Source of the DNA: Haladaptatus sp. ZSTT2
GTDB taxonomy: Archaea; Halobacteriota; Halobacteria; Halobacteriales; Halococcaceae
Reading direction: 5' to 3'
Assembly: GCF_037081775.1 (NCBI RefSeq)
Contig: NZ_JBAMHQ010000001.1
Span: forward strand, 2,356,001-2,420,000
DNA length: 64,000 nt
Every line of letters begins with the position of its first letter. Position 1 is the first letter of the stretch. Both the position numbers and the translations under genes were made by a program. Shown here piece after piece: positions 1 to 64,000 of the stretch. The notes under the pieces were generated by a model. That model saw nothing but the letters and a program-made list of their open reading frames with translations, did no database searches and was not told the origin of the DNA.

Positions 1-539
1 TTCTCGATGACGAACGCGCCGTTTGCTGCCCAGCGGTCGATTTCCTCGTTCGAGCGCATCCGGTCGCCAAAGCCTTCGAGACCGCTTTCGACGAGGTCGT
101 GAGCTGCGGCCTCGATGTCGCCTTTGGCGACGAAGTCGTAGTCTAAATCCTTGCGCTCCATGTCGCTGCCGCCCTCGTTCTGTTCGCCGACGCCGAAGCG
201 GATGGGGCCGCCCATGAGCGTCGTGCCCGTCGCGGTCCACGCGAGGCGTTTCACTTCGTCGGGTTCTGCGGGCGTCCCACCGACGTACTTGCCGGGGACA
301 GTCATCCCGCCGACGTAGATAAGCAGGTCTGCTTCCTCCACGTCCTGCCAGTTCATCATCTCGTCGCGGAGGGCGTCGATGGTGTGGTAGGTAATCTGGG
401 CTTCCGGAACCCCGGCGTCTACCAGCGCGCCCGCCGTGTAGCGAGGGTACGTCGAGATGTACGGCGGCACGCCGAAGTGCGCCGGTTCGTCGACGTAGCC
501 GTCAACGATGGTAACCTGCAGGTCGGCGGGGTCAGTCAT
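1..539 (-). CDS. COG1031-type radical SAM protein, N-terminal part (partial)
   Basis: The reading frame runs off the left edge, so only about 179 N-terminal residues are visible and no stop is seen. The start is the ATG at 537-539. The N-terminus reads TDPADLQVTIVDGYVDEPAH and continues GVPPYISTYPRYTAGAL. A later YDFVAKGDIEAAAHDL is followed by a segment rich in Arg and Glu. I recall this pattern from COG1031 proteins (radical SAM with a C-terminal helix-hairpin-helix). The CxxxCxxC cluster motif would lie outside the window, so the radical SAM call rests on family resemblance. Substrate is unknown. It is divergent from the zinc peptide gene at 619. Confidence 0.6.
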   Translation of the reverse strand, partial: MTDPADLQVTIVDGYVDEPAHFGVPPYISTYPRYTAGALVDAGVPEAQITYHTIDALRDEMMNWQDVEEADLLIYVGGMTVPGKYVGGTPAEPDEVKRLAWTATGTTLMGGPIRFGVGEQNEGGSDMERKDLDYDFVAKGDIEAAAHDLVESGLEGFGDRMRSNEEIDRWAANGAFVIE

Positions 540-588
540 TGGGCCTCCTAGCCAGTCGAGCGGTAAAACGGATGCGAAAGCCCTCGCG

Positions 589-596
589 CTTATACT
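589..596 (+). promoter_or_regulatory. TATA-like element for the zinc peptide/Hsp20 operon
   Basis: CTTATACT is centred about 27 bp upstream of the ATG at 619. That is the usual distance between an archaeal TATA box and a transcription start, so a leaderless mRNA is likely. The placement also supports 619 rather than upstream in-frame ATGs as the start. Confidence 0.5.
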
Positions 597-618
597 CGTG
601 GATACACTATCCACCCCC

Positions 619-777
619 ATGCCCAAGACCGTCGAAGTAGCCTGTACCAACGACGCCTGCGAACTCGACATGTTCGAGCTGCACTACACCTACGACATGC
701 CAGAGAGCGTCACCGTCGCGGACTTCATCTGTCCGTACTGCGGAGACGGCGATTCGCTGGAGGAAATCACCGTATGA
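619..777 (+). CDS. Small zinc-ribbon-like protein (DUF7559-like)
   Basis: This encodes 52 residues with one CxxxxC pair (CTNDAC) near the N-terminus and a CPYCGD knuckle near the C-terminus, a plausible single zinc site. It resembles a haloarchaeal family I remember as DUF7559. No biochemical function is known. The ATG at 619 is chosen because a TATA-like element lies 27 bp upstream. A longer in-frame extension to 508 overlaps the divergent gene. Its stop overlaps the Hsp20 start in ATGA (774-777), which suggests translational coupling and a possible role in protein quality control. Confidence 0.7.
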   Translation: MPKTVEVACTNDACELDMFELHYTYDMPESVTVADFICPYCGDGDSLEEITV

Positions 778-1241
778 TAAAGGAACTTGGCAAATCCATC
801 GGCAACGTCATCGTCGAGAACGTCGGCCGCGCCTCTTCGCGCGTCCAAGAGCGAAAGCCGCTTCCCGTAGACCTCCTCGAAAGCGACGAGGCCTATCTCG
901 CCGTCTTTGACGCGCCCGGCGCGACCCAGAGCGACATCCAAGTACGCTTTGCAGAGAACGCCATCCACGTCCGCGTAGACCGCTTTCGTGACTTCCACGA
1001 CGGCTACGAGATGCGGTTTCCCGGCCGCGGCCTCTCGCTCGACGGCAGTGTCACCCTCCCACCAGAGGCCGAGGTAAACACCGACGAAGCGACCGCGACG
1101 CTCACGAAAAGCGGCACGCTCGAAGTTCGCGTGCCGAAAGAACGCGAGACGAACGTCGAAGTCGAAACAGACGAGACGGTCGAAATCGACGCCACGCAAG
1201 GCGAGATGGACGACGGACCTCTCGACGCCGACGAAGAATAA
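774..1241 (+). CDS. Hsp20/alpha-crystallin small heat shock protein
   Basis: This 155-residue protein carries an alpha-crystallin-type beta sandwich at about residues 35-125. The segment includes VTLPPEAEVNTDEATATLTK and GTLEVRVPK, close to the family's terminal A-x-x-x-n-G-v-L motif. Such proteins are ATP-independent holdases. The C-terminus is a very acidic tail of Asp and Glu, typical of haloarchaea. It starts inside the stop of the zinc peptide gene (4-nt overlap), so the two are probably one operon. The N-terminal arm is short, consistent with archaeal Hsp20 proteins. Confidence 0.85.
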   Translation: MIKELGKSIGNVIVENVGRASSRVQERKPLPVDLLESDEAYLAVFDAPGATQSDIQVRFAENAIHVRVDRFRDFHDGYEMRFPGRGLSLDGSVTLPPEAEVNTDEATATLTKSGTLEVRVPKERETNVEVETDETVEIDATQGEMDDGPLDADEE

Positions 1242-2354
1242 TCAGCTCAGCCCTTCGACGATTTCGAACTCCTCGTCGCCGCGGAATCGCCCCGGGTCGA
1301 ATTCCTGTATTCCTTCTCCGCCGAGCACGTGCTCTGCGAGCCGTTCTCCGATTGCTGGCGCGCGCATGAAGCCATGGCCTTGGAACCCACAGGCGACGTA
1401 CAGCCCGTCTCGAAGTTCGCCAACCAGTGGGTCGCAATCCGGTGTCGCGCCGCACATCCCCGCCCACGCACGCGAGACGGTTGGCTCGAACGCAACCCGA
1501 TTTTCGACCCGGGAGCAATTTGTCTCGACAAAGCTGTCGTCGGCGTCTTTCGGGTAATCGTCCGGGTCGCGCTCGAACAACTCTGTTCCATCACCAACCA
1601 GCAGACCGCCCTTTCGCGGTCGGAAGTAGAACCCTTCTGTCGCGTCGTAGGTCATCGGAATCTCGGCGCTCGCCTGCGTCGGCTCGGTAGTGAGCGCCTG
1701 CACGCGGTAGGGTTTCATCGGAATCTGGATGCCACTCTCCGCGAGCACCTGCTTCGTTTGAACCCCGGTTGCGAGCACCACGGCGTCGAACTCCTGAGTC
1801 ACCGCAGGTGTCAGAATCGTTCCCGATTCCCTCAACCGAACCGGCGTGTCCTCTTCGATGCGAACACCAGCCTCTCGCGCTTTCGCCCCCATCGCCCGAA
1901 CGTACGTCGCTGGCTCGGTGTAGCCCGCATCGTCACATCGTGCGGCGACGCCGATACCAACCGTTTCGAGCGCGGGGAACGCAGTACGGAGGGCGTCGGG
2001 AGAGACCACCGAAACGTCCGCACCGACCGCGTTCATCTGCGCGACCTGTTTGCGCACGCCGTCACACCGTTCTGTATCATCTTCGTGAGCGAACCAGACG
2101 TAGGGACACCCGGTAAACTCGAAGTCGTCGCGGCTCTCAGAGAGCGCACGAAACCGGTCGAGTGAGCGACGGCCGTTTTCGGCGTCTACGGCGTGGGGAA
2201 ACGCCGAGTAGCAGACGCCCGCGGCCCGGCCGCTCGACCCACTCGCCAGCTCGTCGCGTTCGAACAGCGTTACGTCCGCACCGTCGCGGGCGAGGTCGTG
2301 GGCGGCGGTCACGCCAACGGCTCCGCCACCGACGACGGCGACGTGCAGTGTCAT
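1242..2354 (-). CDS. FAD-dependent oxidoreductase, D-amino-acid/glycine oxidase fold
   Basis: This 370-residue protein opens with an FAD-binding Rossmann motif, VAVVGGGAVGVTAAHDLA, followed by the acidic ribose-binding residue in TLFERDE. A C-terminal FAD contact is seen in YVACGFQGHGFMRAPAIGE. The order matches the DAO superfamily (sarcosine, glycine and D-amino acid oxidases, GlpD-like enzymes). The substrate cannot be told from sequence. It lies 31 bp downstream of the luciferase-like gene on the same strand, so the two probably share a transcript. Confidence 0.8.
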   Translation of the reverse strand: MTLHVAVVGGGAVGVTAAHDLARDGADVTLFERDELASGSSGRAAGVCYSAFPHAVDAENGRRSLDRFRALSESRDDFEFTGCPYVWFAHEDDTERCDGVRKQVAQMNAVGADVSVVSPDALRTAFPALETVGIGVAARCDDAGYTEPATYVRAMGAKAREAGVRIEEDTPVRLRESGTILTPAVTQEFDAVVLATGVQTKQVLAESGIQIPMKPYRVQALTTEPTQASAEIPMTYDATEGFYFRPRKGGLLVGDGTELFERDPDDYPKDADDSFVETNCSRVENRVAFEPTVSRAWAGMCGATPDCDPLVGELRDGLYVACGFQGHGFMRAPAIGERLAEHVLGGEGIQEFDPGRFRGDEEFEIVEGLS

Positions 2355-2385
2355 ACCGGAAAAACGAGCGAGGGGGACTTAGTTT

Positions 2386-3168
2386 TCAGCGGAGGAACTC
2401 GTCGATACCGCGGGCGGGATAGCCAACGACCGTATCCACGCCAACCGCGCGCAGAGCGTCGATTTGTTCGCGGACGCCTCGGGGCGTCCCGACGAGCGCG
2501 TAGTCTCTGCTCGCAGCGAGAAGCACCTTCCGTGCACGCCCGGTGGCCGACGAATCGGTGGCCGCGCCGTCGGGGAGCGCCCGCGCGACGGGGCGTCTGC
2601 GGGACGCATAGGCTCCGACCGCGTCGAGAATCGCGTCCTCGTCGTCGGTGAGAACCGTGGGTGCGTACACCGCGAGTTCGCCGTCGTAGCCCGCCGCTCT
2701 GAGGGCGCGGGTATCTCGGCGCGTCGTCCGCGAGAGCAGGTCGAACTGCGTCCCGCCGGTGGCGAGCGCGATTCGTTCGATACCCTCCGTACCGACCCAC
2801 GAATCAGGCGCGGCAGCGAGTGCGGCGGACAACCGAGGCGCAATGGGTCGTTTGCGCTCGGCGTCGGTGAGATACGCAGAATGCCCGGCGACGAGCACCT
2901 GTTTGATGCCCTCAGGTAACTCGTCGTAGCGCGAATCGTCGCCAAGGGGGTCAAAGCCGTCTGCGCGAACGGGTGTCGTCAGCCTGACTTCCTTGGTCTC
3001 GGTGAGCGTGGCAAGCACCTCGGCATCGGGGAGGTGTTCTGCCCCCTCGTAGTCGATTGTGATGACGTCCACTGCCAGAGTTGCTGCTCGGCCCACGTCA
3101 CACTCTGCGGGCTTGAGCGCAACTGCGTCCAGCCCGGTCTCAGAGAGACGCGTCTCGCCAGTTAGCAT
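2386..3168 (-). CDS. Luciferase-like haloarchaeal protein of unknown function (DUF7388-like)
   Basis: This encodes 260 residues. The C-terminal segment VGTPRGVREQIDALRAVGVD resembles the last helix-strand of bacterial luciferase/F420-dependent oxidoreductases, where it reads G-T-P-e-e-v-a-e-q-i. The N-terminal half (LKPAECDVGRAATLAVDVI and on) is not recognisable beyond a TIM-barrel-like alternation. From memory it fits the haloarchaeal DUF7388 family. It is the first gene of a two-gene unit with the FAD oxidoreductase, hinting at a flavin- or F420-linked reaction. That link is inference. Confidence 0.6.
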   Translation of the reverse strand: MLTGETRLSETGLDAVALKPAECDVGRAATLAVDVITIDYEGAEHLPDAEVLATLTETKEVRLTTPVRADGFDPLGDDSRYDELPEGIKQVLVAGHSAYLTDAERKRPIAPRLSAALAAAPDSWVGTEGIERIALATGGTQFDLLSRTTRRDTRALRAAGYDGELAVYAPTVLTDDEDAILDAVGAYASRRRPVARALPDGAATDSSATGRARKVLLAASRDYALVGTPRGVREQIDALRAVGVDTVVGYPARGIDEFLR

Positions 3169-3368
3169 TGGACACCTCGCATGGAAAATACACTATCGCC
3201 AGTCCGGAACTCGATCCATCGTCTGTGCGACCATACCTCTTCTATCGCCGTTCCCGGCAAAAGGCTATCGCTCGTGGCGAAATTATCGATTGCATGCTTG
3301 GAACGCTCTCGAAACGCTGAGAAAAAGAGACGTTCGTTGCCGGCGTTTTCTCAGGTAGGGGTGGACGT

Positions 3369-4178
3369 ATGGACACAGTTACCTCAGCAGACGGAACCAC
3401 GATTGCCTTCGAAAAAACGGGACACGGGCCACCACTTGTCCTCGTCCACGGGACGACCGCAGACCACACGCGGTGGGAACCAATCCGCCCTGCGCTTGAA
3501 GAACAGTTCACGGTCTATGCGATAGACCGTCGTGGTCGCGGCGAAAGCGGTGATTCTCCTGAGTACGCACTCGAACGCGAATTCGAGGACATTGTCGCCG
3601 TCATCAATTCGATTAGCGAACCCGTGGTGTTGCTCGGGCACTCCTACGGCGCGCTCTGCTCGCTCGAAGCGGCACTGCGTACTGACAACATCAGAAAACT
3701 CATCCTGTACGAGCCGCCGTTCTTGCGCACGCCGGGAGAGCTCACCCCGGCAGCGACGCTCGCAGAACTCCACGCACTCGTCGAAAACGAAGAAAACGAA
3801 CAGGCACTCGTGCAGTTCTTTACTGACGTTGCCGGTATGTCACTCGACGAAGTAGACGTGCTTCGCGCCGCACCCAACTGGCCAGCACGCGTCAGTGCGG
3901 CCCACACTGTGGTCAGAGAGGAAGCCGCACCGGCAGCGTACGTGTTCGACGCCGACCGACTGGCACCGCTCGAAACACCGACGCTCCTGCTGACTGGAAG
4001 TGAGAGCGCGCCGTTCCTCAAAGAGGCGACTGCCGCGCTCGCCGAGGTGCTCCCGAACTGTCGTGTCGTCACCTTCGAAGGCCACGGCCACGTCGCAATA
4101 AATTCGGCGACAGACCGCTTCGTAGCGGAGGTGCTCGCCTTCGCTGGTGAGTCTGAGTCACTTCCGCAGACGCCGTGA
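3369..4178 (+). CDS. Alpha/beta hydrolase
   Basis: This 269-residue protein has the alpha/beta hydrolase layout. The oxyanion strand is LVLVHGTTADHTRW, the nucleophile elbow is GHSYGA with Ser as the predicted nucleophile, an Asp strand reads TPTLLLTGSESAPF, and the catalytic His lies in FEGHGHVAI near the C-terminus. Several esterase, lactonase and peroxidase families share this pattern, so the substrate is open. It stands alone, divergent from the gene at 3168 and convergent with the Nudix gene. The 200 bp before it show no TATA box at the -27 position, so it may have a short leader. Confidence 0.8.
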   Translation: MDTVTSADGTTIAFEKTGHGPPLVLVHGTTADHTRWEPIRPALEEQFTVYAIDRRGRGESGDSPEYALEREFEDIVAVINSISEPVVLLGHSYGALCSLEAALRTDNIRKLILYEPPFLRTPGELTPAATLAELHALVENEENEQALVQFFTDVAGMSLDEVDVLRAAPNWPARVSAAHTVVREEAAPAAYVFDADRLAPLETPTLLLTGSESAPFLKEATAALAEVLPNCRVVTFEGHGHVAINSATDRFVAEVLAFAGESESLPQTP

Positions 4179-4182
4179 AAAG

Positions 4183-4794
4183 TCAGGACGGAAGGTCGGC
4201 ATCCGGATCAACCACCCGATCAACTTCCGGCGGCATCTCCCAGTCGGTTGCGATTTCGAGGAAATTCACGAGGATGCGGCCGGTTGCGCCCCAGACGGTG
4301 TAGCCATCGACGTGGAAAAAGTGCAGGCGGATGTCGCCGTAATGGGGATGCAAGCGGCGCTCTGATTCGTAGTTGTCGAGGTTCGTGAGATCAGACAGTT
4401 TGAGCACGACGATTTCTGCGACCTCGCGCTCATCGGGCGTGTACGTCGCGTCTGGAACCGTGGCGACGAACGGGCGGACAGCGTAGCTCGTGATCGTCCG
4501 AATATCGTCGAGTTGGCCCACGATGTCCGCAGTTGTAGGGTCTAAGCCAATCTCTTCGTTCGCCTCTCTGAGCGCGGTTGCGGCGAGGTCATCGTCTGCG
4601 GGTTCGCGCCCGCCGCCGGGAAACGCCATCTGACCGGGGTGCTCGCCAAGGTGGTCTGCGCGCTTCGTAAACAGCAGGTGTGGTTCGTCGTCGCGGGTGA
4701 GGATGGGGACGAGCACACCCGCTTCTCGCTCCTCGTCCGTGACTGCCGTGGGCGAGTAGCGAGCCACCCGGTCGAGATTCATAGTCAAAGTCAT
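4183..4794 (-). CDS. Nudix hydrolase, CoA-pyrophosphatase (NudL/YeaB) type
   Basis: This 203-residue protein carries LLFTKRADHLGEHPGQMAFP directly followed by GGG and a Nudix box ending REANEEIGL. The upstream LLxTKR..H.GQ.xFPGG block is the signature of the CoA-pyrophosphatase subgroup (YeaB, NUDT7/8), which splits CoA to 3',5'-ADP and phosphopantetheine. The Glu normally found six residues after the first Gly of the box is Asp here; the three catalytic Glu residues remain. Start: ATG at 4794 clears the upstream gene's stop by 13 bp. The ATG at 4782 is an alternative. Confidence 0.82.
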   Translation of the reverse strand: MTLTMNLDRVARYSPTAVTDEEREAGVLVPILTRDDEPHLLFTKRADHLGEHPGQMAFPGGGREPADDDLAATALREANEEIGLDPTTADIVGQLDDIRTITSYAVRPFVATVPDATYTPDEREVAEIVVLKLSDLTNLDNYESERRLHPHYGDIRLHFFHVDGYTVWGATGRILVNFLEIATDWEMPPEVDRVVDPDADLPS

Positions 4795-4807
4795 GCGATG
4801 GAGCGGC

Positions 4808-5269
4808 TTAATTCGCCCGGGCCGCGTCGAGCAGGTCGCGTTCGTCGCCCAATTCAACCGGTCCCCACGCCTCTAAGTCGTAGCTCACGTCGAGGAGGTG
4901 GTGGATGCGCTCGTCATCGCCGTCGTCCACCGCGGCTGCGGCGTCCTTTCGAAACTGGGCTTCGAGCGGCGTGATAATCGCCTCGCGGTCTACCTCGCGC
5001 TTCTCGACCGAGAGGATGTGCGGGAGGTCTTCGCCGCCCTCGGGGAGTTCGGGAAACGCAACCGGCCCGGGCGTGAGATACGTCGTGCCTTCGCGCTCGA
5101 ACTCGACCAGAAAATAACGCTCTATGGCCGCGTCGATTTCCTCGACTGGAACGTCGCCTTCCTCGCCGTTTCGGTAGGCGAGTTCCGAGAGTGCGGTGGT
5201 GAGTTCCTCGCGCGTGAGCGCAGAAAAGAGCGAAACTACCCCCGCGAGTTCGTCGTGAGTCAACTCCAT
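4808..5269 (-). CDS. Haloarchaeal protein of unknown function (DUF7109-like)
   Basis: This encodes 153 acidic residues beginning MELTHDELAGVVSLFSALTR. The N-terminal 60 residues look like a small helical, winged-helix-like domain (ELTTALSELAYR then EEIDAAIERYFLVEFE). After it comes a strand-containing middle (YLTPGPVAFPELPEGGEDLP) and a helical C-terminus. I recall it as DUF7109, without known function. The ATG at 5269 is preferred to the GTG at 5278. It sits between the glycosyltransferase and the Nudix gene on the same strand with short gaps, so they are probably co-transcribed. Confidence 0.6.
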   Translation of the reverse strand: MELTHDELAGVVSLFSALTREELTTALSELAYRNGEEGDVPVEEIDAAIERYFLVEFEREGTTYLTPGPVAFPELPEGGEDLPHILSVEKREVDREAIITPLEAQFRKDAAAAVDDGDDERIHHLLDVSYDLEAWGPVELGDERDLLDAARAN

Positions 5270-5295
5270 TGTCTGCACATATTGGCCACCCGTGC

Positions 5296-6396
5296 TTAAT
5301 CTTCATCCCTCGCGTGTGCGAGGTCAGCTTGTGCTGCCTCCCACACCTCGTCGGGTGAGAGCGGACTCTCGTCCCACGACGGCAGGCGCGTATCCTCCCT
5401 GAGTGGGTCGATGGCATCGGCGTATACGGCCACCTGCTCGCGCTCTGCCTCGCGGTCGTAGTTGAGGCCGTTGAACGCGGCGTCTGCGGCGTACTGGCGG
5501 ATGAACTCGTAGGCCACTTCTTCGTAGCGACTCGGCAGACTCTCGTAGGCGGGCGTCACGTCGTGGTCTGCGAGCACCTGCAAGAGCGCCTGCCCGACGC
5601 CGTGGCTCATCTCAGAGAGGCCGGTCGGCCCGGACACCGCGCGGTGGTCGTGTTCGTGTCTGCCCAAATCGACCTGCGCGGAGCCGGTGAAGCCAACCGC
5701 ACCGAAGGCGTCACCGAGCGTCGAGAGTTCGAGTCCCCACTGACGCTGGGGTCGGAGGTGGCGCGCGAGCTTCGAGGTGACCGCGAACTCACCCGCGAGT
5801 GGGTAGCGAAACGCCGCCAGATAGTCGAGAACGGGCGCGTCGTGTTCGTCTGCGAGCGCCCGGATGAGTGGAGCGACGAACAGCCGGGCCAGCCGCCCGT
5901 AGAGCTGGTTGTTCTCGACGCGCGCGTAGTAACCCTTCGTGAACTCAAACTCGCCTGCGAGCGGCGAGAGCAGGCGTGGGACGTGCGCCCGCGAGTAGGT
6001 TTTCGCGTCGGCGTCGTGGACGACGACGAACTCCTCGCTCGCCGCGAGGCCGAGCGCGAGCCACACGTCTCTACCCTTGCCCATCGCCCCCGAGACGCCA
6101 GCGTCCGCGAGGAGCGATTTCAGTTCCGGGCCGTTACACCAGAGCAGGTCTACGTCGAGCTCGAAGGCGTCGAACCAGTCTCGAAAGTCCTCAACGTGGT
6201 CTGCGCTGGCGCGAAGGGGGACGACCACGCGGGCCGGGGATACGGCTTCGAGCGTCGAGAGCACGCGCTCTGGGGCCAGTCCGGCGTACTCGCGTTCGGT
6301 CATCGGCACCACGACGGCGGCCCGGTCGGTCGGGGCGTCGGGGACGTAGCCAGTGAGGTCGTGGAGCGTCGTGACGCGCTCTTGGACGTACTCCAT
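5296..6396 (-). CDS. GT-A glycosyltransferase, GT81/glucosyl-3-phosphoglycerate synthase-like
   Basis: This encodes 366 residues. The central part has GKGRDVWLALGLA followed by FVVVHDADAKTYSR, which holds a metal-binding DxD (DAD). Next comes LLSPLAGEFEFTKGYYARVE. This arrangement (GKG, then the DxD strand, then the F-x-KG-Y-Y strand) resembles GT81 enzymes that make glucosyl- or mannosyl-3-phosphoglycerate. Those products are precursors of compatible solutes, which would suit a halophile, but the acceptor is not proven. The ATG at 6396 (MEYVQERVTTL) is chosen; an in-frame upstream start at 6423 is possible. Confidence 0.65.
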   Translation of the reverse strand: MEYVQERVTTLHDLTGYVPDAPTDRAAVVVPMTEREYAGLAPERVLSTLEAVSPARVVVPLRASADHVEDFRDWFDAFELDVDLLWCNGPELKSLLADAGVSGAMGKGRDVWLALGLAASEEFVVVHDADAKTYSRAHVPRLLSPLAGEFEFTKGYYARVENNQLYGRLARLFVAPLIRALADEHDAPVLDYLAAFRYPLAGEFAVTSKLARHLRPQRQWGLELSTLGDAFGAVGFTGSAQVDLGRHEHDHRAVSGPTGLSEMSHGVGQALLQVLADHDVTPAYESLPSRYEEVAYEFIRQYAADAAFNGLNYDREAEREQVAVYADAIDPLREDTRLPSWDESPLSPDEVWEAAQADLAHARDED

Positions 6397-6494
6397 TGGC
6401 GGCTGATAGGTTCCGGGTCGCAAAAAGCGGCGCTATCTCTGTGCACGAGTATACTCGTCACAAAACTTAGGTGTGTGGTGTCGCATTCAGACAC

Positions 6495-6878
6495 ATGAAG
6501 CGGTCCCATCGGGTGGCGATACTCGGAATAATGTCGCTTCTCGTGTTGCTCGTGGTTTTCTCCGGCGGATTCTGGGGTGCCTCGGTGGAACATAAGGTGG
6601 TCATCGACAATCACGACGACTCGGATCACGCTGTTAGCGTCCAGATTGCAAAGAATGGCGAACTCGTTCGTGCCCGAGAGACGGTTGAGCCGGGGGCGAC
6701 GTGGAACGTGACAACGCTCTCTGCCAAGGGTGACTACAAAATAACAGTCACCGTAGCTGACGAACGAATGGCAAGAGAGGCGTTCTCGCTCCCGTTAGAA
6801 ACGGATGGAACCTCGTATTCTTCCTTCACAATCCAAGAAAATGGGGGCATTGAGTCATCGACGTACTGGCAGGACTAA
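6495..6878 (+). CDS. Small membrane-anchored exported protein, unknown function
   Basis: This encodes 127 residues. Residues 1-8 are basic (MKRSHRV) and are followed by one hydrophobic segment, AILGIMSLLVLLVVFSGGFW, a signal anchor with its C-terminal part outside. The outer domain is rich in strands (VVIDNHDDSDHAVSVQI, WNVTTLSAKGDYKITVTVAD) and looks like a single Ig-like or beta-sandwich fold. It has no cysteine lipobox. Its codon use is a little more AT-rich than its neighbours, which may mean later acquisition. I do not recognise the family. Confidence 0.6.
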   Translation: MKRSHRVAILGIMSLLVLLVVFSGGFWGASVEHKVVIDNHDDSDHAVSVQIAKNGELVRARETVEPGATWNVTTLSAKGDYKITVTVADERMAREAFSLPLETDGTSYSSFTIQENGGIESSTYWQD

Positions 6879-6900
6879 CTGCGAAGCAGGTTGGCCCGGG

Positions 6901-8079
6901 TTAGTTTTGAACCTCGCCGCGCCGTGGAATCCGTCCCGTCCGGTTGAGCACGAAGAGCACGACCATGAAGCCAACGAGACAGAGGGCGAAAAACTGGTAC
7001 ACCCGCGAATAGCTGTACCCGATGTCCGTGAGGCTGCCGACCACGTACGAACCCGTCGATTGCAACGGCATCATCGTCCCGCTGAACACGGCGTAGGCGC
7101 TCCCTTTGTGTTTGTCCGGCAGCGAGGTGAGCATGTAGGTGTCCACGGTGGGGAAGATGCTGTGGATGAAGAATCCGAGAACCACGCTCACGGCGATGAG
7201 CGGGACGAGCCCGGAAGTGAGCGTGAGCGCCACGAGACTCACAGAGAACGCGCCGATGATGGCGAACAGGAGTCGGACGGTATCGAAGCGGTCTGCGAAG
7301 CGGCCGCCGATGAAGAAGGCGGGGACGCCCGCGGCGAACACGACCGACAGCATGGTTCTCGACGTTTCGGGAGTCAGCCCTTTTGCGGTCAGATAGGACG
7401 GATACCAGTTGAACAGCCCGTTCCAGACGAACGAGGTCGCGCCGATGAAGGCGATGCCAGCGAGTATAACCGGCCACTGGTGGCGAACCGCGGCGAGCAG
7501 GTCGCGGTCTGACGCCCCGCTGTCCGGGATGTCCGTCCGACGCGCAACGAGATAGAGCACGCCGGTCGCGAGCAGCGCGACGACGGCGACGAGTTGGAAC
7601 ACCGCCCGCCACGTATCGAGGAACAAGACGGCGGTCACCAGTAGGGGTGCGAGAACCGCCGCAAGCTGGCTCGACATGCCGTGAATCCCGATTGCCCGCC
7701 CGAGGCGCTGTGGATACAGCTCGCTCACGAGCGGGTTTGCGGCCATGAAGTACGCCCCGCTCGCAAGCCCCATCGAGAACGAGCCGACCATCAACATCTG
7801 GACGGAGGTGGCGAGCGAGGTGAACAGCGAGGCCACGGTCAGGATGAGTCCCGTGAAGAGGATGACTCGATGACGGCGGACCCGCGTAAGGAGGTAACCC
7901 GTCGGAATCCGGGGGACTGCGCTGCCCATCCACGCGAGGGTGGCCACCAGCCCCATCGTCGTCCGCGTTGTGTTGAAATCGACGATGAGTGGCTCTAAGA
8001 GGGGGGCAAACAGCACTCGCCCCAAGTTGACGAGAAACACCATCGCACAAAGCGACCCGAAGAGCTGGCGGCGTGACAC
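6901..8079 (-). CDS. Major facilitator superfamily transporter
   Basis: This encodes about 392 residues with 12 predicted membrane segments. It contains the loop 2-3 MFS signature in degenerate form, GSAVPRIPTGYLLTRVRRHR. Transported substrate is unknown. The start is uncertain: the GTG at 8079 (VSRRQLFGSLCAMVFLV) lies just before the first membrane helix and leaves room for the divergent promoter. An ATG at 8043 would cut into that helix, and one at 8211 would overlap the divergent zinc-finger gene by 50 bp. It is convergent with the small exported protein. Confidence 0.75.
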   Translation of the reverse strand: MSRRQLFGSLCAMVFLVNLGRVLFAPLLEPLIVDFNTTRTTMGLVATLAWMGSAVPRIPTGYLLTRVRRHRVILFTGLILTVASLFTSLATSVQMLMVGSFSMGLASGAYFMAANPLVSELYPQRLGRAIGIHGMSSQLAAVLAPLLVTAVLFLDTWRAVFQLVAVVALLATGVLYLVARRTDIPDSGASDRDLLAAVRHQWPVILAGIAFIGATSFVWNGLFNWYPSYLTAKGLTPETSRTMLSVVFAAGVPAFFIGGRFADRFDTVRLLFAIIGAFSVSLVALTLTSGLVPLIAVSVVLGFFIHSIFPTVDTYMLTSLPDKHKGSAYAVFSGTMMPLQSTGSYVVGSLTDIGYSYSRVYQFFALCLVGFMVVLFVLNRTGRIPRRGEVQN

Positions 8080-8128
8080 ACTCGGATTTTCGCGAGCGCC
8101 CCCCTCAAAGGTTGCGAACTGACCCCGG

Positions 8129-8135
8129 TATTTTT
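8129..8135 (+). promoter_or_regulatory. TATA-like element for the HVO_0758-type gene
   Basis: TATTTTT is centred about 30 bp upstream of the ATG at 8162, consistent with leaderless transcription. Confidence 0.5.
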
Positions 8136-8161
8136 CCCCGATGGCTTCGTAGGCCGGTGGT

Positions 8162-8332
8162 ATGGAATCCACCCGCAAGGGCCTTCGGTCGGGCGCAATC
8201 ACCAAAGACACCTACGAACGACTCACCTGCGCGGAGTGTAAAAAAACGCTCAAAACCCGCAACGACCCGGACGAAATCGGCTCGGTTCGAGCGTGTCCGG
8301 ACTGCGGAACCGAGTGGCGAGAACTGCGCTAA
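8162..8332 (+). CDS. HVO_0758-family small zinc finger protein
   Basis: This 56-residue gene begins MESTRKGLRSGAITKDTYER. It has two cysteine knuckles, CAEC and CPDCG, ending GTEWRELR. The size, the N-terminal block and the paired CxxC motifs match the haloarchaeal HVO_0758 family of small zinc-binding proteins as I remember it. Its molecular role is not established. A TATA-like element sits about 30 bp upstream and supports this ATG. Its stop codon abuts the end of the convergent aldo/keto reductase gene (8333). Confidence 0.85.
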   Translation: MESTRKGLRSGAITKDTYERLTCAECKKTLKTRNDPDEIGSVRACPDCGTEWRELR

Positions 8333-9421
8333 TCACTCGAAAATCGCGTCGAACGCTCGGGCACCCATCGCGTCTCCCTCACCGGCTTTCAAATTCTCTT
8401 CGACGTGGACGGGCGAGGACATCCCGACGAGCGAGCACGTCACACCCGGCGCGCTTCTCGCAAAGTTGAGCGCGCGCTGGGCCGTCGTCTCGCCGGGCAG
8501 TTGGGCGGCCACCGCCTCGGGGAGGCCCGTCGCCAGTTTTCCCTGCAGAAGGCTCGCACTCGTGAACACGTTGAGGCCAGCCTCGCGCGCAAACCAGAGC
8601 GCGCTCTGGGGACCGTCCGGGCCGTCGTGGCTTTCTTCGGTGAACGCATCCGCCATCCGAACGTTGAACGGCAGTTGAATCGCGCGAAAGTGCGTCGCGG
8701 TGTTACCCGCCGCACGCGCGGCTTTCCGTGCTCGGGAAACGACTTCGACAATCGAAAGATAATGCTCATGTTCTTTCGGCACGCGGAAGGCATCCCACGT
8801 CGCCACGCCGTAGTGGTTGATGTCGCCCGCCGCTGCCCGCTCTTCGAGTCGGGTGAACGTGGCTTCAAGTTGGTCGTATACGTCCTCGGGTGAGCGCACG
8901 TCGAGTTGCGTCTCGGGGTTGTGGACGTAGTAGAGATCGATGGTATCGAGGTCGAGATTCGAGAGCGAGCGGTCGAGTTGGTCGTCGATAAAGTCAGGAG
9001 AGATACAGTGGCTGCCGTGAGCCAACTCGTCGCGGGAAACCAGCCCAGAATCGACGTACTCGGACTTGATGTACGCCCCCGGATTCTCGGGTCGGTCGCC
9101 GTCGAACGTCACGAACCCGCCCTTGGTTGAAAGCAGGATTTCGTCGCGTTCGACATCGGCGGCTTCGAGCGCCTTCCCGACCATTCTCTCCGAGCGTTGA
9201 TTCCGGTAGTTGATGGCGGTGTCGACGACGTTACAGCCCGATTCGAGCGCGGTGACGATGGCGTCGTGATACGCCTCGTCCACCGCGTCGGTTGGCTCTC
9301 CAAGATAGGTACCGAGGCCGATGCTCGTGACCGTCTGGTCGCCAAAGCGTCGAAAGTACGCGCGGCCGTACCGCTCAAAGTAGCGGTTACGGTAGCGCCA
9401 CGTGCCGTCCTGTGTGGCCAT
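8333..9421 (-). CDS. Aldo/keto reductase
   Basis: This 362-residue protein has the (beta/alpha)8 AKR pattern. The tetrad can be followed: Asp and Tyr in NVVDTAINYRNQRSE, Lys in ILLSTKGG, and His in IDLYYVHNPETQ. The C-terminal NADP-binding part reads GVTCSLVGMSSPVHVEENLK. It resembles the longer AKR subgroup that has an insertion after strand 3 (residues around 105-140). It reduces carbonyls with NADPH; the physiological substrate is unknown. It appears to be monocistronic. Confidence 0.85.
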   Translation of the reverse strand: MATQDGTWRYRNRYFERYGRAYFRRFGDQTVTSIGLGTYLGEPTDAVDEAYHDAIVTALESGCNVVDTAINYRNQRSERMVGKALEAADVERDEILLSTKGGFVTFDGDRPENPGAYIKSEYVDSGLVSRDELAHGSHCISPDFIDDQLDRSLSNLDLDTIDLYYVHNPETQLDVRSPEDVYDQLEATFTRLEERAAAGDINHYGVATWDAFRVPKEHEHYLSIVEVVSRARKAARAAGNTATHFRAIQLPFNVRMADAFTEESHDGPDGPQSALWFAREAGLNVFTSASLLQGKLATGLPEAVAAQLPGETTAQRALNFARSAPGVTCSLVGMSSPVHVEENLKAGEGDAMGARAFDAIFE

Positions 9422-9457
9422 ACAGTGCCTTACGGCGCGAGGAATAAAAGCGGGGAG

Positions 9458-10633
9458 TTAGAGTTCGCCCGCCATCCCGTCGAACAGGCGGTCTACGAGT
9501 TCCGAGCGGTTGAGGCCTTTTCGCGGCCCGATGCCCTCCATGTGCTCAAGCGAGAGTTGGCCGCCACCCATTCGCGCGTGGCCGCCCGCACTCGACATCG
9601 GGATGTTGTCGACGACTTCTTGGAGGGTTTTGCCCATGTGGACGCGGTCGTCGCGCGAGCGCCCCGAGAGGTGAATCGTCCCGTTTTGCGAACCGAGGAC
9701 GACGACGGCGGTCACGCCTTCGAGGCGCACGAGTTCGTCTGCGGCTTGGGGAATCGCATCGACGATTTCCACGTCGCCCACGTCGCTCACGGCGAACGGC
9801 GGGTTCACGTCGCACTTCGTAATCGCACGGGCCTTGATTTTGAGCACCTCACCTTCGACCTGCGGATTGGCGATGCGGTCGAGGGCATCCTCGTCGACGC
9901 CTGCAAAGAGGTAGCTACACGCCCGAAACTCCGCTGCAGAACAGCCTTTTGTCAGGTGTTTTGTGTCCGATTGAATACCGTACAGTAACCCCGTCGCCAG
10001 TTCGCGGGGAAGCGGCGTTTCGACCGTATCATCCTCCCGATGTGGCTCGTAGCCCAACTGGTCTATGTACTCTGCGAGAATCGTCGCACACGCGCCGTAG
10101 TCGGTTCGACAGTCGGTAAACTGCGTTCCCGTGCCCGTTCCGGGATGGTGGTCGATGACCGCAAACGGAGTGATTCCCGACGCGCCGTCGAACCCGCGTG
10201 CGACGTTGTGGTCTACGAGGACGACGTTCTTCGAGGCGAGTTCGCTCGCGTTGTCGATGTTCTGGAGTTCGAGGTCGAGCACCGTCTCGAACGCCCGATT
10301 TTCCTGGTGGCGAATCTTCCCCGGATACTGCAACGTCGCGTTTGTATCCACACTGTCGGCGAGAAAGGCAACCGCGGCCGCACAGGCCATCGCGTCCGGG
10401 TCGGGGTTAGGGTGCATCAACACCGACACCTCGTCGTACTTCTGTAGCTGCTTTACAAAGCGTGCACCTTTGGGTCGTAGAAGCCGAGGTGGGCCGTTTC
10501 TGAACACCACCACGAGAATGAGGAGCACCACAAGCGCAACCACGACGAGGACGAGCGGATTTTGCTCGATAAAGGCCGAAGCAGTATCGGTCAACTGACC
10601 GAAATCTCCTCCTACGACGGCCTGTTTCGACAT
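9458..10633 (-). CDS. Membrane-anchored DHH/DHHA1 phosphoesterase
   Basis: This encodes 391 residues. One N-terminal membrane helix lies at about residues 25-45 (LVLVVVALVVLLILVVVF). DHH-domain motifs follow: HPNPDPDAMACA, VLVDHNVA and VIDHHPGTG. The DHHA1 domain near the C-terminus has SAGGHARMGGGQ. The layout recalls GdpP/NrnA relatives that hydrolyse cyclic dinucleotides or nano-RNA, so a role in c-di-AMP or short oligonucleotide turnover is plausible but inferred. The ATG at 10633 (MSKQAVVGG) is preferred over an upstream start at 10675. Confidence 0.8.
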   Translation of the reverse strand: MSKQAVVGGDFGQLTDTASAFIEQNPLVLVVVALVVLLILVVVFRNGPPRLLRPKGARFVKQLQKYDEVSVLMHPNPDPDAMACAAAVAFLADSVDTNATLQYPGKIRHQENRAFETVLDLELQNIDNASELASKNVVLVDHNVARGFDGASGITPFAVIDHHPGTGTGTQFTDCRTDYGACATILAEYIDQLGYEPHREDDTVETPLPRELATGLLYGIQSDTKHLTKGCSAAEFRACSYLFAGVDEDALDRIANPQVEGEVLKIKARAITKCDVNPPFAVSDVGDVEIVDAIPQAADELVRLEGVTAVVVLGSQNGTIHLSGRSRDDRVHMGKTLQEVVDNIPMSSAGGHARMGGGQLSLEHMEGIGPRKGLNRSELVDRLFDGMAGEL

Positions 10634-10706
10634 ATCAATTCGCTCTACGCCGATTGGTAAGTATGTTACCCTCAATCACGAAACCCAACCGAAAGTTGTT
10701 GACATA

Positions 10707-11600
10707 TTACGTGCCTGCGTCGCGGTACGCGTCGATCGTCCCCCGGTAGCCCTCGCGGTAGGTCGGATACGCAAGCTCGTAGCCGAGCGAGCGCAGGTAC
10801 TCGTTTGAACACCGTTTGCTCGTCAGAATTCGGCGTTTTGCGGCCGCAGAAAGCGTCTCGTCTGCGAGCCGCTCGGCTTTCGTCTGCTTTGGCGGTTCTG
10901 GGACGCCACACGCCGTGGCGAGCCAGTCGGCAAACTCCCACTTCGGGGCGGGTTCGTCATCTGCGACCAGTACCACCTCGCCGCGTGCGCAGTCGGTTTC
11001 GAGGAAATAGCGAAGCGCACCGGCCGCATCGTCTCGGTGCACCATGTTGAGATAGCCCTCCGTGACTGGCCCCGTGAGGTAGCGGTCGAGGCGGTATCTG
11101 TTCGGGCCGTACAGTCCCGCAAAGCGTGCGACGGTGCCGTCGATGCCGACTGTGTCGGCCGCAGAAAGCGCCACATCCTCGGCTTCTGCGAGGACGCGCG
11201 TCTTCTCGGTGGTCGGGTCGATTTCTGTCTGCTCGTCCACCCACGCGCCGTCGTGGTCGCCGTACACGCCAGTACTGGAGGTATACAGGAGGCGGTCGGG
11301 GACGGTTTCGCGCTCGCCAAAGTGTTCGAGTGCGCCGTGGAGACCGTCCACGAAGATTCGACGGGCGGCGTCCGGGCCACGGCCACCGGAACTCGCCGCA
11401 AAGACGAGCGCATCGACGTCTGGAACCGCCGCCAGTGAGTCGGGGTCGGTCAGGTCTGCCCGAACTGCGTCGAAGCCAGCAGCCTCGATGGCGGCCAATC
11501 CCGCAGCAGACCGGCGGACACCGACGACTTCGTGGTCGGTCGAAAGCTGGCGGCCGAGTTCGAGGCCGACGTAGCCACAGCCGAGAATTGCGACGCGCAT
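10707..11600 (-). CDS. NAD-dependent epimerase/dehydratase family protein (extended SDR, YeeZ-like)
   Basis: This 297-residue protein opens with VAILGCGYVGLELGRQL, an extended-SDR nucleotide-binding motif. It continues with LLYTSSTGVYGDHDG, where the Ser and Tyr align with the catalytic positions. The usual YxxxK is not clear: the Lys is displaced (EKTRVLAEAED), as in YeeZ-type atypical SDRs. The substrate is unknown. Its ATG overlaps the stop of the upstream DUF5791 gene by one base (TGATG at 11598-11602), suggesting coupled translation. Confidence 0.75.
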   Translation of the reverse strand: MRVAILGCGYVGLELGRQLSTDHEVVGVRRSAAGLAAIEAAGFDAVRADLTDPDSLAAVPDVDALVFAASSGGRGPDAARRIFVDGLHGALEHFGERETVPDRLLYTSSTGVYGDHDGAWVDEQTEIDPTTEKTRVLAEAEDVALSAADTVGIDGTVARFAGLYGPNRYRLDRYLTGPVTEGYLNMVHRDDAAGALRYFLETDCARGEVVLVADDEPAPKWEFADWLATACGVPEPPKQTKAERLADETLSAAAKRRILTSKRCSNEYLRSLGYELAYPTYREGYRGTIDAYRDAGT

Positions 11601-12028
11601 CAGCGTTTGCGGCTTTCGATGAACTGATGGAGCGACGCGAATTCGGTGAGCGTCATCGGCGCACGCCCTTCGATTTTCTGCTGGATGTCGCGGGCGTCGA
11701 GGTGGTTGTTCAGCCCCGATTCGATGGCTTCGACGTCGAGAATCGCCATCGTCATCCCCATCAGCAGGTGGTCACGGACTTCGACCAGAATGGTGCGTTT
11801 GTCGGGAAGGTCGTCGTCACAGGCGAGAATCGAGGCAGCGTCTTCGAGCGTCAGCGCCGGGGAGTCGCCGCCTGCGAGTTCTTCGATGATTTCTACGTCC
11901 ACGTCGCTCTTGGTTGCGACCGTTTCGATGCCCACCGCGGAAATCGTTTCGCGCAACTCCGTCTCGTAGAGGGCGCGAAGCTCGGTGGGCGACAGGTCGC
12001 CCGCTTCGTCGCTCACGTCGTACAACAT
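11600..12028 (-). CDS. DUF5791 family protein
   Basis: This encodes 142 residues starting MLYDVSDEAGDLSPTELRAL and ending in TLTEFASLHQFIESRKR. A helix-turn-helix-like section (VDVEIIEELAGG ... LTLEDAASILACDD) is followed by ARDIQQKIEGRAPMTLTEFA. It is a haloarchaeal family annotated as DUF5791, function unknown. An in-frame ATG at 12088 would add 20 residues and overlap the broken DUF7311-like frame. I prefer 12028 because the family appears to begin at MLYDV. It is translationally coupled to the SDR gene. Confidence 0.7.
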   Translation of the reverse strand: MLYDVSDEAGDLSPTELRALYETELRETISAVGIETVATKSDVDVEIIEELAGGDSPALTLEDAASILACDDDLPDKRTILVEVRDHLLMGMTMAILDVEAIESGLNNHLDARDIQQKIEGRAPMTLTEFASLHQFIESRKR

Positions 12029-12062
12029 GCTCCCCGGTATGCCCTCCGGGTACAAGTGGTTG

Positions 12063-12464
12063 TCACTTGCCGTGCGACTGCGTGCCATCTCCCCAGCCTG
12101 CAGAGCGTTCGTCTGCGTTCCCGTCGATGTCCCCAACGCCCGTCCCGCCGGGTGGCACGACCACCGCGACTGCGGTTTCGACCGAAAACGACACGCGCGG
12201 TGCGCGCCCGAACCGTTCTTTTTCCCCCATCGCCATCTACATCGAGCGTCGCGGCCTGAGCGTGAGTGTCTGGTTGGTGAGCGCACGCTCCGGCGAGACT
12301 GGGTCCGTTCGCTCTGGAAGCGTTTCGATGGCCGTCTGAAATTGGCTCATCGTCGCGCGCAGTTGCGTCTCGGTCGATTCGACGCTCGCACGCTCGATTG
12401 CGGGCAGGCTCACGGCGACGAGCGCAGTCGCCAACAGCAACGCGAGCACGACGCGGAGTATCAC
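12063..12464 (-). pseudogene. DUF7311-like membrane-anchored pilus-operon protein, interrupted by TAG
   Basis: A GTG start at 12464 overlaps the upstream stop in GTGA. The frame encodes a membrane anchor, ILRVVLALLLATALVAVSLP, then SVESTETQLRATMSQFQ and ALTNQTLTLRPRRSM. It reaches an in-frame TAG at 12237-12239 (codon 76). The same frame stays open for 57 more codons with strong third-position GC and a strand-like RVSFSVETAVAVVVPPGG, ending at TGA 12063. The full 134-codon length suits DUF7311. Either a nonsense mutation or a sequencing error is likely. A genuine 75-residue short form is the alternative. Confidence 0.5.
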
Positions 12465-12823
12465 CGCGCTCTGAACCGTTCGAGCAGTCCAGTGACCTCC
12501 TCGCCGGTGTCCTCTGCTGGCTCGAACGAGTCGAGCGACTGGCGCGGTTCGGGTTCGGGCTGGGTCGAATCGAGGGTTCGTTCGAGGCGGTCAACTGCGG
12601 CGAGCGCGGCGTCTGCGCGCTGTTCGACGTCGTCATTCACCGCCTTCTGTTGGCCAACGTAGCCGCGAACCGCCTGTACCGCGGCGTCGAGTCGGTCTGT
12701 GACGGCGTCGATTCGTTGGGTGAGTGCCGCGACATGTTCGAGGTCGGAAACGAGCTGGTCTGTGTCCGTCAGTGTGCGCTCAACGGCGCTAAGTCGCTCT
12801 TCGAGAGCGTCTATCTCGGTCAT
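12461..12823 (-). CDS. DUF7310-type coiled-coil protein
   Basis: This encodes 120 residues, almost all heptad coiled coil: EIDALEERLSAVERTLTDTD, then VAALTQRIDAVTDRLDAA, then QRADAALAAVDRLERTL. It ends with a short LLERFRAR tail. It matches the haloarchaeal DUF7310 family as I recall it. That family normally stands at the head of type IV pilus-like clusters, followed by DUF7311, a secretion ATPase and a TadC-like membrane protein. Here the ATPase and membrane genes are absent and DUF5791 follows. It is divergent from cetZ. Confidence 0.65.
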   Translation of the reverse strand: MTEIDALEERLSAVERTLTDTDQLVSDLEHVAALTQRIDAVTDRLDAAVQAVRGYVGQQKAVNDDVEQRADAALAAVDRLERTLDSTQPEPEPRQSLDSFEPAEDTGEEVTGLLERFRAR

Positions 12824-12897
12824 GGCTCACGCTGGTTCCGCCATCCGGTTTGAATGATCGGGACAACGTTGAATAGTTTCGACATTGACCAGTAGGT

Positions 12898-13977
12898 ATG
12901 AAAGCTGTTCTCATCGGGGTTGGTCAGGCTGGGGGGAAACTCACACAGCGAATGGCCGAGTTCGATGCCAAGATGGGATTCAACGCCATCCAAGGCGCAC
13001 TCGCGGTCAACTCGGCCCGCGCAGATCTCCAATCGCTTACGCTCGACACGATTCTTATCGGCCAAGAGCGAGTGAAGGGCCACGGTGTGGGCGGCGACAA
13101 CGAGATGGGCGCGAAAATCATGGACGAAGACGCCCCAGAAGTGATGGACGCTCTTGACGGATGCATCACCTCAGAAGCAGAGGCACTGTTCATCGTCGCT
13201 GGACTCGGCGGCGGGACAGGCAGTGGCGGTGCGCCGGTGCTGGCTCGCCATCTGAAGCGTATCTACGACATTCCCGTCTACGTTCTCGGCGTGCTTCCCG
13301 GCCGCAGCGAAGGCTCACTCTATCAGGCGAACGCTGGTCGCTCGCTCAAGACAGTCGCCCGCGAGGCAGATGCCGTGTTGCTCATCGACAACGACGCGTG
13401 GCACGCAACGGGTGAGAGTGTCGAGGAAGGCTTCTCGAAAATCAACGAGAACATCGCCCAGCGCGTGGGCCTCCTTCTCGCGGCGGGTGAGGCCACGGAA
13501 GGGGTTGGCGAGAGTGTCGTGGATTCGAGCGAGGTCATCAACACGCTTCGTGGCGGCGGCATTGCGGCACTTGGCTACGCGAGCGCGGAAGCCAGTCCGG
13601 ACGCGAGCGAGAATCTGACCGTCATCACGAGCGTTGCACGCAATGCGCTGCTCACGGGGTCGAGTCTCCCGAACGCCATCGAGGCAGAGGCGGCGCTGCT
13701 CGTGATTGCCGGGAAACCAGACCGCCTCTCGCGCAAAGGCGTCGAGAAAGCGCGCCGCTGGCTCGAAGACGAAACGGGAAGCATGCAGGTGCGCGGAGGC
13801 GACTTCCCGCTTGAGAGCGACCGAATCGCCGCGCTCGTCCTCGTGAGCGGTGTCGAACGCTCGCCGCGGCTGGCCGAGTTCATGGAACGCGCGAAAACGG
13901 CCCACGAGTCGCGCCCACAAAAGCGGGCTGACCCGGCGGCCGCGTTCAAAAGCGACGAGTTAGACGACCTCTTTTAG
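12898..13977 (+). CDS. cetZ: CetZ-family tubulin-like GTPase
   Basis: This 359-residue protein starts MKAVLIGVGQAGGKLTQRM. It has the tubulin-superfamily T4 signature GLGGGTGSGGAPVLA and the T7 loop region around NALLTGSSLPNAIEAEAALL. These features separate it from FtsZ and place it in the archaeal CetZ group. CetZ proteins polymerise with GTP under the membrane and control rod shape and motility in haloarchaea. The C-terminus is acidic and ends ELDDLF, a possible membrane or partner-binding tail. A weak TATA-like GAATAGTTT lies about 27 bp upstream. Which CetZ paralogue this is cannot be settled here. Confidence 0.9.
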   Translation: MKAVLIGVGQAGGKLTQRMAEFDAKMGFNAIQGALAVNSARADLQSLTLDTILIGQERVKGHGVGGDNEMGAKIMDEDAPEVMDALDGCITSEAEALFIVAGLGGGTGSGGAPVLARHLKRIYDIPVYVLGVLPGRSEGSLYQANAGRSLKTVAREADAVLLIDNDAWHATGESVEEGFSKINENIAQRVGLLLAAGEATEGVGESVVDSSEVINTLRGGGIAALGYASAEASPDASENLTVITSVARNALLTGSSLPNAIEAEAALLVIAGKPDRLSRKGVEKARRWLEDETGSMQVRGGDFPLESDRIAALVLVSGVERSPRLAEFMERAKTAHESRPQKRADPAAAFKSDELDDLF

Positions 13978-15317
13978 AGCAGGCTCGCGCCGTCGTAGGC
14001 GTCGCGGGCGAACTCGATATCCATCAGGTCGAGGATGGTTGGTGTGATGTCGAATAAGTCTGCATCGCGGATGGTCGCGTTTTCGTCGTCGATATAGAGC
14101 GAGGCGTTGTCGAAGCTGTGCATCCCGTTTCGTGGCCCCACGTCGAACACGTCGCCGTGTGGCTTGAAGCCGGATTTGAGGTCGTAGCCGTGGTTCGGAA
14201 TCACGACGAGGTCGGGCGCGATGTCCTCGTGGTTACCGCGGAAGGCTTCTTCCTTTTTGACGACGCGCTCAGCCACCTTCTTGCCGTCGGGGCCTTCGAG
14301 TTCTTCGAGCTTCGTCTTCAGTTCCTCGCGGACGGCTTCGTACTCCTCTTTCGGGACGCTTCCACGCGGTTCGCGGCCTTCTAGGTTGATGTAGAAACGG
14401 CCGGGGATGAGCGAGTAGGCCTTGCTGTCTCCAGAAATGTCGCCGAGACCCGAATGGTCGTCTGACTCGTAGTCGAGCCAGCCCTGCTCGTGGAGCCAGG
14501 CGTTACAGTGGACTTCGTAGTTGAGCGTCGTGAAGCCGTGGTCGCTTGCGACGACCATCGTCACGTCGTCTGCGAGGGCGTCCCGCAGTTCGCCGAGGTA
14601 GCGGTCGACCTTTCGGTAGAACTCGATGAACTCCTCTTTGTACTCGCCGTCGTGTTCGTAGTCTTTGAACAGGAAGTGGTTGACCCGGTCGGTCGTCATG
14701 AACACGCCGAAAAACAGGTCCCAGTCGTCCTTCTCGACGAAGTGTTTGAACGCGTTAAAGCGCCCGTCGAGCGTCTTGTGGGCGTCTTCGATAAACGCGG
14801 TTTTGTCGTCGTCGTGGCCGAGTTTGGCGTTTACGTCGATACGATAGCCCATCTCCGAGAGCGGCCCTTCGAGGTCTTCTGGATAGGTCGCCTTATCGAG
14901 ACCCGGCGAGAGGAACCCAGAGACCATGCGCTGGACGTTGCGCTGCGGGGGGAACGTGACGGGGACGTTCATCACCGTCGCGTTTCGTCCTTCGGAGGTC
15001 ACGCGGTCCCAGAGGCGCTCTGCTTGCACGTCACGACCCATCGGAACGTACGTGTCGTAGGACCCGACTTCGCGGTCTTGGAAGCCGTACACACCGGTCT
15101 CGCCGGGGTTCTTCCCCGTCGTGAGCGATGGCCAACACGCGCTCGATTCGGGTGGGACGATGCTGTCTATCGCACCGGCTGCACCGTCGGCCGCGAGCGC
15201 GGCGAGATTCGGAAATTCATCCTCGTGTTCTGAGAGTAGGCTGTACGGCACCCCGTCGATACCGAAGAAAGCGACGCGAGGGGTATCGTCGCCACGTAGC
15301 CGGTCGAACAGACCCAT
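13974..15317 (-). CDS. Alkaline phosphatase superfamily phosphodiesterase/nucleotide pyrophosphatase
   Basis: This encodes 447 residues. It begins MGLFDRLRGDDTPRVAFFGI with metal-binding Asp in FFGIDGVPYS. The nucleophile region is SSACWPSLTTGKNPGETGVY. Further metal ligands occur in FMTTDRVNHF, VVASDHGFTT and, near the end, ISDHxT-like DLFDITPTILDL. This order fits the type I phosphodiesterase/nucleotide pyrophosphatase family. The substrate is unknown. It is convergent with cetZ with a 4-nt overlap. ATG 15317 is chosen over an upstream in-frame start at 15344. Confidence 0.82.
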   Translation of the reverse strand: MGLFDRLRGDDTPRVAFFGIDGVPYSLLSEHEDEFPNLAALAADGAAGAIDSIVPPESSACWPSLTTGKNPGETGVYGFQDREVGSYDTYVPMGRDVQAERLWDRVTSEGRNATVMNVPVTFPPQRNVQRMVSGFLSPGLDKATYPEDLEGPLSEMGYRIDVNAKLGHDDDKTAFIEDAHKTLDGRFNAFKHFVEKDDWDLFFGVFMTTDRVNHFLFKDYEHDGEYKEEFIEFYRKVDRYLGELRDALADDVTMVVASDHGFTTLNYEVHCNAWLHEQGWLDYESDDHSGLGDISGDSKAYSLIPGRFYINLEGREPRGSVPKEEYEAVREELKTKLEELEGPDGKKVAERVVKKEEAFRGNHEDIAPDLVVIPNHGYDLKSGFKPHGDVFDVGPRNGMHSFDNASLYIDDENATIRDADLFDITPTILDLMDIEFARDAYDGASLL

Positions 15318-15519
15318 ACACACCCTTTCCGCCGTGGGGCACATGAAGTTTCGTTTCGACCGCGAAAATCGGGTGGACTCAGTGATGGCGGCAAACGAGG
15401 GGTCATTTCTCTCTGCTGACGGAGGTGTCTGTTCGCGCGAGCAACGTTGCGGGAACCAGCCCGTCGGCTCACGGCGCGGTGCGATGAAGTGGTGGGCGGT
15501 GAAAGCCCCCGAAAAACGA

Positions 15520-16053
15520 TTATCCGAAGTGCTGTTCGTAGAGGTCGCGGGCGTGTTCGATGGCGTCGTACGCCGCCTGCTTGTCCTCCCAGCCTTGGGT
15601 CGTGACTTCCTTGCCCTTTTCTAAGTTCTTGTAGGTCGAGAAGAACTCGTCAATCTCCTCGCGCAGCTGGTTCGGAATGTCCTCTAAGTCTTCGATGTGG
15701 TCGAAGCGCGGGTCTTCGTTTGGCACCGCGATGACCTTGTCGTCTTGCTCACCGTCGTCGTCCATCTTCATGAGGGCGACGGGACGCGCTTCGATGATGC
15801 ACCCGGGGAACGTCGCGTCCTCTACGAGGACGAGCGCGTCGAATGGGTCTTCGTCGTCGTAGTACGAGCGGGGGATGAACCCGTAGTCGCTCGGATAGTG
15901 GACGTTCGAGTGAAGCACGCGGTCGAGGACGACGCCGGGGATGTCCTTGTCGTACTCGTACTTGTTGCGTTCACCTTTCAGGCATTCGACGACGACGTTG
16001 ATCACTTCGGGCGAGTTCGGCCCTGTCTGCAGATCTTCCCAGAGATTCGCCAT
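15520..16053 (-). CDS. ppa: Inorganic pyrophosphatase (family I)
   Basis: This 177-residue protein hydrolyses PPi to two phosphates and pulls biosynthetic reactions forward. Family I active-site segments are present: ECLKGERNKYEYDKD, VHYPSDYGFIPRSY, the D-x-D-P-x-D block DDEDPFDALVLVED, and DDKVIAVPNEDPRF. The length is normal for archaeal soluble PPases. The ATG at 16053 (MANLWEDLQ) is chosen; an extension to 16131 lacks family similarity. The 200 bp downstream of it (15318-15519) hold no convincing gene. Confidence 0.95.
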   Translation of the reverse strand: MANLWEDLQTGPNSPEVINVVVECLKGERNKYEYDKDIPGVVLDRVLHSNVHYPSDYGFIPRSYYDDEDPFDALVLVEDATFPGCIIEARPVALMKMDDDGEQDDKVIAVPNEDPRFDHIEDLEDIPNQLREEIDEFFSTYKNLEKGKEVTTQGWEDKQAAYDAIEHARDLYEQHFG

Positions 16054-16211
16054 GCACCTGCGTCTCTGGCAGGCGTCCCAAAAGTCCTTTCGGCCTGCTT
16101 GTGGCCTGAATATTCTCGAACGGTGCCACATACATGCGCGAACTGACAGGCGGGTTCCCTCGGCAACAAAATCCGCAATTGCACCCGAAAACCGCTGGAT
16201 GGTTGAGAAGT

Positions 16212-16219
16212 GTTAAATG
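16212..16219 (+). promoter_or_regulatory. TATA-like element for the PadR-type regulator
   Basis: GTTAAATG is centred about 27 bp before the ATG at 16242, fitting a leaderless transcript and fixing that start. Confidence 0.5.
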
Positions 16220-16241
16220 GATTGATGACATATATTCAAGC

Positions 16242-16601
16242 ATGTCAGAGGCACAAGCAGTATCGGACGAACTGGGCATGGTTCGGAACCTAACGGCGTT
16301 CCAACAGAACATTCTCGTCATTTTGAGCGAGCAACCGATGTACGGGCTCGCAATCAAGCGAGAACTTGAGTCGTACTACGGCTCGGAAGTGAATCACGGA
16401 CGGCTGTATCCAAACCTCGACGACCTCGTAGAGATGGGACTCGTCGAAAAGAGCGAACTCGACAAGCGCACCAATCAGTACGCGCTTACGAGCGATGGCG
16501 AAGGTGCCGTCGTGGACAAGCTCGAGTGGATTCTCGCAAAGTTCGTGAACGAAGACGACCGCGCTGACACGGTCCGCGACATCATCAACGCGCAGTTATA
16601 G
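16242..16601 (+). CDS. PadR-family winged-helix transcriptional regulator
   Basis: This encodes 119 residues. The wHTH runs from about residue 13 (LTAFQQNILVILSEQPMYGL) through the PadR hallmark GRLYPNLDDLVEMGLVEK and the wing NQYALTSDGEGAV. The short C-terminal helix (EWILAKFVNEDDRADTVRDI) is the usual dimerisation part. PadR regulators are commonly repressors; the ligand is unknown. The gene has its own promoter and converges on the rnhA operon with a 6-bp overlap. Similar small PadR proteins are common in haloarchaea. Confidence 0.85.
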   Translation: MSEAQAVSDELGMVRNLTAFQQNILVILSEQPMYGLAIKRELESYYGSEVNHGRLYPNLDDLVEMGLVEKSELDKRTNQYALTSDGEGAVVDKLEWILAKFVNEDDRADTVRDIINAQL

Positions 16602-17147
16602 CGGCGACGGTTTGCCTGCGAGTTCGAACACTCGCGACAAACTCGCCTGCACAATCGTTTTTTGTGACTCCGTTGGCCAGGCATTGCGCTGGTAATACTC
16701 TGAGAGGAACTCTTCGACTTCGTCTCTCGTCGCAGAGTCCATCGGCCGAACGTAGTGGTTGCCCATGAAATCCGCGAATATCCGGGCGTTCGCGGCGTGG
16801 TCGTCACCGAACTCGGCTTCGACCTGACCGACGAGCGCCTGGTTGTGGGCTTCGACGTTCTCCCACTCGTTTTCGACGCCGGGACCGTCGATGACGCGCT
16901 CGACTGCGCGAGTGGTATCGTGGATGCGGTCGAACTGTACTTCGCCGTCTTCGACCCACTCGGCGGGATAGAGCACGAGCGTGTGGCGAACACCCTCTTC
17001 GCGCACCCGGGCGACGAAGTCGTACTCCGCGACGAGCGCGTCTCGCCGGTCGCGGTAGGCGTCGGCCTCGCCGTCGTCGACCGCGTTCAACGCGAGTCTG
17101 GTCAGTCGCTCTGCCTCTGTGATTACGTCGTCAGGGACTTCAGGCAT
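16596..17147 (-). CDS. rnhA operon protein (DUF7108-like)
   Basis: This encodes 183 residues, mostly helical: VITEAERLTRLALNAVDDGE, then YRDRRDALVAEYDFVARVRE, and a conserved HTLVLYPAEWVEDG. It has no known catalytic motif. Haloarchaeal genomes carry this family directly after rnhA, and I recall the name rnhA operon protein (DUF7108). The start overlaps the end of rnhA by 8 bp, so translation is probably coupled. Function is unknown; a role alongside RNase HI in RNA/DNA hybrid metabolism is only suggested by context. Confidence 0.75.
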   Translation of the reverse strand: MPEVPDDVITEAERLTRLALNAVDDGEADAYRDRRDALVAEYDFVARVREEGVRHTLVLYPAEWVEDGEVQFDRIHDTTRAVERVIDGPGVENEWENVEAHNQALVGQVEAEFGDDHAANARIFADFMGNHYVRPMDSATRDEVEEFLSEYYQRNAWPTESQKTIVQASLSRVFELAGKPSPL

Positions 17148-17733
17148 TGTCGAGAGCCTCGTTTGCGAGGTTATCAGCGCGCTCGTTTATCTCTCGCGGA
17201 ACGTGCGAGAGCGACCAGTCGTCGAACGCGGAGAGCAGCTCGTGTACCTTCACGCGCCGTTCGCGCATGCCGGGGTCGTTCGCGTTCCACTCGCCGCGCA
17301 CCTGTTTGACGACGAGTTGGGAGTCGCCACGAATCTGTACCTCGTCGAAGCCGTAGTCTCTCGCCACTTCGAGGACTTTGATGAGCGCTTCGTACTCGGC
17401 GCGATTGTTCGTCGTATCCCCGATGCGCTCTGACCCTTCGGCGACGATGCCGTCGCCGGTGACGATGACCCAGCCAACCGATGCCGGGCCGGGGTTGCCG
17501 CGACTCGCGCCGTCGAAATAGAGGTGCGCGCGCCCGCCGTTGCCGGAGAGCAAGCCAGTCAGTCGCGCGGTGTTTTTGCCCTGTATGACGACCTTTTCGG
17601 CGTAGGCCACAGCGGTCGCTCCTTCGTAGGAAGCGCGCCACTGCTCGTGGTCTGTGTTGCCTGGTTGCACGGAAATCCCCGCCGCTTCCAAGCGGTTTCG
17701 CGCCTCGGCGACGTCGCACTCAATGACTGGCAT
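17140..17733 (-). CDS. rnhA: Ribonuclease HI
   Basis: This encodes 197 residues. The catalytic RNase H domain starts at about residue 70, YFDGASRGNPGPASVGWVI. It has the family's four carboxylates: Asp in YFDGAS, Glu in NNRAEYEALI, Asp in IRGDSQLVVKQ, and the last Asp in NERADNLANEAL. The N-terminal 65 residues are a haloarchaeal extension (ECDVAEARNRLEAAGISVQP). The enzyme cuts RNA in RNA/DNA hybrids. It is the first gene of a two-gene operon with the DUF7108-like gene. Confidence 0.92.
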   Translation of the reverse strand: MPVIECDVAEARNRLEAAGISVQPGNTDHEQWRASYEGATAVAYAEKVVIQGKNTARLTGLLSGNGGRAHLYFDGASRGNPGPASVGWVIVTGDGIVAEGSERIGDTTNNRAEYEALIKVLEVARDYGFDEVQIRGDSQLVVKQVRGEWNANDPGMRERRVKVHELLSAFDDWSLSHVPREINERADNLANEALDNA

Positions 17734-17878
17734 CTGAACGTGAAGTCACTGATACTCTAATATACGATTTCCGGTTTGTCGCCCCGGGCGGACTGTCTAA
17801 CGCGGCCGCTGTCATGCGATTCCACAATGTCAGATTCAATACTTGTCCTCTGACGGACCACAAAACTCATACCAAGGG

Positions 17879-17886
17879 TTTAAGTA
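17879..17886 (+). promoter_or_regulatory. TATA-like element for tfb
   Basis: TTTAAGTA lies about 31 bp upstream of the TFB ATG and predicts a transcription start near 17905-17910, leaving a leader of only a few bases. See the finding on the overlapping minimal frame ATGCGATGA. Confidence 0.5.
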
Positions 17887-17913
17887 CGTCGGTGTTACTA
17901 CTATAAAAATGCG

Positions 17914-18879
17914 ATGACACGGTCCACCCGAACACGGGAGCGCACGCTCGAGGAGGAATCAACGGGGGAGGAGCGAGAGGGGGTTCGCACTTGTCCAGAA
18001 TGTGAGTCTGATAATCTTGTCAAAAGTACAGACCGGGGGGAGATTGTTTGTGACGACTGTGGTTTAGTCGTCGAGGAGGAGAACATCGACCCAGGCCCGG
18101 AGTGGCGAGCATTTAACCACCAGGAACGTCAGCAGAAGTCGCGTGTGGGTGCACCGACGACGCAGACGATGCACGACAAGGGCCTTACCACTACGATTGA
18201 CTGGAAGGACAAAGACGCCTACGGTCGCTCTATTTCCTCAAAGAAACGCAGTCAGATGCACCGGCTCCGCAAATGGCAGGAGCGCATTCGTACGAAGGAC
18301 GCAGGCGAGCGCAATCTGCAGTTCGCACTTTCTGAAATCGACCGCATGGCCTCCGCGCTCGGTGTGCCACGGTCTGTCCGCGAAGTTGCGAGTGTTATCT
18401 ACCGACGCGCACTCAAAGAAGACCTCATCCGGGGGCGCTCCATCGAGGGCGTCGCCACCTCTGCACTCTACGCCGCCTGCCGCAAGGAAGGCATCCCGCG
18501 TAGCTTAGAGGAGATCTCTGAAGTCTCGCGTGTCGAACGCAAAGAGATTGGACGTACCTACCGCTACATCTCACAGGAACTTGGTCTCGAAATGCGACCG
18601 GTAGACCCCAAAAAGTACGTCCCTCGATTCTGTTCTGAACTCAACCTCTCCGAAGAAGTCCAGTCGAAAGCCAACGAGATTATCGAGACGACGGCCGAGA
18701 AAGGCCTCCTCTCTGGGAAATCACCAACCGGCTACGCGGCTGCTGCTATCTACGCGGCCTCACTGCTCTGCAACGAGAAGAAGACCCAGCGCGAAGTCGC
18801 AGATGTCGCGCAGGTCACCGAGGTCACCATCCGGAACCGCTATCAAGAACAGATCGAAGCGATGGGCATTCACAACTAA
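17914..18879 (+). CDS. tfb: Transcription initiation factor TFB (TFIIB homologue)
   Basis: This 321-residue protein has an N-terminal zinc ribbon, CPECESDN then [12 protein letters not shown]. Next come the B-finger/linker ([30 protein letters not shown]) and two cyclin-like repeats, at about residues 125-215 and 220-315. The second repeat ends with the helix-turn-helix that reads the BRE ([20 protein letters not shown]). TFB bridges TBP and RNA polymerase. Haloarchaea carry several TFB paralogues, and which one this is cannot be decided here. Upstream is a 6-bp inverted repeat (GTCAGA 17829 / TCTGAC 17849). Confidence 0.95.
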
Positions 18880-19049
18880 GCCCACATCCGTACTTTTATC
18901 ACCGAAACCGTGCCCAGCCAGTGGCATCTCCGCTGTGTGAGCCACGAGACGGGCCGCGGTTGTGCGACACGTCGTCTCGTGGGTGGTCGCGTGTCGCCTG
19001 CTCGCCACGAACGAACATTCAAGGCTGTTCCACCCCTCGCTATCGGTGA

Positions 19050-20312
19050 ATGCGGCTCGACGAATTTATCGACGGACTTGAACCCGACCCGGACGCAGAG
19101 CGACGGCGTCTCGCGGCCGAGAAGTCCTACGAAATTCTCGACTACATGGACACCGCGAAGCAGTCCTTCCAGAACGTCCTCCAAGGCGATTCGCTGTTCG
19201 GGAGCACCGCACCCTCCATCTTCGTCGGCCGGTCTAACTACCCGCGCGTCTCGACGGGCCTCCTCTCACCGATGGACCCCGATTCGAACGCCGCGGATTT
19301 TGCGACGAGCGGCGAGTGGTATCGTCAAGGCTTGAGCATTGACGACGTGTTCCAGCGTCGCACCGGCCTGCTCAACTCGACGCGCTCTGCAGCCGTGGAC
19401 GTAAACGACGTGTGGGACGGCTTCGTCGGCGTCCAGCGAGAGGTCGCCATCGCGGGCCGACCCGTGGACGTGGAGATTGGCCTCGACAACGCCTCTGCGC
19501 TCGATTTCCAGCCGAACGTCGACGAAATTTCGACGCCGACTGGTCCCCGTGCTCGCGCGCGGTCGGCCGACCTCGCAGAGAACCCCTACATTCCGCGTCC
19601 GGTGCAGAAGACGCTCGAAGACGACGACTGGCAGGCACAGGGCGCGATGAACTATCTCTACCGGCGGGGCTTCGACGTGTACGACATCAACAAAATTCTC
19701 TCTGCGGGCGCACTCGGCCAAACAGAGAGCAGAAAGCTCGTCCCGACGCGCTGGTCGATTACGGCGGTTGACGACACGCTCGGCCAGTATCTTAGAGGGA
19801 GAATCCGCAACGCGCCGAGCATCGACACGGTGCAGGTCTGGACGAACGAGTATATGGGCAACCAGTTCTGGGTCGTCCTCGCGCCGGGCAACTGGGAGTA
19901 CGAGTTGGTCGAGATGAAAGCGCCGGGGAGCATCTGGAACCCCGACCCCGGTGGTGCACTCTGGATGGGGGCCGATTCGGAGGGCTACGAAGGCCGCACC
20001 GCCTACGTCGATGAGACGTCGGGAGCCTACTACGCCTCCCGACTCGGCGTCCTCGAATACTTAGAGTCCATCGGTAGACAGGCAAAATGCCTCGTCCTCC
20101 GGCACGTCTCAGACGACTACTGGGGGCCAGTGGGCGTCTGGCAGGTCAGAGAGAGCGTGCGCAACGCCTTCGACGGCGACCACGGCGAGGCAGAGACGTT
20201 CCACGATGCCGTCCGGCAGGTCGCGCCGCTCTTGCCAGTCTCGCTCAACGACCTGCGCAGAAAATCGTCGATGGTGTCGGGGATTCAGGCGAACCTTACC
20301 GACTTCTCTTGA
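19050..20312 (+). CDS. nreA: Nre-family DNA repair protein NreA with C-terminal PIP box
   Basis: This encodes 420 residues. The family core is clear: SLFGSTAPSIFVGRSNYPRV, then LLSPMDPDSNAADFATSGEW, PYIPRPVQKTLEDDDWQAQG, and WVVLAPGNWEYELVEMKAPG. The last residues, GIQANLTDFS, form a PCNA-interacting-protein box (Q-x-x-L-x-x-F). Haloferax NreA is reported to act in mitomycin C resistance and to bind PCNA. The biochemical activity is not settled. It follows tfb on the same strand after 170 bp, so it probably has its own promoter. Confidence 0.88.
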   Translation: MRLDEFIDGLEPDPDAERRRLAAEKSYEILDYMDTAKQSFQNVLQGDSLFGSTAPSIFVGRSNYPRVSTGLLSPMDPDSNAADFATSGEWYRQGLSIDDVFQRRTGLLNSTRSAAVDVNDVWDGFVGVQREVAIAGRPVDVEIGLDNASALDFQPNVDEISTPTGPRARARSADLAENPYIPRPVQKTLEDDDWQAQGAMNYLYRRGFDVYDINKILSAGALGQTESRKLVPTRWSITAVDDTLGQYLRGRIRNAPSIDTVQVWTNEYMGNQFWVVLAPGNWEYELVEMKAPGSIWNPDPGGALWMGADSEGYEGRTAYVDETSGAYYASRLGVLEYLESIGRQAKCLVLRHVSDDYWGPVGVWQVRESVRNAFDGDHGEAETFHDAVRQVAPLLPVSLNDLRRKSSMVSGIQANLTDFS

Positions 20313-20762
20313 TTATTCGCTGTCGAGGTTCGCGAACGCTTTCTCGACGAGCTTCCCGGTTTCGCCAACGAGTTCGTCCCACTCTTCGTTGTCCGGAGCC
20401 ATCCCGAGCAGGCGCGCTGCGCGCATGATGCTGATGTGATACACTTGCTGGACGCCCGGCTCTTCTTCCCAGATGACGACGTTGCACGGGAACAGCGCGC
20501 CAATCTTGTTCTCACTCGCAGAGAGCGCCCAGTCGGCCATCTTCGGGTTGCACGCACCGAGCACGTAGTACGGGTCGCGGCCTGCATCGACCTTCTCGTT
20601 CAACAGCGCAGAGGGTGAGAACTCGGTGGCGACGCCGAAGCCGGCGTCCGTAAACGCCTCACGGACGTGCTCGATGGCGGCTTCGTGTTCCATGTGGAGG
20701 ATGGCGGTTTCCTCGCCGATGTCTTCTGCATCGAGGTGTGCGGGGTCGAACGGCAGGCTCAT
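20313..20762 (-). CDS. DUF302 domain protein
   Basis: This encodes 149 residues. After MSLPFDPAHLDAEDIGEETA comes a DUF302 domain: AIEHVREAFTDAGFGVATEF, then DPYYVLGACNPKMADWALSA, and IGALFPCNVVIWEEEPG. The conserved Cys-Asn-Pro and the P-C-N-V strand are the family marks. DUF302 proteins are small homodimers; a role in redox or heme/metal sensing has been suggested but not shown. It is convergent with nreA with no gap. The ATG at 20762 is chosen because the in-frame upstream sequence is low-complexity Ala/Arg. Confidence 0.85.
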   Translation of the reverse strand: MSLPFDPAHLDAEDIGEETAILHMEHEAAIEHVREAFTDAGFGVATEFSPSALLNEKVDAGRDPYYVLGACNPKMADWALSASENKIGALFPCNVVIWEEEPGVQQVYHISIMRAARLLGMAPDNEEWDELVGETGKLVEKAFANLDSE

Positions 20763-20800
20763 AGCCGGGAGAACGGGTGGGTCAGCAAAAAGACTTCCCG

Positions 20801-21478
20801 CTAGAGGGGAAGCGGCAGCCAGCGCAGCCACGCGAGCACTTGCTCGGGCGGCAACAGCGGCTCGTGGAGCACGAGCCAATCGAGCAGTGCGAGGCCCGCA
20901 CCGTGGGCGACAATCGAGGGGAGAATGGAGTCGCTCTTGTAATCAACTGCCCCGAACAGCACGTCCGTTGGCCCGGAGAGGATGATTTCGATGGGTGGCT
21001 TGCCTAAGTGCTGGAAGGTGTAGATTATCGGGCTGACGAACACGCTCTTGAAGCCGATTTCGCGGATACCGACGCACAGCAGACCTCTGAAGTAGGTCTC
21101 CGCGGCGACCACGACCACGAACTGCTTGAGTGCGTGGGGGAGGTACTGATTGAGCGCCGCGCCCGTTTCCCACATTGGGTAGTAGGCTCTGACCGAGGGG
21201 AGCGAGGAGCCGACGATGTAAAACGGCAGCACGAACAGCGCGAGGAGGACGGTGTTTTTGACCGCGAGGCGGTCGACGCGCCAACCGAGGTGCCGACCGT
21301 AGAACACCGCGAGAATAGCGGGGCCAAGGATGTACACGACCGTGTCGTGGAAGACACGCTGTTCGAGGCCGGTAATCTCCCACTCCATCCAGATAATGGT
21401 GAGGATGGCTCCCCAGAGAAGGGCAACTTGCACCCAGGACAGCGAGGGGAGTCGCTGACGCAACGCCTCTGTGGACAC
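20801..21478 (-). CDS. CPBP-family intramembrane metalloprotease
   Basis: This encodes 225 residues with about seven membrane helices. The protease motifs are degenerate but present: ETYFRGLLCVGI (usual EExxxR; second Glu is Thr here), FQHLG (FxxxH) and HGAGLALLDW. CPBP/Abi proteases process membrane proteins and bacteriocin-related substrates; the haloarchaeal targets are unknown. The start is uncertain: GTG 21478 directly follows the upstream stop, while ATG 21526 would overlap the DUF5789 gene by 47 bp. The Thr at the second Glu position means activity should not be assumed. Confidence 0.7.
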   Translation of the reverse strand: MSTEALRQRLPSLSWVQVALLWGAILTIIWMEWEITGLEQRVFHDTVVYILGPAILAVFYGRHLGWRVDRLAVKNTVLLALFVLPFYIVGSSLPSVRAYYPMWETGAALNQYLPHALKQFVVVVAAETYFRGLLCVGIREIGFKSVFVSPIIYTFQHLGKPPIEIILSGPTDVLFGAVDYKSDSILPSIVAHGAGLALLDWLVLHEPLLPPEQVLAWLRWLPLPL

Positions 21479-21479
21479 C

Positions 21480-21764
21480 TTATTCAGTTGGAACCGGGCC
21501 AGTGCCGATGGCCGTTCGCACGTCATCTACGAACTCTTGACGCGTTTCGAAGTATGGTGTGTCGATGCTATCGAGGACGTCACCGAGTGCCTGTGGGCCA
21601 TCCGGCGTTCGGATGACGGTGTCTCCCTCGCGGCGTTTGAGTTCACTGTGCTCCATGCCCCACGTCAGTCGGGAGGCGACTCGTGCGAGTGGAATGCCCT
21701 CGACGGACTCGCCCTCGCCAAGCTCGACTGCGGGCGCGGCTTCTTCTTCCGCTTCGTCTGCCAT
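21480..21764 (-). CDS. DUF5789 family protein
   Basis: This encodes 94 residues, acidic at the N-terminus (MADEAEEEAA). A conserved core follows: GIPLARVASRLTWGMEHSEL, then RREGDTVIRTPDGPQALGDV and DTPYFETRQEFVDDVR. The pattern of a small DNA-binding-like helical domain with a beta hairpin is annotated as DUF5789 in haloarchaea. Function is unknown. It lies 1 bp upstream of the CPBP gene's GTG, so the two are co-transcribed. The longer open frame upstream overlaps the divergent membrane gene and is rejected. Confidence 0.75.
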   Translation of the reverse strand: MADEAEEEAAPAVELGEGESVEGIPLARVASRLTWGMEHSELKRREGDTVIRTPDGPQALGDVLDSIDTPYFETRQEFVDDVRTAIGTGPVPTE

Positions 21765-21915
21765 GAGACGACGTTTGCCCGCCCCGTGATTAGACCTTTC
21801 GACTCGGTGCGTTTTCCAGTTGTGAGGAGTCTCGCCCGCGCTTTGCGCGCATTGTGACAGAATTCGGAGTGGTGTCTGACGTACTGTTTTGTGGAAGGCC
21901 AGTGTAGATTCCCGC

Positions 21916-22773
21916 ATGACCAGCCTGACGGAGGTGTACGAGGGGAATATCGGCACAGAAGCGAGCCTCCAACGGCTGTACCTCGGCTTGAGTCTGTTCG
22001 CCGTCGGGTCGGTACTCGTCGTCCTCGGCATCGTCATTGCGACGACGAACGTCGTCGGTGACGCGCTCTGGCAGTCACGAGAAATCGCGGGCGTGCTCGC
22101 TGGTGTGGGCCTTCCCGCGGTGTTCGTCGGCATCTTCAGCGTGCTTCCGGCAGGTCGGAGAACGCGACTGCTCGCGGCAGGCGGCGCAAGCATCGCGCTC
22201 TCCGGTGTCGCGCTGTTCTGGTACGCCTTCCCGACGATGTGGTTTCGCGACCCCGTCGACCTCACACTCCCCGTGGTCGCAATCTATTTCTTCGGAACGA
22301 TGACCACGTTCTGGTGTCTGTTCGCTGGGGTTGCGAACTTCAAAGTCCGCAACAAACCCGGCGGGACGGTCAAACTCGAAGTCACCAAGGAAGGGAAAAC
22401 GCGTATCGTGGCTGTCGATGGCCCGGCGCTCTCGGGCGGCCTTGGCGGAATTGGCCTGCTCGGTGTCCAACCGGATGGCGAAGTCGAAACCCAAACGGCA
22501 GTGCAAAACGCCCGCCAGACCTCGCGCCACGCGCGCCACATCAGCGACGGCGGGGCAAACACGCAGACGGTACGGGACGTGCCGACCGACGACGGCGCAG
22601 AACTCTTAGACCAGCCAACGCCGCCACGCCCGGCAGACCGTTACTGTGGCAATTGCTCGCATTTCGAGTACGTTCAGACGCCACAGGGTCGCAAACCCTA
22701 CTGTGGCGCACACGACGAGGTCATGGACGACATGGAGCCGTGTGCGCAGTGGCACTACAACTTAGACCGCTAA
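21916..22773 (+). CDS. Four-helix membrane protein with C-terminal zinc motif (DUF7139-like)
   Basis: This encodes 285 residues. Four membrane helices lie within residues 20-140 (LGLSLFAVGSVLVVLGIVI and on). A cytoplasmic stretch follows, including KLEVTKEGKTRIVAVDGPAL. The C-terminus has a cysteine/histidine cluster: YCGNCSHFEYVQ, KPYCGAHDEVMDDMEPCAQW. The latter resembles the small CxxC...CxxH...CxxW zinc module found fused to several haloarchaeal membrane proteins. From memory it belongs to DUF7139; its role is unknown. It is convergent with the Mut7-C RNase by a 4-bp overlap. Confidence 0.7.
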   Translation: MTSLTEVYEGNIGTEASLQRLYLGLSLFAVGSVLVVLGIVIATTNVVGDALWQSREIAGVLAGVGLPAVFVGIFSVLPAGRRTRLLAAGGASIALSGVALFWYAFPTMWFRDPVDLTLPVVAIYFFGTMTTFWCLFAGVANFKVRNKPGGTVKLEVTKEGKTRIVAVDGPALSGGLGGIGLLGVQPDGEVETQTAVQNARQTSRHARHISDGGANTQTVRDVPTDDGAELLDQPTPPRPADRYCGNCSHFEYVQTPQGRKPYCGAHDEVMDDMEPCAQWHYNLDR

Positions 22774-23210
22774 AGCGACTGAAGCGTCTCTCCGACTCGC
22801 TTCCAATGACTTCCTTTCCAAAAGTACTGACCGCAGTCTACACACAGCCAGAGCGTGCTCACTCCATCGGGAACGTACTCAGGTGGCGTTTCCGGTGACG
22901 ACTCGGCCAACGCACCGTTACACCGTCCACAATAGGTGGGCGCTTCGAGTTCGAGCGCGAGTCCAGCCGTCTGCAGTTCGCGGAGTTGGTCTGTCACCTC
23001 GCGTTCGCGTAGGAGGATGCTCTCTGGAACCTGTGCTGCCAGCGACACGTCTCGGGTCACTAGCGTTCGCCCCTCTTGTTCAGCAATCGTGCGAAGCGCG
23101 TCGTCTGCTTCGACATCGCGGTCGAGCGCGTAGACGGTATCGTAGCCACACATCCGCAGATAGCTTGCAAGCCGCCCGAGCATCACGTCGAGCAAGAGAC
23201 GCCGGGCCAT
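22770..23210 (-). CDS. Mut7-C RNase domain protein (PIN-like nuclease with zinc ribbon)
   Basis: This encodes 146 residues. The N-terminal PIN-like part begins RLLLDVMLGRLASYLRMCGY, with acidic residues at D (LLLDVM), ADDALRTIAE and TRDVSL. The C-terminal ribbon is YCGRCNGAL then LCVDCGQYFWKGSHW. This is the Mut7-C (DUF82) family, predicted to cleave RNA. Its ATG overlaps the polX stop by one base (TGATG-type junction), so they form one operon with DUF5788. That links it to DNA repair by context only. Confidence 0.88.
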   Translation of the reverse strand: MARRLLLDVMLGRLASYLRMCGYDTVYALDRDVEADDALRTIAEQEGRTLVTRDVSLAAQVPESILLREREVTDQLRELQTAGLALELEAPTYCGRCNGALAESSPETPPEYVPDGVSTLWLCVDCGQYFWKGSHWKRVGETLQSL

Positions 23211-24949
23211 CAGCCAAAGAAGTCGCGCACGTCGTCGGCCGACCACGTGTTGAGCACGTCGTCTGCTTCCGCCCAGCCGCGCCGAGCGGTGTGGACGCCG
23301 TAGCGGATGAGTTCGTAATTCTCGGGTCGGTGAGCGTCGGTGTTGATGGAGATGGTCGCGCCGTGTTTGAGCGCCTGTTGAACCATGCTCCCGGAGAGGT
23401 CGAGACGGCGGGGATTGGCGTTGATTTCGAGCGCCGTGTCGTGTGCCGCAGCCGCTTTGGCAATTTCCTCGATATCGAATTCGAGACCCGGGCGCTGATT
23501 GAGCAGGCGGCCGGTCGGGTGGCCGAGGATGGCCACGTGTGGGTTCGAAACGGCCGCGACGAGCCTGTCCGTTGCATCGCCGTCTAAGTTGCTGTGTGGC
23601 GACGCGACGACGATGTCGAGTGCCGCTGCGACTTCCTCGCCAATCGAGATGCCGCCCTCGTCGTCGATGTTGGCTTCGACCCCCGCGAACACCTCGATGG
23701 AGGCGTCTTCTGCGACGGTTCGAATCTCCGAGAGTTGGTCGAGTAGTTCGTCGTCTTCTAAGCCAACGCCGCCGACCATTCCCGGCCCCGTGGCGTGGTC
23801 TGAGATGCAGAGATAGTCGTAGCCGAACGCGGCCGCGCCCTCGACCATCTCTTCGATGGTGTTGTTCCCGTCAGACCACTCGGTGTGGAGGTGGAGGTCG
23901 CCGCGAATGTCGTCTTCGTCGATGAGCGTCGGCAGGTCACCGTCGAGTGCGGCTTGGATTTCGCCGCGGTCTTCGCGGAGTTCGGGCGGCATCCACGGCA
24001 CCGAGAGGGCGTCGTACATGCTCTCCTCTGTCTCGCCCGCGACGCGCTCACCAACACGCTGGCCCGCGTCCGGGTCGTCAACCGCTGAAACGTCGAAGAC
24101 GCCGTACTCGTTCATCTTCAGATTTTGGTCAATGGCGATGTTCCGGAGGTGGACGTTGTGGGCTTTGCTCCCGGTGAAGTACTGGAGCGCCGCGCCGAAA
24201 TCTGCGACATCCACGACCCGGAGGTCGATTCTGAGGCCGCCAGCGCGGACGGCTGCCTTTTTCGTGCCCGCTTCGATGACGTCGTCTACATCGGCCCAGT
24301 CGGTGAACGCCTCGATGACCGCTTGCGGCTCGTCGCTCGCGGCGAGGATGTCGATGTCGCCAATAGTGGCTTTCCACCGGCGCAGCGATCCCGCAACCTC
24401 CCACTTCTCGGCTTCCGAAACGTCCTCGAAGTAGGCGAGAATGGACTCCGCGAGTGGGCGCGCCTCTCCGAGCAGTTCACGGCTCTGCGATTCGCGGGCG
24501 AACGGAATGTTTTCGAGGATGTTTTCCTCGGTTTTCGCGCCGAACCCGGAAATTTCCTGAATCTTTCCGGCTTTTGCGGCTTCCTCAAGCTCATCGAGCG
24601 TCGTGATGCCGAGCGCTTCGTAGAGCTTTCCCACACTTTTCGGGCCGACGCCTTCGACGGCGGTGAGTTCGGCCATGTTGACCGGCAACTCCGCTCTGAG
24701 TTCGACTAACTCTGCAATCTCACCGGTTTCGAAGTACTCGACCACCTTCGAGGAGATGGCGTCACCGACGCCCGAAATCTCCTCGACTGCGTCTTGGCCG
24801 TCTGCCGCGAGCACTTCGATGTCGCGGTGGTGTTCGCGGATGTTCTCTGCCGCCCGCCGGTACGAGCGAGGCTTGTACTCGACGCCTTTCGCGTCGAGTA
24901 AGTCTGCGAACTCCTCGAACAGGGCGGCGACTTCGTGATTGCGGCTCAT
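23210..24949 (-). CDS. polX: Family X DNA polymerase with PHP domain
   Basis: This 579-residue protein has three parts. A helix-hairpin-helix 8-kDa region covers residues 1-130 (ISGVGDAISSKVVEYFE; VEGVGPKSVGKLYEA). A palm carries two catalytic aspartates in GDIDILAAS and the third in RIDLRVVDV. A C-terminal PHP domain has DLHLHTEWSDGNN, SDHATGPG, PHSNLDG and INTDAHRP. It repairs short gaps, and the PHP domain adds 3'-end processing in bacterial homologues. It is coupled to DUF5788 (ATGA overlap) upstream and to the Mut7-C RNase downstream. Confidence 0.93.
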   Translation of the reverse strand: MSRNHEVAALFEEFADLLDAKGVEYKPRSYRRAAENIREHHRDIEVLAADGQDAVEEISGVGDAISSKVVEYFETGEIAELVELRAELPVNMAELTAVEGVGPKSVGKLYEALGITTLDELEEAAKAGKIQEISGFGAKTEENILENIPFARESQSRELLGEARPLAESILAYFEDVSEAEKWEVAGSLRRWKATIGDIDILAASDEPQAVIEAFTDWADVDDVIEAGTKKAAVRAGGLRIDLRVVDVADFGAALQYFTGSKAHNVHLRNIAIDQNLKMNEYGVFDVSAVDDPDAGQRVGERVAGETEESMYDALSVPWMPPELREDRGEIQAALDGDLPTLIDEDDIRGDLHLHTEWSDGNNTIEEMVEGAAAFGYDYLCISDHATGPGMVGGVGLEDDELLDQLSEIRTVAEDASIEVFAGVEANIDDEGGISIGEEVAAALDIVVASPHSNLDGDATDRLVAAVSNPHVAILGHPTGRLLNQRPGLEFDIEEIAKAAAAHDTALEINANPRRLDLSGSMVQQALKHGATISINTDAHRPENYELIRYGVHTARRGWAEADDVLNTWSADDVRDFFG

Positions 24950-25380
24950 CGACCGCGTCCCTGACTTTTCTGCTTGCCAAGCGCCTGTTTCAGGAAGTTC
25001 ATCCAGCGTTTCTGGTCTGCGGCTTGTTGGGCCGATATCTGCTGTTCTAAGTTCGCCGGGCCGAGCTGTTGGAGCGCGTTCAGCGCCCGGTCGATGCCAA
25101 TAATCGCGGACACGAGGTCGTCTGCTTCCTCGACCGAGATGTCGCCCTCTTCGAGGCGGTCTCGGCGCTCGTTTCGCTCGCGTCTGAGATTCTTTTTCGC
25201 TTCGTCAACCTCGTCCTGTTTTCCCGGCGGAACCGTGTCGAGGCGTTTGATTTCGAAGACGAACGACCGCAGGTCGAGCGGCTCTCCCTGTACCACGATG
25301 CGGTCTGGAATGTCCGCACCCACCGTCGCGCCTTCGCGTTCGATGCGTTCAAGGCGCTGTTTTCGCTCGAACTCTTTCAC
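24946..25380 (-). CDS. DUF5788 family protein
   Basis: This encodes 144 residues, strongly charged. It begins MKEFERKQRLERIEREGATV and has VVQGEPLDLRSFVFEIKRLD. A coiled-coil section follows (VDEAKKNLRRERNERRDRLE), with a basic Gln-rich tail, QQAADQKRWMNFLKQALG. Haloarchaeal DUF5788, function unknown. It is the first gene of the DUF5788-polX-Mut7-C operon, with overlapping ATGA at 24946-24949. A role with PolX is suggested by this tight arrangement but not shown. Confidence 0.8.
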   Translation of the reverse strand: MKEFERKQRLERIEREGATVGADIPDRIVVQGEPLDLRSFVFEIKRLDTVPPGKQDEVDEAKKNLRRERNERRDRLEEGDISVEEADDLVSAIIGIDRALNALQQLGPANLEQQISAQQAADQKRWMNFLKQALGKQKSQGRGR

Positions 25381-25455
25381 ACCCAGACTACAGGGTGGAC
25401 GGGCAAAAATCTACAGCCCCGCGCCCCTGTGAGCCCCGGGGCTTACCCCAACCCC

Positions 25456-25462
25456 TTTTTAT
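25456..25462 (+). promoter_or_regulatory. TATA-like element for the rhomboid gene
   Basis: TTTTTAT is centred 26 bp upstream of the ATG at 25485, which supports that start over the in-frame ATG at 25461. Confidence 0.5.
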
Positions 25463-25484
25463 GCTCGGGTTCGTATCGAAGCCA

Positions 25485-26408
25485 ATGGCGACGTGTGACC
25501 AGTGTGGCAGACACGAGAATCTACCCTACAACTGCCGACACTGCGGTGGAACCTATTGTTCTGACCACCGACTACCCGAGAATCACCACTGCCCCGGGCT
25601 GGAAAACTGGAACGACCCGCAGGGCATCTTCGCGAGTGATTTCGACGACAGCGTCCGGAACGAAGGCGGCCGTTCGCAAGCCGTATTCAACCGCGTGAAC
25701 GTGAACACCGGAACCGGCGGGTTCCTCGGCTACTTCCGCAACAACATGACCTTCGTCTTCCTCGGGCTGATGTGGGTCTGGTTCATCATCGAAATCGCTG
25801 TCTTCCCGTTGTTCGTTGCGCCCCAGAACTCCCCGCTGTGGCGAGCGGTGTTCGTCTTAACTCCGCAACATCCAGAGTACGTCTGGACGTGGGTCACGTC
25901 TATCTTCTCCCACGGCGGCTTCACCCACATCGCAATCAACAGCATCGTGCTGTACTTCTTCGGCCCGATTGTCGAACGCCGGGTCGGGTCGCTCAAGTTC
26001 AGCGCATTGTTCCTTGGCGCAGGGATGATTGCTGGCCTCTCCCAAATCGGCGCGGCGATTCTGACTGGTGGTGCTGGGGGCGGTGGCGTGGTTGGTGCGA
26101 GCGGCGCAATCGCCGCGCTCATGGGCGTCTTGACCGTGCTCAATCCCAACCTGCGCATCTACCTGTACTTCATCATCCCGATGCCGCTGTGGGCTGCGAC
26201 GGCGCTGTTCGCCGGCTACTCGGTGCTCGTCTCCGCTTCCTTCGGTATCGGCGCAGGCGGTGTTGCCCAACTCGCTCACCTCTCCGGACTTGGCATCGGC
26301 CTCATCTACGGCTACCTGCTGAAACAGCGCGGTGAGCGCGCCCCCGAACAACTCCAGTTCGGCGGCGGTGGCCGCGGCGGCCCCGGACGGAGACGCGGCC
26401 CATTCTGA
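25485..26408 (+). CDS. Rhomboid intramembrane serine protease with AN1-type zinc finger
   Basis: This encodes 307 residues. The N-terminal AN1-like finger runs CDQCGRHENLPYNCRHCGG then YCSDHRLPENHHCPG. Six or seven membrane helices follow. The rhomboid catalytic Ser is in GVVGASGAIAALMG, and the catalytic His in LAHLSGLGIGLIYG. The loop SHGGFTHIAINSIVLYFFG matches the family's H-x-x-x-H-x-x-x-N region. It cleaves membrane protein helices; the C-terminal tail is glycine- and arginine-rich. Endonuclease V starts 2 bp after the stop, so they share an operon. Confidence 0.92.
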   Translation: MATCDQCGRHENLPYNCRHCGGTYCSDHRLPENHHCPGLENWNDPQGIFASDFDDSVRNEGGRSQAVFNRVNVNTGTGGFLGYFRNNMTFVFLGLMWVWFIIEIAVFPLFVAPQNSPLWRAVFVLTPQHPEYVWTWVTSIFSHGGFTHIAINSIVLYFFGPIVERRVGSLKFSALFLGAGMIAGLSQIGAAILTGGAGGGGVVGASGAIAALMGVLTVLNPNLRIYLYFIIPMPLWAATALFAGYSVLVSASFGIGAGGVAQLAHLSGLGIGLIYGYLLKQRGERAPEQLQFGGGGRGGPGRRRGPF

Positions 26409-26410
26409 CC

Positions 26411-27136
26411 GTGAAACATCCGGAGTTCGCGCCCGACCCGGCGCTCTCGCGTGCCGAGATGGAGCACCTTCAGCGCGAACTCGCAGAAGTCGCTGTGTTT
26501 GAAGATACTGTCGAAATCGACCCTGAAACCGCGCTCATCGCAGGCGTTGACCAAGCGTTTCTCGACGACGAGACCGCCGTGAGCGCCATCGTCGTCATGC
26601 GAGGTGGCGAGGTCGTAGAGCGCACGTCCGCCATCTCGCCGATTTCGATTCCGTACATTCCCGGCCTCCTTGCGTTCCGCGAGGGTGGGCCGATTCTCGA
26701 TGCGTTCGAAACCCTCGAAACAACGCCCGACCTCGTTATGTTCGACGGCAGCGGGCGCATCCACTTCAGGCAGGCGGGCATCGCCACGCACATCGGCGTC
26801 ATGCTCGACATTCCGTCGATTGGCGTGGCAAAGAGCCTGCTCTGTGGGAACCCTAAAGGCTCTGTTTCCGGCCGCGAGGCGGGCACGCGCGTCCCCATCG
26901 AAGCCGACGATTCCGTGGACGCACCCACCGGGGAGATAATTGGCTACGCCGTCCAAACGCGCCAGTACCCGAACTCGAAACAAATCAACCCACTCTACGT
27001 GAGTCCGGGCCACCGGGTGAGCGCAGCAACCGCCGCAACCCTCGTGGAAGCGACTTCAACAAAATACAAACTGCCAGAACCGACGCGGCTTGCCGACACC
27101 TACGCGGCAGAAGTGAAGCGAACCACTGACAGTTAA
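26411..27136 (+). CDS. nfi: Endonuclease V
   Basis: This encodes 241 residues from a GTG start 2 bp after the rhomboid stop. Motifs: LIAGVDQAFLDDE with the first metal-binding Asp; YIPGLLAFREGGP, the P-Y-I-P wedge used to sense the lesion; LVMFDGSGRIHFRQAGIATH with the second Asp; and SIGVAKSLLCG. The enzyme nicks DNA near deoxyinosine left by adenine deamination. The C-terminus is a little longer than in bacterial Nfi. Its TAA stop sits inside the 14-bp palindrome that also covers the next gene's promoter. Confidence 0.92.
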   Translation: MKHPEFAPDPALSRAEMEHLQRELAEVAVFEDTVEIDPETALIAGVDQAFLDDETAVSAIVVMRGGEVVERTSAISPISIPYIPGLLAFREGGPILDAFETLETTPDLVMFDGSGRIHFRQAGIATHIGVMLDIPSIGVAKSLLCGNPKGSVSGREAGTRVPIEADDSVDAPTGEIIGYAVQTRQYPNSKQINPLYVSPGHRVSAATAATLVEATSTKYKLPEPTRLADTYAAEVKRTTDS

Positions 27137-27141
27137 CTGTC
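27128..27141. promoter_or_regulatory. 14-bp perfect palindrome over the SDR core promoter
   Basis: GACAGTTAACTGTC is an exact inverted repeat. Its centre lies about 27 bp upstream of the SDR ATG at 27162, where the TATA box should be, and it contains the endonuclease V stop codon. A dimeric regulator bound here would block TBP, so it is a candidate operator. Confidence 0.4.
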
Positions 27142-27161
27142 CACAGAAAGAGGGTCAAACA

Positions 27162-27983
27162 ATGACGAAAACCGCCCTCATCACTGGTTGCTCGTCCGGC
27201 ATCGGCCGTGCAACCGTCCAAGAATTTCTCGATACGGAGTGGGAAGTGTACGCGACCGCCCGCGACACCGCCGACATCGAAGCCCTCGCAGACGCCGGCG
27301 CGCACACCGCCGAGTTGGACGTGACCAAAGGCGAGGATGTAGCGCGCGTTGTCGACCGAATCATCGAGGAACACGGTCGCATCGACTGTCTCGTGAACAA
27401 CGCTGGCTACGGCAAACTCGGCCCCGTCGAGGACATCACACCCGCAGAGGCCCAACAGCAGTTCGACGTGAACGTGTTCGGTCCACATCGCCTGATTCGC
27501 GCCGTCCTCCCGCACATGCGCGAGGAAGGCGAGGGGAAAATCATCAACGTCTCATCGGTGCTCGGACGCATCTCCATGCCCGGAACCGGCGTCTACAGCG
27601 GCTCTAAGTTCGCGCTCGAAGCCATGTCAGACGCCCTCCGCGTCGAAGTCGAGGAGTTCGGTATCGACGTGGTGCTCGTCGAACCCGGCCCGGTTGAAAC
27701 GAAGTTCTCAGCTCGCGTGGATGACGAACTCAATGAACTCGACCGGTCTGAGGCGTACGCAACGTTCTACAAACTGTTCGACGACACGTCGCTGCTCGGT
27801 GGCGGAAGCATTGGTGCGGTCACCCCTGAGCGCGTCGCAGAAGACATCATCGAAGCCGCGTTCTCGCCGAATCCACACTCCCGCTATCAGGTCGGCAAAC
27901 CGGCCAAATACGGCGAGTACGCCCGATTCATTCCTGCAAGTTGGATTGACTTCGCCTACCGGCAGGCGCGCCGGTTCCTCTAA
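27162..27983 (+). CDS. Short-chain dehydrogenase/reductase
   Basis: This 273-residue classical SDR has the cofactor motif TGCSSGIGRATVQEF, the structural NNAGYG, the catalytic Ser in INVSSVLGR and the YxxxK motif in YSGSKFALEAM. VLVEPGPVETKF is the usual PG motif after it. The Arg in YATARDTADIE at the end of strand 2 points to NADP preference. The substrate is unknown. It has a possible own promoter within the palindrome at 27128. It is convergent with the Get3-type ATPase with a 4-bp overlap. Confidence 0.88.
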   Translation: MTKTALITGCSSGIGRATVQEFLDTEWEVYATARDTADIEALADAGAHTAELDVTKGEDVARVVDRIIEEHGRIDCLVNNAGYGKLGPVEDITPAEAQQQFDVNVFGPHRLIRAVLPHMREEGEGKIINVSSVLGRISMPGTGVYSGSKFALEAMSDALRVEVEEFGIDVVLVEPGPVETKFSARVDDELNELDRSEAYATFYKLFDDTSLLGGGSIGAVTPERVAEDIIEAAFSPNPHSRYQVGKPAKYGEYARFIPASWIDFAYRQARRFL

Positions 27984-29023
27984 TCGAGGCAGGCGGCGAC
28001 GACCCGCAACATCTGTTCTCCGCGTACTTCGTCTGCGAACAGCGGCACGCGCTTTACCGTGTGCCCCATGAACAGGTCTTGGGCCTTCGTGAGCGCGTTC
28101 TGTTGGACCTTCCAGCGGCGCTGGCAGAACTCACAGGAGTCGAGGTTTGGCGAGACGAACCAGTCGGTTTCGATGCCCGTCACGTCCGTCAGATTCTCCA
28201 TCACCTGATTCACGACGACGGTGCTGACGGGGATTTTGAACTCAGTGAGCCGCGAGAGCAGGCGCTGGGATTCGACGACGCTCATCTCCTCCGGCACCAT
28301 GACGATGCGGAAGTCTGTCTGTGCGGGGTCGCGCAGCGTCGCACGCAGGCGTTCGATGCGGGCGGCGAACTCCTCTAAGTCGCCGATTCCTTCTTCCGGG
28401 TTCTGGCCGTCGCCGAACATCCCTTTGAGTCCCTCCATCATCCCGCTGAAGCGCTGGCGGAGTTTGATGAAACGCCCGACCATCGAGTCGAGCACCTCGG
28501 GGAGTTCGAGTAGGCGCAGCGTGTGGCCCGTGGGAGCGGTGTCGATGACGACGCGCTCGAAGCGCTCGTCGTCCATGTACTGGAGCAAGAGACGCATCGC
28601 GGCCGCCTCGTCTGCGCCGGGCATCGTCCCGCCCATGAGCGGATTTTCATCCTCGTCATCCCCAGGCAGCAGTTCACCGAGGCCGCCCATACCGTCCATG
28701 CTCCCACCCGCGCCGAACATGCCGTCTTCCATCGCCGCATCGGGGTCGATTTCCGCGCCGTAGAGCGGTACGTCGTCACGAATACGGGCTGGCTCTGGAG
28801 AAATCTGCGTCTCGAACGTGTCCGAGAGCGAATGGGCCGGGTCGGTCGAAACGACGAGCGTGGCAGTGCCGTCACGGGCGCTCGCGAGGGCCGTCGCCGC
28901 GGCCATCGTCGTCTTTCCGACGCCGCCTTTGCCGCCGTACAACACGTATTTCGGGGCGTCAACACCGACCGGAACGTCTGCGTCGTCGATTGATTCGACC
29001 GGCTCGACGGTCAGTTCACTCAT
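27980..29023 (-). CDS. Get3/ArsA-family ATPase
   Basis: This encodes 347 residues. It has the deviant Walker A GKGGVGKTTMAAATALAS, switch I STDPAHSLSDTFE and switch II VIDTAPTGHTLRLLELP. A CEFCQRRW segment carries the CxxC used for zinc-linked dimerisation in Get3. Methionine-rich stretches (AMEDGMFGAGGSMDGMGG; FSGMMEGLKGMFGDG) fit the hydrophobic, substrate-facing part. Get3 delivers tail-anchored proteins to membranes in eukaryotes; an arsenite-pump role is less likely with no arsB nearby. A single ATPase domain is present. Confidence 0.88.
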   Translation of the reverse strand: MSELTVEPVESIDDADVPVGVDAPKYVLYGGKGGVGKTTMAAATALASARDGTATLVVSTDPAHSLSDTFETQISPEPARIRDDVPLYGAEIDPDAAMEDGMFGAGGSMDGMGGLGELLPGDDEDENPLMGGTMPGADEAAAMRLLLQYMDDERFERVVIDTAPTGHTLRLLELPEVLDSMVGRFIKLRQRFSGMMEGLKGMFGDGQNPEEGIGDLEEFAARIERLRATLRDPAQTDFRIVMVPEEMSVVESQRLLSRLTEFKIPVSTVVVNQVMENLTDVTGIETDWFVSPNLDSCEFCQRRWKVQQNALTKAQDLFMGHTVKRVPLFADEVRGEQMLRVVAACLD

Positions 29024-29099
29024 GGTCGCCCGTTACTCGCGGGGGTTTGTGTACTTCTCGGTCGCCCCGGGGGTTTAGATACGAAGGCAAAACCAGCAC

Positions 29100-29185
29100 A
29101 ATGCGGACGCATTCACACCGCCAGACCGGTGTGAGGTGGTCACGCAAACCCGTGACCAACAGTCCGACTACCCCGAGAGGGTTTC
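29100..29185. other. Compact multi-hairpin element (candidate small RNA)
   Basis: Within 86 bp there are consecutive inverted repeats. AATGC/GCATT occupies 29100-29113. TCACACCG (29113) pairs with CGGTGTGA (29127). TGGTCACG (29137) pairs with CGTGACCA (29151). A short ACCC/GGGT hairpin before TTT lies at about 29169-29181. On the plus strand a TATA-like TTTAGATA lies near 29072, about 27 bp before the element. It could be an independent RNA, a 3' end signal for the aminotransferase mRNA, or a leader element of the Get3 gene. A 29-codon frame (29101-29190) also exists but lacks protein-like features. Confidence 0.3.
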
Positions 29186-29186
29186 G

Positions 29187-30284
29187 CTAGAAGTAGTCGG
29201 CCAGTCGGGTGGCCGCCTCCGTCGCGCGCGGCGTCACGAGCGCAAAGCGCAGCCAGTCGCCTCTGCTCTCACCGAAGGCTTCGCCGGGCATCCCCGCGAC
29301 GCCCGCCTCGTCGATGAGGCGAAAGACGTTGTCGAGCGTCCCCGGGAAGCCGTCGAAGCGCGCCATGACGTAGAAGCCACCAGCAGGTCGGTTGTAGGCA
29401 GCCCCGGCTTCGTCCAGCGCGTCGGTGAACGTCTCGATACGCTCAGCGAGCAGCTCACGGGTCTCTGCGTGGTACGACGCGGGCGTCTCTCTAAGCGCCT
29501 GCAACACGGCGTACTGCGAGGGCCGTGGCCCAGTGACGTTCACGAGCATGTGGCGGGTTTTCGCTCCGGCGACCAATTCCTCGGGGAAGATGGCGTAGCC
29601 CACGCGAAATCCCGTGATGGCGAACGACTTCGAGTAGGCGTTGGTGACGACGTAGTGGTCTGAGTCGAACGAGAGCGCGCTCGTGAACGTCCCCGAGTAG
29701 TCGAACTCGTCGTACACCTCGTCGCTCACGAGGATGGCGTCGTACTCCTCTGCGATGGCGACGAACTCGGCCATCGACTCACGGTCGTAGACGGCCCCCG
29801 TCGGATTGTTCGGCGTGTTCACCACGATGAGTGCCGTCTCCTCACTCGCCGCTTCACGCACGGCCCCTGGGTTGAGCGTCCCGTTTTCGTCTGCAGGGAC
29901 GTATTTCGGCCTCCCACCGAGCATCTTCGTCTTGCCCGGATAGTAGGGGTAGACGGGGTCAGTCAGAATGACTTCGTCTCCGGCATCGCGCTCAAGCGCA
30001 CCCGCCATGGCGAGGTAGTTCGCCTCGCCCGCGCCGTTCGTGACGACGATACGGTCTATAGACACATCTCTGCGCGCCGCAATCTCCTGGCGGAGTTCGA
30101 ACAGTCCTTCGCTCGGCGGGTACTGGAACTCGTCACCGCCGAGGTCTGCGTAGTCGTGCAACCCCTGGCTCAGCGCAGGCGGCGAGCCCCAATCAGGATT
30201 TCCGCTCACCATGTCGATGACGTCTCGGTCTGCGTTCGCCGCGTACTGCATCACGCGAAAGAACAGCGGCGTCTCGTAGTCCAT
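29187..30284 (-). CDS. PLP-dependent aminotransferase, class I/II fold
   Basis: This encodes 365 residues starting MDYETPLFFRVMQYAANADR. Fold type I motifs: NGAGEANYLAMAGAL, TDPVYPYYPGKTKMLGG, VNTPNNPTGAVY, the Asp and Tyr in LVSDEVYDEFDY, the PLP-binding Lys in NAYSKSFAITGFRVGY, and the carboxylate-binding Arg in WLRFALVTPR. It resembles aspartate/aromatic aminotransferases; substrate unproven. The frame is open far upstream, but the ATG at 30284 is where homology begins. It is divergent from the CinA gene. Confidence 0.88.
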   Translation of the reverse strand: MDYETPLFFRVMQYAANADRDVIDMVSGNPDWGSPPALSQGLHDYADLGGDEFQYPPSEGLFELRQEIAARRDVSIDRIVVTNGAGEANYLAMAGALERDAGDEVILTDPVYPYYPGKTKMLGGRPKYVPADENGTLNPGAVREAASEETALIVVNTPNNPTGAVYDRESMAEFVAIAEEYDAILVSDEVYDEFDYSGTFTSALSFDSDHYVVTNAYSKSFAITGFRVGYAIFPEELVAGAKTRHMLVNVTGPRPSQYAVLQALRETPASYHAETRELLAERIETFTDALDEAGAAYNRPAGGFYVMARFDGFPGTLDNVFRLIDEAGVAGMPGEAFGESRGDWLRFALVTPRATEAATRLADYF

Positions 30285-30362
30285 ATGCCATCCATGGAGT
30301 CCGGCATGGTTGTTCTTTCGTTGGGAGTGGGTTTCTTGCGCGCGGCGACCCATTACGCTGCC

Positions 30363-30875
30363 ATGACCGATGACGCAATCGAGGTGCGCGTTGGCGATGC
30401 GCTGCGCGCACAGGGAGAAACCGTTGCCGTAGCCGAATCCTGTACCGGTGGGCTCGTTGGCTCGCTGCTCACCGACGTTCCCGGGTCGAGTGATTACTTC
30501 GACCGGAGCGTCGTCACCTACTCCTACGACGCGAAGCGTGCGCTCCTTGCGGTCAACCGCGAGTCGCTCGACGAACACGGCGCGGTGAGCGACCAGGTCG
30601 CCCGTGAGATGGCACGGGGCGTCCGCGACACCGCCGACACGACGTGGGGTGTGGCGACCACTGGAATCGCGGGGCCGGACGGTGGCACGCCCGAGAAACC
30701 CGTTGGAACGGTGTTCATCGGCGTCTCTTTTGCGGGGGAGTGGGGAACCGGAACCTCGGAAACCACCGTTACTCGCCACCAGTTCGAGGGAACACGCACA
30801 GACATCAAACGACACATCGCCCACCAAGCGCTCTCAGACCTACTCTCTGCGATAGAAAAACGGAAAACCTTGTAG
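30363..30875 (+). CDS. CinA C-terminal family nicotinamide-nucleotide amidohydrolase
   Basis: This encodes 170 residues. The CinA C-terminal (PncC) domain spans the whole protein: VAVAESCTGGLVGSLLTDVP with the nucleophilic Ser, YFDRSVVTYSYDAKRALLAV, and TTGIAGPDGGTPEKPVGTVF. It removes ammonia from NMN to give NaMN in pyridine nucleotide recycling. The molybdopterin-like N-terminal domain of full CinA is missing, as usual in stand-alone PncC. It precedes the membrane hydrolase gene by 27 bp, so they may be co-transcribed. Confidence 0.9.
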   Translation: MTDDAIEVRVGDALRAQGETVAVAESCTGGLVGSLLTDVPGSSDYFDRSVVTYSYDAKRALLAVNRESLDEHGAVSDQVAREMARGVRDTADTTWGVATTGIAGPDGGTPEKPVGTVFIGVSFAGEWGTGTSETTVTRHQFEGTRTDIKRHIAHQALSDLLSAIEKRKTL

Positions 30876-30902
30876 GGTGGCGTCGCGTTCGCTTCGCTGT
30901 CG

Positions 30903-31382
30903 ATGAACAAACGAGGCCACGTGCTGAACGCCCTGTTGTTGAGCATCGGACTGGGCTATATCCTCCATCCGAGCGGCGACATCGAGACGCTCCGAACGAT
31001 TGCCGAAGTGAGTGTCCCCGTCGTGCTTGGTGCGCTCTTCCCCGACGTTGACACGGACTTTGGCCGCCACCGAAAAACGCTCCACAATCTGCTCGTCCTC
31101 GGCGTGTTCGCCGCGTGGCCGACCTACTTCGGGAACCTCCACTACGTCTGGATTGGTATTTTGACGCACTACATCCTCGACATCCTCGGGTCGAAACGCG
31201 GCATTGCGCTGTTCTATCCGTTCGAAAAGGAGTACAATCTGCCCGTCGGCGTGCCCGTGAGCAGCCGCTACGCGGATGCGGTGATGCTCGCGGTGACGGC
31301 AGTTGAACTCATCGGTGCAGCAGTCATCATCTACCGCGAACCGCTCTCCCAGATCGCCTTCCAGTCACTCGGCTTGATTTAG
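30903..31382 (+). CDS. YdjM/DUF457-type membrane-bound metal-dependent hydrolase
   Basis: This encodes 159 residues with four predicted membrane segments. Metal-ligand-like residues occur in the family positions: MNKRGHVLNALLLS (His), GALFPDVDTDFGRHR (Asp triplet), KTLHNLLVLG, and LTHYILDILGSKRG (His, Asp). That fits the YdjM (LexA-regulated inner membrane hydrolase) family, predicted to act on lipids. Function in archaea is unknown. It converges on the PHP gene with 4-bp overlap. Confidence 0.8.
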   Translation: MNKRGHVLNALLLSIGLGYILHPSGDIETLRTIAEVSVPVVLGALFPDVDTDFGRHRKTLHNLLVLGVFAAWPTYFGNLHYVWIGILTHYILDILGSKRGIALFYPFEKEYNLPVGVPVSSRYADAVMLAVTAVELIGAAVIIYREPLSQIAFQSLGLI

Positions 31383-32140
31383 TAGACGCTGATGTCGTCG
31401 AACCGCCCGCCGTAGGCGATGTGGTCTGGGTGGGTTGGCTCCGTGCCGGAGAGAAAGAGGCGGTCGATTTTCCCGTAGCTATTCTCGTAGCCGAGGTGGG
31501 CGAACTCAGCGAGACAGCGCAGCCTGTGTCCGATACCGGTTCGATGCATCACCCGGCGAGGAACGCCCTCGCGGAGGGCGGTGACGAGGTCAGCTGTGGT
31601 CTCGAAGCGTTCGTCGAACGCCGTCCACGCCTCACCGATGGTGCCGCGCATGTGGGCGTACGACGAGGTGAACCCCGACAGTCCGGTCTCGCGGATGATT
31701 TCTTTTGCCCGTCGGTTCTGGTGGGGCCAGTGTTTCGGGTTGTAGGCTTCGACGCCGTGGATGCGGTCTGCGAAGCGTTCGATGTCCGGTTGCTCCATGC
31801 TGACGGTGAGAAACTCCGGGTGTGGGACGAGAACCGCGGCGTTCTGGCGGGCGAGTTCGGTCATCGCTCCGTCGAGCGTGATGAAATCCGGGACGGGTTC
31901 GGAAAGGCCGAGGGCGAGGATGTGCTTTCGCGTCTTCCAGTCGCCGGTGAACAGTTCGCGGCCGGGGATGACGAGGAGGTCGTCGTCTGAAAAGGCGGCC
32001 GCTCGCGCGTTGATGGTCGAAAGACGCGTGAAGTGGGGCGCGTAGACGAGCGCGTCGATTCCACGCGCTTTGGCTCTGGCTACGACCTTCTCATCGAGGA
32101 TTTTGACGTGCATGTCGACACGAAACTCGTCACGACTCAC
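31379..32140 (-). CDS. PHP-domain protein with an altered metal site
   Basis: This encodes 253 residues with a PHP-like barrel. Motifs: VDMHVKILDEKVVARAKARG, LVYAPHFTRL, LLVIPGRELFTGDWKTRKHI, VLVPHPEFLT, and IHGVEAYNPKH. The first motif normally reads DxHxH; here the second His is Lys (DMHVK). A C-terminal PHP-associated segment has RRVMHRTGIGHRLRC. PHP proteins are phosphoesterases or nucleases that bind two or three metals. The Lys may reduce the metal count. Substrate unknown. It is divergent from the C2H2-like gene. Confidence 0.78.
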   Translation of the reverse strand: MSRDEFRVDMHVKILDEKVVARAKARGIDALVYAPHFTRLSTINARAAAFSDDDLLVIPGRELFTGDWKTRKHILALGLSEPVPDFITLDGAMTELARQNAAVLVPHPEFLTVSMEQPDIERFADRIHGVEAYNPKHWPHQNRRAKEIIRETGLSGFTSSYAHMRGTIGEAWTAFDERFETTADLVTALREGVPRRVMHRTGIGHRLRCLAEFAHLGYENSYGKIDRLFLSGTEPTHPDHIAYGGRFDDISVY

Positions 32141-32200
32141 GGCCGTTGGTTTCGTCGCAAGGGATTAAGTGATTCTGATTTGCGCAACACGGAGGAAATT

Positions 32201-32208
32201 GTATATAT
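32201..32208 (+). promoter_or_regulatory. TATA box of the zinc-finger gene at 32234
   Basis: GTATATAT is centred 29-30 bp upstream of the ATG at 32234. It is one of the strongest TATA matches in the window and implies a leaderless mRNA. Confidence 0.55.
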
Positions 32209-32233
32209 CACCCACCGCAACAATTCAGTACGG

Positions 32234-32539
32234 ATGTCACCTTGGGAGTGCGCCATCGAGGGCTGTGGTAACCAGTTCGAGAGCGTAGAAAGTGCGGCCG
32301 TCCATCAAGCAACCGACCACACACACCACGAATGTCAGGTGTGTGGCACGGTCATGCCGGACGGCTACTTCGCCATCAAACACGCGTTCGAGGAACACAC
32401 ACGCGCAGAGTACGTCCGCGCCTACGGCGCGAACGCCGCAGATGTACGCCGCCGTGAGAAGATTCTCGAAGATATCGAATCGGAAGTCGATTTAAACGAA
32501 GTGCTCGCACGCATCGAACAGGCTGGCCACGCCGTCTGA
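32234..32539 (+). CDS. Small C2H2-like zinc finger protein (DUF7565-like)
   Basis: This encodes 101 residues. There are two finger-like units: CAIEGCGNQFESVESAAVHQ continuing to ATDH (C-x4-C-x12-H-x4-H), and CQVCGTVMPDGYFAIKHAFE continuing to EH (C-x2-C-x12-H-x4-H). The rest is a charged helix, RRREKILEDIESEVDLNEVL. Classical C2H2 pairs are uncommon in archaea, and DNA or protein binding is likely but unproven. From memory it is DUF7565. The strong TATA box fixes the start, although the frame is open to 32033. Confidence 0.8.
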   Translation: MSPWECAIEGCGNQFESVESAAVHQATDHTHHECQVCGTVMPDGYFAIKHAFEEHTRAEYVRAYGANAADVRRREKILEDIESEVDLNEVLARIEQAGHAV

Positions 32540-32614
32540 GGCCGACACGTTTTCGACTACGTTAGTGGGGAGAGCCGTGGCTCTGTATCCTGGGAAAACG
32601 CGAGAAACCTGCGA

Positions 32615-33052
32615 TTATCGCTCTTCTGAGTCGAGCACGCGAATCTGGTCGCCGCGCACGGTGACCGGAATCGGAACGGTCGCTTCGTACAGTTCGACCG
32701 TCACCTGGTCTTTGCCTTCGTCGATGCGTTGAACCTGCGCCTTCTCGCCTTTGAACGGCCCAGCGATGAGTTCGACGATGTCGCCCTCTGCAATCCCTTC
32801 GACGTCGGGCTTTGGCGAGAGGAAGTGTTCGACTTCACCGATCGAACTCTCACCGGGGACGATGGTGCGCGCGTGGGGGATCTCCTCTAAAACGCGCTTG
32901 ATGACGGCGTCGTTGTCGGCTTCGACCATCACGTAGCTCGTGAGCGAGTCGGGGGCGAGTGCGGCGTGAATCTCGTCCTCCTCGCGGTTGATAATCATGT
33001 CTGCGACGGTGCGCTCTTGGCTGGCTGTCGTCTTGACGGCGTAAATCGGCAT
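32615..33052 (-). CDS. spt5: Transcription elongation factor Spt5 (NusG homologue)
   Basis: This 145-residue protein has an NGN domain at residues 1-85 ([40 protein letters not shown]). A KOW domain follows at about 90-145 ([20 protein letters not shown]). Archaeal Spt5 binds the RNA polymerase clamp with Spt4, raises processivity and links to the ribosome. Its ATG lies one base after the secE stop (TAAAATG), so the two are translated from one mRNA, an arrangement shared with bacteria (secE-nusG). Confidence 0.94.
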
Positions 33053-33053
33053 T

Positions 33054-33227
33054 TTACGCACCGCCCGGGACGAAGCTCATGATTACGAAGATGACGAATC
33101 CGAGCAGCCCAACTAACACGATGCCTGCTCCGGCAATCTTCGCAATCTGAGAGAACTCCTCTCGCGATGGCGTACTCGCAAGCTTGAGCACTCGTGTGTA
33201 TGACGAGAGCTTAAACGGAACTTCCAT
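33054..33227 (-). CDS. secE: Preprotein translocase subunit SecE (Sec61-gamma)
   Basis: This 57-residue gene begins [20 protein letters not shown]. It has an amphipathic helix with [15 protein letters not shown], then one membrane helix ([17 protein letters not shown]). Both length and layout match archaeal SecE/Sec61-gamma, which clamps the SecY channel. An AT-rich TATA-like element (AATAAATAG on the minus strand, near 33258) lies about 30 bp upstream. It directly precedes spt5. Its small size makes it easy to overlook. Confidence 0.92.
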
Positions 33228-33273
33228 GCCGAGGTGTTACCTCCCCGCCTTTTTCTATTTATTGCTTACAGCC

Positions 33274-34074
33274 TCACCCCTCAACCGAGAACAGTTCGGG
33301 GGTCACAAGGGTCGCAGCCCGTCGATATTCGGCAATCGTGTCGCTCGCCCACGCCCTAACGTGTTCGTCTTCGGTGATGATGAGCGCACGTGGCATTCGC
33401 TGGTCGTCATCGACCCCGAGCAACGTCTTGTGGTCGGTGACCATCACGACGTACGGGACGTCCCCGTCGTATTCGTGGATGGAGGCGTTGCCCGTTTCGA
33501 CCATCTCTGCCATTTGGGTGGCGAGGACGGCGTCTTCACGAATCGTTTCGACCACTCCCCGGGTGAGCACGGCGCTCAATTGCTGGGTGCCGTTGGCGAC
33601 GGCCTGCCAGTTGGCTTCGAGATTCTCGGCTGCGACCGAGTGTGTGAGCATTTCGACCTCGTCTGCTTGTCGCAGGTAGGTTGCTGCCCAGCGAATCGGC
33701 GCGAGCGGGTCGCTCTGTGAGGGACGGATGATGGTTGCGTCGTGGAGACACGTGAGCGGAAAATCGAATTCGTCTGCGGGGAGCCACTGGATGATGTCGT
33801 GGAGCTTGTTTGCGGTCTCCGTCGTCTCGATGAGTTCGTTGAACTGGGTTGCGACCAACCGGCCAATCGAGGTTGCGCGATACTCGTTTCCGTCTTTGCG
33901 AATCCAACCACGCGTCTGGAGGTCTGTGAGAATCCGACCGAGTGTCACTCGGGAAGCACCGGTCGCGTCTATGAGTTCGTCTCGGGTGCACGGCCGCGTC
34001 GCGAGTGTGTCGAGAACCACAACCCGGTTGGTGGAGCGGGCGAGGAACTCGATGTCCGCCAACGGGTGGTCCAT
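33274..34074 (-). CDS. Winged-helix transcriptional regulator with FilR1-like domain
   Basis: This encodes 266 residues. The N-terminal wHTH spans residues 8-75: FLARSTNRVVVLDTLATRPC, then ELIDATGASRVTLGRILTDL and RGWIRKDGNEYRATSIG. The remainder (about residues 90-260) resembles the methanogenesis regulator FilR1 middle domain: LTRGVVETIREDAVLATQ, PYVVMVTDHKTLLGVDDD. Many haloarchaeal paralogues exist, with unknown ligands. A TATA-like CATATAGC lies 27 bp upstream. It sits between ftsZ1 and secE-spt5 on the same strand. Confidence 0.8.
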   Translation of the reverse strand: MDHPLADIEFLARSTNRVVVLDTLATRPCTRDELIDATGASRVTLGRILTDLQTRGWIRKDGNEYRATSIGRLVATQFNELIETTETANKLHDIIQWLPADEFDFPLTCLHDATIIRPSQSDPLAPIRWAATYLRQADEVEMLTHSVAAENLEANWQAVANGTQQLSAVLTRGVVETIREDAVLATQMAEMVETGNASIHEYDGDVPYVVMVTDHKTLLGVDDDQRMPRALIITEDEHVRAWASDTIAEYRRAATLVTPELFSVEG

Positions 34075-34139
34075 ACCTATAGTGAGTCTGCGCGCTATAT
34101 GAGGTTCGCTAGATTGTTCGGAAAATTGAACAGTCGGGA

Positions 34140-35294
34140 TTATTCGACGAAATCGATGTCGTCGCCGACCTGCTGGGCCGCTTTTTCGCGCTCTGCTTCG
34201 CTCTTGCCGTAGATTTGTGGTGATTCGACACCGGTGACGACAATCATCGTCTCCATCTTGCCCTCGTAGTCCTCGTTGACCGTTGCGCCCCAGATGATGC
34301 GTGCGTCTGGGTCGATGCGGTCGTAGATTTCTTCGACGACGCCTTCGGCTTCTTCGATGCTCATGTCCGGGCCACCAACGACGTTGACGAGCGCGGAGTT
34401 CGCGCCTTTGAACTCGACGTCGAGCAGCGGCGAACGGAGCGCAGACCGGACGGAGTCTTTCGCCTTGCTCTCGGTGTCGCTCTCTCCGAGGCCAATCATG
34501 GCGACGCCACCGTTCTCCATGATGGTGCGAACGTCGGCAAAGTCCACGTTGACCAGGCCGGGGCGCGTGATGAGTTCGGTCATGCCCTTCACCGAGCGCA
34601 TGAGGACGCGGTCACAGATTTTGAAGGCGTCCTGCAGCGGCATGTTCGGCGCGTAGTCGAGCAGGCGGTCGTTCGGGATGACGATGACCGTGTCCGCGAC
34701 CGAGCGCAGGCGTTCTAAGCCAGCGTCCGCGTTCGCGCGACGTCGTTCACCTTCTGCAGTGAACGGAATCGTGACGATTGCGATGGTGAGCGCGCCTGCG
34801 TCCTGTGCGGCCTGTGCGACGACGGGCGCAGACCCGGTGCCGGTGCCACCGCCGAGACCGGCCGTGATGAACACCATGTCGGAGCCGGTGACGGATTCGT
34901 TGATGTCTTCGATGTCTTCCTGTGCGGCTTCCTCACCGATTTTCGGGACGGACCCGGCCCCGCGGCCGCCGGTGCGTTTTCGGCCGATGAGAATCTTCGT
35001 GTCTGCTTTCGTGTTGTTGACGAGGTGTTGGGCGTCGGTGTTCGCGGCGACGAGCGTCGCGCCGAGGATCCCCTCTTCTGCCATGCGCGTCACGGTGTTG
35101 CTCCCTGCACCACCACAGCCAACGACCGTAATCTCCGTCTTGAGGTCGTCTACGACCGAGAGCAGCTCCTCGTCGGTCATCGTCCCGGATGTTTTCATAC
35201 CCTTCCCTTTAGAACCGTTTTCTGCCCCCGGAGGAGCCTCGCCGCCTCGGTCTTGCTCGGCTTCCTCGATAGCGTCCTCAATAATTGAGTCCAT
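34140..35294 (-). CDS. ftsZ1: Cell division protein FtsZ1
   Basis: This 384-residue protein has the FtsZ GTPase core: [20 protein letters not shown], the tubulin signature [20 protein letters not shown], the T7 loop residues in [15 protein letters not shown], and the C-terminal domain ([20 protein letters not shown]). The N-terminal 45 residues are an acidic, Gly/Lys-containing extension as in haloarchaeal FtsZ1. It stabilises the midcell division ring with FtsZ2. Neighbourhood with secE-spt5 is the usual haloarchaeal ftsZ1 location as I recall, which supports the 1 in the name. The C-terminus lacks a long tail. Confidence 0.92.
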
Positions 35295-35391
35295 GTAATA
35301 CGGATGGGTTCAAGACGAGAGGTAATTATTTTTCCCCTCTTGTCTGCCGCACGTCAGACGATTATTTCATTAAAAAATATGTTAGTTAAAA

Positions 35392-36714
35392 CTAGAGTGT
35401 GAACGTCTGCTCCCGGTACGTCCGCACCTCTTCAGGAGGTATCTCACGACCACGAATCGTGACAGGTTGCCCACTTGCCAGCTTCCCAAATTTCGGCCCC
35501 TCGGGGATGCCGAGCGTCGCGGCTTTTTCGGGGTCGAACGTCGAAACGCGCGCGACGACGGCGTCGGCTTCGCGCACGACTTCGTCGTACTTCTCGCGGA
35601 GAATCGGAACGAGCGCGTCGATGAAGGCATCACGGGCGGGTTCGTTTGGAATCGCTGCGCGCCCCCCGACCCGAGTCCCAGCTTCGTCGGTCGTGAATGC
35701 GAGCAGGTGTGCTTCTGCGGCCGCCCGTACTGCCTCGCGGTCGGTGCCTTCCGCCTCTTGGATGAGCGCGACCGGAAGCGAGACGGTCTCGAATGCGACC
35801 GGCCACGTCTCTATCTGGCCAAATCGAAGGCCGTCATCGACCGGGCACAGCGCCGCTTCGAGTTCCGAGACGGCTGCGAGCGGTACGTCGCTCGTCTCCT
35901 GAACCCACGTCTCGCTCACGACGCGGTAGCCGAGTGCATCGATGGCGTCTCTGAGGGCGGGTTTTTCGCCGTCGACGACGGCGAACTCGGCGGCGCTCTG
36001 CTCGAAGGCGTGGGCGAGCACGTCACGATGCTCGTGTGGGTCACCCATATCAGCCAAACACCAGTCGGCAGCGATGTGGCCCACGGCCCACGCCGTCTCC
36101 TTGACGATACGGGTCGGGCGCGGGACGTAGTGGCCGCCGCCGAAGCCGACGAGGTGGCGCTCGCTGTCGGCGGGAACCCCCTTGAGCGCGAGAATGGCTT
36201 TTGCCACCGCACGTGCGCCCTCGGGGTCTTCCCACTGTTCTTCGCCGCTTCCGAGTTCCACGAACATAGAGGGGACGCCCACCGCAGAAGGACCGTGGTG
36301 GGTACACTCCATCCCCACGTCGTAGCCCTCCGGGGCGACTTCTTCGAGCGCCTTGATGATGGCTTTGTGTGCGTTCGGGCAGGCGCGGGCGAGGCCGCCG
36401 TCGACGCCGCCGTACTCGGCCGGGCCGAAGTTACCGGTGAAGTGGGCGGTCAACACCGGGCCGGTGTCGCCCGCGTGGCGCGAGGCGAACACGATGTATT
36501 CGGGGTCAGAGAAGGCGTCCGCGACGCTTTCGAGTTCTAAGTGCAGGTCGTCGAACTCACGCAGACAGAAGCCGTCTGTGCGGTAGACGGTGCCACCACC
36601 GCGCGCGTCCGGTCGGCTGTCGTCTTCTGATTCAGTCCAGTCAGCGAGCGAGCGCAGGTGCTCACCGATGTGGACGGAGGCGGAGTCGGCACGGCTCACG
36701 ACGAGTGCAATCAC
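35392..36714 (-). CDS. dtdA: D-aminoacyl-tRNA deacylase (DTD2)
   Basis: This encodes 440 residues from a GTG start (IALVVSRADSASVHIGEHL). The archaeal/plant DTD2 core includes FASRHAGDTGPVLTAHFTGN, then GMECTHHGPSAVGVPSMFVE and LVGFGGGHYVPRPTRIV with likely metal- and substrate-binding His residues. The enzyme removes D-amino acids mis-attached to tRNA. The C-terminal 150 residues (after DVPLAAVSELEAALC) are a haloarchaeal extension. The upstream in-frame ATG at 36804 overlaps the divergent promoter. A TATA-like TTTATTGC near 36740 is 26 bp before the GTG. Confidence 0.9.
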   Translation of the reverse strand: MIALVVSRADSASVHIGEHLRSLADWTESEDDSRPDARGGGTVYRTDGFCLREFDDLHLELESVADAFSDPEYIVFASRHAGDTGPVLTAHFTGNFGPAEYGGVDGGLARACPNAHKAIIKALEEVAPEGYDVGMECTHHGPSAVGVPSMFVELGSGEEQWEDPEGARAVAKAILALKGVPADSERHLVGFGGGHYVPRPTRIVKETAWAVGHIAADWCLADMGDPHEHRDVLAHAFEQSAAEFAVVDGEKPALRDAIDALGYRVVSETWVQETSDVPLAAVSELEAALCPVDDGLRFGQIETWPVAFETVSLPVALIQEAEGTDREAVRAAAEAHLLAFTTDEAGTRVGGRAAIPNEPARDAFIDALVPILREKYDEVVREADAVVARVSTFDPEKAATLGIPEGPKFGKLASGQPVTIRGREIPPEEVRTYREQTFTL

Positions 36715-36768
36715 GCTGATGGCTAACAGAGACGTGCAATAAAGCCCGTCGGAGTGTGGATAGAATCG

Positions 36769-36778
36769 CTTAATTGAG
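36769..36778 (+). promoter_or_regulatory. TATA-like element for the Na/Ca antiporter gene
   Basis: CTTAATTGAG is centred about 25 bp upstream of the ATG at 36798. The dtdA promoter lies back-to-back about 30 bp away. Confidence 0.45.
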
Positions 36779-36797
36779 TTTGTCGAGAAGCACGTCC

Positions 36798-37970
36798 ATG
36801 GCACCGCACCTCGGCTTGGTTTCCGTGCCGTTTTTGCCCCGCACGGTCGGAAACGGTCTTCTTTTGCTCGGCTCGTTCGCCCTCCTCCTCCTCGGTGCAG
36901 AGGTGTTCACGAACGGCGTCGAGTGGCTCGGCCATCGACTCGGCGTCTCAGAAAGCGCGACTGGAAGCATCCTCGCGGCGGTGGGGACGGCGCTTCCAGA
37001 AACCATGATTCCCGTCATTGCCATCCTCCAAGGGGTTGCGACGGGCGACACCTCGGGCGCGGACGAAGTCGGTGTCGGCGCGATTCTCGGCGCGCCGTTC
37101 ATGCTTGCGACGATTGCGATGTTCCTCATCGGCGTGAGCGTCCTGTATTTCGCCCGCCGTCGGGCGTACGGCCCCGAATTTCACTTCAACGAGGTTTCGA
37201 CCCGACGCGACCTGAGTTTCTTTCTCGTTGGCTACACGCTCGCGTTCATCGCCGCGCTCATCCAACAGCGAAGCCTCGAAATCGCCATCGCCATCACGCT
37301 CGTCGGTCTCTACATCTTCTACGTCTATCGCTCGCTCAAAAGCGGCGAACTCATCGAAGGCGAGGCGTTAGAGGACCTGCATCTCGGCCTGTTTATCGAA
37401 CGGGGCTGGGGGCCGATTCCCGGCGTCGGTGACGCGGCGAATGGGTACAGCAGCGACCCCTCCCGGGGACTGGTCATCGTCCAGACGCTCATCGCGCTCG
37501 GCCTCATCATCGGCGGGGCACAGCTGTTCGTCACGGAAATCGAGTTCTTCTCTGCTGAAGTGCTCACCATCCCAGCCGCTGTGGTCGCGCTCTTGCTCGC
37601 GCCACTCGCCACGGAGTTACCAGAGAAGTTCAACAGCATCATCTGGATTTCACAGGACAAAGACACGCTCGCGATTGGCAACATCACGGGCGCGATGGCA
37701 TTTCAGGGCACGCTCCCGGTCACGCTTGGCATCCTGTTCACCTCGTGGAACCTCACCCTCGAATGGGGGACTGCCGGCTTCCTGAACGCCTTCTCTGCGA
37801 TTCTCGCCATCGTCTCGGCCGTGTTGCTCTACGTCCGCGCCCGAGCGGTCAACGAGCGTAACATGAACCCGCTGCCGTTCCTCATCGGCGGGGCGTTCTA
37901 TGTCGTGTTCATCATCGTCCTCGTCTACCACGTCGTGGTTCTCAACCTGTCCGTCGTGGGCGGTCACTGA
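36798..37970 (+). CDS. Sodium/calcium antiporter family protein
   Basis: This encodes 390 residues with about ten membrane helices in two inverted halves. The alpha repeats are recognisable: SILAAVGTALPETMIPVIAI in the first half and LAPLATELPEKFNSIIWISQ in the second, each with the G/A-T-x-L-P-E core that binds cations. GAILGAPFMLATIAMF follows the first. CaCA exchangers export Ca2+ using Na+ or H+. The longer frame to 36774 is unnecessary because a TATA-like element fits 36798. Confidence 0.85.
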   Translation: MAPHLGLVSVPFLPRTVGNGLLLLGSFALLLLGAEVFTNGVEWLGHRLGVSESATGSILAAVGTALPETMIPVIAILQGVATGDTSGADEVGVGAILGAPFMLATIAMFLIGVSVLYFARRRAYGPEFHFNEVSTRRDLSFFLVGYTLAFIAALIQQRSLEIAIAITLVGLYIFYVYRSLKSGELIEGEALEDLHLGLFIERGWGPIPGVGDAANGYSSDPSRGLVIVQTLIALGLIIGGAQLFVTEIEFFSAEVLTIPAAVVALLLAPLATELPEKFNSIIWISQDKDTLAIGNITGAMAFQGTLPVTLGILFTSWNLTLEWGTAGFLNAFSAILAIVSAVLLYVRARAVNERNMNPLPFLIGGAFYVVFIIVLVYHVVVLNLSVVGGH

Positions 37971-38027
37971 CCTCAATTGCTGCCCCGAGGCGACTGTTTT
38001 ATTCGGTGCTACCGCGTGTCCCTTGCC

Positions 38028-38825
38028 ATGCAGGTGTTCGGCCTTCTTGGCAACCCCGTGACCCACTCACTTTCGCCGCCGATGCACGAAGCGGCCTACG
38101 CTGAACTCGATCTCGATGCACGCTACGTCACTTTCGAACCCGCGTCTGAAGCCCTCGAAGCCGCCATCCGCGGCGCACAGGCGCTCGGCATCGCGGGCCT
38201 CAACGTGACGATTCCGTTCAAACAGGACGTCCTCGACTTCGTCGAACCGGACGACCTCGCCGCGCGCATCGGCGCGGTCAACACCATCGACTTCTCGGGC
38301 GAGACGCCGACGGGACACAACACGGACGCAATTGGCGCGGTGCGCGCCCTGCGCGACCACGACGTGGCACTCGACGGAACCGCCGTCGTCGTCGGTGCGG
38401 GCGGGGCGGGGCGTGCTATCGTCTTCGGCCTCGCAGACGAGGGCATGACCGTGCGTATCGCCAACCGCACCGAGCAGAAAGCCCACGACCTCGCCGCCGT
38501 CATCCCGAACGCGACCGGCCACGGCCTCGCAGACCTCGAGACACTCCTTGCAGACGCGTCCGTCCTCGTGAACGCGACGAGCGTGGGCATGGAATCAGAC
38601 GAGACGCCGGTCCCGAAAGCCGCCCTCCACGACGAGTTGGCTGTGCTCGATGCGGTGTATCGCCCGCTCGAAACCCGCCTCCTGCGCGACGCTCGTGCCG
38701 TCGGTGCGACGACGGTCGATGGCGCGTGGATGTTGCTCTATCAGGGTATCGAAGCCTTCGAACGGTGGACGGGGAACGACGCGCCCGTGTCCGTGATGAA
38801 TATCGCGTTACGTGAACGTCTTTAA
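38028..38825 (+). CDS. aroE: Shikimate dehydrogenase
   Basis: This encodes 265 residues. The shikimate site has [17 protein letters not shown], then [14 protein letters not shown] with the catalytic Lys, and [11 protein letters not shown] with the catalytic Asp. The NADP site is [20 protein letters not shown] followed by IANRT. It reduces 3-dehydroshikimate with NADPH in the chorismate pathway. The chorismate-using pab-like operon lies only 650 bp downstream. A TATA-like TTTTATTC near 38000 fits the start. Its stop codon is shared with the next gene's TATA element. Confidence 0.93.
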
Positions 38826-38826
38826 G
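38821..38826 (+). promoter_or_regulatory. TATA-like element overlapping the aroE stop codon
   Basis: TTTAAG covers the aroE TAA (38823-38825) and is centred about 27 bp upstream of the next ATG at 38851. Stop codon and promoter are therefore fused in the same few bases. Confidence 0.45.
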
Positions 38827-38850
38827 TGCGACGCCTTTCTATCGACTGTC

Positions 38851-39441
38851 ATGGGTCTGTTTGACTGGCTGAAATCGGTACTCGGAATGAACGGGTCGCG
38901 CCCTGACCAGCGCGACAGCGAGCGTGTCGGCGGTAAAAGCGCCAACCGTGCGGACACCTCTTCTCACTCCTCCTCCTCCGCGGCGTCCACTGAGACGACG
39001 GCGACGGCCTCCACGGAAACGATGACGGACGAAGCCGACGAGGAAGTCGGCGCGGCGGAACCCGCAGAGGCGGTCGGTCCTGCGGACACGAGCACGGAAG
39101 ACATGGAGGCGGAACCAATCCGCGAGGCGGCAGAAGAACAGGACGATGCGGCCGCAGAAGAGACGGACGCGGCTGCCTCCACGGAAACGATGACGGACGA
39201 AGCCGACGAGGAAGTCGGCGCGGCAGAACCCGCAGAGGCCGCCGGGCCGACAGGCGACACGGGCGAGCCACTCACCATCATCAAAGGCATCGGTCCGGCC
39301 TACGCAGACCGCCTCGAAGCGGCCGGTATCGGCTCGATTGCCGACCTCGCCGCGGCCGACCCGGGGGAGATTGGCGCGGCAATCGACGTGTCGCCAAAGC
39401 GCGTCGGGCGCTGGATTGAGCGCGCAAAACACCGCGTCTAA
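38851..39441 (+). CDS. Helix-hairpin-helix protein with duplicated acidic linker
   Basis: This encodes 196 residues. An N-terminal amphipathic helix ([13 protein letters not shown]) is followed by about 110 residues of acidic, Ser/Thr/Glu-rich disordered linker. A C-terminal domain then reads [20 protein letters not shown] and [20 protein letters not shown], a helix-hairpin-helix of the DUF4332/Rad-like type. The unit [20 protein letters not shown] occurs twice, 56 residues apart. The HhH suggests DNA or ribosome contact, and the N-terminal helix may attach to a membrane. Function unknown. Confidence 0.75.
39007..39071 (+). repeat. Direct repeat copy 1 (65 bp) in the HhH gene
   Basis: These 65 bases recur at 39175-39239, offset 168 bp, with a single mismatch in a third codon position (gcggcgGAA versus gcggcaGAA). 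The near-identity at silent sites points to a recent in-frame duplication. Confidence 0.8.
39175..39239 (+). repeat. Direct repeat copy 2 (65 bp) in the HhH gene
   Basis: This is the second copy of the 65-bp unit at 39007-39071. It lies in the acidic linker just before the helix-hairpin-helix domain. Confidence 0.8.
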
Positions 39442-39490
39442 AACGCGGCGAACCGCAAGAGGGTTAGTCGCACACCGTCTTCGATTCTGC

Positions 39491-40966
39491 ATGACTGGGC
39501 CATCCGTCGTGACCGACAGGGCCTCGTTCCGGGCAGCGGCGCGCGACGCACACGGGGCGCGTGTGCCGGTCGAGGTGCAGGTCACGGTTGCCGACCCGTT
39601 TCTCGCCTACCGCCGCGCCCGTGAGGACGCAGGCGGCGTGTTTTTGGAGACGACCGGTGGGCAAACTGGTTTTGGCGTGTTCGCCACCGACCCCGTAGAC
39701 CACCTCGAAACGCCGTTTACTGGCTATTCTCCCGACGGCTCGCCCTCGCTTGCGGCACTCGCAGCCCGCCTCGACCGCGAGACGCTCGTCCGCGGCGACT
39801 GCGACGTTCCCTACCCCTGTGGCGCGCTCGGCTGGCTGTCGTACGACCTCGCCCGTGAACTCGAACGCCTCCCCGACACGACCGCAGACGACCGCGGCCT
39901 TCCCCAACTCCAAGTCGGCGTCTACGACCGCATCGCCTCGTGGGAGGAGCCACACGATGGCGAGGTAACCCTTCGAATCACCGCGTGTCCCGTGGTTGGC
40001 GACGACGTGGATGCGGCCTACGACGACGGGAAAGCACGGGCGATGGAACTCGCAACCGCCGCGCTCGCAGGCGACCCGAGCGTTTCACCCCCGGCTCCGA
40101 CGACCGAACCGGTCACCTTCGAATCGGATTGCGACCGCGATGAGTTCGCCGCTCGCGTCCGGCGCGTGAAACAGTACATCCGCGACGGCGACACCTTTCA
40201 AGCGAACATCTCCCAACGCCTCTCTGCGCCCGCCACCATCCACCCCGTTGAGGCGTACGCCGCCCTTCGTCGGGTGAACCCTGCGCCCTACTCCGGGCTG
40301 CTGGAGTTTCCCGGCGTGGACCTCGTGAGCGCGAGTCCGGAACTCCTCCTCGACGTAGCCGGCGACCACGTGACTACCGAGCCGATCGCGGGCACCCGAC
40401 CGAGAGGGCACACCGACGAAGAAGATGCCCAACTTGAAGCCGACCTATTGGGTGACGAAAAAGAGCGCGCAGAACACGCCATGCTCGTCGATTTGGAGCG
40501 AAACGACCTCGGCAAGGTCTGTCAGTATGGGACGGTCGAAGTGAGCGAGTACCGCCGCGTCGACCGCTACTCAGAGGTCATGCACCTCGTCTCGCTCGTG
40601 GAAGGCATCCTGCGCGAAGACGTGTCGCTCGCAGACGCCGTCGCCGCCGTTTTCCCCGGTGGAACCATCACGGGTGCACCGAAACCTCGGACGATGGAGA
40701 TTATCGACGAGGTCGAAACGACTCGTAGAGGCCCCTACACCGGGAGCATGGGCGTGTTCGGCTTCGACGGGAAAGCCACCTTGAACATCATCATCCGCAC
40801 GCTGGTCCGCCACGCAGACCGGTACTATCTGCGCGTCGGTGCGGGCATCGTCCACGACTCCGTGCCAGACCGCGAGTACGACGAGACTTTGGATAAGGGC
40901 CGGGCGCTCGTGAACGCCATGGACGAAGCGCTCGGTGAGCAGGCCGCCATGGAGGTCGAAGAGTGA
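39491..40966 (+). CDS. pabB: Chorismate-utilising enzyme, component I (PabB/TrpE type)
   Basis: This encodes 491 residues. The chorismate-binding domain is complete: [20 protein letters not shown], the signature [48 protein letters not shown] and [13 protein letters not shown]. It makes anthranilate or aminodeoxychorismate from chorismate using ammonia from the partner. The PIAGT signature is of anthranilate-synthase type (E. coli PabB has PIKGT). Position in an operon with a class IV aminotransferase favours p-aminobenzoate synthesis. The product is therefore ambiguous. It overlaps the next gene by GTGA. Confidence 0.8.
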
Positions 40967-41586
40967 TTCTCGTCATCGACAACTACGACTCGTTCGTCTA
41001 CAACCTCGTGCAGTACGTTGGAGAGGCAGTCGCCTCTCCATACCCTGCGGCGGAACCGCAGGATGAGAGGGAATTTCATTCGGATGTACTTGTCAAGCGC
41101 AACGACGCGCTCACCATCGCAGACATTCGCGACCTCGACCCCGACGGCATCGTCGTCTCTCCCGGCCCCGGAACACCCGAAGAAGCGGGCATCTCGATGG
41201 CCATCTTCGGGGAACTCGACTACCCGACGCTCGGCGTCTGCCTCGGCCATCAGGCGCTCTGTGCGGCGAACGGCGCGCCCGTCGGCCACGCCCCCGAGGT
41301 CATCCACGGCAAGTTCTCGCAGATGGTCCACGACGGCGAAGGCATCTACCGAGGGCTGCCGAACCCGCTCAAAGTCGGGCGGTATCACTCGCTCGCCGTC
41401 CGGCGCGAAGACCTCCCCGCCAGCCTCACCGAAACGGCGTACACCGAGGACGAACACGGCGTCGTGATGGGTGTGCGCCACGCAGAAAAGCCACATGAGG
41501 GCGTCCAGTTCCACCCCGAAAGCATCCTGACCGACGCGGGCAAGCAACTCATTGCGAACTTCATCGACCAATGTACTTCCACGTAA
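40963..41586 (+). CDS. pabA: Glutamine amidotransferase, component II (PabA/TrpG type)
   Basis: This encodes 207 residues from a GTG that overlaps the pabB stop. Class I GATase motifs: [33 protein letters not shown], the nucleophile in [15 protein letters not shown], and the His-Glu pair in [13 protein letters not shown]. It supplies ammonia to component I. It carries an unusual extra stretch ([20 protein letters not shown]) about 15 residues longer than the family norm at the end of the first helix. That stretch is encoded by a double palindrome. It overlaps the next gene by 16 bp. Confidence 0.85.
41019..41062. repeat. Tandem palindromes forming an in-frame insertion in pabA
   Basis: TGGAGAGGC (41019) pairs with GCCTCTCCA (41032), a 9-bp stem with a 4-base loop. 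CCTGCGG (41044) pairs with CCGCAGG (41056), a 7-bp stem with a 5-base loop. The two lie 3 bp apart and coincide with the extra residues of PabA. The form resembles hairpins at the ends of IS200/IS605-type elements or palindromic repeats that invade genes, but no transposase is present. Confidence 0.6.
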
Positions 41587-42452
41587 ACGGCGACCTCGTG
41601 CCCGAACAGGAGGCCACCGTCTCGGTGCGCGACCGCGGGTTCATGTACGGCGACGCCGCCTTCGAGACGCTCCGCGCCTACGGCAGGAAGGTGTTCGAAT
41701 GGGAGGCCCACGCAGACCGCCTTTCCCGTACGTGCGAGACGCTCGCGCTCGACCACGGTTTGTCGGACGACGAGTTACTCAACCGGATTCACGAGACTCT
41801 GGAGGCGAACGACCTCACCGAAGCCTACGTCAAACTCTCCATCTCGCGCGGCGTCCAACCCGGCAAACTGACACCGTCTCCCGAAATCCACCCGACGGTC
41901 GTCGTCATGGTGAAGGAACTGCCGCGTGGGGGCACCACGGGCACGCCGGTCTGGGACGGCCCGGCCGTCGTCCAGACGGTGAAGACCCGCCGGATTCCGA
42001 ACGAGGCGATTCCCGCCGCAGCGAAGACGCACAACTACCTCAACGGGATTCTCGCGCGTCTCGAACTCCAGCGCGCTGCCTCAGACACCTATCAGGCGGA
42101 CGAGGCGCTCATCCGCGATGCGGAGGGGAACATCGCCGAGGGGGCGACGAGCAACGTGTTTTTCGTCATCGACAACGCGCTCCGGACGCCCGCGACGACC
42201 GGCCCCGTCCTTCCGGGTGTCACCCGCGACGTAGTCCTGAAACTCGCCCGTGAACAGGGAATCCCGGTCGAGGAAGGGACTTACACGCCAGACCACCTCC
42301 GCCGCGCGGACGAAGCCTTCCTCACGAACACGACGTGGGAACTCCGCCCCATCGAAACAGTGGACGGCATCGAGGTCGGCAGCGGCCCCGTCACCGACCT
42401 GCTCTCGCTCGTGTTCAACGAGTACGTCGAAGAACGCCATTACGGCGAGTGA
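41571..42452 (+). CDS. pabC: Class IV aminotransferase (aminodeoxychorismate lyase/branched-chain type)
   Basis: This encodes 293 residues. The fold type IV marks are present: VRDRGFMYGDAAFETLRAYG near the N-terminus, the PLP-binding Lys in AAAKTHNYLNGILARLE, the Glu in GNIAEGATSNVFFVI, and PVLPGVTRDVVLKLA. As the third gene of a pabB-pabA unit it is best read as aminodeoxychorismate lyase, releasing pyruvate to give p-aminobenzoate. A branched-chain or D-amino acid aminotransferase cannot be ruled out. A TGCG-repeat array follows the stop. Confidence 0.75.
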   Translation: MYFHVNGDLVPEQEATVSVRDRGFMYGDAAFETLRAYGRKVFEWEAHADRLSRTCETLALDHGLSDDELLNRIHETLEANDLTEAYVKLSISRGVQPGKLTPSPEIHPTVVVMVKELPRGGTTGTPVWDGPAVVQTVKTRRIPNEAIPAAAKTHNYLNGILARLELQRAASDTYQADEALIRDAEGNIAEGATSNVFFVIDNALRTPATTGPVLPGVTRDVVLKLAREQGIPVEEGTYTPDHLRRADEAFLTNTTWELRPIETVDGIEVGSGPVTDLLSLVFNEYVEERHYGE

Positions 42453-42471
42453 AATTCTCTGATTGAGGAAC

Positions 42472-42524
42472 TGCGATGCGGGGTTGTGCGGAAGGCTGTG
42501 CGGTGCTGTTGCGGAGGCGGTGCG
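42472..42524 (+). repeat. Helically phased TGCG repeat downstream of pabC
   Basis: TGCG occurs at 42472, 42477, 42487, 42499, 42510 and 42521. The last four spacings are 10-12 bp, close to one helical turn, and most copies continue TGCGG. The array is in the noncoding stretch 42453-42694, which otherwise shows no gene. It could be a binding array, a low-complexity remnant, or chance in GC-rich DNA. Confidence 0.45.
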
Positions 42525-42694
42525 GTTCAGGAACGTCGGCTTTTCCCGGTCACGTGTTTGCGGTCGATTATTCGTGTTCAGGTTCGCTCTCATCCACTCG
42601 CGGTCACTGCTGTGTGGAAGTCACTGATTCTACAATTCTTCTCAGCCACAACGAGAACCACAAACGTTGAACCCACCCTGTCCTAAGCTGACCT

Positions 42695-43111
42695 ATGGAC
42701 GAGGCAAGTCGTATCGCGCCGCTCGCTGACATCCCCACGGACAGCACGCTCCTTTTCACCGCCCGTGAGGGGTTTGACAAGGTCGAAATCATCCTCATCG
42801 AACTCGAAGATGGCGTCGCCGCGTGGCGAAACTACTGCCAGCACTGGACGGACGTGCGCCTCGACAAGGGAAGCGGGGCGTACGTCAGAGACGGCGAAAT
42901 CGTCTGCGAGAAACACGGCGCGTACTTCGAGGGCGACTCCGGGTTGTGTACGCTCGGGCCGTGTGAGGGCGCTGTCCTCAACGACGTGGACGTGACCGTC
43001 GAAGACGGCGACGTGTACCTGACCGACGACCGCTACGAGTTCGAGCACCTCGGACCATCTGGCGAGTACGACCTCTCCTCTGGTGGGCGTATCGATTTCA
43101 CCGGAAATTAG
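42695..43111 (+). CDS. Rieske [2Fe-2S] protein
   Basis: This encodes 138 residues. Cluster ligands are in NYCQHWTDVRLDKGSG (C-x-H) and IVCEKHGAYFEGDSG (C-x-x-H), the spacing of ferredoxin-type Rieske proteins of ring-hydroxylating oxygenases. LGPCEGAVLNDVDVTVEDGD completes the fold. It is soluble, with no signal or membrane helix, so it is not the bc1-type subunit. It probably passes electrons to an unknown partner; no oxygenase is nearby. It converges on the HTH/Zn-ribbon gene by 4 bp. Confidence 0.85.
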   Translation: MDEASRIAPLADIPTDSTLLFTAREGFDKVEIILIELEDGVAAWRNYCQHWTDVRLDKGSGAYVRDGEIVCEKHGAYFEGDSGLCTLGPCEGAVLNDVDVTVEDGDVYLTDDRYEFEHLGPSGEYDLSSGGRIDFTGN

Positions 43112-43404
43112 GTCGCCTCGACGCGGAAGGCTGGTTCGGTCAACCCCTCGTGTTTGCACTCGGGACAGCGTGAGGGGAGGTTTGCGGGGTCGTCGAAGCG
43201 GTCGAACCCACAGCTCTTGCACGCGGGCGGCGCGACGAGGAGCTGTTCGCCGGTTCCGTCGAGCGTTTTTGCGACGTGCTGGATGTGCGAGAGGACGGCG
43301 TGTGGTGTCAGGTCGAGCGCCACGGCGAGTTCGCTCGCGGTTGCGGTTTCGCCACGAAGGTGGTCTGCGATGCGCTGTCGAGTCGTCTGCTCTGCTTCGC
43401 GCAT
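43108..43404 (-). CDS. HTH regulator fused to zinc ribbon (COG3357 type)
   Basis: This encodes 98 residues. The N-terminal winged helix (TTRQRIADHLRGETATASEL, then ALDLTPHAVLSHIQHVAKTL) is followed by a C-terminal zinc ribbon, PACKSCGFDRFDDPANLPSR with CPECKHEGL. This architecture is COG3357, predicted archaeal transcriptional regulators with HTH plus Zn ribbon. Targets are unknown. A 14-bp perfect palindrome covers its own core promoter, suggesting autoregulation. Confidence 0.85.
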   Translation of the reverse strand: MREAEQTTRQRIADHLRGETATASELAVALDLTPHAVLSHIQHVAKTLDGTGEQLLVAPPACKSCGFDRFDDPANLPSRCPECKHEGLTEPAFRVEAT

Positions 43405-43424
43405 ACCCGAGGGTGCGTCCGCCG

Positions 43425-43438
43425 TAAGTAATTACTTA
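43425..43438. promoter_or_regulatory. 14-bp palindrome over the HTH/Zn-ribbon promoter
   Basis: TAAGTAATTACTTA is an exact inverted repeat centred 27 bp upstream of the ATG at 43404, so it also serves as the TATA region on the minus strand. It is a candidate operator for the regulator it precedes. Confidence 0.5.
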
Positions 43439-43603
43439 TTGGCAAGGCGACCCACTGGCGCCACGCCGACCACTTTTATACTTGGCGCGTTGGGCCACGC
43501 TACCAATTCGCGCATCGGCGCTCGGTTTCTCGCCAGTTCAAATGTGCTGACTGTCCGGCCTGAGGCAAAAAGGTCTTAGCCACTCGCTTTGAGTAGTCGA
43601 ACT

Positions 43604-44575
43604 ATGCAAGCAGTCGTTTTGGCTGGTGGGTATGCGACGCGTCTGTGGCCGATTACGAAACATCGACCGAAGATGTTTCTCCCGGTTGGCGAGGAGACGG
43701 TCATCGACCGCATTTTCGAACAACTCGAAGCGGACGACCGCATCGATGAAGTGTTCGTGAGCACGAACGAGCGGTTCGCAGAGGACTTCGAACAGCACCT
43801 CGAAGCGAGCCCGTTCGAAAAACCTCGACTCTCGGTCGAGGACACGACCGCAGAAGACGAGAAGTTCGGCGTCATCGGCGCGCTCGCCCAACTGGTCGAA
43901 CGCGAGGGTATCGACGACGACCTGCTCGTCATCGCCGGTGACAACCTCATCTCGTTTGGCGTGAGCGATTTCATCGACTTCTTCGACGAAAAGCAGAATC
44001 CGGTGCTCGCCGCCTACGACGTGGGGTCGCTCGAACGCGCGAAATCCTACGGCCTCGTGGACTTAGACGGCGACGTTATCGTCGACTTTCAAGAGAAGCC
44101 TGACAACCCAAAGAGCACGCTCGTCTCCATCGCGTGCTACGCCTTCCCCGAGGATTCGATTCTGTTCGATGAGTACCTTGACGCGGACAACAACCCGGAC
44201 GAACCCGGCTGGTTCATCCAGTGGCTGTTCAGCCGCCAGGAAGTGAACGCGTTCACCTTCGAGGGCGCGTGGTACGACATCGGTACGCCAGAGAGCTACC
44301 TCGACGCAGTCGCGTGGTCGCTCGGCGGTGAGAACCTCGTCGCAGAGTCCGCAACCCTCGACAACGTCACGCTTGGCGAAAACGTGCTCATCATGCCGGG
44401 TGCGACGCTCGAAAACGCCGCGGTCGACCAGTCGGTCATCTTCGCCAACGCGACCATCGAAAACTGCGACCTCCGTGAGTGCATCATCGACGAAGAGACG
44501 CACGTCGCAAACGTGAACCTCGCAGGCGCGCTCATCGGCGCGCACACGCACCTGACCAACGGCAACAGCAAGTAG
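43604..44575 (+). CDS. Sugar-phosphate nucleotidyltransferase with left-handed beta-helix
   Basis: This encodes 323 residues. The nucleotidyltransferase domain starts MQAVVLAGGYATRLWPITKH (G-G-x-x-T-R-L-x-P) and has VIAGDNLISFGVSDF with metal-binding Asp and GAWYDIGTPESYLDAV. The C-terminal 80 residues show hexapeptide repeats (ATLDNVTLGENVLIMPGATL). It activates a sugar-1-phosphate to NDP-sugar, likely glucose or mannose, for glycan or S-layer glycosylation. The ATG at 43604 is chosen. TTTTATA at 43472 might drive a longer transcript. Confidence 0.88.
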   Translation: MQAVVLAGGYATRLWPITKHRPKMFLPVGEETVIDRIFEQLEADDRIDEVFVSTNERFAEDFEQHLEASPFEKPRLSVEDTTAEDEKFGVIGALAQLVEREGIDDDLLVIAGDNLISFGVSDFIDFFDEKQNPVLAAYDVGSLERAKSYGLVDLDGDVIVDFQEKPDNPKSTLVSIACYAFPEDSILFDEYLDADNNPDEPGWFIQWLFSRQEVNAFTFEGAWYDIGTPESYLDAVAWSLGGENLVAESATLDNVTLGENVLIMPGATLENAAVDQSVIFANATIENCDLRECIIDEETHVANVNLAGALIGAHTHLTNGNSK

Positions 44576-44576
44576 C

Positions 44577-45626
44577 CTACGTCCACGTCTCTTCGAGCAC
44601 GCGCACCCAGTTTTCAAACGCGATTTTCCGTATCGCTTCCTCACTGAATCCTCGCTCGCCGAGCGCCGCGAACACCGCGGGCATTCCGGTCACGTCGCCC
44701 ACGGCGTCGGGGACGGTCGCGCCGTCGAAATCCGTCCCAATCGCCACGTGTTCGACCCCAATTCGCGCTGCAACGTACTCGATGTGGTCTACGAACGTGG
44801 AAATCGCCGTGTCAGGATTGTTGTCGGCGTCGGCGCGGATGTTCGTCACGCAGAACGTGATACCGACGACGCCGCCCGATTTCTCGACCGTGTCTAACTG
44901 TTCGTCGGTCAGGCTCCGCGTTGTCTCGTTCAAGGCGAACGCGCCGGTGTGGCTCACCACGAGCGGGTCGTCGCTCAGTGCTGCCACGTCGAAAAAGCCC
45001 GCCTCGTTCAGATGCGCGAGGTCAAGGACGATACCGCGGTCGTTGCACGCCCGGACGAGGTCACGCCCGGCGTCGGTAAGTCCGGGACCTGTATCTGGTG
45101 AGTGGGGGTACTGGTAGGGCACGCCGTGGCCGAAGGCGTTCGGCCGACTCCACGTCAGGCCAATCGAGCGGACGCCCGCCGCATAGAGAAAGTCGAGATT
45201 CGACAAGTCCGGTTCGACGGCTTCTGCTCCCTCTAGGTGGACGACGACCGCGAGCGCGTCGTCTGCGAGACAGGCGGTGAGGTCGGCCGTGTCACGCACG
45301 ACGCGAACCGCGCCGTCTGCTTCGGTTTCGAGTCGGTAGAGCCGTTCGAGCACGTCGTAGGTGACCCGATTCGCTCTGCCTGTGTCGATGGCGTCTGCGA
45401 GCGGAACCTCGTAGCCGTCTGCGGTTTCGATGATCTCAGCAGTACCGTCACCGGGGGCGAAAATGGCGAACAAGCCACCCGCGTAGTTCGCGGCGCGGGC
45501 ACGAGGGAGGTCGATGTGGCCGAGTTCAGATGCCTCGAAAAACGAGCGGCCCTGTCCGCGTTCGGGGAGGTGGAGGTGCAACAGCGTGTCGTTGTGTCCG
45601 TCGAAAAAGAGCGGGGGGTGGGTCAT
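44577..45626 (-). CDS. Membrane-dipeptidase-family metallopeptidase
   Basis: This 349-residue protein has the peptidase M19 barrel. Metal ligands appear in FFDGHNDTLLHLH (H-x-D), VVVHLEGAEAVEPDL (Glu bridging the two zinc ions), IVLDLAHLNEAG, LVVSHTGAFAL and IGTDFDGATVP. ATRxL-like TRSLTDEQL follows. It hydrolyses dipeptides; despite the family name no signal peptide or anchor is visible, so it is cytoplasmic. It lies 8 bp downstream of the diphthamide ligase gene, probably one operon. Confidence 0.9.
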   Translation of the reverse strand: MTHPPLFFDGHNDTLLHLHLPERGQGRSFFEASELGHIDLPRARAANYAGGLFAIFAPGDGTAEIIETADGYEVPLADAIDTGRANRVTYDVLERLYRLETEADGAVRVVRDTADLTACLADDALAVVVHLEGAEAVEPDLSNLDFLYAAGVRSIGLTWSRPNAFGHGVPYQYPHSPDTGPGLTDAGRDLVRACNDRGIVLDLAHLNEAGFFDVAALSDDPLVVSHTGAFALNETTRSLTDEQLDTVEKSGGVVGITFCVTNIRADADNNPDTAISTFVDHIEYVAARIGVEHVAIGTDFDGATVPDAVGDVTGMPAVFAALGERGFSEEAIRKIAFENWVRVLEETWT

Positions 45627-45634
45627 AGGAAGCT

Positions 45635-46369
45635 TCAGGTATCGCTCGGTTCGAGTCTTGCGTCCGTCACGTGAATCCGCCCGCGCGTGCCCTCCCATTC
45701 GGTTTCGTAGTCGAGCGCGATTCGTCGGTGCATGTGTGGGCCGTCCACGACGAACGTTTCGAACTCGCCTCCTTCTCCCAGAATGTGGACGCCATATTCG
45801 TCGTTGAGGTCGCGGAGTTCTGCAAGTGAGTCGGCGTCTAAGGTGCGCCCGAGCCACGACTCGTCGAGGCCGTAGGCGGCGACTTGGATGATTTTGATTT
45901 CGAAGCCCGCCTCAAACATCTCCGCGGCGAGTTCCTCGGGGTCGCGCTGCCAGAGCGGGGCGAACAGTTCGATGCCGAGACGGTCGCACATCGCTTGAAT
46001 CCGGCTCGTTTGGAACTCGGATTGGATGGCTCCGGCGGTGACGCCAACGATGTTCTCTTCTTCCAGCAACTCGCGGAGTGCGGCTTCGAGTGGTTCGAGT
46101 TCGGCGTCTCCTTGCTCGCCGGATGCGTCGGCCGATTCTGCGCCGAGGTCGCCCGGATGCACGTCGATGAGGGGGATGCCGATGCTCTCTGCGGCGAGGG
46201 TTGCGAGGTTCGTCGCCGGAACGTGGTACATGTAGGAGTCGCCTTCGGGGTGAACGGTGAGGAGGTGAGAGACGGGCAGGCCTTCTTCGAGTGCCCGATA
46301 GAGCGCCCACGAAGAGTCCTTGCCGCCCGAAAAGAGGCTGACCCACGTGCCGTCTGCGTCGTCTGCCAT
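45635..46369 (-). CDS. Diphthine--ammonia ligase (PP-loop ATPase)
   Basis: This encodes 244 residues. The PP-loop is WVSLFSGGKDSSWALYRALE. Next come GVTAGAIQSEFQTSRIQAMC and PLWQRDPEELAAEMFEAGFE, and the C-terminal GEGGEFETFVVDGPHMHRRI. This is the COG2102/DPH6 family that amidates diphthine to diphthamide on elongation factor 2 in an ATP-dependent last step. It is upstream of the dipeptidase gene. Confidence 0.9.
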   Translation of the reverse strand: MADDADGTWVSLFSGGKDSSWALYRALEEGLPVSHLLTVHPEGDSYMYHVPATNLATLAAESIGIPLIDVHPGDLGAESADASGEQGDAELEPLEAALRELLEEENIVGVTAGAIQSEFQTSRIQAMCDRLGIELFAPLWQRDPEELAAEMFEAGFEIKIIQVAAYGLDESWLGRTLDADSLAELRDLNDEYGVHILGEGGEFETFVVDGPHMHRRIALDYETEWEGTRGRIHVTDARLEPSDT

Positions 46370-46408
46370 ACTCGCTGTTCGCGGCGGGGGGATTTACACG
46401 CCGCGGAC

Positions 46409-47545
46409 TCACTCGGGGAGTTCGTCGCGGATAGACCCACCCGTGACGTAGGAGGTGAGGCGGACGCCGACGAGGCTGATGAGCACGCCCACGATGACGA
46501 ACGCGGCGAGGCGCGTTCCCGTCGAAAGGGTGAATCCAGCGACGGAGACTGCGCCGAATTCGAGCGCAGGGACGGTAAACTGGCCGATGATGCCTGCACG
46601 TTCTAAGAAGTAGGCCGAAAAGCCGCGGATGACGAGGCCAACCGCGACCACGCCGAAGGGGAGGTTCATGTACGAAGAGCGGATGGCGTCTTCGCGAATC
46701 GATTCGTCAATGAGCCGCCCCGTACTCGCGGTGAGCGCGGCCATCGCAAGCCATGGGACGCTGTCGAAGATGAACAGCATGGCGAGGACGAACACGGCGT
46801 CGGTCGCTTCCAAACTGGAGACGCCAATCGCGCCCGCGAACACGCCGACGAGGGCGAGTCCGGCGGCGACGACGTAGGTCACAATCGACACCTGTCCGGA
46901 GTAGAGCGCATCGCGGACGCCCGAGGCGAACGTCGAGATGGCGTCGTCTACGCCGAGGCCTTTGTACAGCAAGAACACGCCAATGACGGCGGTGATGGCG
47001 GCGATAGCGACCGCCGGACTGTCTGCGAGCAACAACAAGACGGGAAAGACGAGCAGACCCGCCCCGATGGGGACGAGAATCGTTTGTCTGAGTTCTTCGT
47101 CCGCGAGGAACTGCTTGAGCAGGTAGTACGTCGATTCTAAGTCGCGCGCTTGTCGGACGACGACGCGGTCGACCGCATCGACGCGCACACGGCTTTCGAT
47201 GATGGGGACGAGCCGTTCGTCTTCGGTGCTGTCGATGACGACGACAGCGGAATCGGGGTCGTAGCGGTCGATGAGCTGGTCGAGTTGGCGGGCAACCGCC
47301 CGGTCTGCGCTCACGGCGTCGCCCGCCCCAGAGACGACGGCGACGACGGCGTCTTCGTCGGTATCCCGCAGGTCGCGGGTGACGCGCAGCGCTTCGAGCA
47401 GACAGTTGACATGGCTGTCTTCGGGGTCTGCAAGTCCCACTTCGGTGACGAGCGAGGCGACCGATTCCCACCCGGAAACCGGCGTGTCGATGCCGGTCTG
47501 TGGGATGACGTCGCCGCGGTCGACACAGACGACCAGCGTTGTCAC
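46409..47545 (-). CDS. DUF373 family membrane protein
   Basis: This encodes 378 residues from a GTG start. The soluble N-terminal 130 residues (LVVCVDRGDVIPQTGIDTPV; VVAVVSGAGDAVSADRAVAR) resemble a Rossmann-like sensor. They are followed by at least six membrane helices from about residue 155 (LVPIGAGLLVFPVLLLLADS) to the C-terminus. DUF373 proteins are archaeal and of unknown function. It lies 36 bp downstream of the S49 peptidase gene on the same strand, so co-transcription is likely. Confidence 0.9.
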   Translation of the reverse strand: MTTLVVCVDRGDVIPQTGIDTPVSGWESVASLVTEVGLADPEDSHVNCLLEALRVTRDLRDTDEDAVVAVVSGAGDAVSADRAVARQLDQLIDRYDPDSAVVVIDSTEDERLVPIIESRVRVDAVDRVVVRQARDLESTYYLLKQFLADEELRQTILVPIGAGLLVFPVLLLLADSPAVAIAAITAVIGVFLLYKGLGVDDAISTFASGVRDALYSGQVSIVTYVVAAGLALVGVFAGAIGVSSLEATDAVFVLAMLFIFDSVPWLAMAALTASTGRLIDESIREDAIRSSYMNLPFGVVAVGLVIRGFSAYFLERAGIIGQFTVPALEFGAVSVAGFTLSTGTRLAAFVIVGVLISLVGVRLTSYVTGGSIRDELPE

Positions 47546-47581
47546 GGTAAAAGCCAGACGCCGGTCGAATAAAAAACCTCC

Positions 47582-48604
47582 CTACAGTCGAATGTTCATC
47601 TCGCTCGACTCGCCCTCGCGGGTGAGCACGCGCCCGACGCCCGACCCAGCCGCGAAGGCGATGCGTTCGACGCCGAGGCTGAAGCGTTCGGTGAGGCTGC
47701 GTTGGGGGACGAACTCCACGACCGACACCGACGGCAGGCCGAGCAGCTCTGCGACCCGGTCTTCGACGCTCTCGCGCGTTCCGAGCGCGTCAACCAGCCC
47801 GAGGTCCACTGCTTCCTCACCGAGGTACACTTTGGCCTCGGTCGCCCGAACCTCTGACTCAGAGAGGTCTCGCGCCTCGGTCACCCGCGTGACGAAGTGG
47901 TCGTAGAGGTCGTCGATGATGCCCTGTAAGTAGTCGCGTTCTGCGTCAGACACCTCTTTGAGCGGCGTGCCCGCGTCCTTGAACTTGCCCGCGGCGAAAC
48001 GCTCGTAGGAGAGGCCGAGTTTGTCGGCCAGTTCGGTCGCGTTCACGCGCGAGCCAATGACGCCAATCGAGCCGACAATGGTCGCCTCGCGTGCCCAGAG
48101 TTCGTCGCAACCGGAGGCAATCCAGTACCCCCCGCTCGCGCACACGTCGGTCGCGTAGGCGACGGTCGGTCCCTCAAAGCGTTCGACGGCGAGCCGGATG
48201 TCGTCGCTCGGGACGACTTCACCGCCGGGCGTGTTCAGCCGGACGATGAGCGCAGAGACGTTCCCGTCGTCGTTTGCGGCGTCGATTTGCTCGACGACTT
48301 GGTCTGCGTGTGCGCCACCCGGCGTGGAGGGAAAGCGCCCGCCGCCATCGCGGCTGATGGGGCCTTCGACGGCGACTTCCGCGACGTTGTAGCCGGGGAA
48401 TCGAGATTGGGCGACCCGCGAGGCAAAGCGAAGGCCGAGAATCACGGTGGCAATCGTCAGGAGAACGCCGAGCAAGATTGCGAGCGAGCCATCCGGGATG
48501 GTGACGAACGCCCACCATCCGGCGAACAATGCGACAATCGCGCCGACTGCGAGAATGAGAATCCGACCGATAGTCTGTCGTCGGTCAGTTTGGTCAGCTG
48601 CCAT
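47582..48604 (-). CDS. sppA: S49-family signal peptide peptidase (SppA)
   Basis: This encodes 340 residues. Two N-terminal membrane helices (LILAVGAIVALFAGWWAFV; LAILLGVLLTIATVILGL) are followed by an extracytoplasmic protease domain. VSALIVRLNTPGGEVVPSDD leads to the Ser nucleophile in VCASGGYWIASGCDELWA. The general-base Lys is likely in ERFAAGKFKDAGTPL. It degrades signal peptides left in the membrane after secretion. It probably forms an operon with the DUF373 gene downstream. Confidence 0.9.
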   Translation of the reverse strand: MAADQTDRRQTIGRILILAVGAIVALFAGWWAFVTIPDGSLAILLGVLLTIATVILGLRFASRVAQSRFPGYNVAEVAVEGPISRDGGGRFPSTPGGAHADQVVEQIDAANDDGNVSALIVRLNTPGGEVVPSDDIRLAVERFEGPTVAYATDVCASGGYWIASGCDELWAREATIVGSIGVIGSRVNATELADKLGLSYERFAAGKFKDAGTPLKEVSDAERDYLQGIIDDLYDHFVTRVTEARDLSESEVRATEAKVYLGEEAVDLGLVDALGTRESVEDRVAELLGLPSVSVVEFVPQRSLTERFSLGVERIAFAAGSGVGRVLTREGESSEMNIRL

Positions 48605-48707
48605 GTCTCTCGGGTGGTGACACGCAGAGAAAAGCCTTTAGCCGATTTTCGAGACAGCGGCGTCGCTCAGGCCTGCTGAGAAAACTGAAAAACGCGGCGT
48701 ACCGAAC

Positions 48708-49598
48708 TTAGAGCATTCCGGTCTTCTGGAGCTTCATGAGGTCCTCGGTGTCGAGGGTTTCGCCGTCCTTGAAGCGCTGGTAGATCTCCTCGGCTTCTGC
48801 CTTGGCTTCCTCGCGCTTCTCCTCGCGGGCGGAGCGGCGCTCTTTCTCCTCTGCCTTGTCCATCTCGCGGAGGCGCTTTTGGACGCGCACGAAGTCGTTG
48901 TGGTGCTGGTCTGCGGCTTCCTGTGCCTCAACGAACTTCTCGTGCATGTCGTCTGCCTTGTCACGGATGTCGTCGGCCTCGCGGTAGGCCTCGATCATCT
49001 CGTTGTGGTGCTGTTGGGCCTTGTCAGCGAGCTCCGTCACTTCCTGGTGGTGCTGGCTGGCTTCGGCGCGCACTTCTTCGGCTTCGGCGACGAGTTCTTC
49101 GAGGTTGTCGTTGTCGTCGAGTTTCTCCTTGCGGCTCAGATACTCCTCGCGCTTGTTCTCGATTTTCTCGATGAGCTCGCGTTCGTCTTCGGTCGAAAGG
49201 ACTTCGGTCTGCTGTTTGAATTCGAGTTGCTCAATTTCCTTTTTGAGCTCCTCAAGGCCCTTTCCCTGGTCAAGTTCGAGGTCGGACTTCATCGATTCGA
49301 CCTTCTCGAACAGCTCGTTTGCCTGCGCGTTGAGCTCGTTGCGGAGCTTCTTGTGCTCCTGGACTTGCTCGTTCAGCGAGTCGCGCTGTTCGCGGTGTTC
49401 TTGGGCCTTGTCGACGGCTTCACGCGTCTGTGCGTTGAGTTCGTCGCGCTTGCCTGCGCGCTCTGAAGCCATCTGGTTCAGCTCGTTCCGTCGGTCGCGG
49501 AGCTGTCCAGCGAGTTTGATTAGTTGGCCTTTAGAATCAGTTGCGAGGTCGTCTTCTGTCAGTTCGATGTTTTTAGTCTGGTCTAGCGTTTGTACCAT
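48708..49598 (-). CDS. Long coiled-coil protein (COG1340/DUF7121-like)
   Basis: This 296-residue protein is almost continuous coiled coil between residues 20 and 270: GQLIKLAGQLRDRRNELNQM, then KRDELNAQTREAVDKAQEHR and DIRDKADDMHEKFVEAQEAA. A C-terminal helix-turn reads DGETLDTEDLMKLQKTGML. It belongs to COG1340 by pattern; from memory DUF7121 in haloarchaea. Function unknown, with structural or ribosome/DNA-related roles proposed for similar proteins. A minus-strand TATA-like box at 49752 implies a leader of about 130 bases. Confidence 0.8.
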   Translation of the reverse strand: MVQTLDQTKNIELTEDDLATDSKGQLIKLAGQLRDRRNELNQMASERAGKRDELNAQTREAVDKAQEHREQRDSLNEQVQEHKKLRNELNAQANELFEKVESMKSDLELDQGKGLEELKKEIEQLEFKQQTEVLSTEDERELIEKIENKREEYLSRKEKLDDNDNLEELVAEAEEVRAEASQHHQEVTELADKAQQHHNEMIEAYREADDIRDKADDMHEKFVEAQEAADQHHNDFVRVQKRLREMDKAEEKERRSAREEKREEAKAEAEEIYQRFKDGETLDTEDLMKLQKTGML

Positions 49599-49751
49599 AG
49601 TTAACTCACGATTCCATTACCGCACCGGCGCGGGGCAGTTGCCACTCAGTGGGGATGATAAGCAGCCGATAACACGTTGTCCCTGTCATTCTGCGTGCGA
49701 TACTGCCAAACGCCGGTGGCGTTCTGGTACTCGGTAATACCTCCTCCGACC

Positions 49752-49760
49752 ATATAAAGA
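49752..49760 (-). promoter_or_regulatory. TATA-like box for the coiled-coil gene
   Basis: Read on the minus strand this is CTTTATATG. A start about 25 bp downstream (near 49728) would give a leader of roughly 130 bases, containing the AACGCC/GGCGTT hairpin. Confidence 0.35.
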
Positions 49761-50148
49761 TTGTGCATTCTATGAGCTATGTAATCACGTAACAATCGCA
49801 AGACGGGGCCACGATAAGCTGTAGCATGCCATGAAAATAGTATTTAAACAACTCGCGGCAATCCATGCCACGTTAAGGCATACAAAAACCAGACTGTCTG
49901 GTTCAACCCCCCATATGGCCCCTGCGGAGGCATCCGATTTGTGGCATCCAATACGTTCGACTCGTGTATCGAACCCTCCCTACCCGGGCGTCGAATGTTC
50001 TCCGCTTATCGAGCGGTTAGTTACCCCTCATCAATAGCGAGGAGTTCCACACGTATACACGTGATACCTAAACAGATAGAGTTCGGCCGAAATCGACAGC
50101 AACCCGGACGCTCTCTCATACTTTCACTTTCACTCCGCACACGGGTCG

Positions 50149-50156
50149 ATTTAACA
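50149..50156 (+). promoter_or_regulatory. TATA-like element for the small Cys protein gene
   Basis: ATTTAACA is centred 28-29 bp upstream of the ATG at 50181. Confidence 0.5.
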
Positions 50157-50180
50157 GTGGTCGGGGGTGTTCTCGCAGAC

Positions 50181-50333
50181 ATGCTCGAAAAACTCACCTG
50201 CACCTGCGAGAACCCCGAGTGTGGTCGGACGCTCCACGAAGACCGGCTCATGCTCTCGATGCGTACCGACGTGGGCGAGCGCCGCGCCTACGAGTGTGCG
50301 TGTGGTGCAGTGACCGTGACCGTCGTGCGATAG
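50181..50333 (+). CDS. Small cysteine-rich protein, putative zinc binder
   Basis: This encodes 50 residues: MLEKLTCTCENPECGRTLHE then LMLSMRTDVGERRAYECACG and a hydrophobic end. The cysteines form CxC...C and CxC groups, suitable for one zinc ion. A TATA-like element 28 bp upstream supports the ATG, although the frame is open to 49941. No family is recognised with confidence; it resembles the many short zinc-finger proteins of haloarchaea. It is followed by the DUF371 gene, which has its own TATA. Confidence 0.6.
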   Translation: MLEKLTCTCENPECGRTLHEDRLMLSMRTDVGERRAYECACGAVTVTVVR

Positions 50334-50443
50334 GCTCGTCGCACGCAGACTTCCAGCCGTGCCAGCCGTCGGCCACAGCAGCTCGCCACGGCGGTCTCAC
50401 AGCCCTGTTCGCGCTTCCGACGTGCACCGTCGATGGTGACTCG

Positions 50444-50449
50444 TATATG
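50444..50449 (+). promoter_or_regulatory. TATA-like element for the DUF371 gene
   Basis: TATATG is centred about 25 bp upstream of the ATG at 50471, which fixes that start within a longer open frame. Confidence 0.5.
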
Positions 50450-50470
50450 CGACCCCCTATTAGCGGGGCC

Positions 50471-50884
50471 ATGGACGAAGTTGTACGCGCCCACGGGCAC
50501 GAAAACGTGTTAGGACACCATTCTTCGACGTTCGAACTCACGAGCGACGACTTCCTCACGCCTGCAGGCGACTGCATTCTCGGTATCGAAGCCGACCGCG
50601 TTCCGGCCGATTTCGCAGACGCATTCGTCGAGGCGTGTCAGTCCACAGACGCCACGCTCACCGCCACCCTCGAAGTCGGTGACCTGACCGAAACCGTCAC
50701 CGGCCGTGGCCACCCCGACATGACCTTCGAGAACGAGCGCAGCCTCGTCTTCCGGACGAGCGAGTACGTGGACGATCGCACCGTCATGGTCGGCGCGGAC
50801 AAAGCCGCCGAGGATATCGACCGCGACCTCATCGCCGCACTCGCAGCCGGTGAAGCCTGCACGCTCACGCTCTCTGTCGAATAG
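50471..50884 (+). CDS. DUF371 family protein
   Basis: This encodes 137 residues. The family's opening is clear: VVRAHGHENVLGHHSSTFEL with several His residues, TPAGDCILGIEADRVPADFA, and RGHPDMTFENERSLVFRTSE. VMVGADKAAEDIDRDLIAAL follows. DUF371 is an archaeal family of unknown function whose conserved His, Glu and Asp residues suggest a metal or nucleotide site. The start is set by the TATA-like element at 50444. Confidence 0.9.
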   Translation: MDEVVRAHGHENVLGHHSSTFELTSDDFLTPAGDCILGIEADRVPADFADAFVEACQSTDATLTATLEVGDLTETVTGRGHPDMTFENERSLVFRTSEYVDDRTVMVGADKAAEDIDRDLIAALAAGEACTLTLSVE

Positions 50885-50938
50885 ACGTTCGCATTCGCAA
50901 CCAGTAGAAACAATTCTCTTGCGCGCCTATGGATGGCT

Positions 50939-51121
50939 ATGACCGACGCGTGTACCTACTGTGGCAAGGACGTGTATGATCACGACCCGGTGTTCGTAGA
51001 GAAACTCGATGTTGGCGAGCGCGTTGAAGCTGGCCAGTTCTGCAACTACGCCTGTCTGGCCGTCTATATCGAGGAAAACCACCTCACGACGGGTGCATGT
51101 TGTACCATCGACTACGCGTGA
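50939..51121 (+). CDS. Small TRASH/MYM-like zinc finger protein
   Basis: This encodes 60 residues: MTDACTYCGKDVYDHDPVFV, then GERVEAGQFCNYACLAVYIE and GACCTIDYA. The CxxC followed by FCNYAC (C-x3-C) resembles the treble-clef of TRASH or MYM-type fingers, which bind metals or proteins. A TATA-like CAATTCTC about 25 bp upstream fits the ATG at 50939; an in-frame ATG lies two codons earlier. It ends 42 bp before the endonuclease III start. Confidence 0.7.
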   Translation: MTDACTYCGKDVYDHDPVFVEKLDVGERVEAGQFCNYACLAVYIEENHLTTGACCTIDYA

Positions 51122-51163
51122 CCTGCCGGACGACCTTTGTCCGCCGACGAACAAGACGCGACC

Positions 51164-51961
51164 ATGCCCGAGGAACCCGCAAACAACATCAGCGGCGGGA
51201 TTGACGGCGGCGGCCGGCCCGCCGAGTTCTCCCACGGCGAGCCAGCCTCGCGCGCCGAAGCCGTTATCGACCGGCTCGGCGAGTTGTACTGGCAAAAGCA
51301 GTACGGCGGCCAAGACGCCTTCACCTGCCTCGTACGAACCATCCTGAGCCAGAACACGAGCGACGTGGCCAGCCAACCGGCCCACAACTCGCTTCTCTCC
51401 CGCTACGGCAGGGATGACCTTGCCGTCTCTCTTGCTGGCGCCGCCCACGACGAACTCGCAGCGACAATCAAGTCAGCCGGACTCTACAACCAGAAGGCCA
51501 CGGTCATCATCGACGCTGCCTCGCGCATTCTTGAGGAGTACGGCAGCGCAGCCTCCTTTGACGAGTTCGTCAGAGACGAAACTCCGGAGACGGTTCGGTC
51601 CGCCTTACTCGACATTCGCGGCGTCGGCCCGAAAACCGCCGACTGCGTCCTGCTCTTTGGGGGTGGCAGAGACGGCGTGTTCCCCGTGGATACCCACGTC
51701 CACCGAATTTACCGCCGGCTGGGAATCGCGCCGCCGGACGCAGACCACGAGGAGGTGCGAGCAGTGCTCGAACGCGAGGTTCCCGCAGAAAAGTGCGGCT
51801 TCGGGCACACCGCGAGCATTCAGTTCGGACGAGAGTACTGCACTGCAAGAAAACCGGCGTGTCTGGACGACCCGGACGCCTGTCCGATGGCAGACCTCTG
51901 CGACCAAGTAGGCGTGTATCCGGTAGACGGCGACGTTGTAGACCCCGCAGAGACAGTTTAA
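51164..51961 (+). CDS. nth: Endonuclease III-family DNA glycosylase
   Basis: This encodes 265 residues. The helix-hairpin-helix holds the catalytic Lys in DIRGVGPKTADCVLLFGGGR, and the catalytic Asp is in FPVDTHVHRIYRRLG. The C-terminal [4Fe-4S] cluster cysteines are in EYCTARKPACLDDPDACPMA followed by DLC. FTCLVRTILSQNTSDVASQP is the family's substrate-side helix. It excises oxidised pyrimidines and nicks the abasic site. The N-terminal 35 residues are a Gly-rich extension. It converges on the EamA gene with 4-bp overlap. Confidence 0.92.
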   Translation: MPEEPANNISGGIDGGGRPAEFSHGEPASRAEAVIDRLGELYWQKQYGGQDAFTCLVRTILSQNTSDVASQPAHNSLLSRYGRDDLAVSLAGAAHDELAATIKSAGLYNQKATVIIDAASRILEEYGSAASFDEFVRDETPETVRSALLDIRGVGPKTADCVLLFGGGRDGVFPVDTHVHRIYRRLGIAPPDADHEEVRAVLEREVPAEKCGFGHTASIQFGREYCTARKPACLDDPDACPMADLCDQVGVYPVDGDVVDPAETV

Positions 51962-52374
51962 CGCGCCAACATCACGACGGCGAGCACGCCGAAACCGACG
52001 CCCGCAACGTCTGTTATGTCCATTGAGTCCCCGAGAACCAGCACGCCGAGTAGCGCGGCCACCACGAAGTAGAGCGCGCTCACGGTGGTCACGATTCCCG
52101 TCCGCCCGTAGCTCAGGCCCGTGTAGAAGGCAACGGCGGCGATGCCCGAAAACACGCCCGCGAGGACGGCGAAGGTGAGTCCCGGGCCGCCGACGGAGAG
52201 GTCTTTGCCGAGCGCGAGGACGTAACCAAGCGCGATGGCGACGCCGACGACGTAGGAGACAATCATCGCCACCTCGGGTTCTATCGACTGGGTGGCCATA
52301 TCCGCGAAGATGGCCCAGATACCCCACGAGACCATGGCGACGAGGGCGAAGATGACGGCGAGGTTGTTGCTCAT
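51958..52374 (-). CDS. Half-size EamA-family membrane transporter
   Basis: This 138-residue protein has five membrane helices, one EamA unit rather than the usual two. AVIFALVAMVSWGIWAIFAD opens it, followed by VAMIVSYVVGVAIALGYVLA, AVAFYTGLSYGRTGIVTTVS and LGVLVLGDSMDITDVAGVGF. Half-size EamA proteins work as dimers in drug/metabolite export; substrate unknown. It lies 39 bp downstream of the dsbB-like gene on the same strand, so the three may be one transcript. Confidence 0.85.
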   Translation of the reverse strand: MSNNLAVIFALVAMVSWGIWAIFADMATQSIEPEVAMIVSYVVGVAIALGYVLALGKDLSVGGPGLTFAVLAGVFSGIAAVAFYTGLSYGRTGIVTTVSALYFVVAALLGVLVLGDSMDITDVAGVGFGVLAVVMLAR

Positions 52375-52413
52375 GTCGGCAAAAACGAAGGAGGGGGCTG
52401 TAGTCGCTTCGAC

Positions 52414-52836
52414 TCAGCGCCGGAACGCGGCGGCCGCGACGAGGCCCGTGATGAGGATAAAGGCGATAAGCGAGAGGTTCGGGACGGTGAAGATGGCGAC
52501 TTTGAACTGGACGCTGGTACAGCCGGTTGCGCCGGGGCCGAAACTGCACCCGGACGTGAAGTCTGGAACCAACTGGATGTACGAGTGGTACGCCGCGACG
52601 GTGAGGCCGAGCACCGAAAGCGGGAGTACCATCTTGAACGCCTCGACGCGGGATTCGAGCGTCGAAACGCCGAGAATCACGACGAGCGGGTACATCAGAA
52701 TGCGCTGATACCAGCACAGTTCACACGGGATGAGGCCGAGGCCGAGGCTCAGATACAGACTGCCGAGCGTGGCTATCGTGGCGACGGCTGTTGCTGCGGC
52801 GAGCAGGTGTTTCGGCGCGACGTCAGTTGCCGCCAT
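52414..52836 (-). CDS. dsbB: DsbB-family disulfide bond formation protein
   Basis: This encodes 140 residues with four membrane helices. The first cysteine pair is LGLIPCELCWYQRILMYPL (CxxC with the typical W-Y-Q-R). The second pair is in TSGCSFGPGATGCTSVQF. DsbB re-oxidises DsbA and passes electrons to quinone. It overlaps the 3' end of the dsbA-like gene by 14 bp, so both halves of an oxidative folding pathway are made together. Confidence 0.92.
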   Translation of the reverse strand: MAATDVAPKHLLAAATAVATIATLGSLYLSLGLGLIPCELCWYQRILMYPLVVILGVSTLESRVEAFKMVLPLSVLGLTVAAYHSYIQLVPDFTSGCSFGPGATGCTSVQFKVAIFTVPNLSLIAFILITGLVAAAAFRR

Positions 52837-53560
52837 TGACGAGCGCGTCGAGCGCGTTTCGCGTCTTCTCCGGCTCGAACGGGGAGTATACCTGTCCGTC
52901 GATGACGAGCGACGGCGTGCCGCTCACGCCTGCTTTGCCTGCGGCGTCCGTGGTTGCTTTCACGTCGTCTTCGTACTCGCCGTCTTCGAGGGCAGTTTTG
53001 AGGTCGTCGATTGGACCAACGCCAGCCTCCTCTGCGAGGATGGCGAGGTTTTCAGTGGTAGCCCACACCTCTTCTTCCGGCGGCTGGTTCGCGTACACGT
53101 ACTCGTGATACGGCCAGTAGTGTTCGGGGTCTAAGTGCCAAATCGCAAGTCCAGCGCGGGCGGCGCGTGGCGCGTCTTCGCCGAGGAATGGACTGCCGTC
53201 GCTGCCGTAGGACAGCCCACGAAATTCGAGCGAGAGGTCGCCCGGTTCGACGTAGTCGGTCACGATTTGTGAGAGGCCGAGCGCGCGCTGGTCGTCGGTC
53301 GAGAACAGCTTGCAGGCGGGGCACTTCCAGTTCCCGAAGTAGGTGATTTTCGGGGCGGACGCAGACCCCATCAGCGCGTAGGTGTGGTCACCCGGATTCT
53401 CGGGGAGCGGGGCGTTTGCGGCGGGTTTGTCGAGGGCAGCGTCGCTGCGGCCGTCTTCGAGCTGGTAGCTGTCGCCGCCGGAACCGCCAAGACAGCCAGC
53501 GAGGGCTGCGGTTCCGACCGCGCCACCAGCCACGAGGAGTTGTCGTCGCGTGAGGGACAT
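52823..53560 (-). CDS. DsbA-family thioredoxin-fold lipoprotein (thiol oxidoreductase)
   Basis: This encodes 245 residues. The N-terminus, SLTRRQLLVAGGAVGTAALA followed by GC, has a twin arginine and a lipobox Cys, so it is a Tat-exported lipoprotein. The thioredoxin fold has the active site FGNWKCPACKLF, an inserted helical part, and the cis-Pro loop GVSGTPSLVIDGQVY. It introduces disulfides into exported proteins and is recycled by the DsbB partner downstream. Confidence 0.92.
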   Translation of the reverse strand: MSLTRRQLLVAGGAVGTAALAGCLGGSGGDSYQLEDGRSDAALDKPAANAPLPENPGDHTYALMGSASAPKITYFGNWKCPACKLFSTDDQRALGLSQIVTDYVEPGDLSLEFRGLSYGSDGSPFLGEDAPRAARAGLAIWHLDPEHYWPYHEYVYANQPPEEEVWATTENLAILAEEAGVGPIDDLKTALEDGEYEDDVKATTDAAGKAGVSGTPSLVIDGQVYSPFEPEKTRNALDALVNGGN

Positions 53561-53645
53561 TTGTTCGTGCTCGCCTCTACGTACCCGAGAACGTAACGGC
53601 TTCGGCTACCCAGAGACCTTTGATAACACGCGACAAGCAGGGGGT

Positions 53646-54092
53646 ATGGCGCTGCGCTATTTCGAAGACCTCGCCGTCGGTGAACGTGTCGAGGTCGGCC
53701 CCGTCTCGCTTACAGAGTCAGCTATCATCTCGTTCGCAGAGCAGTACGACCCACAGCCCTTTCACACAGACCTTGACGCCGCCGCAGACGGCCCGTTTTC
53801 CGGTCTCGTCGCAAGCGGTTGGCACACCTGCGCGGCGACGTTTCGCCCCATCGTAGACGCCGTGTTCTCCGAGTTGGCGTTTGCGGGAGGCTGGGGAATC
53901 GACGAGCTTCGGTGGCTAACACCGGTGCGGCCGGGAGACGAGTTGCTGGTTTCGGTGGAACTGGTCGCAAAACGCCCGCGAGACGAGGGTCGTGGCGACG
54001 TAGACTACGACGTAGTGGTGAGAAATCAGCGCGAAGACGTGGTGGTCACGTACCGCGACCACGTGATTGTCGAACGGCGAGCGGCGGATTAG
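53646..54092 (+). CDS. MaoC-family hot-dog dehydratase
   Basis: This 148-residue single hot-dog protein begins MALRYFEDLAVGERVEVGPV. The hydratase 2 signature is present: IISFAEQYDPQPFHTDLDAA with the catalytic Asp and His, then PFSGLVASGWHTCAA. Such enzymes hydrate enoyl-CoA esters (R-specific). Substrate unknown; no acyl-CoA genes are nearby. A TATA-like TTTGATAA near 53619 fits the start. It converges on the aCPSF1 gene with a 4-bp overlap. Confidence 0.9.
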   Translation: MALRYFEDLAVGERVEVGPVSLTESAIISFAEQYDPQPFHTDLDAAADGPFSGLVASGWHTCAATFRPIVDAVFSELAFAGGWGIDELRWLTPVRPGDELLVSVELVAKRPRDEGRGDVDYDVVVRNQREDVVVTYRDHVIVERRAAD

Positions 54093-56002
54093 AGGAAGCG
54101 GAAGGTTTCGAGGTTCTTCGGCGCGAAGGTGCGCATGTTGAACTCGTGGTAGAGTGCAGACGAGAGGTCTTGGGTCGACGACTCGTCACCGTGGACACAG
54201 AGCACTTTCTCTGGACGTGGGTTCATCGTTCGGACGAAGTCCATCAGCCCCTTGCGGTCTGCGTGGCCGGAGAATCCGTCTACGGTTTCGACGTTCATGT
54301 TGAGCTTCAGCGTGTTCGAGCGGCCGTTGCCGTCGTTGATTGGGATTTCGTCCCAACCGTTCTGGATGCGCCGGCCCATCGTCCCCTGTGCCTGGTAGCC
54401 GACGAAGACGAGCGTCGTGCGCTCGTCGCCGCCGAGGTGTTCGAGCCACGACATAATCGGACCGCCGGTGACCATCCCGGAGGTCGAAAGGATGATTGCA
54501 GGGCCGCTGTCGGTCACGTCTTGGCGCTCTTCTTCGCCGCCGTCGATGTGGTTGAACTCAGGGGCGAGGAAGGGGTTTGCGTCCTCGTGGAAGATGCGGT
54601 CGCGCAGGTCGTCGCGCAGATACTCTGGGTAGGTCGTGTGAATCGCAGTCGCCTCCCAAATCATCCCGTCTAAGTGGACGGGCATCTTCGGAATCTTGCC
54701 CTTGCGCATCGCCTCTTCTAAGACGAGCATGATTTCCTGTGAACGACCGACAGCGAACGCTGGAATCAGGATTTTCCCACCCTTGTCGTGGGTCTCGTTG
54801 ATGATTTCGATGAGGCGCGCTTCCGAATCCGCCTGGTCGGTCTGGTAGTCGTTGCGCCCACCGTAGGTGGACTCCATGACGAGCGTTTCGACGCGCGGGA
54901 ACTCGTTGACCGCGCCGTTGAACAGGCGCGTGTCCTTGTAGTGGATGTCGCCGGAGAATGCCACGTTGTAGAGGCCATCGCCGATGTGGAAGTGGGCAAT
55001 CGCACTCCCGAGGATGTGCCCAGAGTTGTGGAGCGTGAGTTTGATGTCCGGCGCGATGTCGGTCACGTCACCGAATTCGAGCGGGATTGTGTGCTTGATC
55101 GTTTCGCGCACCATCTCGGACTCGTACGGCGGCGTGCGGCCTTCTTTCGCGGCCACGTCTAAGTAGTCGAGTTGGAGCAGGCCCATCAGGTCACGGGTTG
55201 GCTCCGTCGTGTAGACGGGACCGTCGTAGCCGTATTTGAACAGAAGCGGCAGGAGCGCGGAGTGGTCGAGGTGGGCGTGTGTCAGCACAACCGCGTCAAT
55301 CGAGTTGAGCGGCGTGACTTCGGGGACGTGAAGGTACGGCACTTCGTCCTCTGCGCCCGGTTTGTCACCGCAATCGATGAGGATGCGCGTCTCTGGCGTC
55401 GAGAGCAGGAAGCTTGCGCGACCGACTTCGCGACAGCATCCGAGCGTCGTGATGCGAACCCAGTCCTCTTTGGACATCTCGCGGCGGTGAATCTGGCGAC
55501 CGATTCGCTCTAAGATGTCGCGGCGCTCTTCGCGCTCCTGTTTCAGGAAGTTGCGCACGTTTGAGACCGTCGAAGACTCGATTGGCGGCGTGCGGACGAC
55601 TTCCGGCGTCCAGCCGACTTTCTGCGTAATCTCTCGGAGCGTCGAGCCGTGTCGACCGATGACCATGCCCGGTTTCGCCGCCTCGATGACGACTTCGCCC
55701 GTGTCGATGTGGAAGTCTAAGTCGGTGACGCCCGCTTCCTCGGGGATGACGTTCATGACCTGTTCGCGCGCCTTCTCGGGCGGGGTCAGGACGTCGGGGT
55801 CGGGGCGCACCGTGATGCGTTTTCTGAGCTTGCTTGCGAGGGTGCGAATGAGGTCACCATTCTGGGCGAACTCCTTCGGGTCGCGAGTGTAGATGACGAG
55901 TTCCGGCCCTTCGTACTTGACGTCGGAGACGGTGATGTTACTCGGCAGTTCGCTCGTAATCGTTTCTTTCAAATCCTCAAGTTGCCGTTCTACAGTACTC
56001 AT
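54089..56002 (-). CDS. aCPSF1/FttA beta-CASP ribonuclease (transcription termination factor)
   Basis: This 637-residue protein has two N-terminal KH domains (residues 1-150; VVIEAAKPGMVIGRHGSTLR). A metallo-beta-lactamase core with zinc ligands follows: VVLTHAHLDHSALLPLL, LHNSGHILGSA, VAFSGDIHY. A beta-CASP domain has VMESTYGGRN, ILIPAFAVGRSQEIM and ILSTSGMVTGG. The C-terminal ligand is in VDGFSGHADRKGLMDFV, and it ends KNLETFRFL. Archaeal aCPSF1 cuts the nascent RNA after U-tracts and drives termination. A long structured leader is inferred upstream. Confidence 0.95.
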   Translation of the reverse strand: MSTVERQLEDLKETITSELPSNITVSDVKYEGPELVIYTRDPKEFAQNGDLIRTLASKLRKRITVRPDPDVLTPPEKAREQVMNVIPEEAGVTDLDFHIDTGEVVIEAAKPGMVIGRHGSTLREITQKVGWTPEVVRTPPIESSTVSNVRNFLKQEREERRDILERIGRQIHRREMSKEDWVRITTLGCCREVGRASFLLSTPETRILIDCGDKPGAEDEVPYLHVPEVTPLNSIDAVVLTHAHLDHSALLPLLFKYGYDGPVYTTEPTRDLMGLLQLDYLDVAAKEGRTPPYESEMVRETIKHTIPLEFGDVTDIAPDIKLTLHNSGHILGSAIAHFHIGDGLYNVAFSGDIHYKDTRLFNGAVNEFPRVETLVMESTYGGRNDYQTDQADSEARLIEIINETHDKGGKILIPAFAVGRSQEIMLVLEEAMRKGKIPKMPVHLDGMIWEATAIHTTYPEYLRDDLRDRIFHEDANPFLAPEFNHIDGGEEERQDVTDSGPAIILSTSGMVTGGPIMSWLEHLGGDERTTLVFVGYQAQGTMGRRIQNGWDEIPINDGNGRSNTLKLNMNVETVDGFSGHADRKGLMDFVRTMNPRPEKVLCVHGDESSTQDLSSALYHEFNMRTFAPKNLETFRFL

Positions 56003-56328
56003 AGGTTAAAATTGGCTGCAATTTGTGTGGGGGGTCTTCCATCTGCCCACTGCTCGGTGGCACGCCAACGGCGAGTGCCATGGATGCCGGTCGCTCACTG
56101 TGTCACCTCGCCGCTGACGTGACCCAGAGTGGCATTCTCAGTACGTAAACTGTGTAGCATAACAGGTACTGTGTAGGTCGTATCCGCTACCGAACCGAGC
56201 AGTGCTCTCCGAACCTGGTGTCGGAGGTTGCGGGAAGAGTCCGGAAAACCCGCACGTAATTCTCGGTAACACTTCTTAGTTATAAAAGCCTTCGCAAAAT
56301 TGTAGCTATCTGCCCACTAGCCGTTCGT
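56003..56328. other. 326-bp noncoding divergent region with tandem hairpins
   Basis: No gene is seen. A hairpin with TGGCACGCC/GGC-GTGCCA lies at 56058-56080. CTCCGA/TCGGAG lies at 56207-56226 and TGCGGG/CCCGCA at 56229-56254. A 9-bp direct repeat ACTGTGTAG occurs at 56149 and 56168. TTATAAAAG (56279-56287) can act as a TATA box in both directions. On the minus strand it would start transcription near 56256, right before the hairpins, giving aCPSF1 a leader of about 250 bases. Confidence 0.45.
56279..56287 (+). promoter_or_regulatory. Bidirectional TATA-like box between aCPSF1 and the 159-residue gene
   Basis: TTATAAAAG predicts a plus-strand start near 56310, a leader of about 19 bases for the ATG at 56329, and a minus-strand start near 56256. 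It is the only strong TATA match in this divergent region. Confidence 0.45.
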
Positions 56329-56808
56329 ATGCGAGTCACTCCTGCGATGGTGCGTGACGAACGAGACTGGGTCCAAAATCGCGCGTCCGTCGTCGTTCCA
56401 CTCATCAACACCGTCCGAGAAGCCCTCGGTGAACAGTTCTCTGTCACCGTCTCACCCGTCACCGAAGACGCATACGGCGAGGCGGTCACTGCAGTGTTCG
56501 CAGACGGCGACCTCGCAGTGAACGTCGCGGGCCTCGTCGCCATCCTCCGCGACCTCGACTGTGAGGGCGATTATCCCGGCTTCGTCGTGGACGAACTGCT
56601 CGGGCGCGAACTCGCGGCGATGATTGCGGGCAACCAGCCGTTGCACCTGCTCGGGCAGGCCACGTTTCACTACGCGGACGTGCACACGCACACCGCGGGC
56701 GTCGCGGGCGCGGACGACTTGGATGCCGCCCTCGCCGCAGGCTTCCAGACGCGCCTGCCGGGCTGGCCGTGGACCGAAGGTGAGAGTCCGTTTTCGGTCA
56801 TCGACTGA
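56329..56808 (+). CDS. Haloarchaeal protein of unknown function upstream of proS
   Basis: This 159-residue protein begins MRVTPAMVRDERDWVQNRAS. A helix-rich N-terminal half (VVVPLINTVREALGEQFSVT) is followed by FADGDLAVNVAGLVAILRDL, DYPGFVVDELLGRELAAMIA and a His-rich TFHYADVHTHTAGVAGADDL. No catalytic motif I can name is present; the histidines might bind a metal. Residues 48-60 show strong coding bias, so it is a real gene. It precedes proS by 67 bp, but proS has its own TATA-like element. Confidence 0.65.
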   Translation: MRVTPAMVRDERDWVQNRASVVVPLINTVREALGEQFSVTVSPVTEDAYGEAVTAVFADGDLAVNVAGLVAILRDLDCEGDYPGFVVDELLGRELAAMIAGNQPLHLLGQATFHYADVHTHTAGVAGADDLDAALAAGFQTRLPGWPWTEGESPFSVID

Positions 56809-56844
56809 TAGGGCCGTCGTCGGCCATATCGCAACAACACCGGG

Positions 56845-56850
56845 TTTAAT
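56845..56850 (+). promoter_or_regulatory. TATA-like element for proS
   Basis: TTTAAT is centred about 28 bp upstream of the ATG at 56876, supporting that start within a frame open much further upstream. Confidence 0.5.
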
Positions 56851-56875
56851 AGCGGCCTCCGTCACTGCTCTATCA

Positions 56876-58333
56876 ATGAGCGGAGAGCAGGAACTCGGTG
56901 TCACAGAAAGCAAGGAGCACAACCCCGGCGATTGGTACGCCGAGGTCGTCCAGAAGGCGAACCTCGCGGACTACGCGCCGATGGGAGGCTTCATCGTCAC
57001 GAAACCCCGCGGCTACGCCCTCTGGGAGGGGATTCAAGACAACTTAGACACCTGGTTCAAAGAGACCGGCGCACAGAACGCGTATTTCCCGCTCTTTATC
57101 CCTGAGAGCTACCTCGAACGCGAGAAGGACATCGTCGAAGGCTTCGACCCGGAGGTCGCGTGGGTCACCCACGGCGGCCACAACGAACTCGAAGAACGCC
57201 TCGCCGTGCGGCCAACGAGTGAGTCCATCATCGCGCCGTACATGGCAAAGTGGGTTCGCAGCCACCGCGACCTGCCGCTTCGCCTGAACCAGTGGTGTTC
57301 GGTCGTGCGCTGGGAAGCGACGGACACGAAGCCGTTTTTCCGCACCAAGGAGTTCCTCTGGCAGGAGGGCCACACGGCCCACGAGACGGAGGACGAAGCG
57401 TGGGACGAGACGATGACGCGCCTCGACCAGTACGAACGCCTCTACACCGACGTGCTCGCCATCCCCGTCCTCAAGGGGCGGAAGCCGGACCACGACAAGT
57501 TCCCCGGCGCACACACCACCACCACGACCGAGGCGCTCATGCCCGACGGCAAGTCGGTGCAGGGCGCGACGAGCCACTACCTCGGCCAGAGCTTCGCAGA
57601 AGCCTTCGACCTCACCTACACCGACGAAGACGAAATCGAGCAGGTCGCCCACACCACGTCGTGGGGGCTGTCGTGGCGCGCACTCGGCGCGCTCATCATG
57701 ACGCACTCGGACGACCAAGGGCTCATCGTCCCGCCGACCATCGCCCAAGAGCAGGTCGTCATCGTCCCCATCTGGAACGAGGACAACCGCGAAGAAGTGT
57801 TGGAGTACGCCCAGGATATCGCCGACGAACTCGACGCAGGTGGTATCCGCGTCGAACTCGACGACCGCGACGAGCGCAATCCCGGCTTCAAGTACAACGA
57901 GTGGGAACTGAAGGGCGTTCCCCTGCGCATCGAAGTCGGCGGCTACGAGGTCGCAGACGAGGAGGTCACGCTCGTCCACCGGCCAGACGGCGAAAACGTC
58001 ACCGAGGACAACGACGAGAACCTCGTCGAAACCATCGAAGCACACCTCGACACCATCTACGACAAACTCTACGCCACCGCAGAAGAGAACTTACAGGAGA
58101 ACATCCGCGAAGCCGAGAATCGCAACGAAATCCTCGGCACGATTGGTCAACACGGCGGCTACGTGAAGACCGCGTGGTGTGGTGACGAATCGTGTGAGAC
58201 GGAAATCAAGGACACTATCGCCGCAGAAATCGTGATGGTTCCTCTCGACCGCGACGAAGAACCGATTGGCGACACCTGTGCTATCTGTGACGAAGCTGCC
58301 AACGAGACGGCGTATTTCGCCAAATCGTACTGA
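56876..58333 (+). CDS. proS: Prolyl-tRNA synthetase (archaeal/eukaryotic type)
   Basis: This encodes 485 residues. The class II core includes YAPMGGFIVTKPRGYALWEG (motif 1 area), LPLRLNQWCSVVRWEATDTK continuing to PFFRTKEFLWQEGHTAH (motif 2), and TTSWGLSWRALGALIM (motif 3). The anticodon-binding domain follows (VVIVPIWNEDNREEVLEYA). The C-terminal zinc domain has WCGDESCETEIKD and GDTCAICDEAANETAYFAKS, ending in Tyr as usual for this type. There is no bacterial editing insertion. Confidence 0.95.
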   Translation: MSGEQELGVTESKEHNPGDWYAEVVQKANLADYAPMGGFIVTKPRGYALWEGIQDNLDTWFKETGAQNAYFPLFIPESYLEREKDIVEGFDPEVAWVTHGGHNELEERLAVRPTSESIIAPYMAKWVRSHRDLPLRLNQWCSVVRWEATDTKPFFRTKEFLWQEGHTAHETEDEAWDETMTRLDQYERLYTDVLAIPVLKGRKPDHDKFPGAHTTTTTEALMPDGKSVQGATSHYLGQSFAEAFDLTYTDEDEIEQVAHTTSWGLSWRALGALIMTHSDDQGLIVPPTIAQEQVVIVPIWNEDNREEVLEYAQDIADELDAGGIRVELDDRDERNPGFKYNEWELKGVPLRIEVGGYEVADEEVTLVHRPDGENVTEDNDENLVETIEAHLDTIYDKLYATAEENLQENIREAENRNEILGTIGQHGGYVKTAWCGDESCETEIKDTIAAEIVMVPLDRDEEPIGDTCAICDEAANETAYFAKSY

Positions 58334-58335
58334 TT

Positions 58336-58377
58336 CCCGGCGATTTTCGGGACGTTTTCAGCTTTTTCCGCTTCGCA
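58336..58377 (+). terminator. Probable proS transcription terminator
   Basis: A short CCCG/CGGG hairpin directly after the stop is followed by TTTTCAGC and a TTTTT run. In archaea U-rich runs at the 3' end are the termination signal, and the hairpin may add stability. Confidence 0.4.
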
Positions 58378-58499
58378 CGCGACGCCTGCCCATGAGGAAT
58401 TAGAACAATATAGTGGCATATATATCCAATTAAGTGAGTTAAACAGTCCCTTAGTCCTTGAGGGGTAACCTCTTATTGGTGAGTGCGTACGGTTGGCAC

Positions 58500-61400
58500 A
58501 TGGCTAACCTCTCACCTGACAGCCGTGAGTCCCCACTGGTACGGGGCCTCGCGGACCCGACCGACGCCCGGGCAAACTGTGGCGTCGGCGTCGTCATGGA
58601 CTTAGATGGCGGCGTAGACCACGCCGTCGTCGCAGATGGCGTTGAACTACTCGTAAACTTAGAACATCGCGGCACCACCGGCGCAGAGGAGAACACGGGC
58701 GACGGCGCTGGTATCATGCTGCAGATTCCCCACGACTTTTTTTCCGCCGAGGTCGACGCATCCCTCGGAAACCCGCGCACCTACGCCGTCGGCTCGCTTT
58801 TTTTGCCACAGGATGCAGACGCCCGCGACGCCGTCAAAGCCGTCGTCGAAGACACCCTCGCAGACCAACAGCTAGACGCCGTCGCCTGGCGCGACGTGCC
58901 GACGGATAACGCAGACCTCGGCGCAACCGCGCTCGAAGCCGAGCCACACGTCGCCCAACTGTTCGTCAAACCGGCTGGAGACATTTCGGGCGACGCTTTC
59001 GACCGCCGTCTCTACGTGACCCACCGCGCCGTCGAAAAGGCCGTGTCTGCTGCGGATATCGACGGGAGCGACCGTTTCTATCTCTGCTCTCTCGACCGCA
59101 AAACGCTCGTCTACAAAGGGTTGTTAAAAGCCGACCAACTCGCTGGCTATTACCCCGACCTCGAAGACGACCGCGTCGCCTCGAACTTCGCGCTCGTCCA
59201 CGCCCGATTCTCGACGAACACGCTCGGCGCGTGGCACCTCGCCCACCCGTACCGCCGGATGATTCACAACGGCGAAATCAACACCATCCGCGGGAACATC
59301 AACTGGATGCGCGCCCGGGAGACGGATTTAACAAGCGACGTCCTCGGCGACGACCTCGACACGATTCGCCCCATCGTTGCAGACGAGAACCAGAGCGACA
59401 CGGCGTCCGTGGACAACGTGTTAGACCTCCTGCTCGCAAACGGCCGCGAACTCCCCCACGCCCTGCGGATGCTCATCCCCGAGGCGTGGCGCAACGTGGA
59501 CATCGACGACGACCGCCGCGACTGGTACGACTTCCACGCCTCGCTCGTCGAACCGTGGGACGGCCCCGCGCTCGTCGCCGCGACCGACGGTGACCGCGTC
59601 GGTGCCGTCCTCGACCGCAACGGCCTGCGTCCGTGCAGATACGACATCACGGGTGACAACCGCCTCATCATGGCTTCTGAGGTCGGCGCGCTCGAAACCG
59701 ACCCGTCGAACATCAAAGAGCGCGGTCGCCTCCAGCCCGGCCAACTGTTCCTCGCAGACCCCGAAGAGGGCCGCGTCGTCCCGGACGACGAAGTGTTCGC
59801 AGACCTCGTTGACTCGAAATACGGCCAGTGGGTCGCAGACCAGCAGGTGCGCCTCGCAGACCTCACCCTCACAGATGCGGACGCGACCACGTCAGCAGAC
59901 CTCCGCAACAAACAGGCGCTGTTCGGCTACACGTACGACGAACTCGACAACCTGCTTGAGCCGATGGCGAGTAAAGGGAAAGACCCCGTTGGGTCGATGG
60001 GTGACGACACGCCGCTGTCCGTACTCTCTGACTACAACCGTCCCCTGTTCAGCTACTTCAAACAGCTGTTCGCGCAGGTGACGAACCCGCCGCTCGACTA
60101 CATCCGCGAAGAACTGGTCACGTCGCTCGAATCGCGGCTTGGCCACCAGCGAAACCTGCTCGCAGAGTCGCCGGAACACGCAAAGCAGCTCGTCTGTGAC
60201 TCGCCCATCCTCAAAGACGAGCAAATCGCGGCCATCCGCGACCTCAACACGCTGTCGGTGACGACCCTCGACGCCACCTACGACCCAGACGACGGGCTCA
60301 AAGCGGGCCTCGAAGCCGTTCGCGAGGCGGCCACCGACGCGGCCGCAGCGAACGATATCGTCATCCTTTCTGACAAAGCCGCAGACGAGACGCGCGTCCC
60401 GATTCCAAGCCTCTTGCTCACCTCGGGCGTCCACCATCACCTCGTGCGCAACGGGCTTCGCAACCACTGTGGACTCGTCATCGAATCCGGAGACCCACGC
60501 GAGGTCCACCACATGGCGACGCTCGTCGGCTACGGCGCGGACGCCGTAAACCCGTACCTCGCCTTCGAGACCATCGCGGACGTCGTCGCCGGGCCTGACG
60601 GCGCAAACCCCGTCGCGGCCATCGACGCCTACGTCGGCGCGCTCGAAGACGGCCTGCTCAAAATCATGGCGAAGATGGGCATCTCGACGGTCGAGAGCTA
60701 CCAAGGCGCGCAAATCTTCGAAGCCGTCGGCCTCGATTCCGGCTTCGTCGCCGAATACTTCGAGGGCACCGAAAACCGCACCGAGGGTATCGGCATCGAG
60801 GAAATCGAAGCCGACCTGCTCGACCGCCACGCGACGGCCTTCACCGACGAAGCCGATATGAAACGCGTCGGCGAGTACGAACACCGGTCGAGCGGGATTT
60901 TCCACGGCTGGAACCCACAATCGGTCGGCACGCTCCAGCAGTCGGTACGCAGCGGCGATTACGAGCGCTACAAGGAGTTCGCGGCGATGATGAACGACCA
61001 GAACGAGCAGCTTCAGACGCTGCGGGGGCTGCTCGAATTCGACGACAGCCGCGAGTCGATTCCAATCGAGGAGGTTGAGTCCATCGAGTCCATCGTCAAA
61101 CGTTTCTCGACGGCCGCGATGAGCCTCGGTTCGCTCTCGCCGGAAGCCCATGAGAACAACTCGATTGCGATGAACCGCCTCGGCGCGAAATCGAACACCG
61201 GTGAGGGCGGCGAACCGCCAGAGCGCTTCGACACCGAAAAGGAGTGTAACGTAAAACAGGTCGCCTCCGGTCGATTCGGCGTCACGAGCCACTACCTCGC
61301 GTCGGCGGACGAACTCCAGATCAAGATGGCACAGGGGTCGAAACCCGGTGAGGGTGGCCATCTGCCTGGCCAGAAGGTAAACGAGATGATTGCCCACGTC

Positions 61401-63029
61401 CGCTACGCGACGCCGGGCGTTGGCCTCATCTCGCCGCCACCGCTCCACGACATCTACAGCATCGAGGACCTGAAACAGCTCATCCACGACCTCAAAGTCG
61501 CAAACGAGAACGCGGACATCAACGTGAAACTCGTCTCCGAGGCCGGCATCGGCACGATTGCGGCGGGGGTTGCAAAGGCGAACGCCGACGTGGTGCACAT
61601 CAGCGGCCACTCCGGCGGGACAGGTGCGAGTCCGCGCACCTCCATCAAGAACGCGGGCCTGCCGTGGGAACTCGGGCTTGCAGAGGCCAACCAGATGCTC
61701 TGTCAGACCGGGCTTCGCTCGCGCATTCGCGTCACCGCAGACGGCGGGATGAAGACGGGCCGCGACGTTGCTGTCGCCGCCTTACTCGGCGCAGAGGAGT
61801 ACGTCTTCGGGACGGCGAGCCTCGTCACCTCCGGCTGTGTGATGGCCCGTCAGTGTCACAAGAACACCTGTCCGGTCGGCGTTGCGACCCAAGACGAGAA
61901 CCTGCGCCGCCGGTTCCCCGGCGAACCACAGCACGTCATCAACTACATGACGTTCATCGCGGAGGAACTGCGCGAAATCATGGCCGAGCTCGGCTTCCGC
62001 ACGGTCGAGGAGATGGTTGGACAGGTCGAAGTGCTCAAACAGCGCACCGACGTCAAACAGCCAAAGGCGAAGAAGGTAGACCTCTCGTCTGTGCTCGCCC
62101 CACTTGCGGGCGACGCACGCACGAAAACAGAAGCACAGAACCACGATATCGACTCGCAACTCGACCACGCGCTCATCAAGCAGGCGATGCCCGCCTTGCA
62201 GCGCCGCGAACCCGTCGTGCTCGAAAGCGGGATTACGAACGTCGACCGCGCGGTCGGTGCGATGCTCTCGAATCGCATCTCCAACAAGTTCAGCGGCGAC
62301 GGCCTCGCAGACGACACCATCGCCATCGACTTCGAGGGGACGGCGGGCCAGTCCTTTGGCGCGTTCCTCGCCTCGGGCGTCACGATGCACCTGACCGGCA
62401 TCGCAAACGACTACGTCGGGAAGGGACTGTCGGGCGGGAAAATCGCCGTCCAGACGCCACCGACGGCGTCGTACAAGGCCGACGAAAACGTCCTCATCGG
62501 CAACGTCGCGTTCTACGGTGCGACCGAGGGCGAGGCGTACATCAACGGTATCGCAGGCGAGCGGTTCTGTGTGCGCAACTCCGGCGTGAAAGCCGTCGTC
62601 GAAGGCGTTGGTGACCACGGTTGTGAGTACATGACCGGCGGTGTCGCCGTCGTCCTCGGTGAGACGGGCAAGAACTTCGCCGCGGGCATGTCCGGCGGCG
62701 TCGCGTACGTCGTAGACGAAAACGACACGCTGGCTTCGAAAGCGAACACGGGAATGGTCACGCTCGACAACACCCTCTCAGAGCGCGACCGCCGGATGCT
62801 TCGTCGCCTCGTCGAAAACCACGCAGCCTACACCGACAGCGAGCGCGCCAAAGAACTGCTCGCAAACTGGGAGGAAACGCTCTCCTCGTTCGTGAAGGTC
62901 ATGCCCGACGCCTACGCCGAGGTCATCGCAGAACACGATTCAGAGGACGTGCGCACGAAACTGCCGCGCGCCGCCTCGGAGTACGCGGAGGGGAACACGG
63001 GAAACAGTATCGCGCTCTCTGACGACTGA
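58500..63029 (+). CDS. gltB: Glutamate synthase large subunit
   Basis: This 1509-residue protein converts glutamine and 2-oxoglutarate to two glutamates. A 26-residue propeptide precedes CGVGVVMDLDG, whose Cys becomes the N-terminal nucleophile of the class II glutaminase. The FMN synthase domain lies at about 820-1200 (GSKPGEGGHLPGQKVNEMI; HSGGTGASPRTS). [3Fe-4S] cysteines are in CVMARQCHKNTCPVGVATQ. A C-terminal beta-helix has GIAGERFCVRNSGVKAVVEG. No gltD follows, so ferredoxin is a likely electron donor. An AT-rich stretch and CTCTTATT lie upstream. Confidence 0.94.
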   Translation: MANLSPDSRESPLVRGLADPTDARANCGVGVVMDLDGGVDHAVVADGVELLVNLEHRGTTGAEENTGDGAGIMLQIPHDFFSAEVDASLGNPRTYAVGSLFLPQDADARDAVKAVVEDTLADQQLDAVAWRDVPTDNADLGATALEAEPHVAQLFVKPAGDISGDAFDRRLYVTHRAVEKAVSAADIDGSDRFYLCSLDRKTLVYKGLLKADQLAGYYPDLEDDRVASNFALVHARFSTNTLGAWHLAHPYRRMIHNGEINTIRGNINWMRARETDLTSDVLGDDLDTIRPIVADENQSDTASVDNVLDLLLANGRELPHALRMLIPEAWRNVDIDDDRRDWYDFHASLVEPWDGPALVAATDGDRVGAVLDRNGLRPCRYDITGDNRLIMASEVGALETDPSNIKERGRLQPGQLFLADPEEGRVVPDDEVFADLVDSKYGQWVADQQVRLADLTLTDADATTSADLRNKQALFGYTYDELDNLLEPMASKGKDPVGSMGDDTPLSVLSDYNRPLFSYFKQLFAQVTNPPLDYIREELVTSLESRLGHQRNLLAESPEHAKQLVCDSPILKDEQIAAIRDLNTLSVTTLDATYDPDDGLKAGLEAVREAATDAAAANDIVILSDKAADETRVPIPSLLLTSGVHHHLVRNGLRNHCGLVIESGDPREVHHMATLVGYGADAVNPYLAFETIADVVAGPDGANPVAAIDAYVGALEDGLLKIMAKMGISTVESYQGAQIFEAVGLDSGFVAEYFEGTENRTEGIGIEEIEADLLDRHATAFTDEADMKRVGEYEHRSSGIFHGWNPQSVGTLQQSVRSGDYERYKEFAAMMNDQNEQLQTLRGLLEFDDSRESIPIEEVESIESIVKRFSTAAMSLGSLSPEAHENNSIAMNRLGAKSNTGEGGEPPERFDTEKECNVKQVASGRFGVTSHYLASADELQIKMAQGSKPGEGGHLPGQKVNEMIAHVRYATPGVGLISPPPLHDIYSIEDLKQLIHDLKVANENADINVKLVSEAGIGTIAAGVAKANADVVHISGHSGGTGASPRTSIKNAGLPWELGLAEANQMLCQTGLRSRIRVTADGGMKTGRDVAVAALLGAEEYVFGTASLVTSGCVMARQCHKNTCPVGVATQDENLRRRFPGEPQHVINYMTFIAEELREIMAELGFRTVEEMVGQVEVLKQRTDVKQPKAKKVDLSSVLAPLAGDARTKTEAQNHDIDSQLDHALIKQAMPALQRREPVVLESGITNVDRAVGAMLSNRISNKFSGDGLADDTIAIDFEGTAGQSFGAFLASGVTMHLTGIANDYVGKGLSGGKIAVQTPPTASYKADENVLIGNVAFYGATEGEAYINGIAGERFCVRNSGVKAVVEGVGDHGCEYMTGGVAVVLGETGKNFAAGMSGGVAYVVDENDTLASKANTGMVTLDNTLSERDRRMLRRLVENHAAYTDSERAKELLANWEETLSSFVKVMPDAYAEVIAEHDSEDVRTKLPRAASEYAEGNTGNSIALSDD

Positions 63030-63098
63030 GCAGAGAGCGCCATCGTTCGACTGACCGCGTCCGCCACTATTTTGCGCACCCGTCACCCAGCACCAGAC

Positions 63099-64000
63099 AT
63101 GACAAACGCCCTCGTCATCGGTGGCACGCGGTTTATCGGCAAGTGGACGGTTCGAGAACTCCTCGACCACGACTACGACGTGACGATTTTCAATCGCGGG
63201 AACCACGAGAATCCGTTTGGCGAGACGGTCACGCACATTCAAGGTGACAGGACGAACGACGCCGAGCTCGCCGCCGCGGCGACCGAGGCCGACCCCGATG
63301 TCGTTATCGATTGCGTGGCGTACAAGCCCCGCGAGGTACGCACTGCAACCCGAATTTTCGAGGACGTGGACGCCTACGTCTACATTTCGAGTGGGAGCGC
63401 CTATGGCGACGAAGAAATCCCGAAACGCGAGGGCGTCACCCGACTCTTCGAGTGTACGAACGAACAGGCAGACGAGGACTCGGCCGAATCCTATGGCCCG
63501 CGGAAGGCAGAGGGCGACCGCGCCATCTTCGCCGCCGCAGACCGCGGCGTGAACGCGATGAGCGTCCGCCCGTGTATCGTCTACGGTCCGGACGACTACG
63601 GCGAGCGTTTCGACTACTGGATTACCCGCGTCAGAACCTACGACCGCGTCATCATCCCCGGCGACGGGACGAACCTCTGGCATCGCGCCTACGTCGAAGA
63701 CGTGGCGAGCGCGCTGCGTACCGTCGCAGAAGAGGGCGAGCCCGGCGAGGCGTACAACGTTGGCGACCAGCGGCTCGTGACCTTAGAGGAGATGCTGCAT
63801 CTCATGGCGGACGCGCTCGACACCGACATCGACGTCGTTCACGCGGGCGAACGCGAACTGTCGATAGTCGACCTCACGCCCGACGATTTCATCCTCTGGC
63901 GCGACTACCCGCACGTCCTCGCGACGGAGAAACTCGCCGCCCTCGGCTGGGAATCGACGCCCCTGCACGAGACGATGCAACGCACAGTCGATGACCACCT
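63099..64000 (+). CDS. NAD-dependent epimerase/dehydratase family protein (partial)
   Basis: The frame is open to the right edge, with about 300 codons visible. It begins MTNALVIGGTRFIGKWTVRE, an extended-SDR cofactor motif. YVYISSGSAYGDEEI carries the Ser position and ESYGPRKAEGDRAIF the YxxxK. SVRPCIVYGPDDYGERFDYW and HRAYVEDVASALRTVAEEGE follow. The pattern resembles the sugar-epimerase/CSP41-like reductase subgroup. Substrate unknown. A TATA-like ACTATTTTG near 63070 is about 28 bp upstream of the ATG. It does not share a strand-adjacent partner within view. Confidence 0.82.
   Translation, partial: MTNALVIGGTRFIGKWTVRELLDHDYDVTIFNRGNHENPFGETVTHIQGDRTNDAELAAAATEADPDVVIDCVAYKPREVRTATRIFEDVDAYVYISSGSAYGDEEIPKREGVTRLFECTNEQADEDSAESYGPRKAEGDRAIFAAADRGVNAMSVRPCIVYGPDDYGERFDYWITRVRTYDRVIIPGDGTNLWHRAYVEDVASALRTVAEEGEPGEAYNVGDQRLVTLEEMLHLMADALDTDIDVVHAGERELSIVDLTPDDFILWRDYPHVLATEKLAALGWESTPLHETMQRTVDDH

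Follow-up and report, generated by a model that had tools for sequence, protein, structure and literature searches.

Why does the pabA gene of Haladaptatus sp. ZSTT2 carry two strong palindromes in frame, and do they belong to this gene or to something found in many genes? We addressed this question in a window of 64,000 nucleotides (the whole stretch of DNA analysed, contig NZ_JBAMHQ010000001.1, positions 2,356,001 to 2,420,000), to which all coordinates refer. Our reading, to which we give a probability of roughly 0.8, is that haloarchaea have a dispersed palindromic element, protein-coding and non-autonomous, of which the pabA insert is one copy. Two covariance models are used below: R1, built from the pabA inserts, and R3, built exclusively from six copies outside pabA. 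The features of the locus are as follows.

39338-40966: pabB, upstream neighbour of pabA.
40963-41586, plus strand: pabA open reading frame, encoding the GATase subunit of aminodeoxychorismate synthase (TIGR00566, above cut-off); host of the element.
41571-42452: class-IV aminotransferase gene (pabC-like), downstream neighbour of pabA.
41019-41066, plus strand: 48-bp in-frame insert relative to the congener G002, residues 22-37 (MAFFT alignment of the window, G001 and G002, and protein comparison); its exact ends are ambiguous because a direct repeat flanks it.
41019-41065, plus strand: double-hairpin element, the span matched by model R3; model R1 gives 55.9 bits.
41019-41040, plus strand: hairpin 1, TGGAGAGGC-AGTC-GCCTCTCCA, 9 bp, arms exact.
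41044-41062, plus strand: hairpin 2, CCTGCGG-CGGAA-CCGCAGG, 7 bp, arms exact.
41014-41025, plus strand: left copy of a degenerate direct repeat, TACGTTGGAGAG (TACGTCGCCGAA in relatives).
41062-41073, plus strand: right copy of this repeat, GATGAGAGGGAA, 48 bp downstream of the left copy.

Both inverted repeats are exact and lie where an earlier note on this DNA had placed them. That note also spoke of about 15 extra residues in PabA; the insertion is real, and its length is 16 residues (48 bp) by comparison with G002, in which QFVGE runs directly into FHPDILVRRND. Homologous PabA chains from the PDB align over the full length of the window protein with a gap at the insert, and residues 26-36 of the AlphaFold model, which lie after the first helix and before the second strand, have a pLDDT below 50; the insert is predicted to be a disordered loop. 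The codons AGG, CCT, GGA and TCT, found in or beside it, are rare relative to the neighbouring genes. The sister species G001 has an insert of the same length, with 84% DNA identity over 81 bp. Between the window's genome (G000) and G001, the changes within the insert fall on the three codon positions in numbers of 4, 4 and 3, and pN and pS are 0.25 and 0.17, as against 0.018 and 0.26 in the rest of pabA, that is, a pN/pS of about 1.5 in the insert and 0.07 elsewhere. Given these ratios and the equal change at all codon positions, the insert peptide is close to neutral and has drifted after insertion, which does not support the earlier description of the element as domesticated. One cluster of four bases (GATGTCGGC in G001, GATGAGAGG in the window) makes an extra arm complementary to CCTCT(C)CAT. 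Through this cluster the right direct-repeat copy has diverged in the window (it is GATGTCGGCGAA in G001 and GACGTCGGCGAA in Natrialbaceae). Such a cluster is the outcome expected of a template switch but, as a single case, is no more than suggestive.

Is there a second copy elsewhere? Plain BLAST against the window's own genome and 99 relatives gave none beyond the pabA of G001 and partial loops, and the exact hairpin-1 pattern occurs in G000 and G001 only among 392 genomes. Since the hairpin arms vary, sequence search alone would have wrongly dismissed the family. Besides the pabA inserts, model R1 picked up weaker matches in other genes, again with two hairpins in this arrangement, and six of them were used to build R3. 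With R3, matches at E <= 0.05 were obtained in 36 of 40 haloarchaeal genomes, which were chosen rather than sampled (23 matches in G094, 19 in G264), the E-values of such short-calibrated models being rough. R3 also found the pabA copies again, independently, in G153 (E 4.9e-7), G334, G287, G000 and G193, and the window copy is the best R3 match of its genome (E 7.1e-5). In 464 kb of that genome it scores 34.2 bits (E 1e-5) and the next best match 15.6 bits; in a control of bacterial DNA, 405 kb in total and mostly high in GC, the best match reached 17.5 bits (E 0.13). In the genome of the window itself, neither BLAST nor the covariance models detected a further copy. Covariance models favour paired sequence, so that the perfect hairpins among the matches are partly selected, but this bias does not affect the E-values, the control or, as given below, the frame result. 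A mixed model, R2, made from pabA and dispersed copies, had a shifted hairpin 1 and was set aside. Confusion with tRNAs was excluded among the matches; plasmid matches at threonine synthase and a Halorussus hairpin were not convincing double hairpins. Comparison of the window sequence with plasmids, phages and viral contigs yielded nothing convincing.

Of 66 matches examined, 55 are inside clear ORFs and about 11 are without a clear ORF. The copies measure 44-50 bp and consist of two tandem hairpins. Strand and codon phase are common to 52 of the 55 copies in ORFs and are those of the window copy: sense strand, in frame, the first base of hairpin 1 being a third codon position. The hosts, as named from sequence, include ValS, HemC (porphobilinogen deaminase), DNA ligase (G202, G334), the CCA-adding enzyme (G160, G180), GltX, ETF alpha, TrpG and histidine kinases. 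Copies in ValS (valyl-tRNA synthetase) occur at about the same site in two families (G341, G055). PDB homologues are gapped at the element in ValS (1gax) and around it in HemC. Second copies of the palindromic architecture are thus present in related genomes, and the kinship with gene-invading palindromic elements that the earlier note had proposed is borne out, the pabA insert falling within a dispersed in-frame palindromic family.

The ends of the element carry direct-repeat-like RACG/GACG motifs rather than inverted repeats such as those that end a MITE. These motifs flank most copies, GACG ending 42 of 64 matches, while the window copy ends in GATG. Copy-specific sharing of the two flanks, taken over all copies, was marginal (4.84 against 4.45 in shuffled data). 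The direct repeats at the flanks may have arisen by target duplication or may belong to the consensus; for the VGE...VGE around the pabA insert, a simple transposon target duplication is kept as one of these two readings. We consider it unlikely that the element is what is left of an IS200/IS605-type transposon end or of a 52-bp PATE of the terminal-only form, as in Haloquadratum. PATEs are haloarchaeal, transposase-free, palindrome-bearing and non-coding, those of 52 bp with termini only may be mobile (PMC3119063), and the tetranucleotide-like RACG/GACG motifs at both ends of our element are in keeping with such an origin. However, PATEs have single near-terminal palindromes and no target duplication, and they are not described as in-frame coding inserts (PMC3119063), whereas the element has two hairpins in tandem and direct repeats that may be target duplications. 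No transposase is apparent beside the pabA copy among the ORFs around 41 kb (a PATE need not have one), and Rfam gave no match at the window region, nor at ten loci where most copies have no clear ORF; the likeness to IS200/IS605 right ends and TnpB guide RNAs raised in the earlier note is not supported by either search. We caught no copy in the act of moving, saw no empty site at strain level for the copies outside pabA, and could link no transposase to the element.

Could the insert simply be an ordinary, length-variable surface loop of PabA, with hairpins arising by chance or codon coincidence? The peptide E-A-V-A-S easily becomes palindromic in GC-rich codons. A pattern search found longer loops at the pabA site in 82 of 392 haloarchaeal genomes, and most of these have unrelated sequences and lack strong hairpins. 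Within the 464 kb scanned of this genome, the tandem pair of 9 and 7 bp is the sole one; as hairpin densities lead one to expect about 0.3 such pairs in that length and a few per genome, the pair alone is not astonishing. Moreover, the palindromes have decayed in the pabA inserts of G248, G376 and G290. Against this, the fold of the insert is more stable than that of shuffled sequences (z = -4.6 as RNA, z = -5.8 as DNA), and equally good folds were reached by 6 of 2000 synonymous recodings of its peptide. In the surrounding 15 kb, no other insertion of at least 12 bp relative to G002 contains a hairpin above 4 bp. In thirteen pabA inserts, 87.8% of the cells are paired, as against 31-53% in slid controls, and the number of paired cells over both helices lies above all 5000 synonymous recodings. 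Structure played no part in the collection of these inserts, which were gathered from their place in the gene or through plain sequence searches, so the test is not circular. Two-sided changes affect 7 of 17 pairs, a count inflated by relatedness and by single events counted several times; the arms have stayed complementary through them, and the compensatory changes are partly non-synonymous. Hairpin 1 is TGCCGAGGC-AGTC-GCCTCGGCA in G193 and TGCCGAAGC-AGTC-GCTTCGGCA in G124, and hairpin 2 appears as CCTGCGGC-GTC-GCCGCAGG, CCCGCGGC-GTC-GCCGCGGG and CCTGCGAC-GTC-GTCGCAGG. Together with the detection of the insert by R3, a model free of pabA, the pairing and recoding results have already largely refuted the ordinary loop, which we now regard as quite unlikely.

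At the same pabA site, Natrialbaceae and one species out of nine in genus g28 have an insert of equal length whose sequence is still recognisable (QYV[AEAIASTGPAASPQDV]GEVADE...). The 48-bp insert is patchy, being found in Natrialbaceae and in one species of family f17, and similar loops of the EAVASPC type occur in PabA of genus g9 (family f6). Inside genera g1, g10 and g28 it is both present and absent. Other PabA proteins do carry this stretch, yet in them it is patchy and fast-changing rather than conserved. When the loop is removed, the PabA tree agrees with the species groups and keeps these genera together, with the exception of one transferred PabA type; for g28, this cohesion holds for one of its two types. 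The assembly of G193 is flagged as 16% contaminated, and its PabA still groups with its own genus. As a separate observation, PabA of g28 (G151, G189; L196, L199, L205, L203, L204) falls into two divergent types, and the grouping of the GEFDDV type with PabA of the Natrialbaceae genus g77 suggests gene transfer.

Such crossing of family borders (g77 with g28), added to a same-site loop in several families, would be expected if a pabA loop allele alone were exchanged horizontally and the dispersed likeness were a convergence of low-complexity linker peptides. This we hold to be very unlikely: the hairpin 2 consensus of related copies, CCTGCGRC-NNN-GYCGCAGG, recurs in unrelated proteins, and about 11 of the 66 copies lie without a clear ORF, so the similarity resides in DNA. 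A pair of functional hairpins in the pabA mRNA, selected for the control of translation or stability, would account for the stable RNA fold and the two-sided stem changes, yet it is barely credible, as most relatives, one congener among them, have no insert, several carriers have lost it or let it decay, the element also occurs in genes that are unrelated, and Rfam has no match for it.

We therefore retain a dispersed coding palindromic element of about 44-50 bp, whose two tandem hairpins have arms of about 7-11 bp, loops usually of 3-5 nt and RACG-like bounds. Present in one orientation and one codon phase, it adds about 16 residues to an exposed loop and leaves the gene unbroken. Complementarity of the arms would be maintained mainly by template switching during replication, one arm being copied from the other, rather than by selection on RNA; such switching is documented for coding inverted repeats (PMC8604942) and for RNA stems (PMC8794818). 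Within pabA, gains and losses of the copy concern a single site, and would reflect either one insertion that was then spread by recombination and removed by slippage at the direct repeats around it, or repeated insertion at a preferred target. Precise loss might proceed by slippage between the repeats TACGTCGCCGAA and GACGTCGGCGAA, spaced by 48 bp, the intervening hairpins helping. For movement from gene to gene the likeliest route, tentatively, is a single-stranded hairpin intermediate, with either a Y1-type transposase acting in trans or template switching. The RACG/GACG flanks call to mind the recognition of tetranucleotides by Y1 transposases and the CGTC-tagged REPs (PMC3733652).

The closest known counterparts are the RPEs of Rickettsia, short palindromic repeats found in frame in unrelated housekeeping genes, where they are tolerated in exposed segments, and also between genes; related in-frame repeats occur in Wolbachia (PMC2996958, PMC2229807). 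The haloarchaeal family behaves in the same way: it is likewise palindromic and in frame in unrelated genes, and it too is present between genes, some copies lacking a clear ORF. Compared by description, the two differ in that RPEs are 105-146 bp long with one long stem-loop and reside in an intracellular bacterium, whereas the present element is GC-rich, haloarchaeal and 44-50 bp long with two tandem hairpins. A 2005 report, known here through the papers that cite it (PMC2996958, PMC2229807), describes a coding palindromic element inserted in genes of a methanogen, hence also archaeal, in a distant host. CGTC-tagged REPs (PMC3733652) resemble the element by their small hairpins and perhaps by a tetranucleotide at one end, GACG being the complement of CGTC, and they are sometimes intragenic; they are mostly extragenic, though, whereas 55 of 66 haloarchaeal copies lie in ORFs and nearly all in one frame. 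Haloarchaea do not appear in the text of that paper. Template-switch (quasipalindrome) mutagenesis explains multi-base, pairing-restoring arm changes in coding DNA (PMC8604942, PMC8794818), but as a mutational process and not an element it leaves the shared consensus at unrelated loci unexplained. No report of a haloarchaeal family of such elements was found in the literature searched, which largely excluded subscription papers, so that, as far as we could find, the family is previously unreported, in line with the novelty that the earlier note had claimed. Whether haloarchaea have a class of their own, with self-spreading, frame-conserving coding palindromes, preferred sites in essential genes, template-switched arms and a general role as a source of new loops, seems to us an evenly balanced question.

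Coding palindromic elements are chiefly familiar from Rickettsia and Wolbachia, apart from the one report from a methanogen. In haloarchaea, a GC-rich and free-living group in which some species are genetically tractable and essential enzymes would hold up to dozens of copies, direct experiments on how the elements move, on their preference for one frame and on what they do to the host protein would come within reach. The family would also explain many Ser/Asp/Glu-rich inserts of haloarchaeal proteins, such as the tandem 'AVEHGSTSPDSQARQD' repeats of histidine kinases.

In histidine kinases, the 48-bp units occur in tandem at the N-box. This motif may be the source or a preferred target of the element, since its native form, NAVEHG, resembles the start of hairpin 1. 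Tandem arrays of 48, 99 or 102 bp at or near the N-box (NAVEHGSTSPDSQARQDAVEHG...) were seen at L320, L321, L324, L325, L328, L338, L343, L350, L351, L353 and L355. Intergenic DNA of G190 (L288, about 1443-1560) holds at least four perfect hairpins in about 130 bp, one pair of which fits the element. Three loci from three families, without a clear ORF or an Rfam match (L308, L317, L319), share GGGGAAGGGCAGG just downstream. Finally, in the window itself, an acidic Ala/Glu/Asp-rich ORF at 38812-39441 contains two near-identical segments, each about 80 bp long, ahead of a C-terminus that resembles a helix-hairpin-helix.
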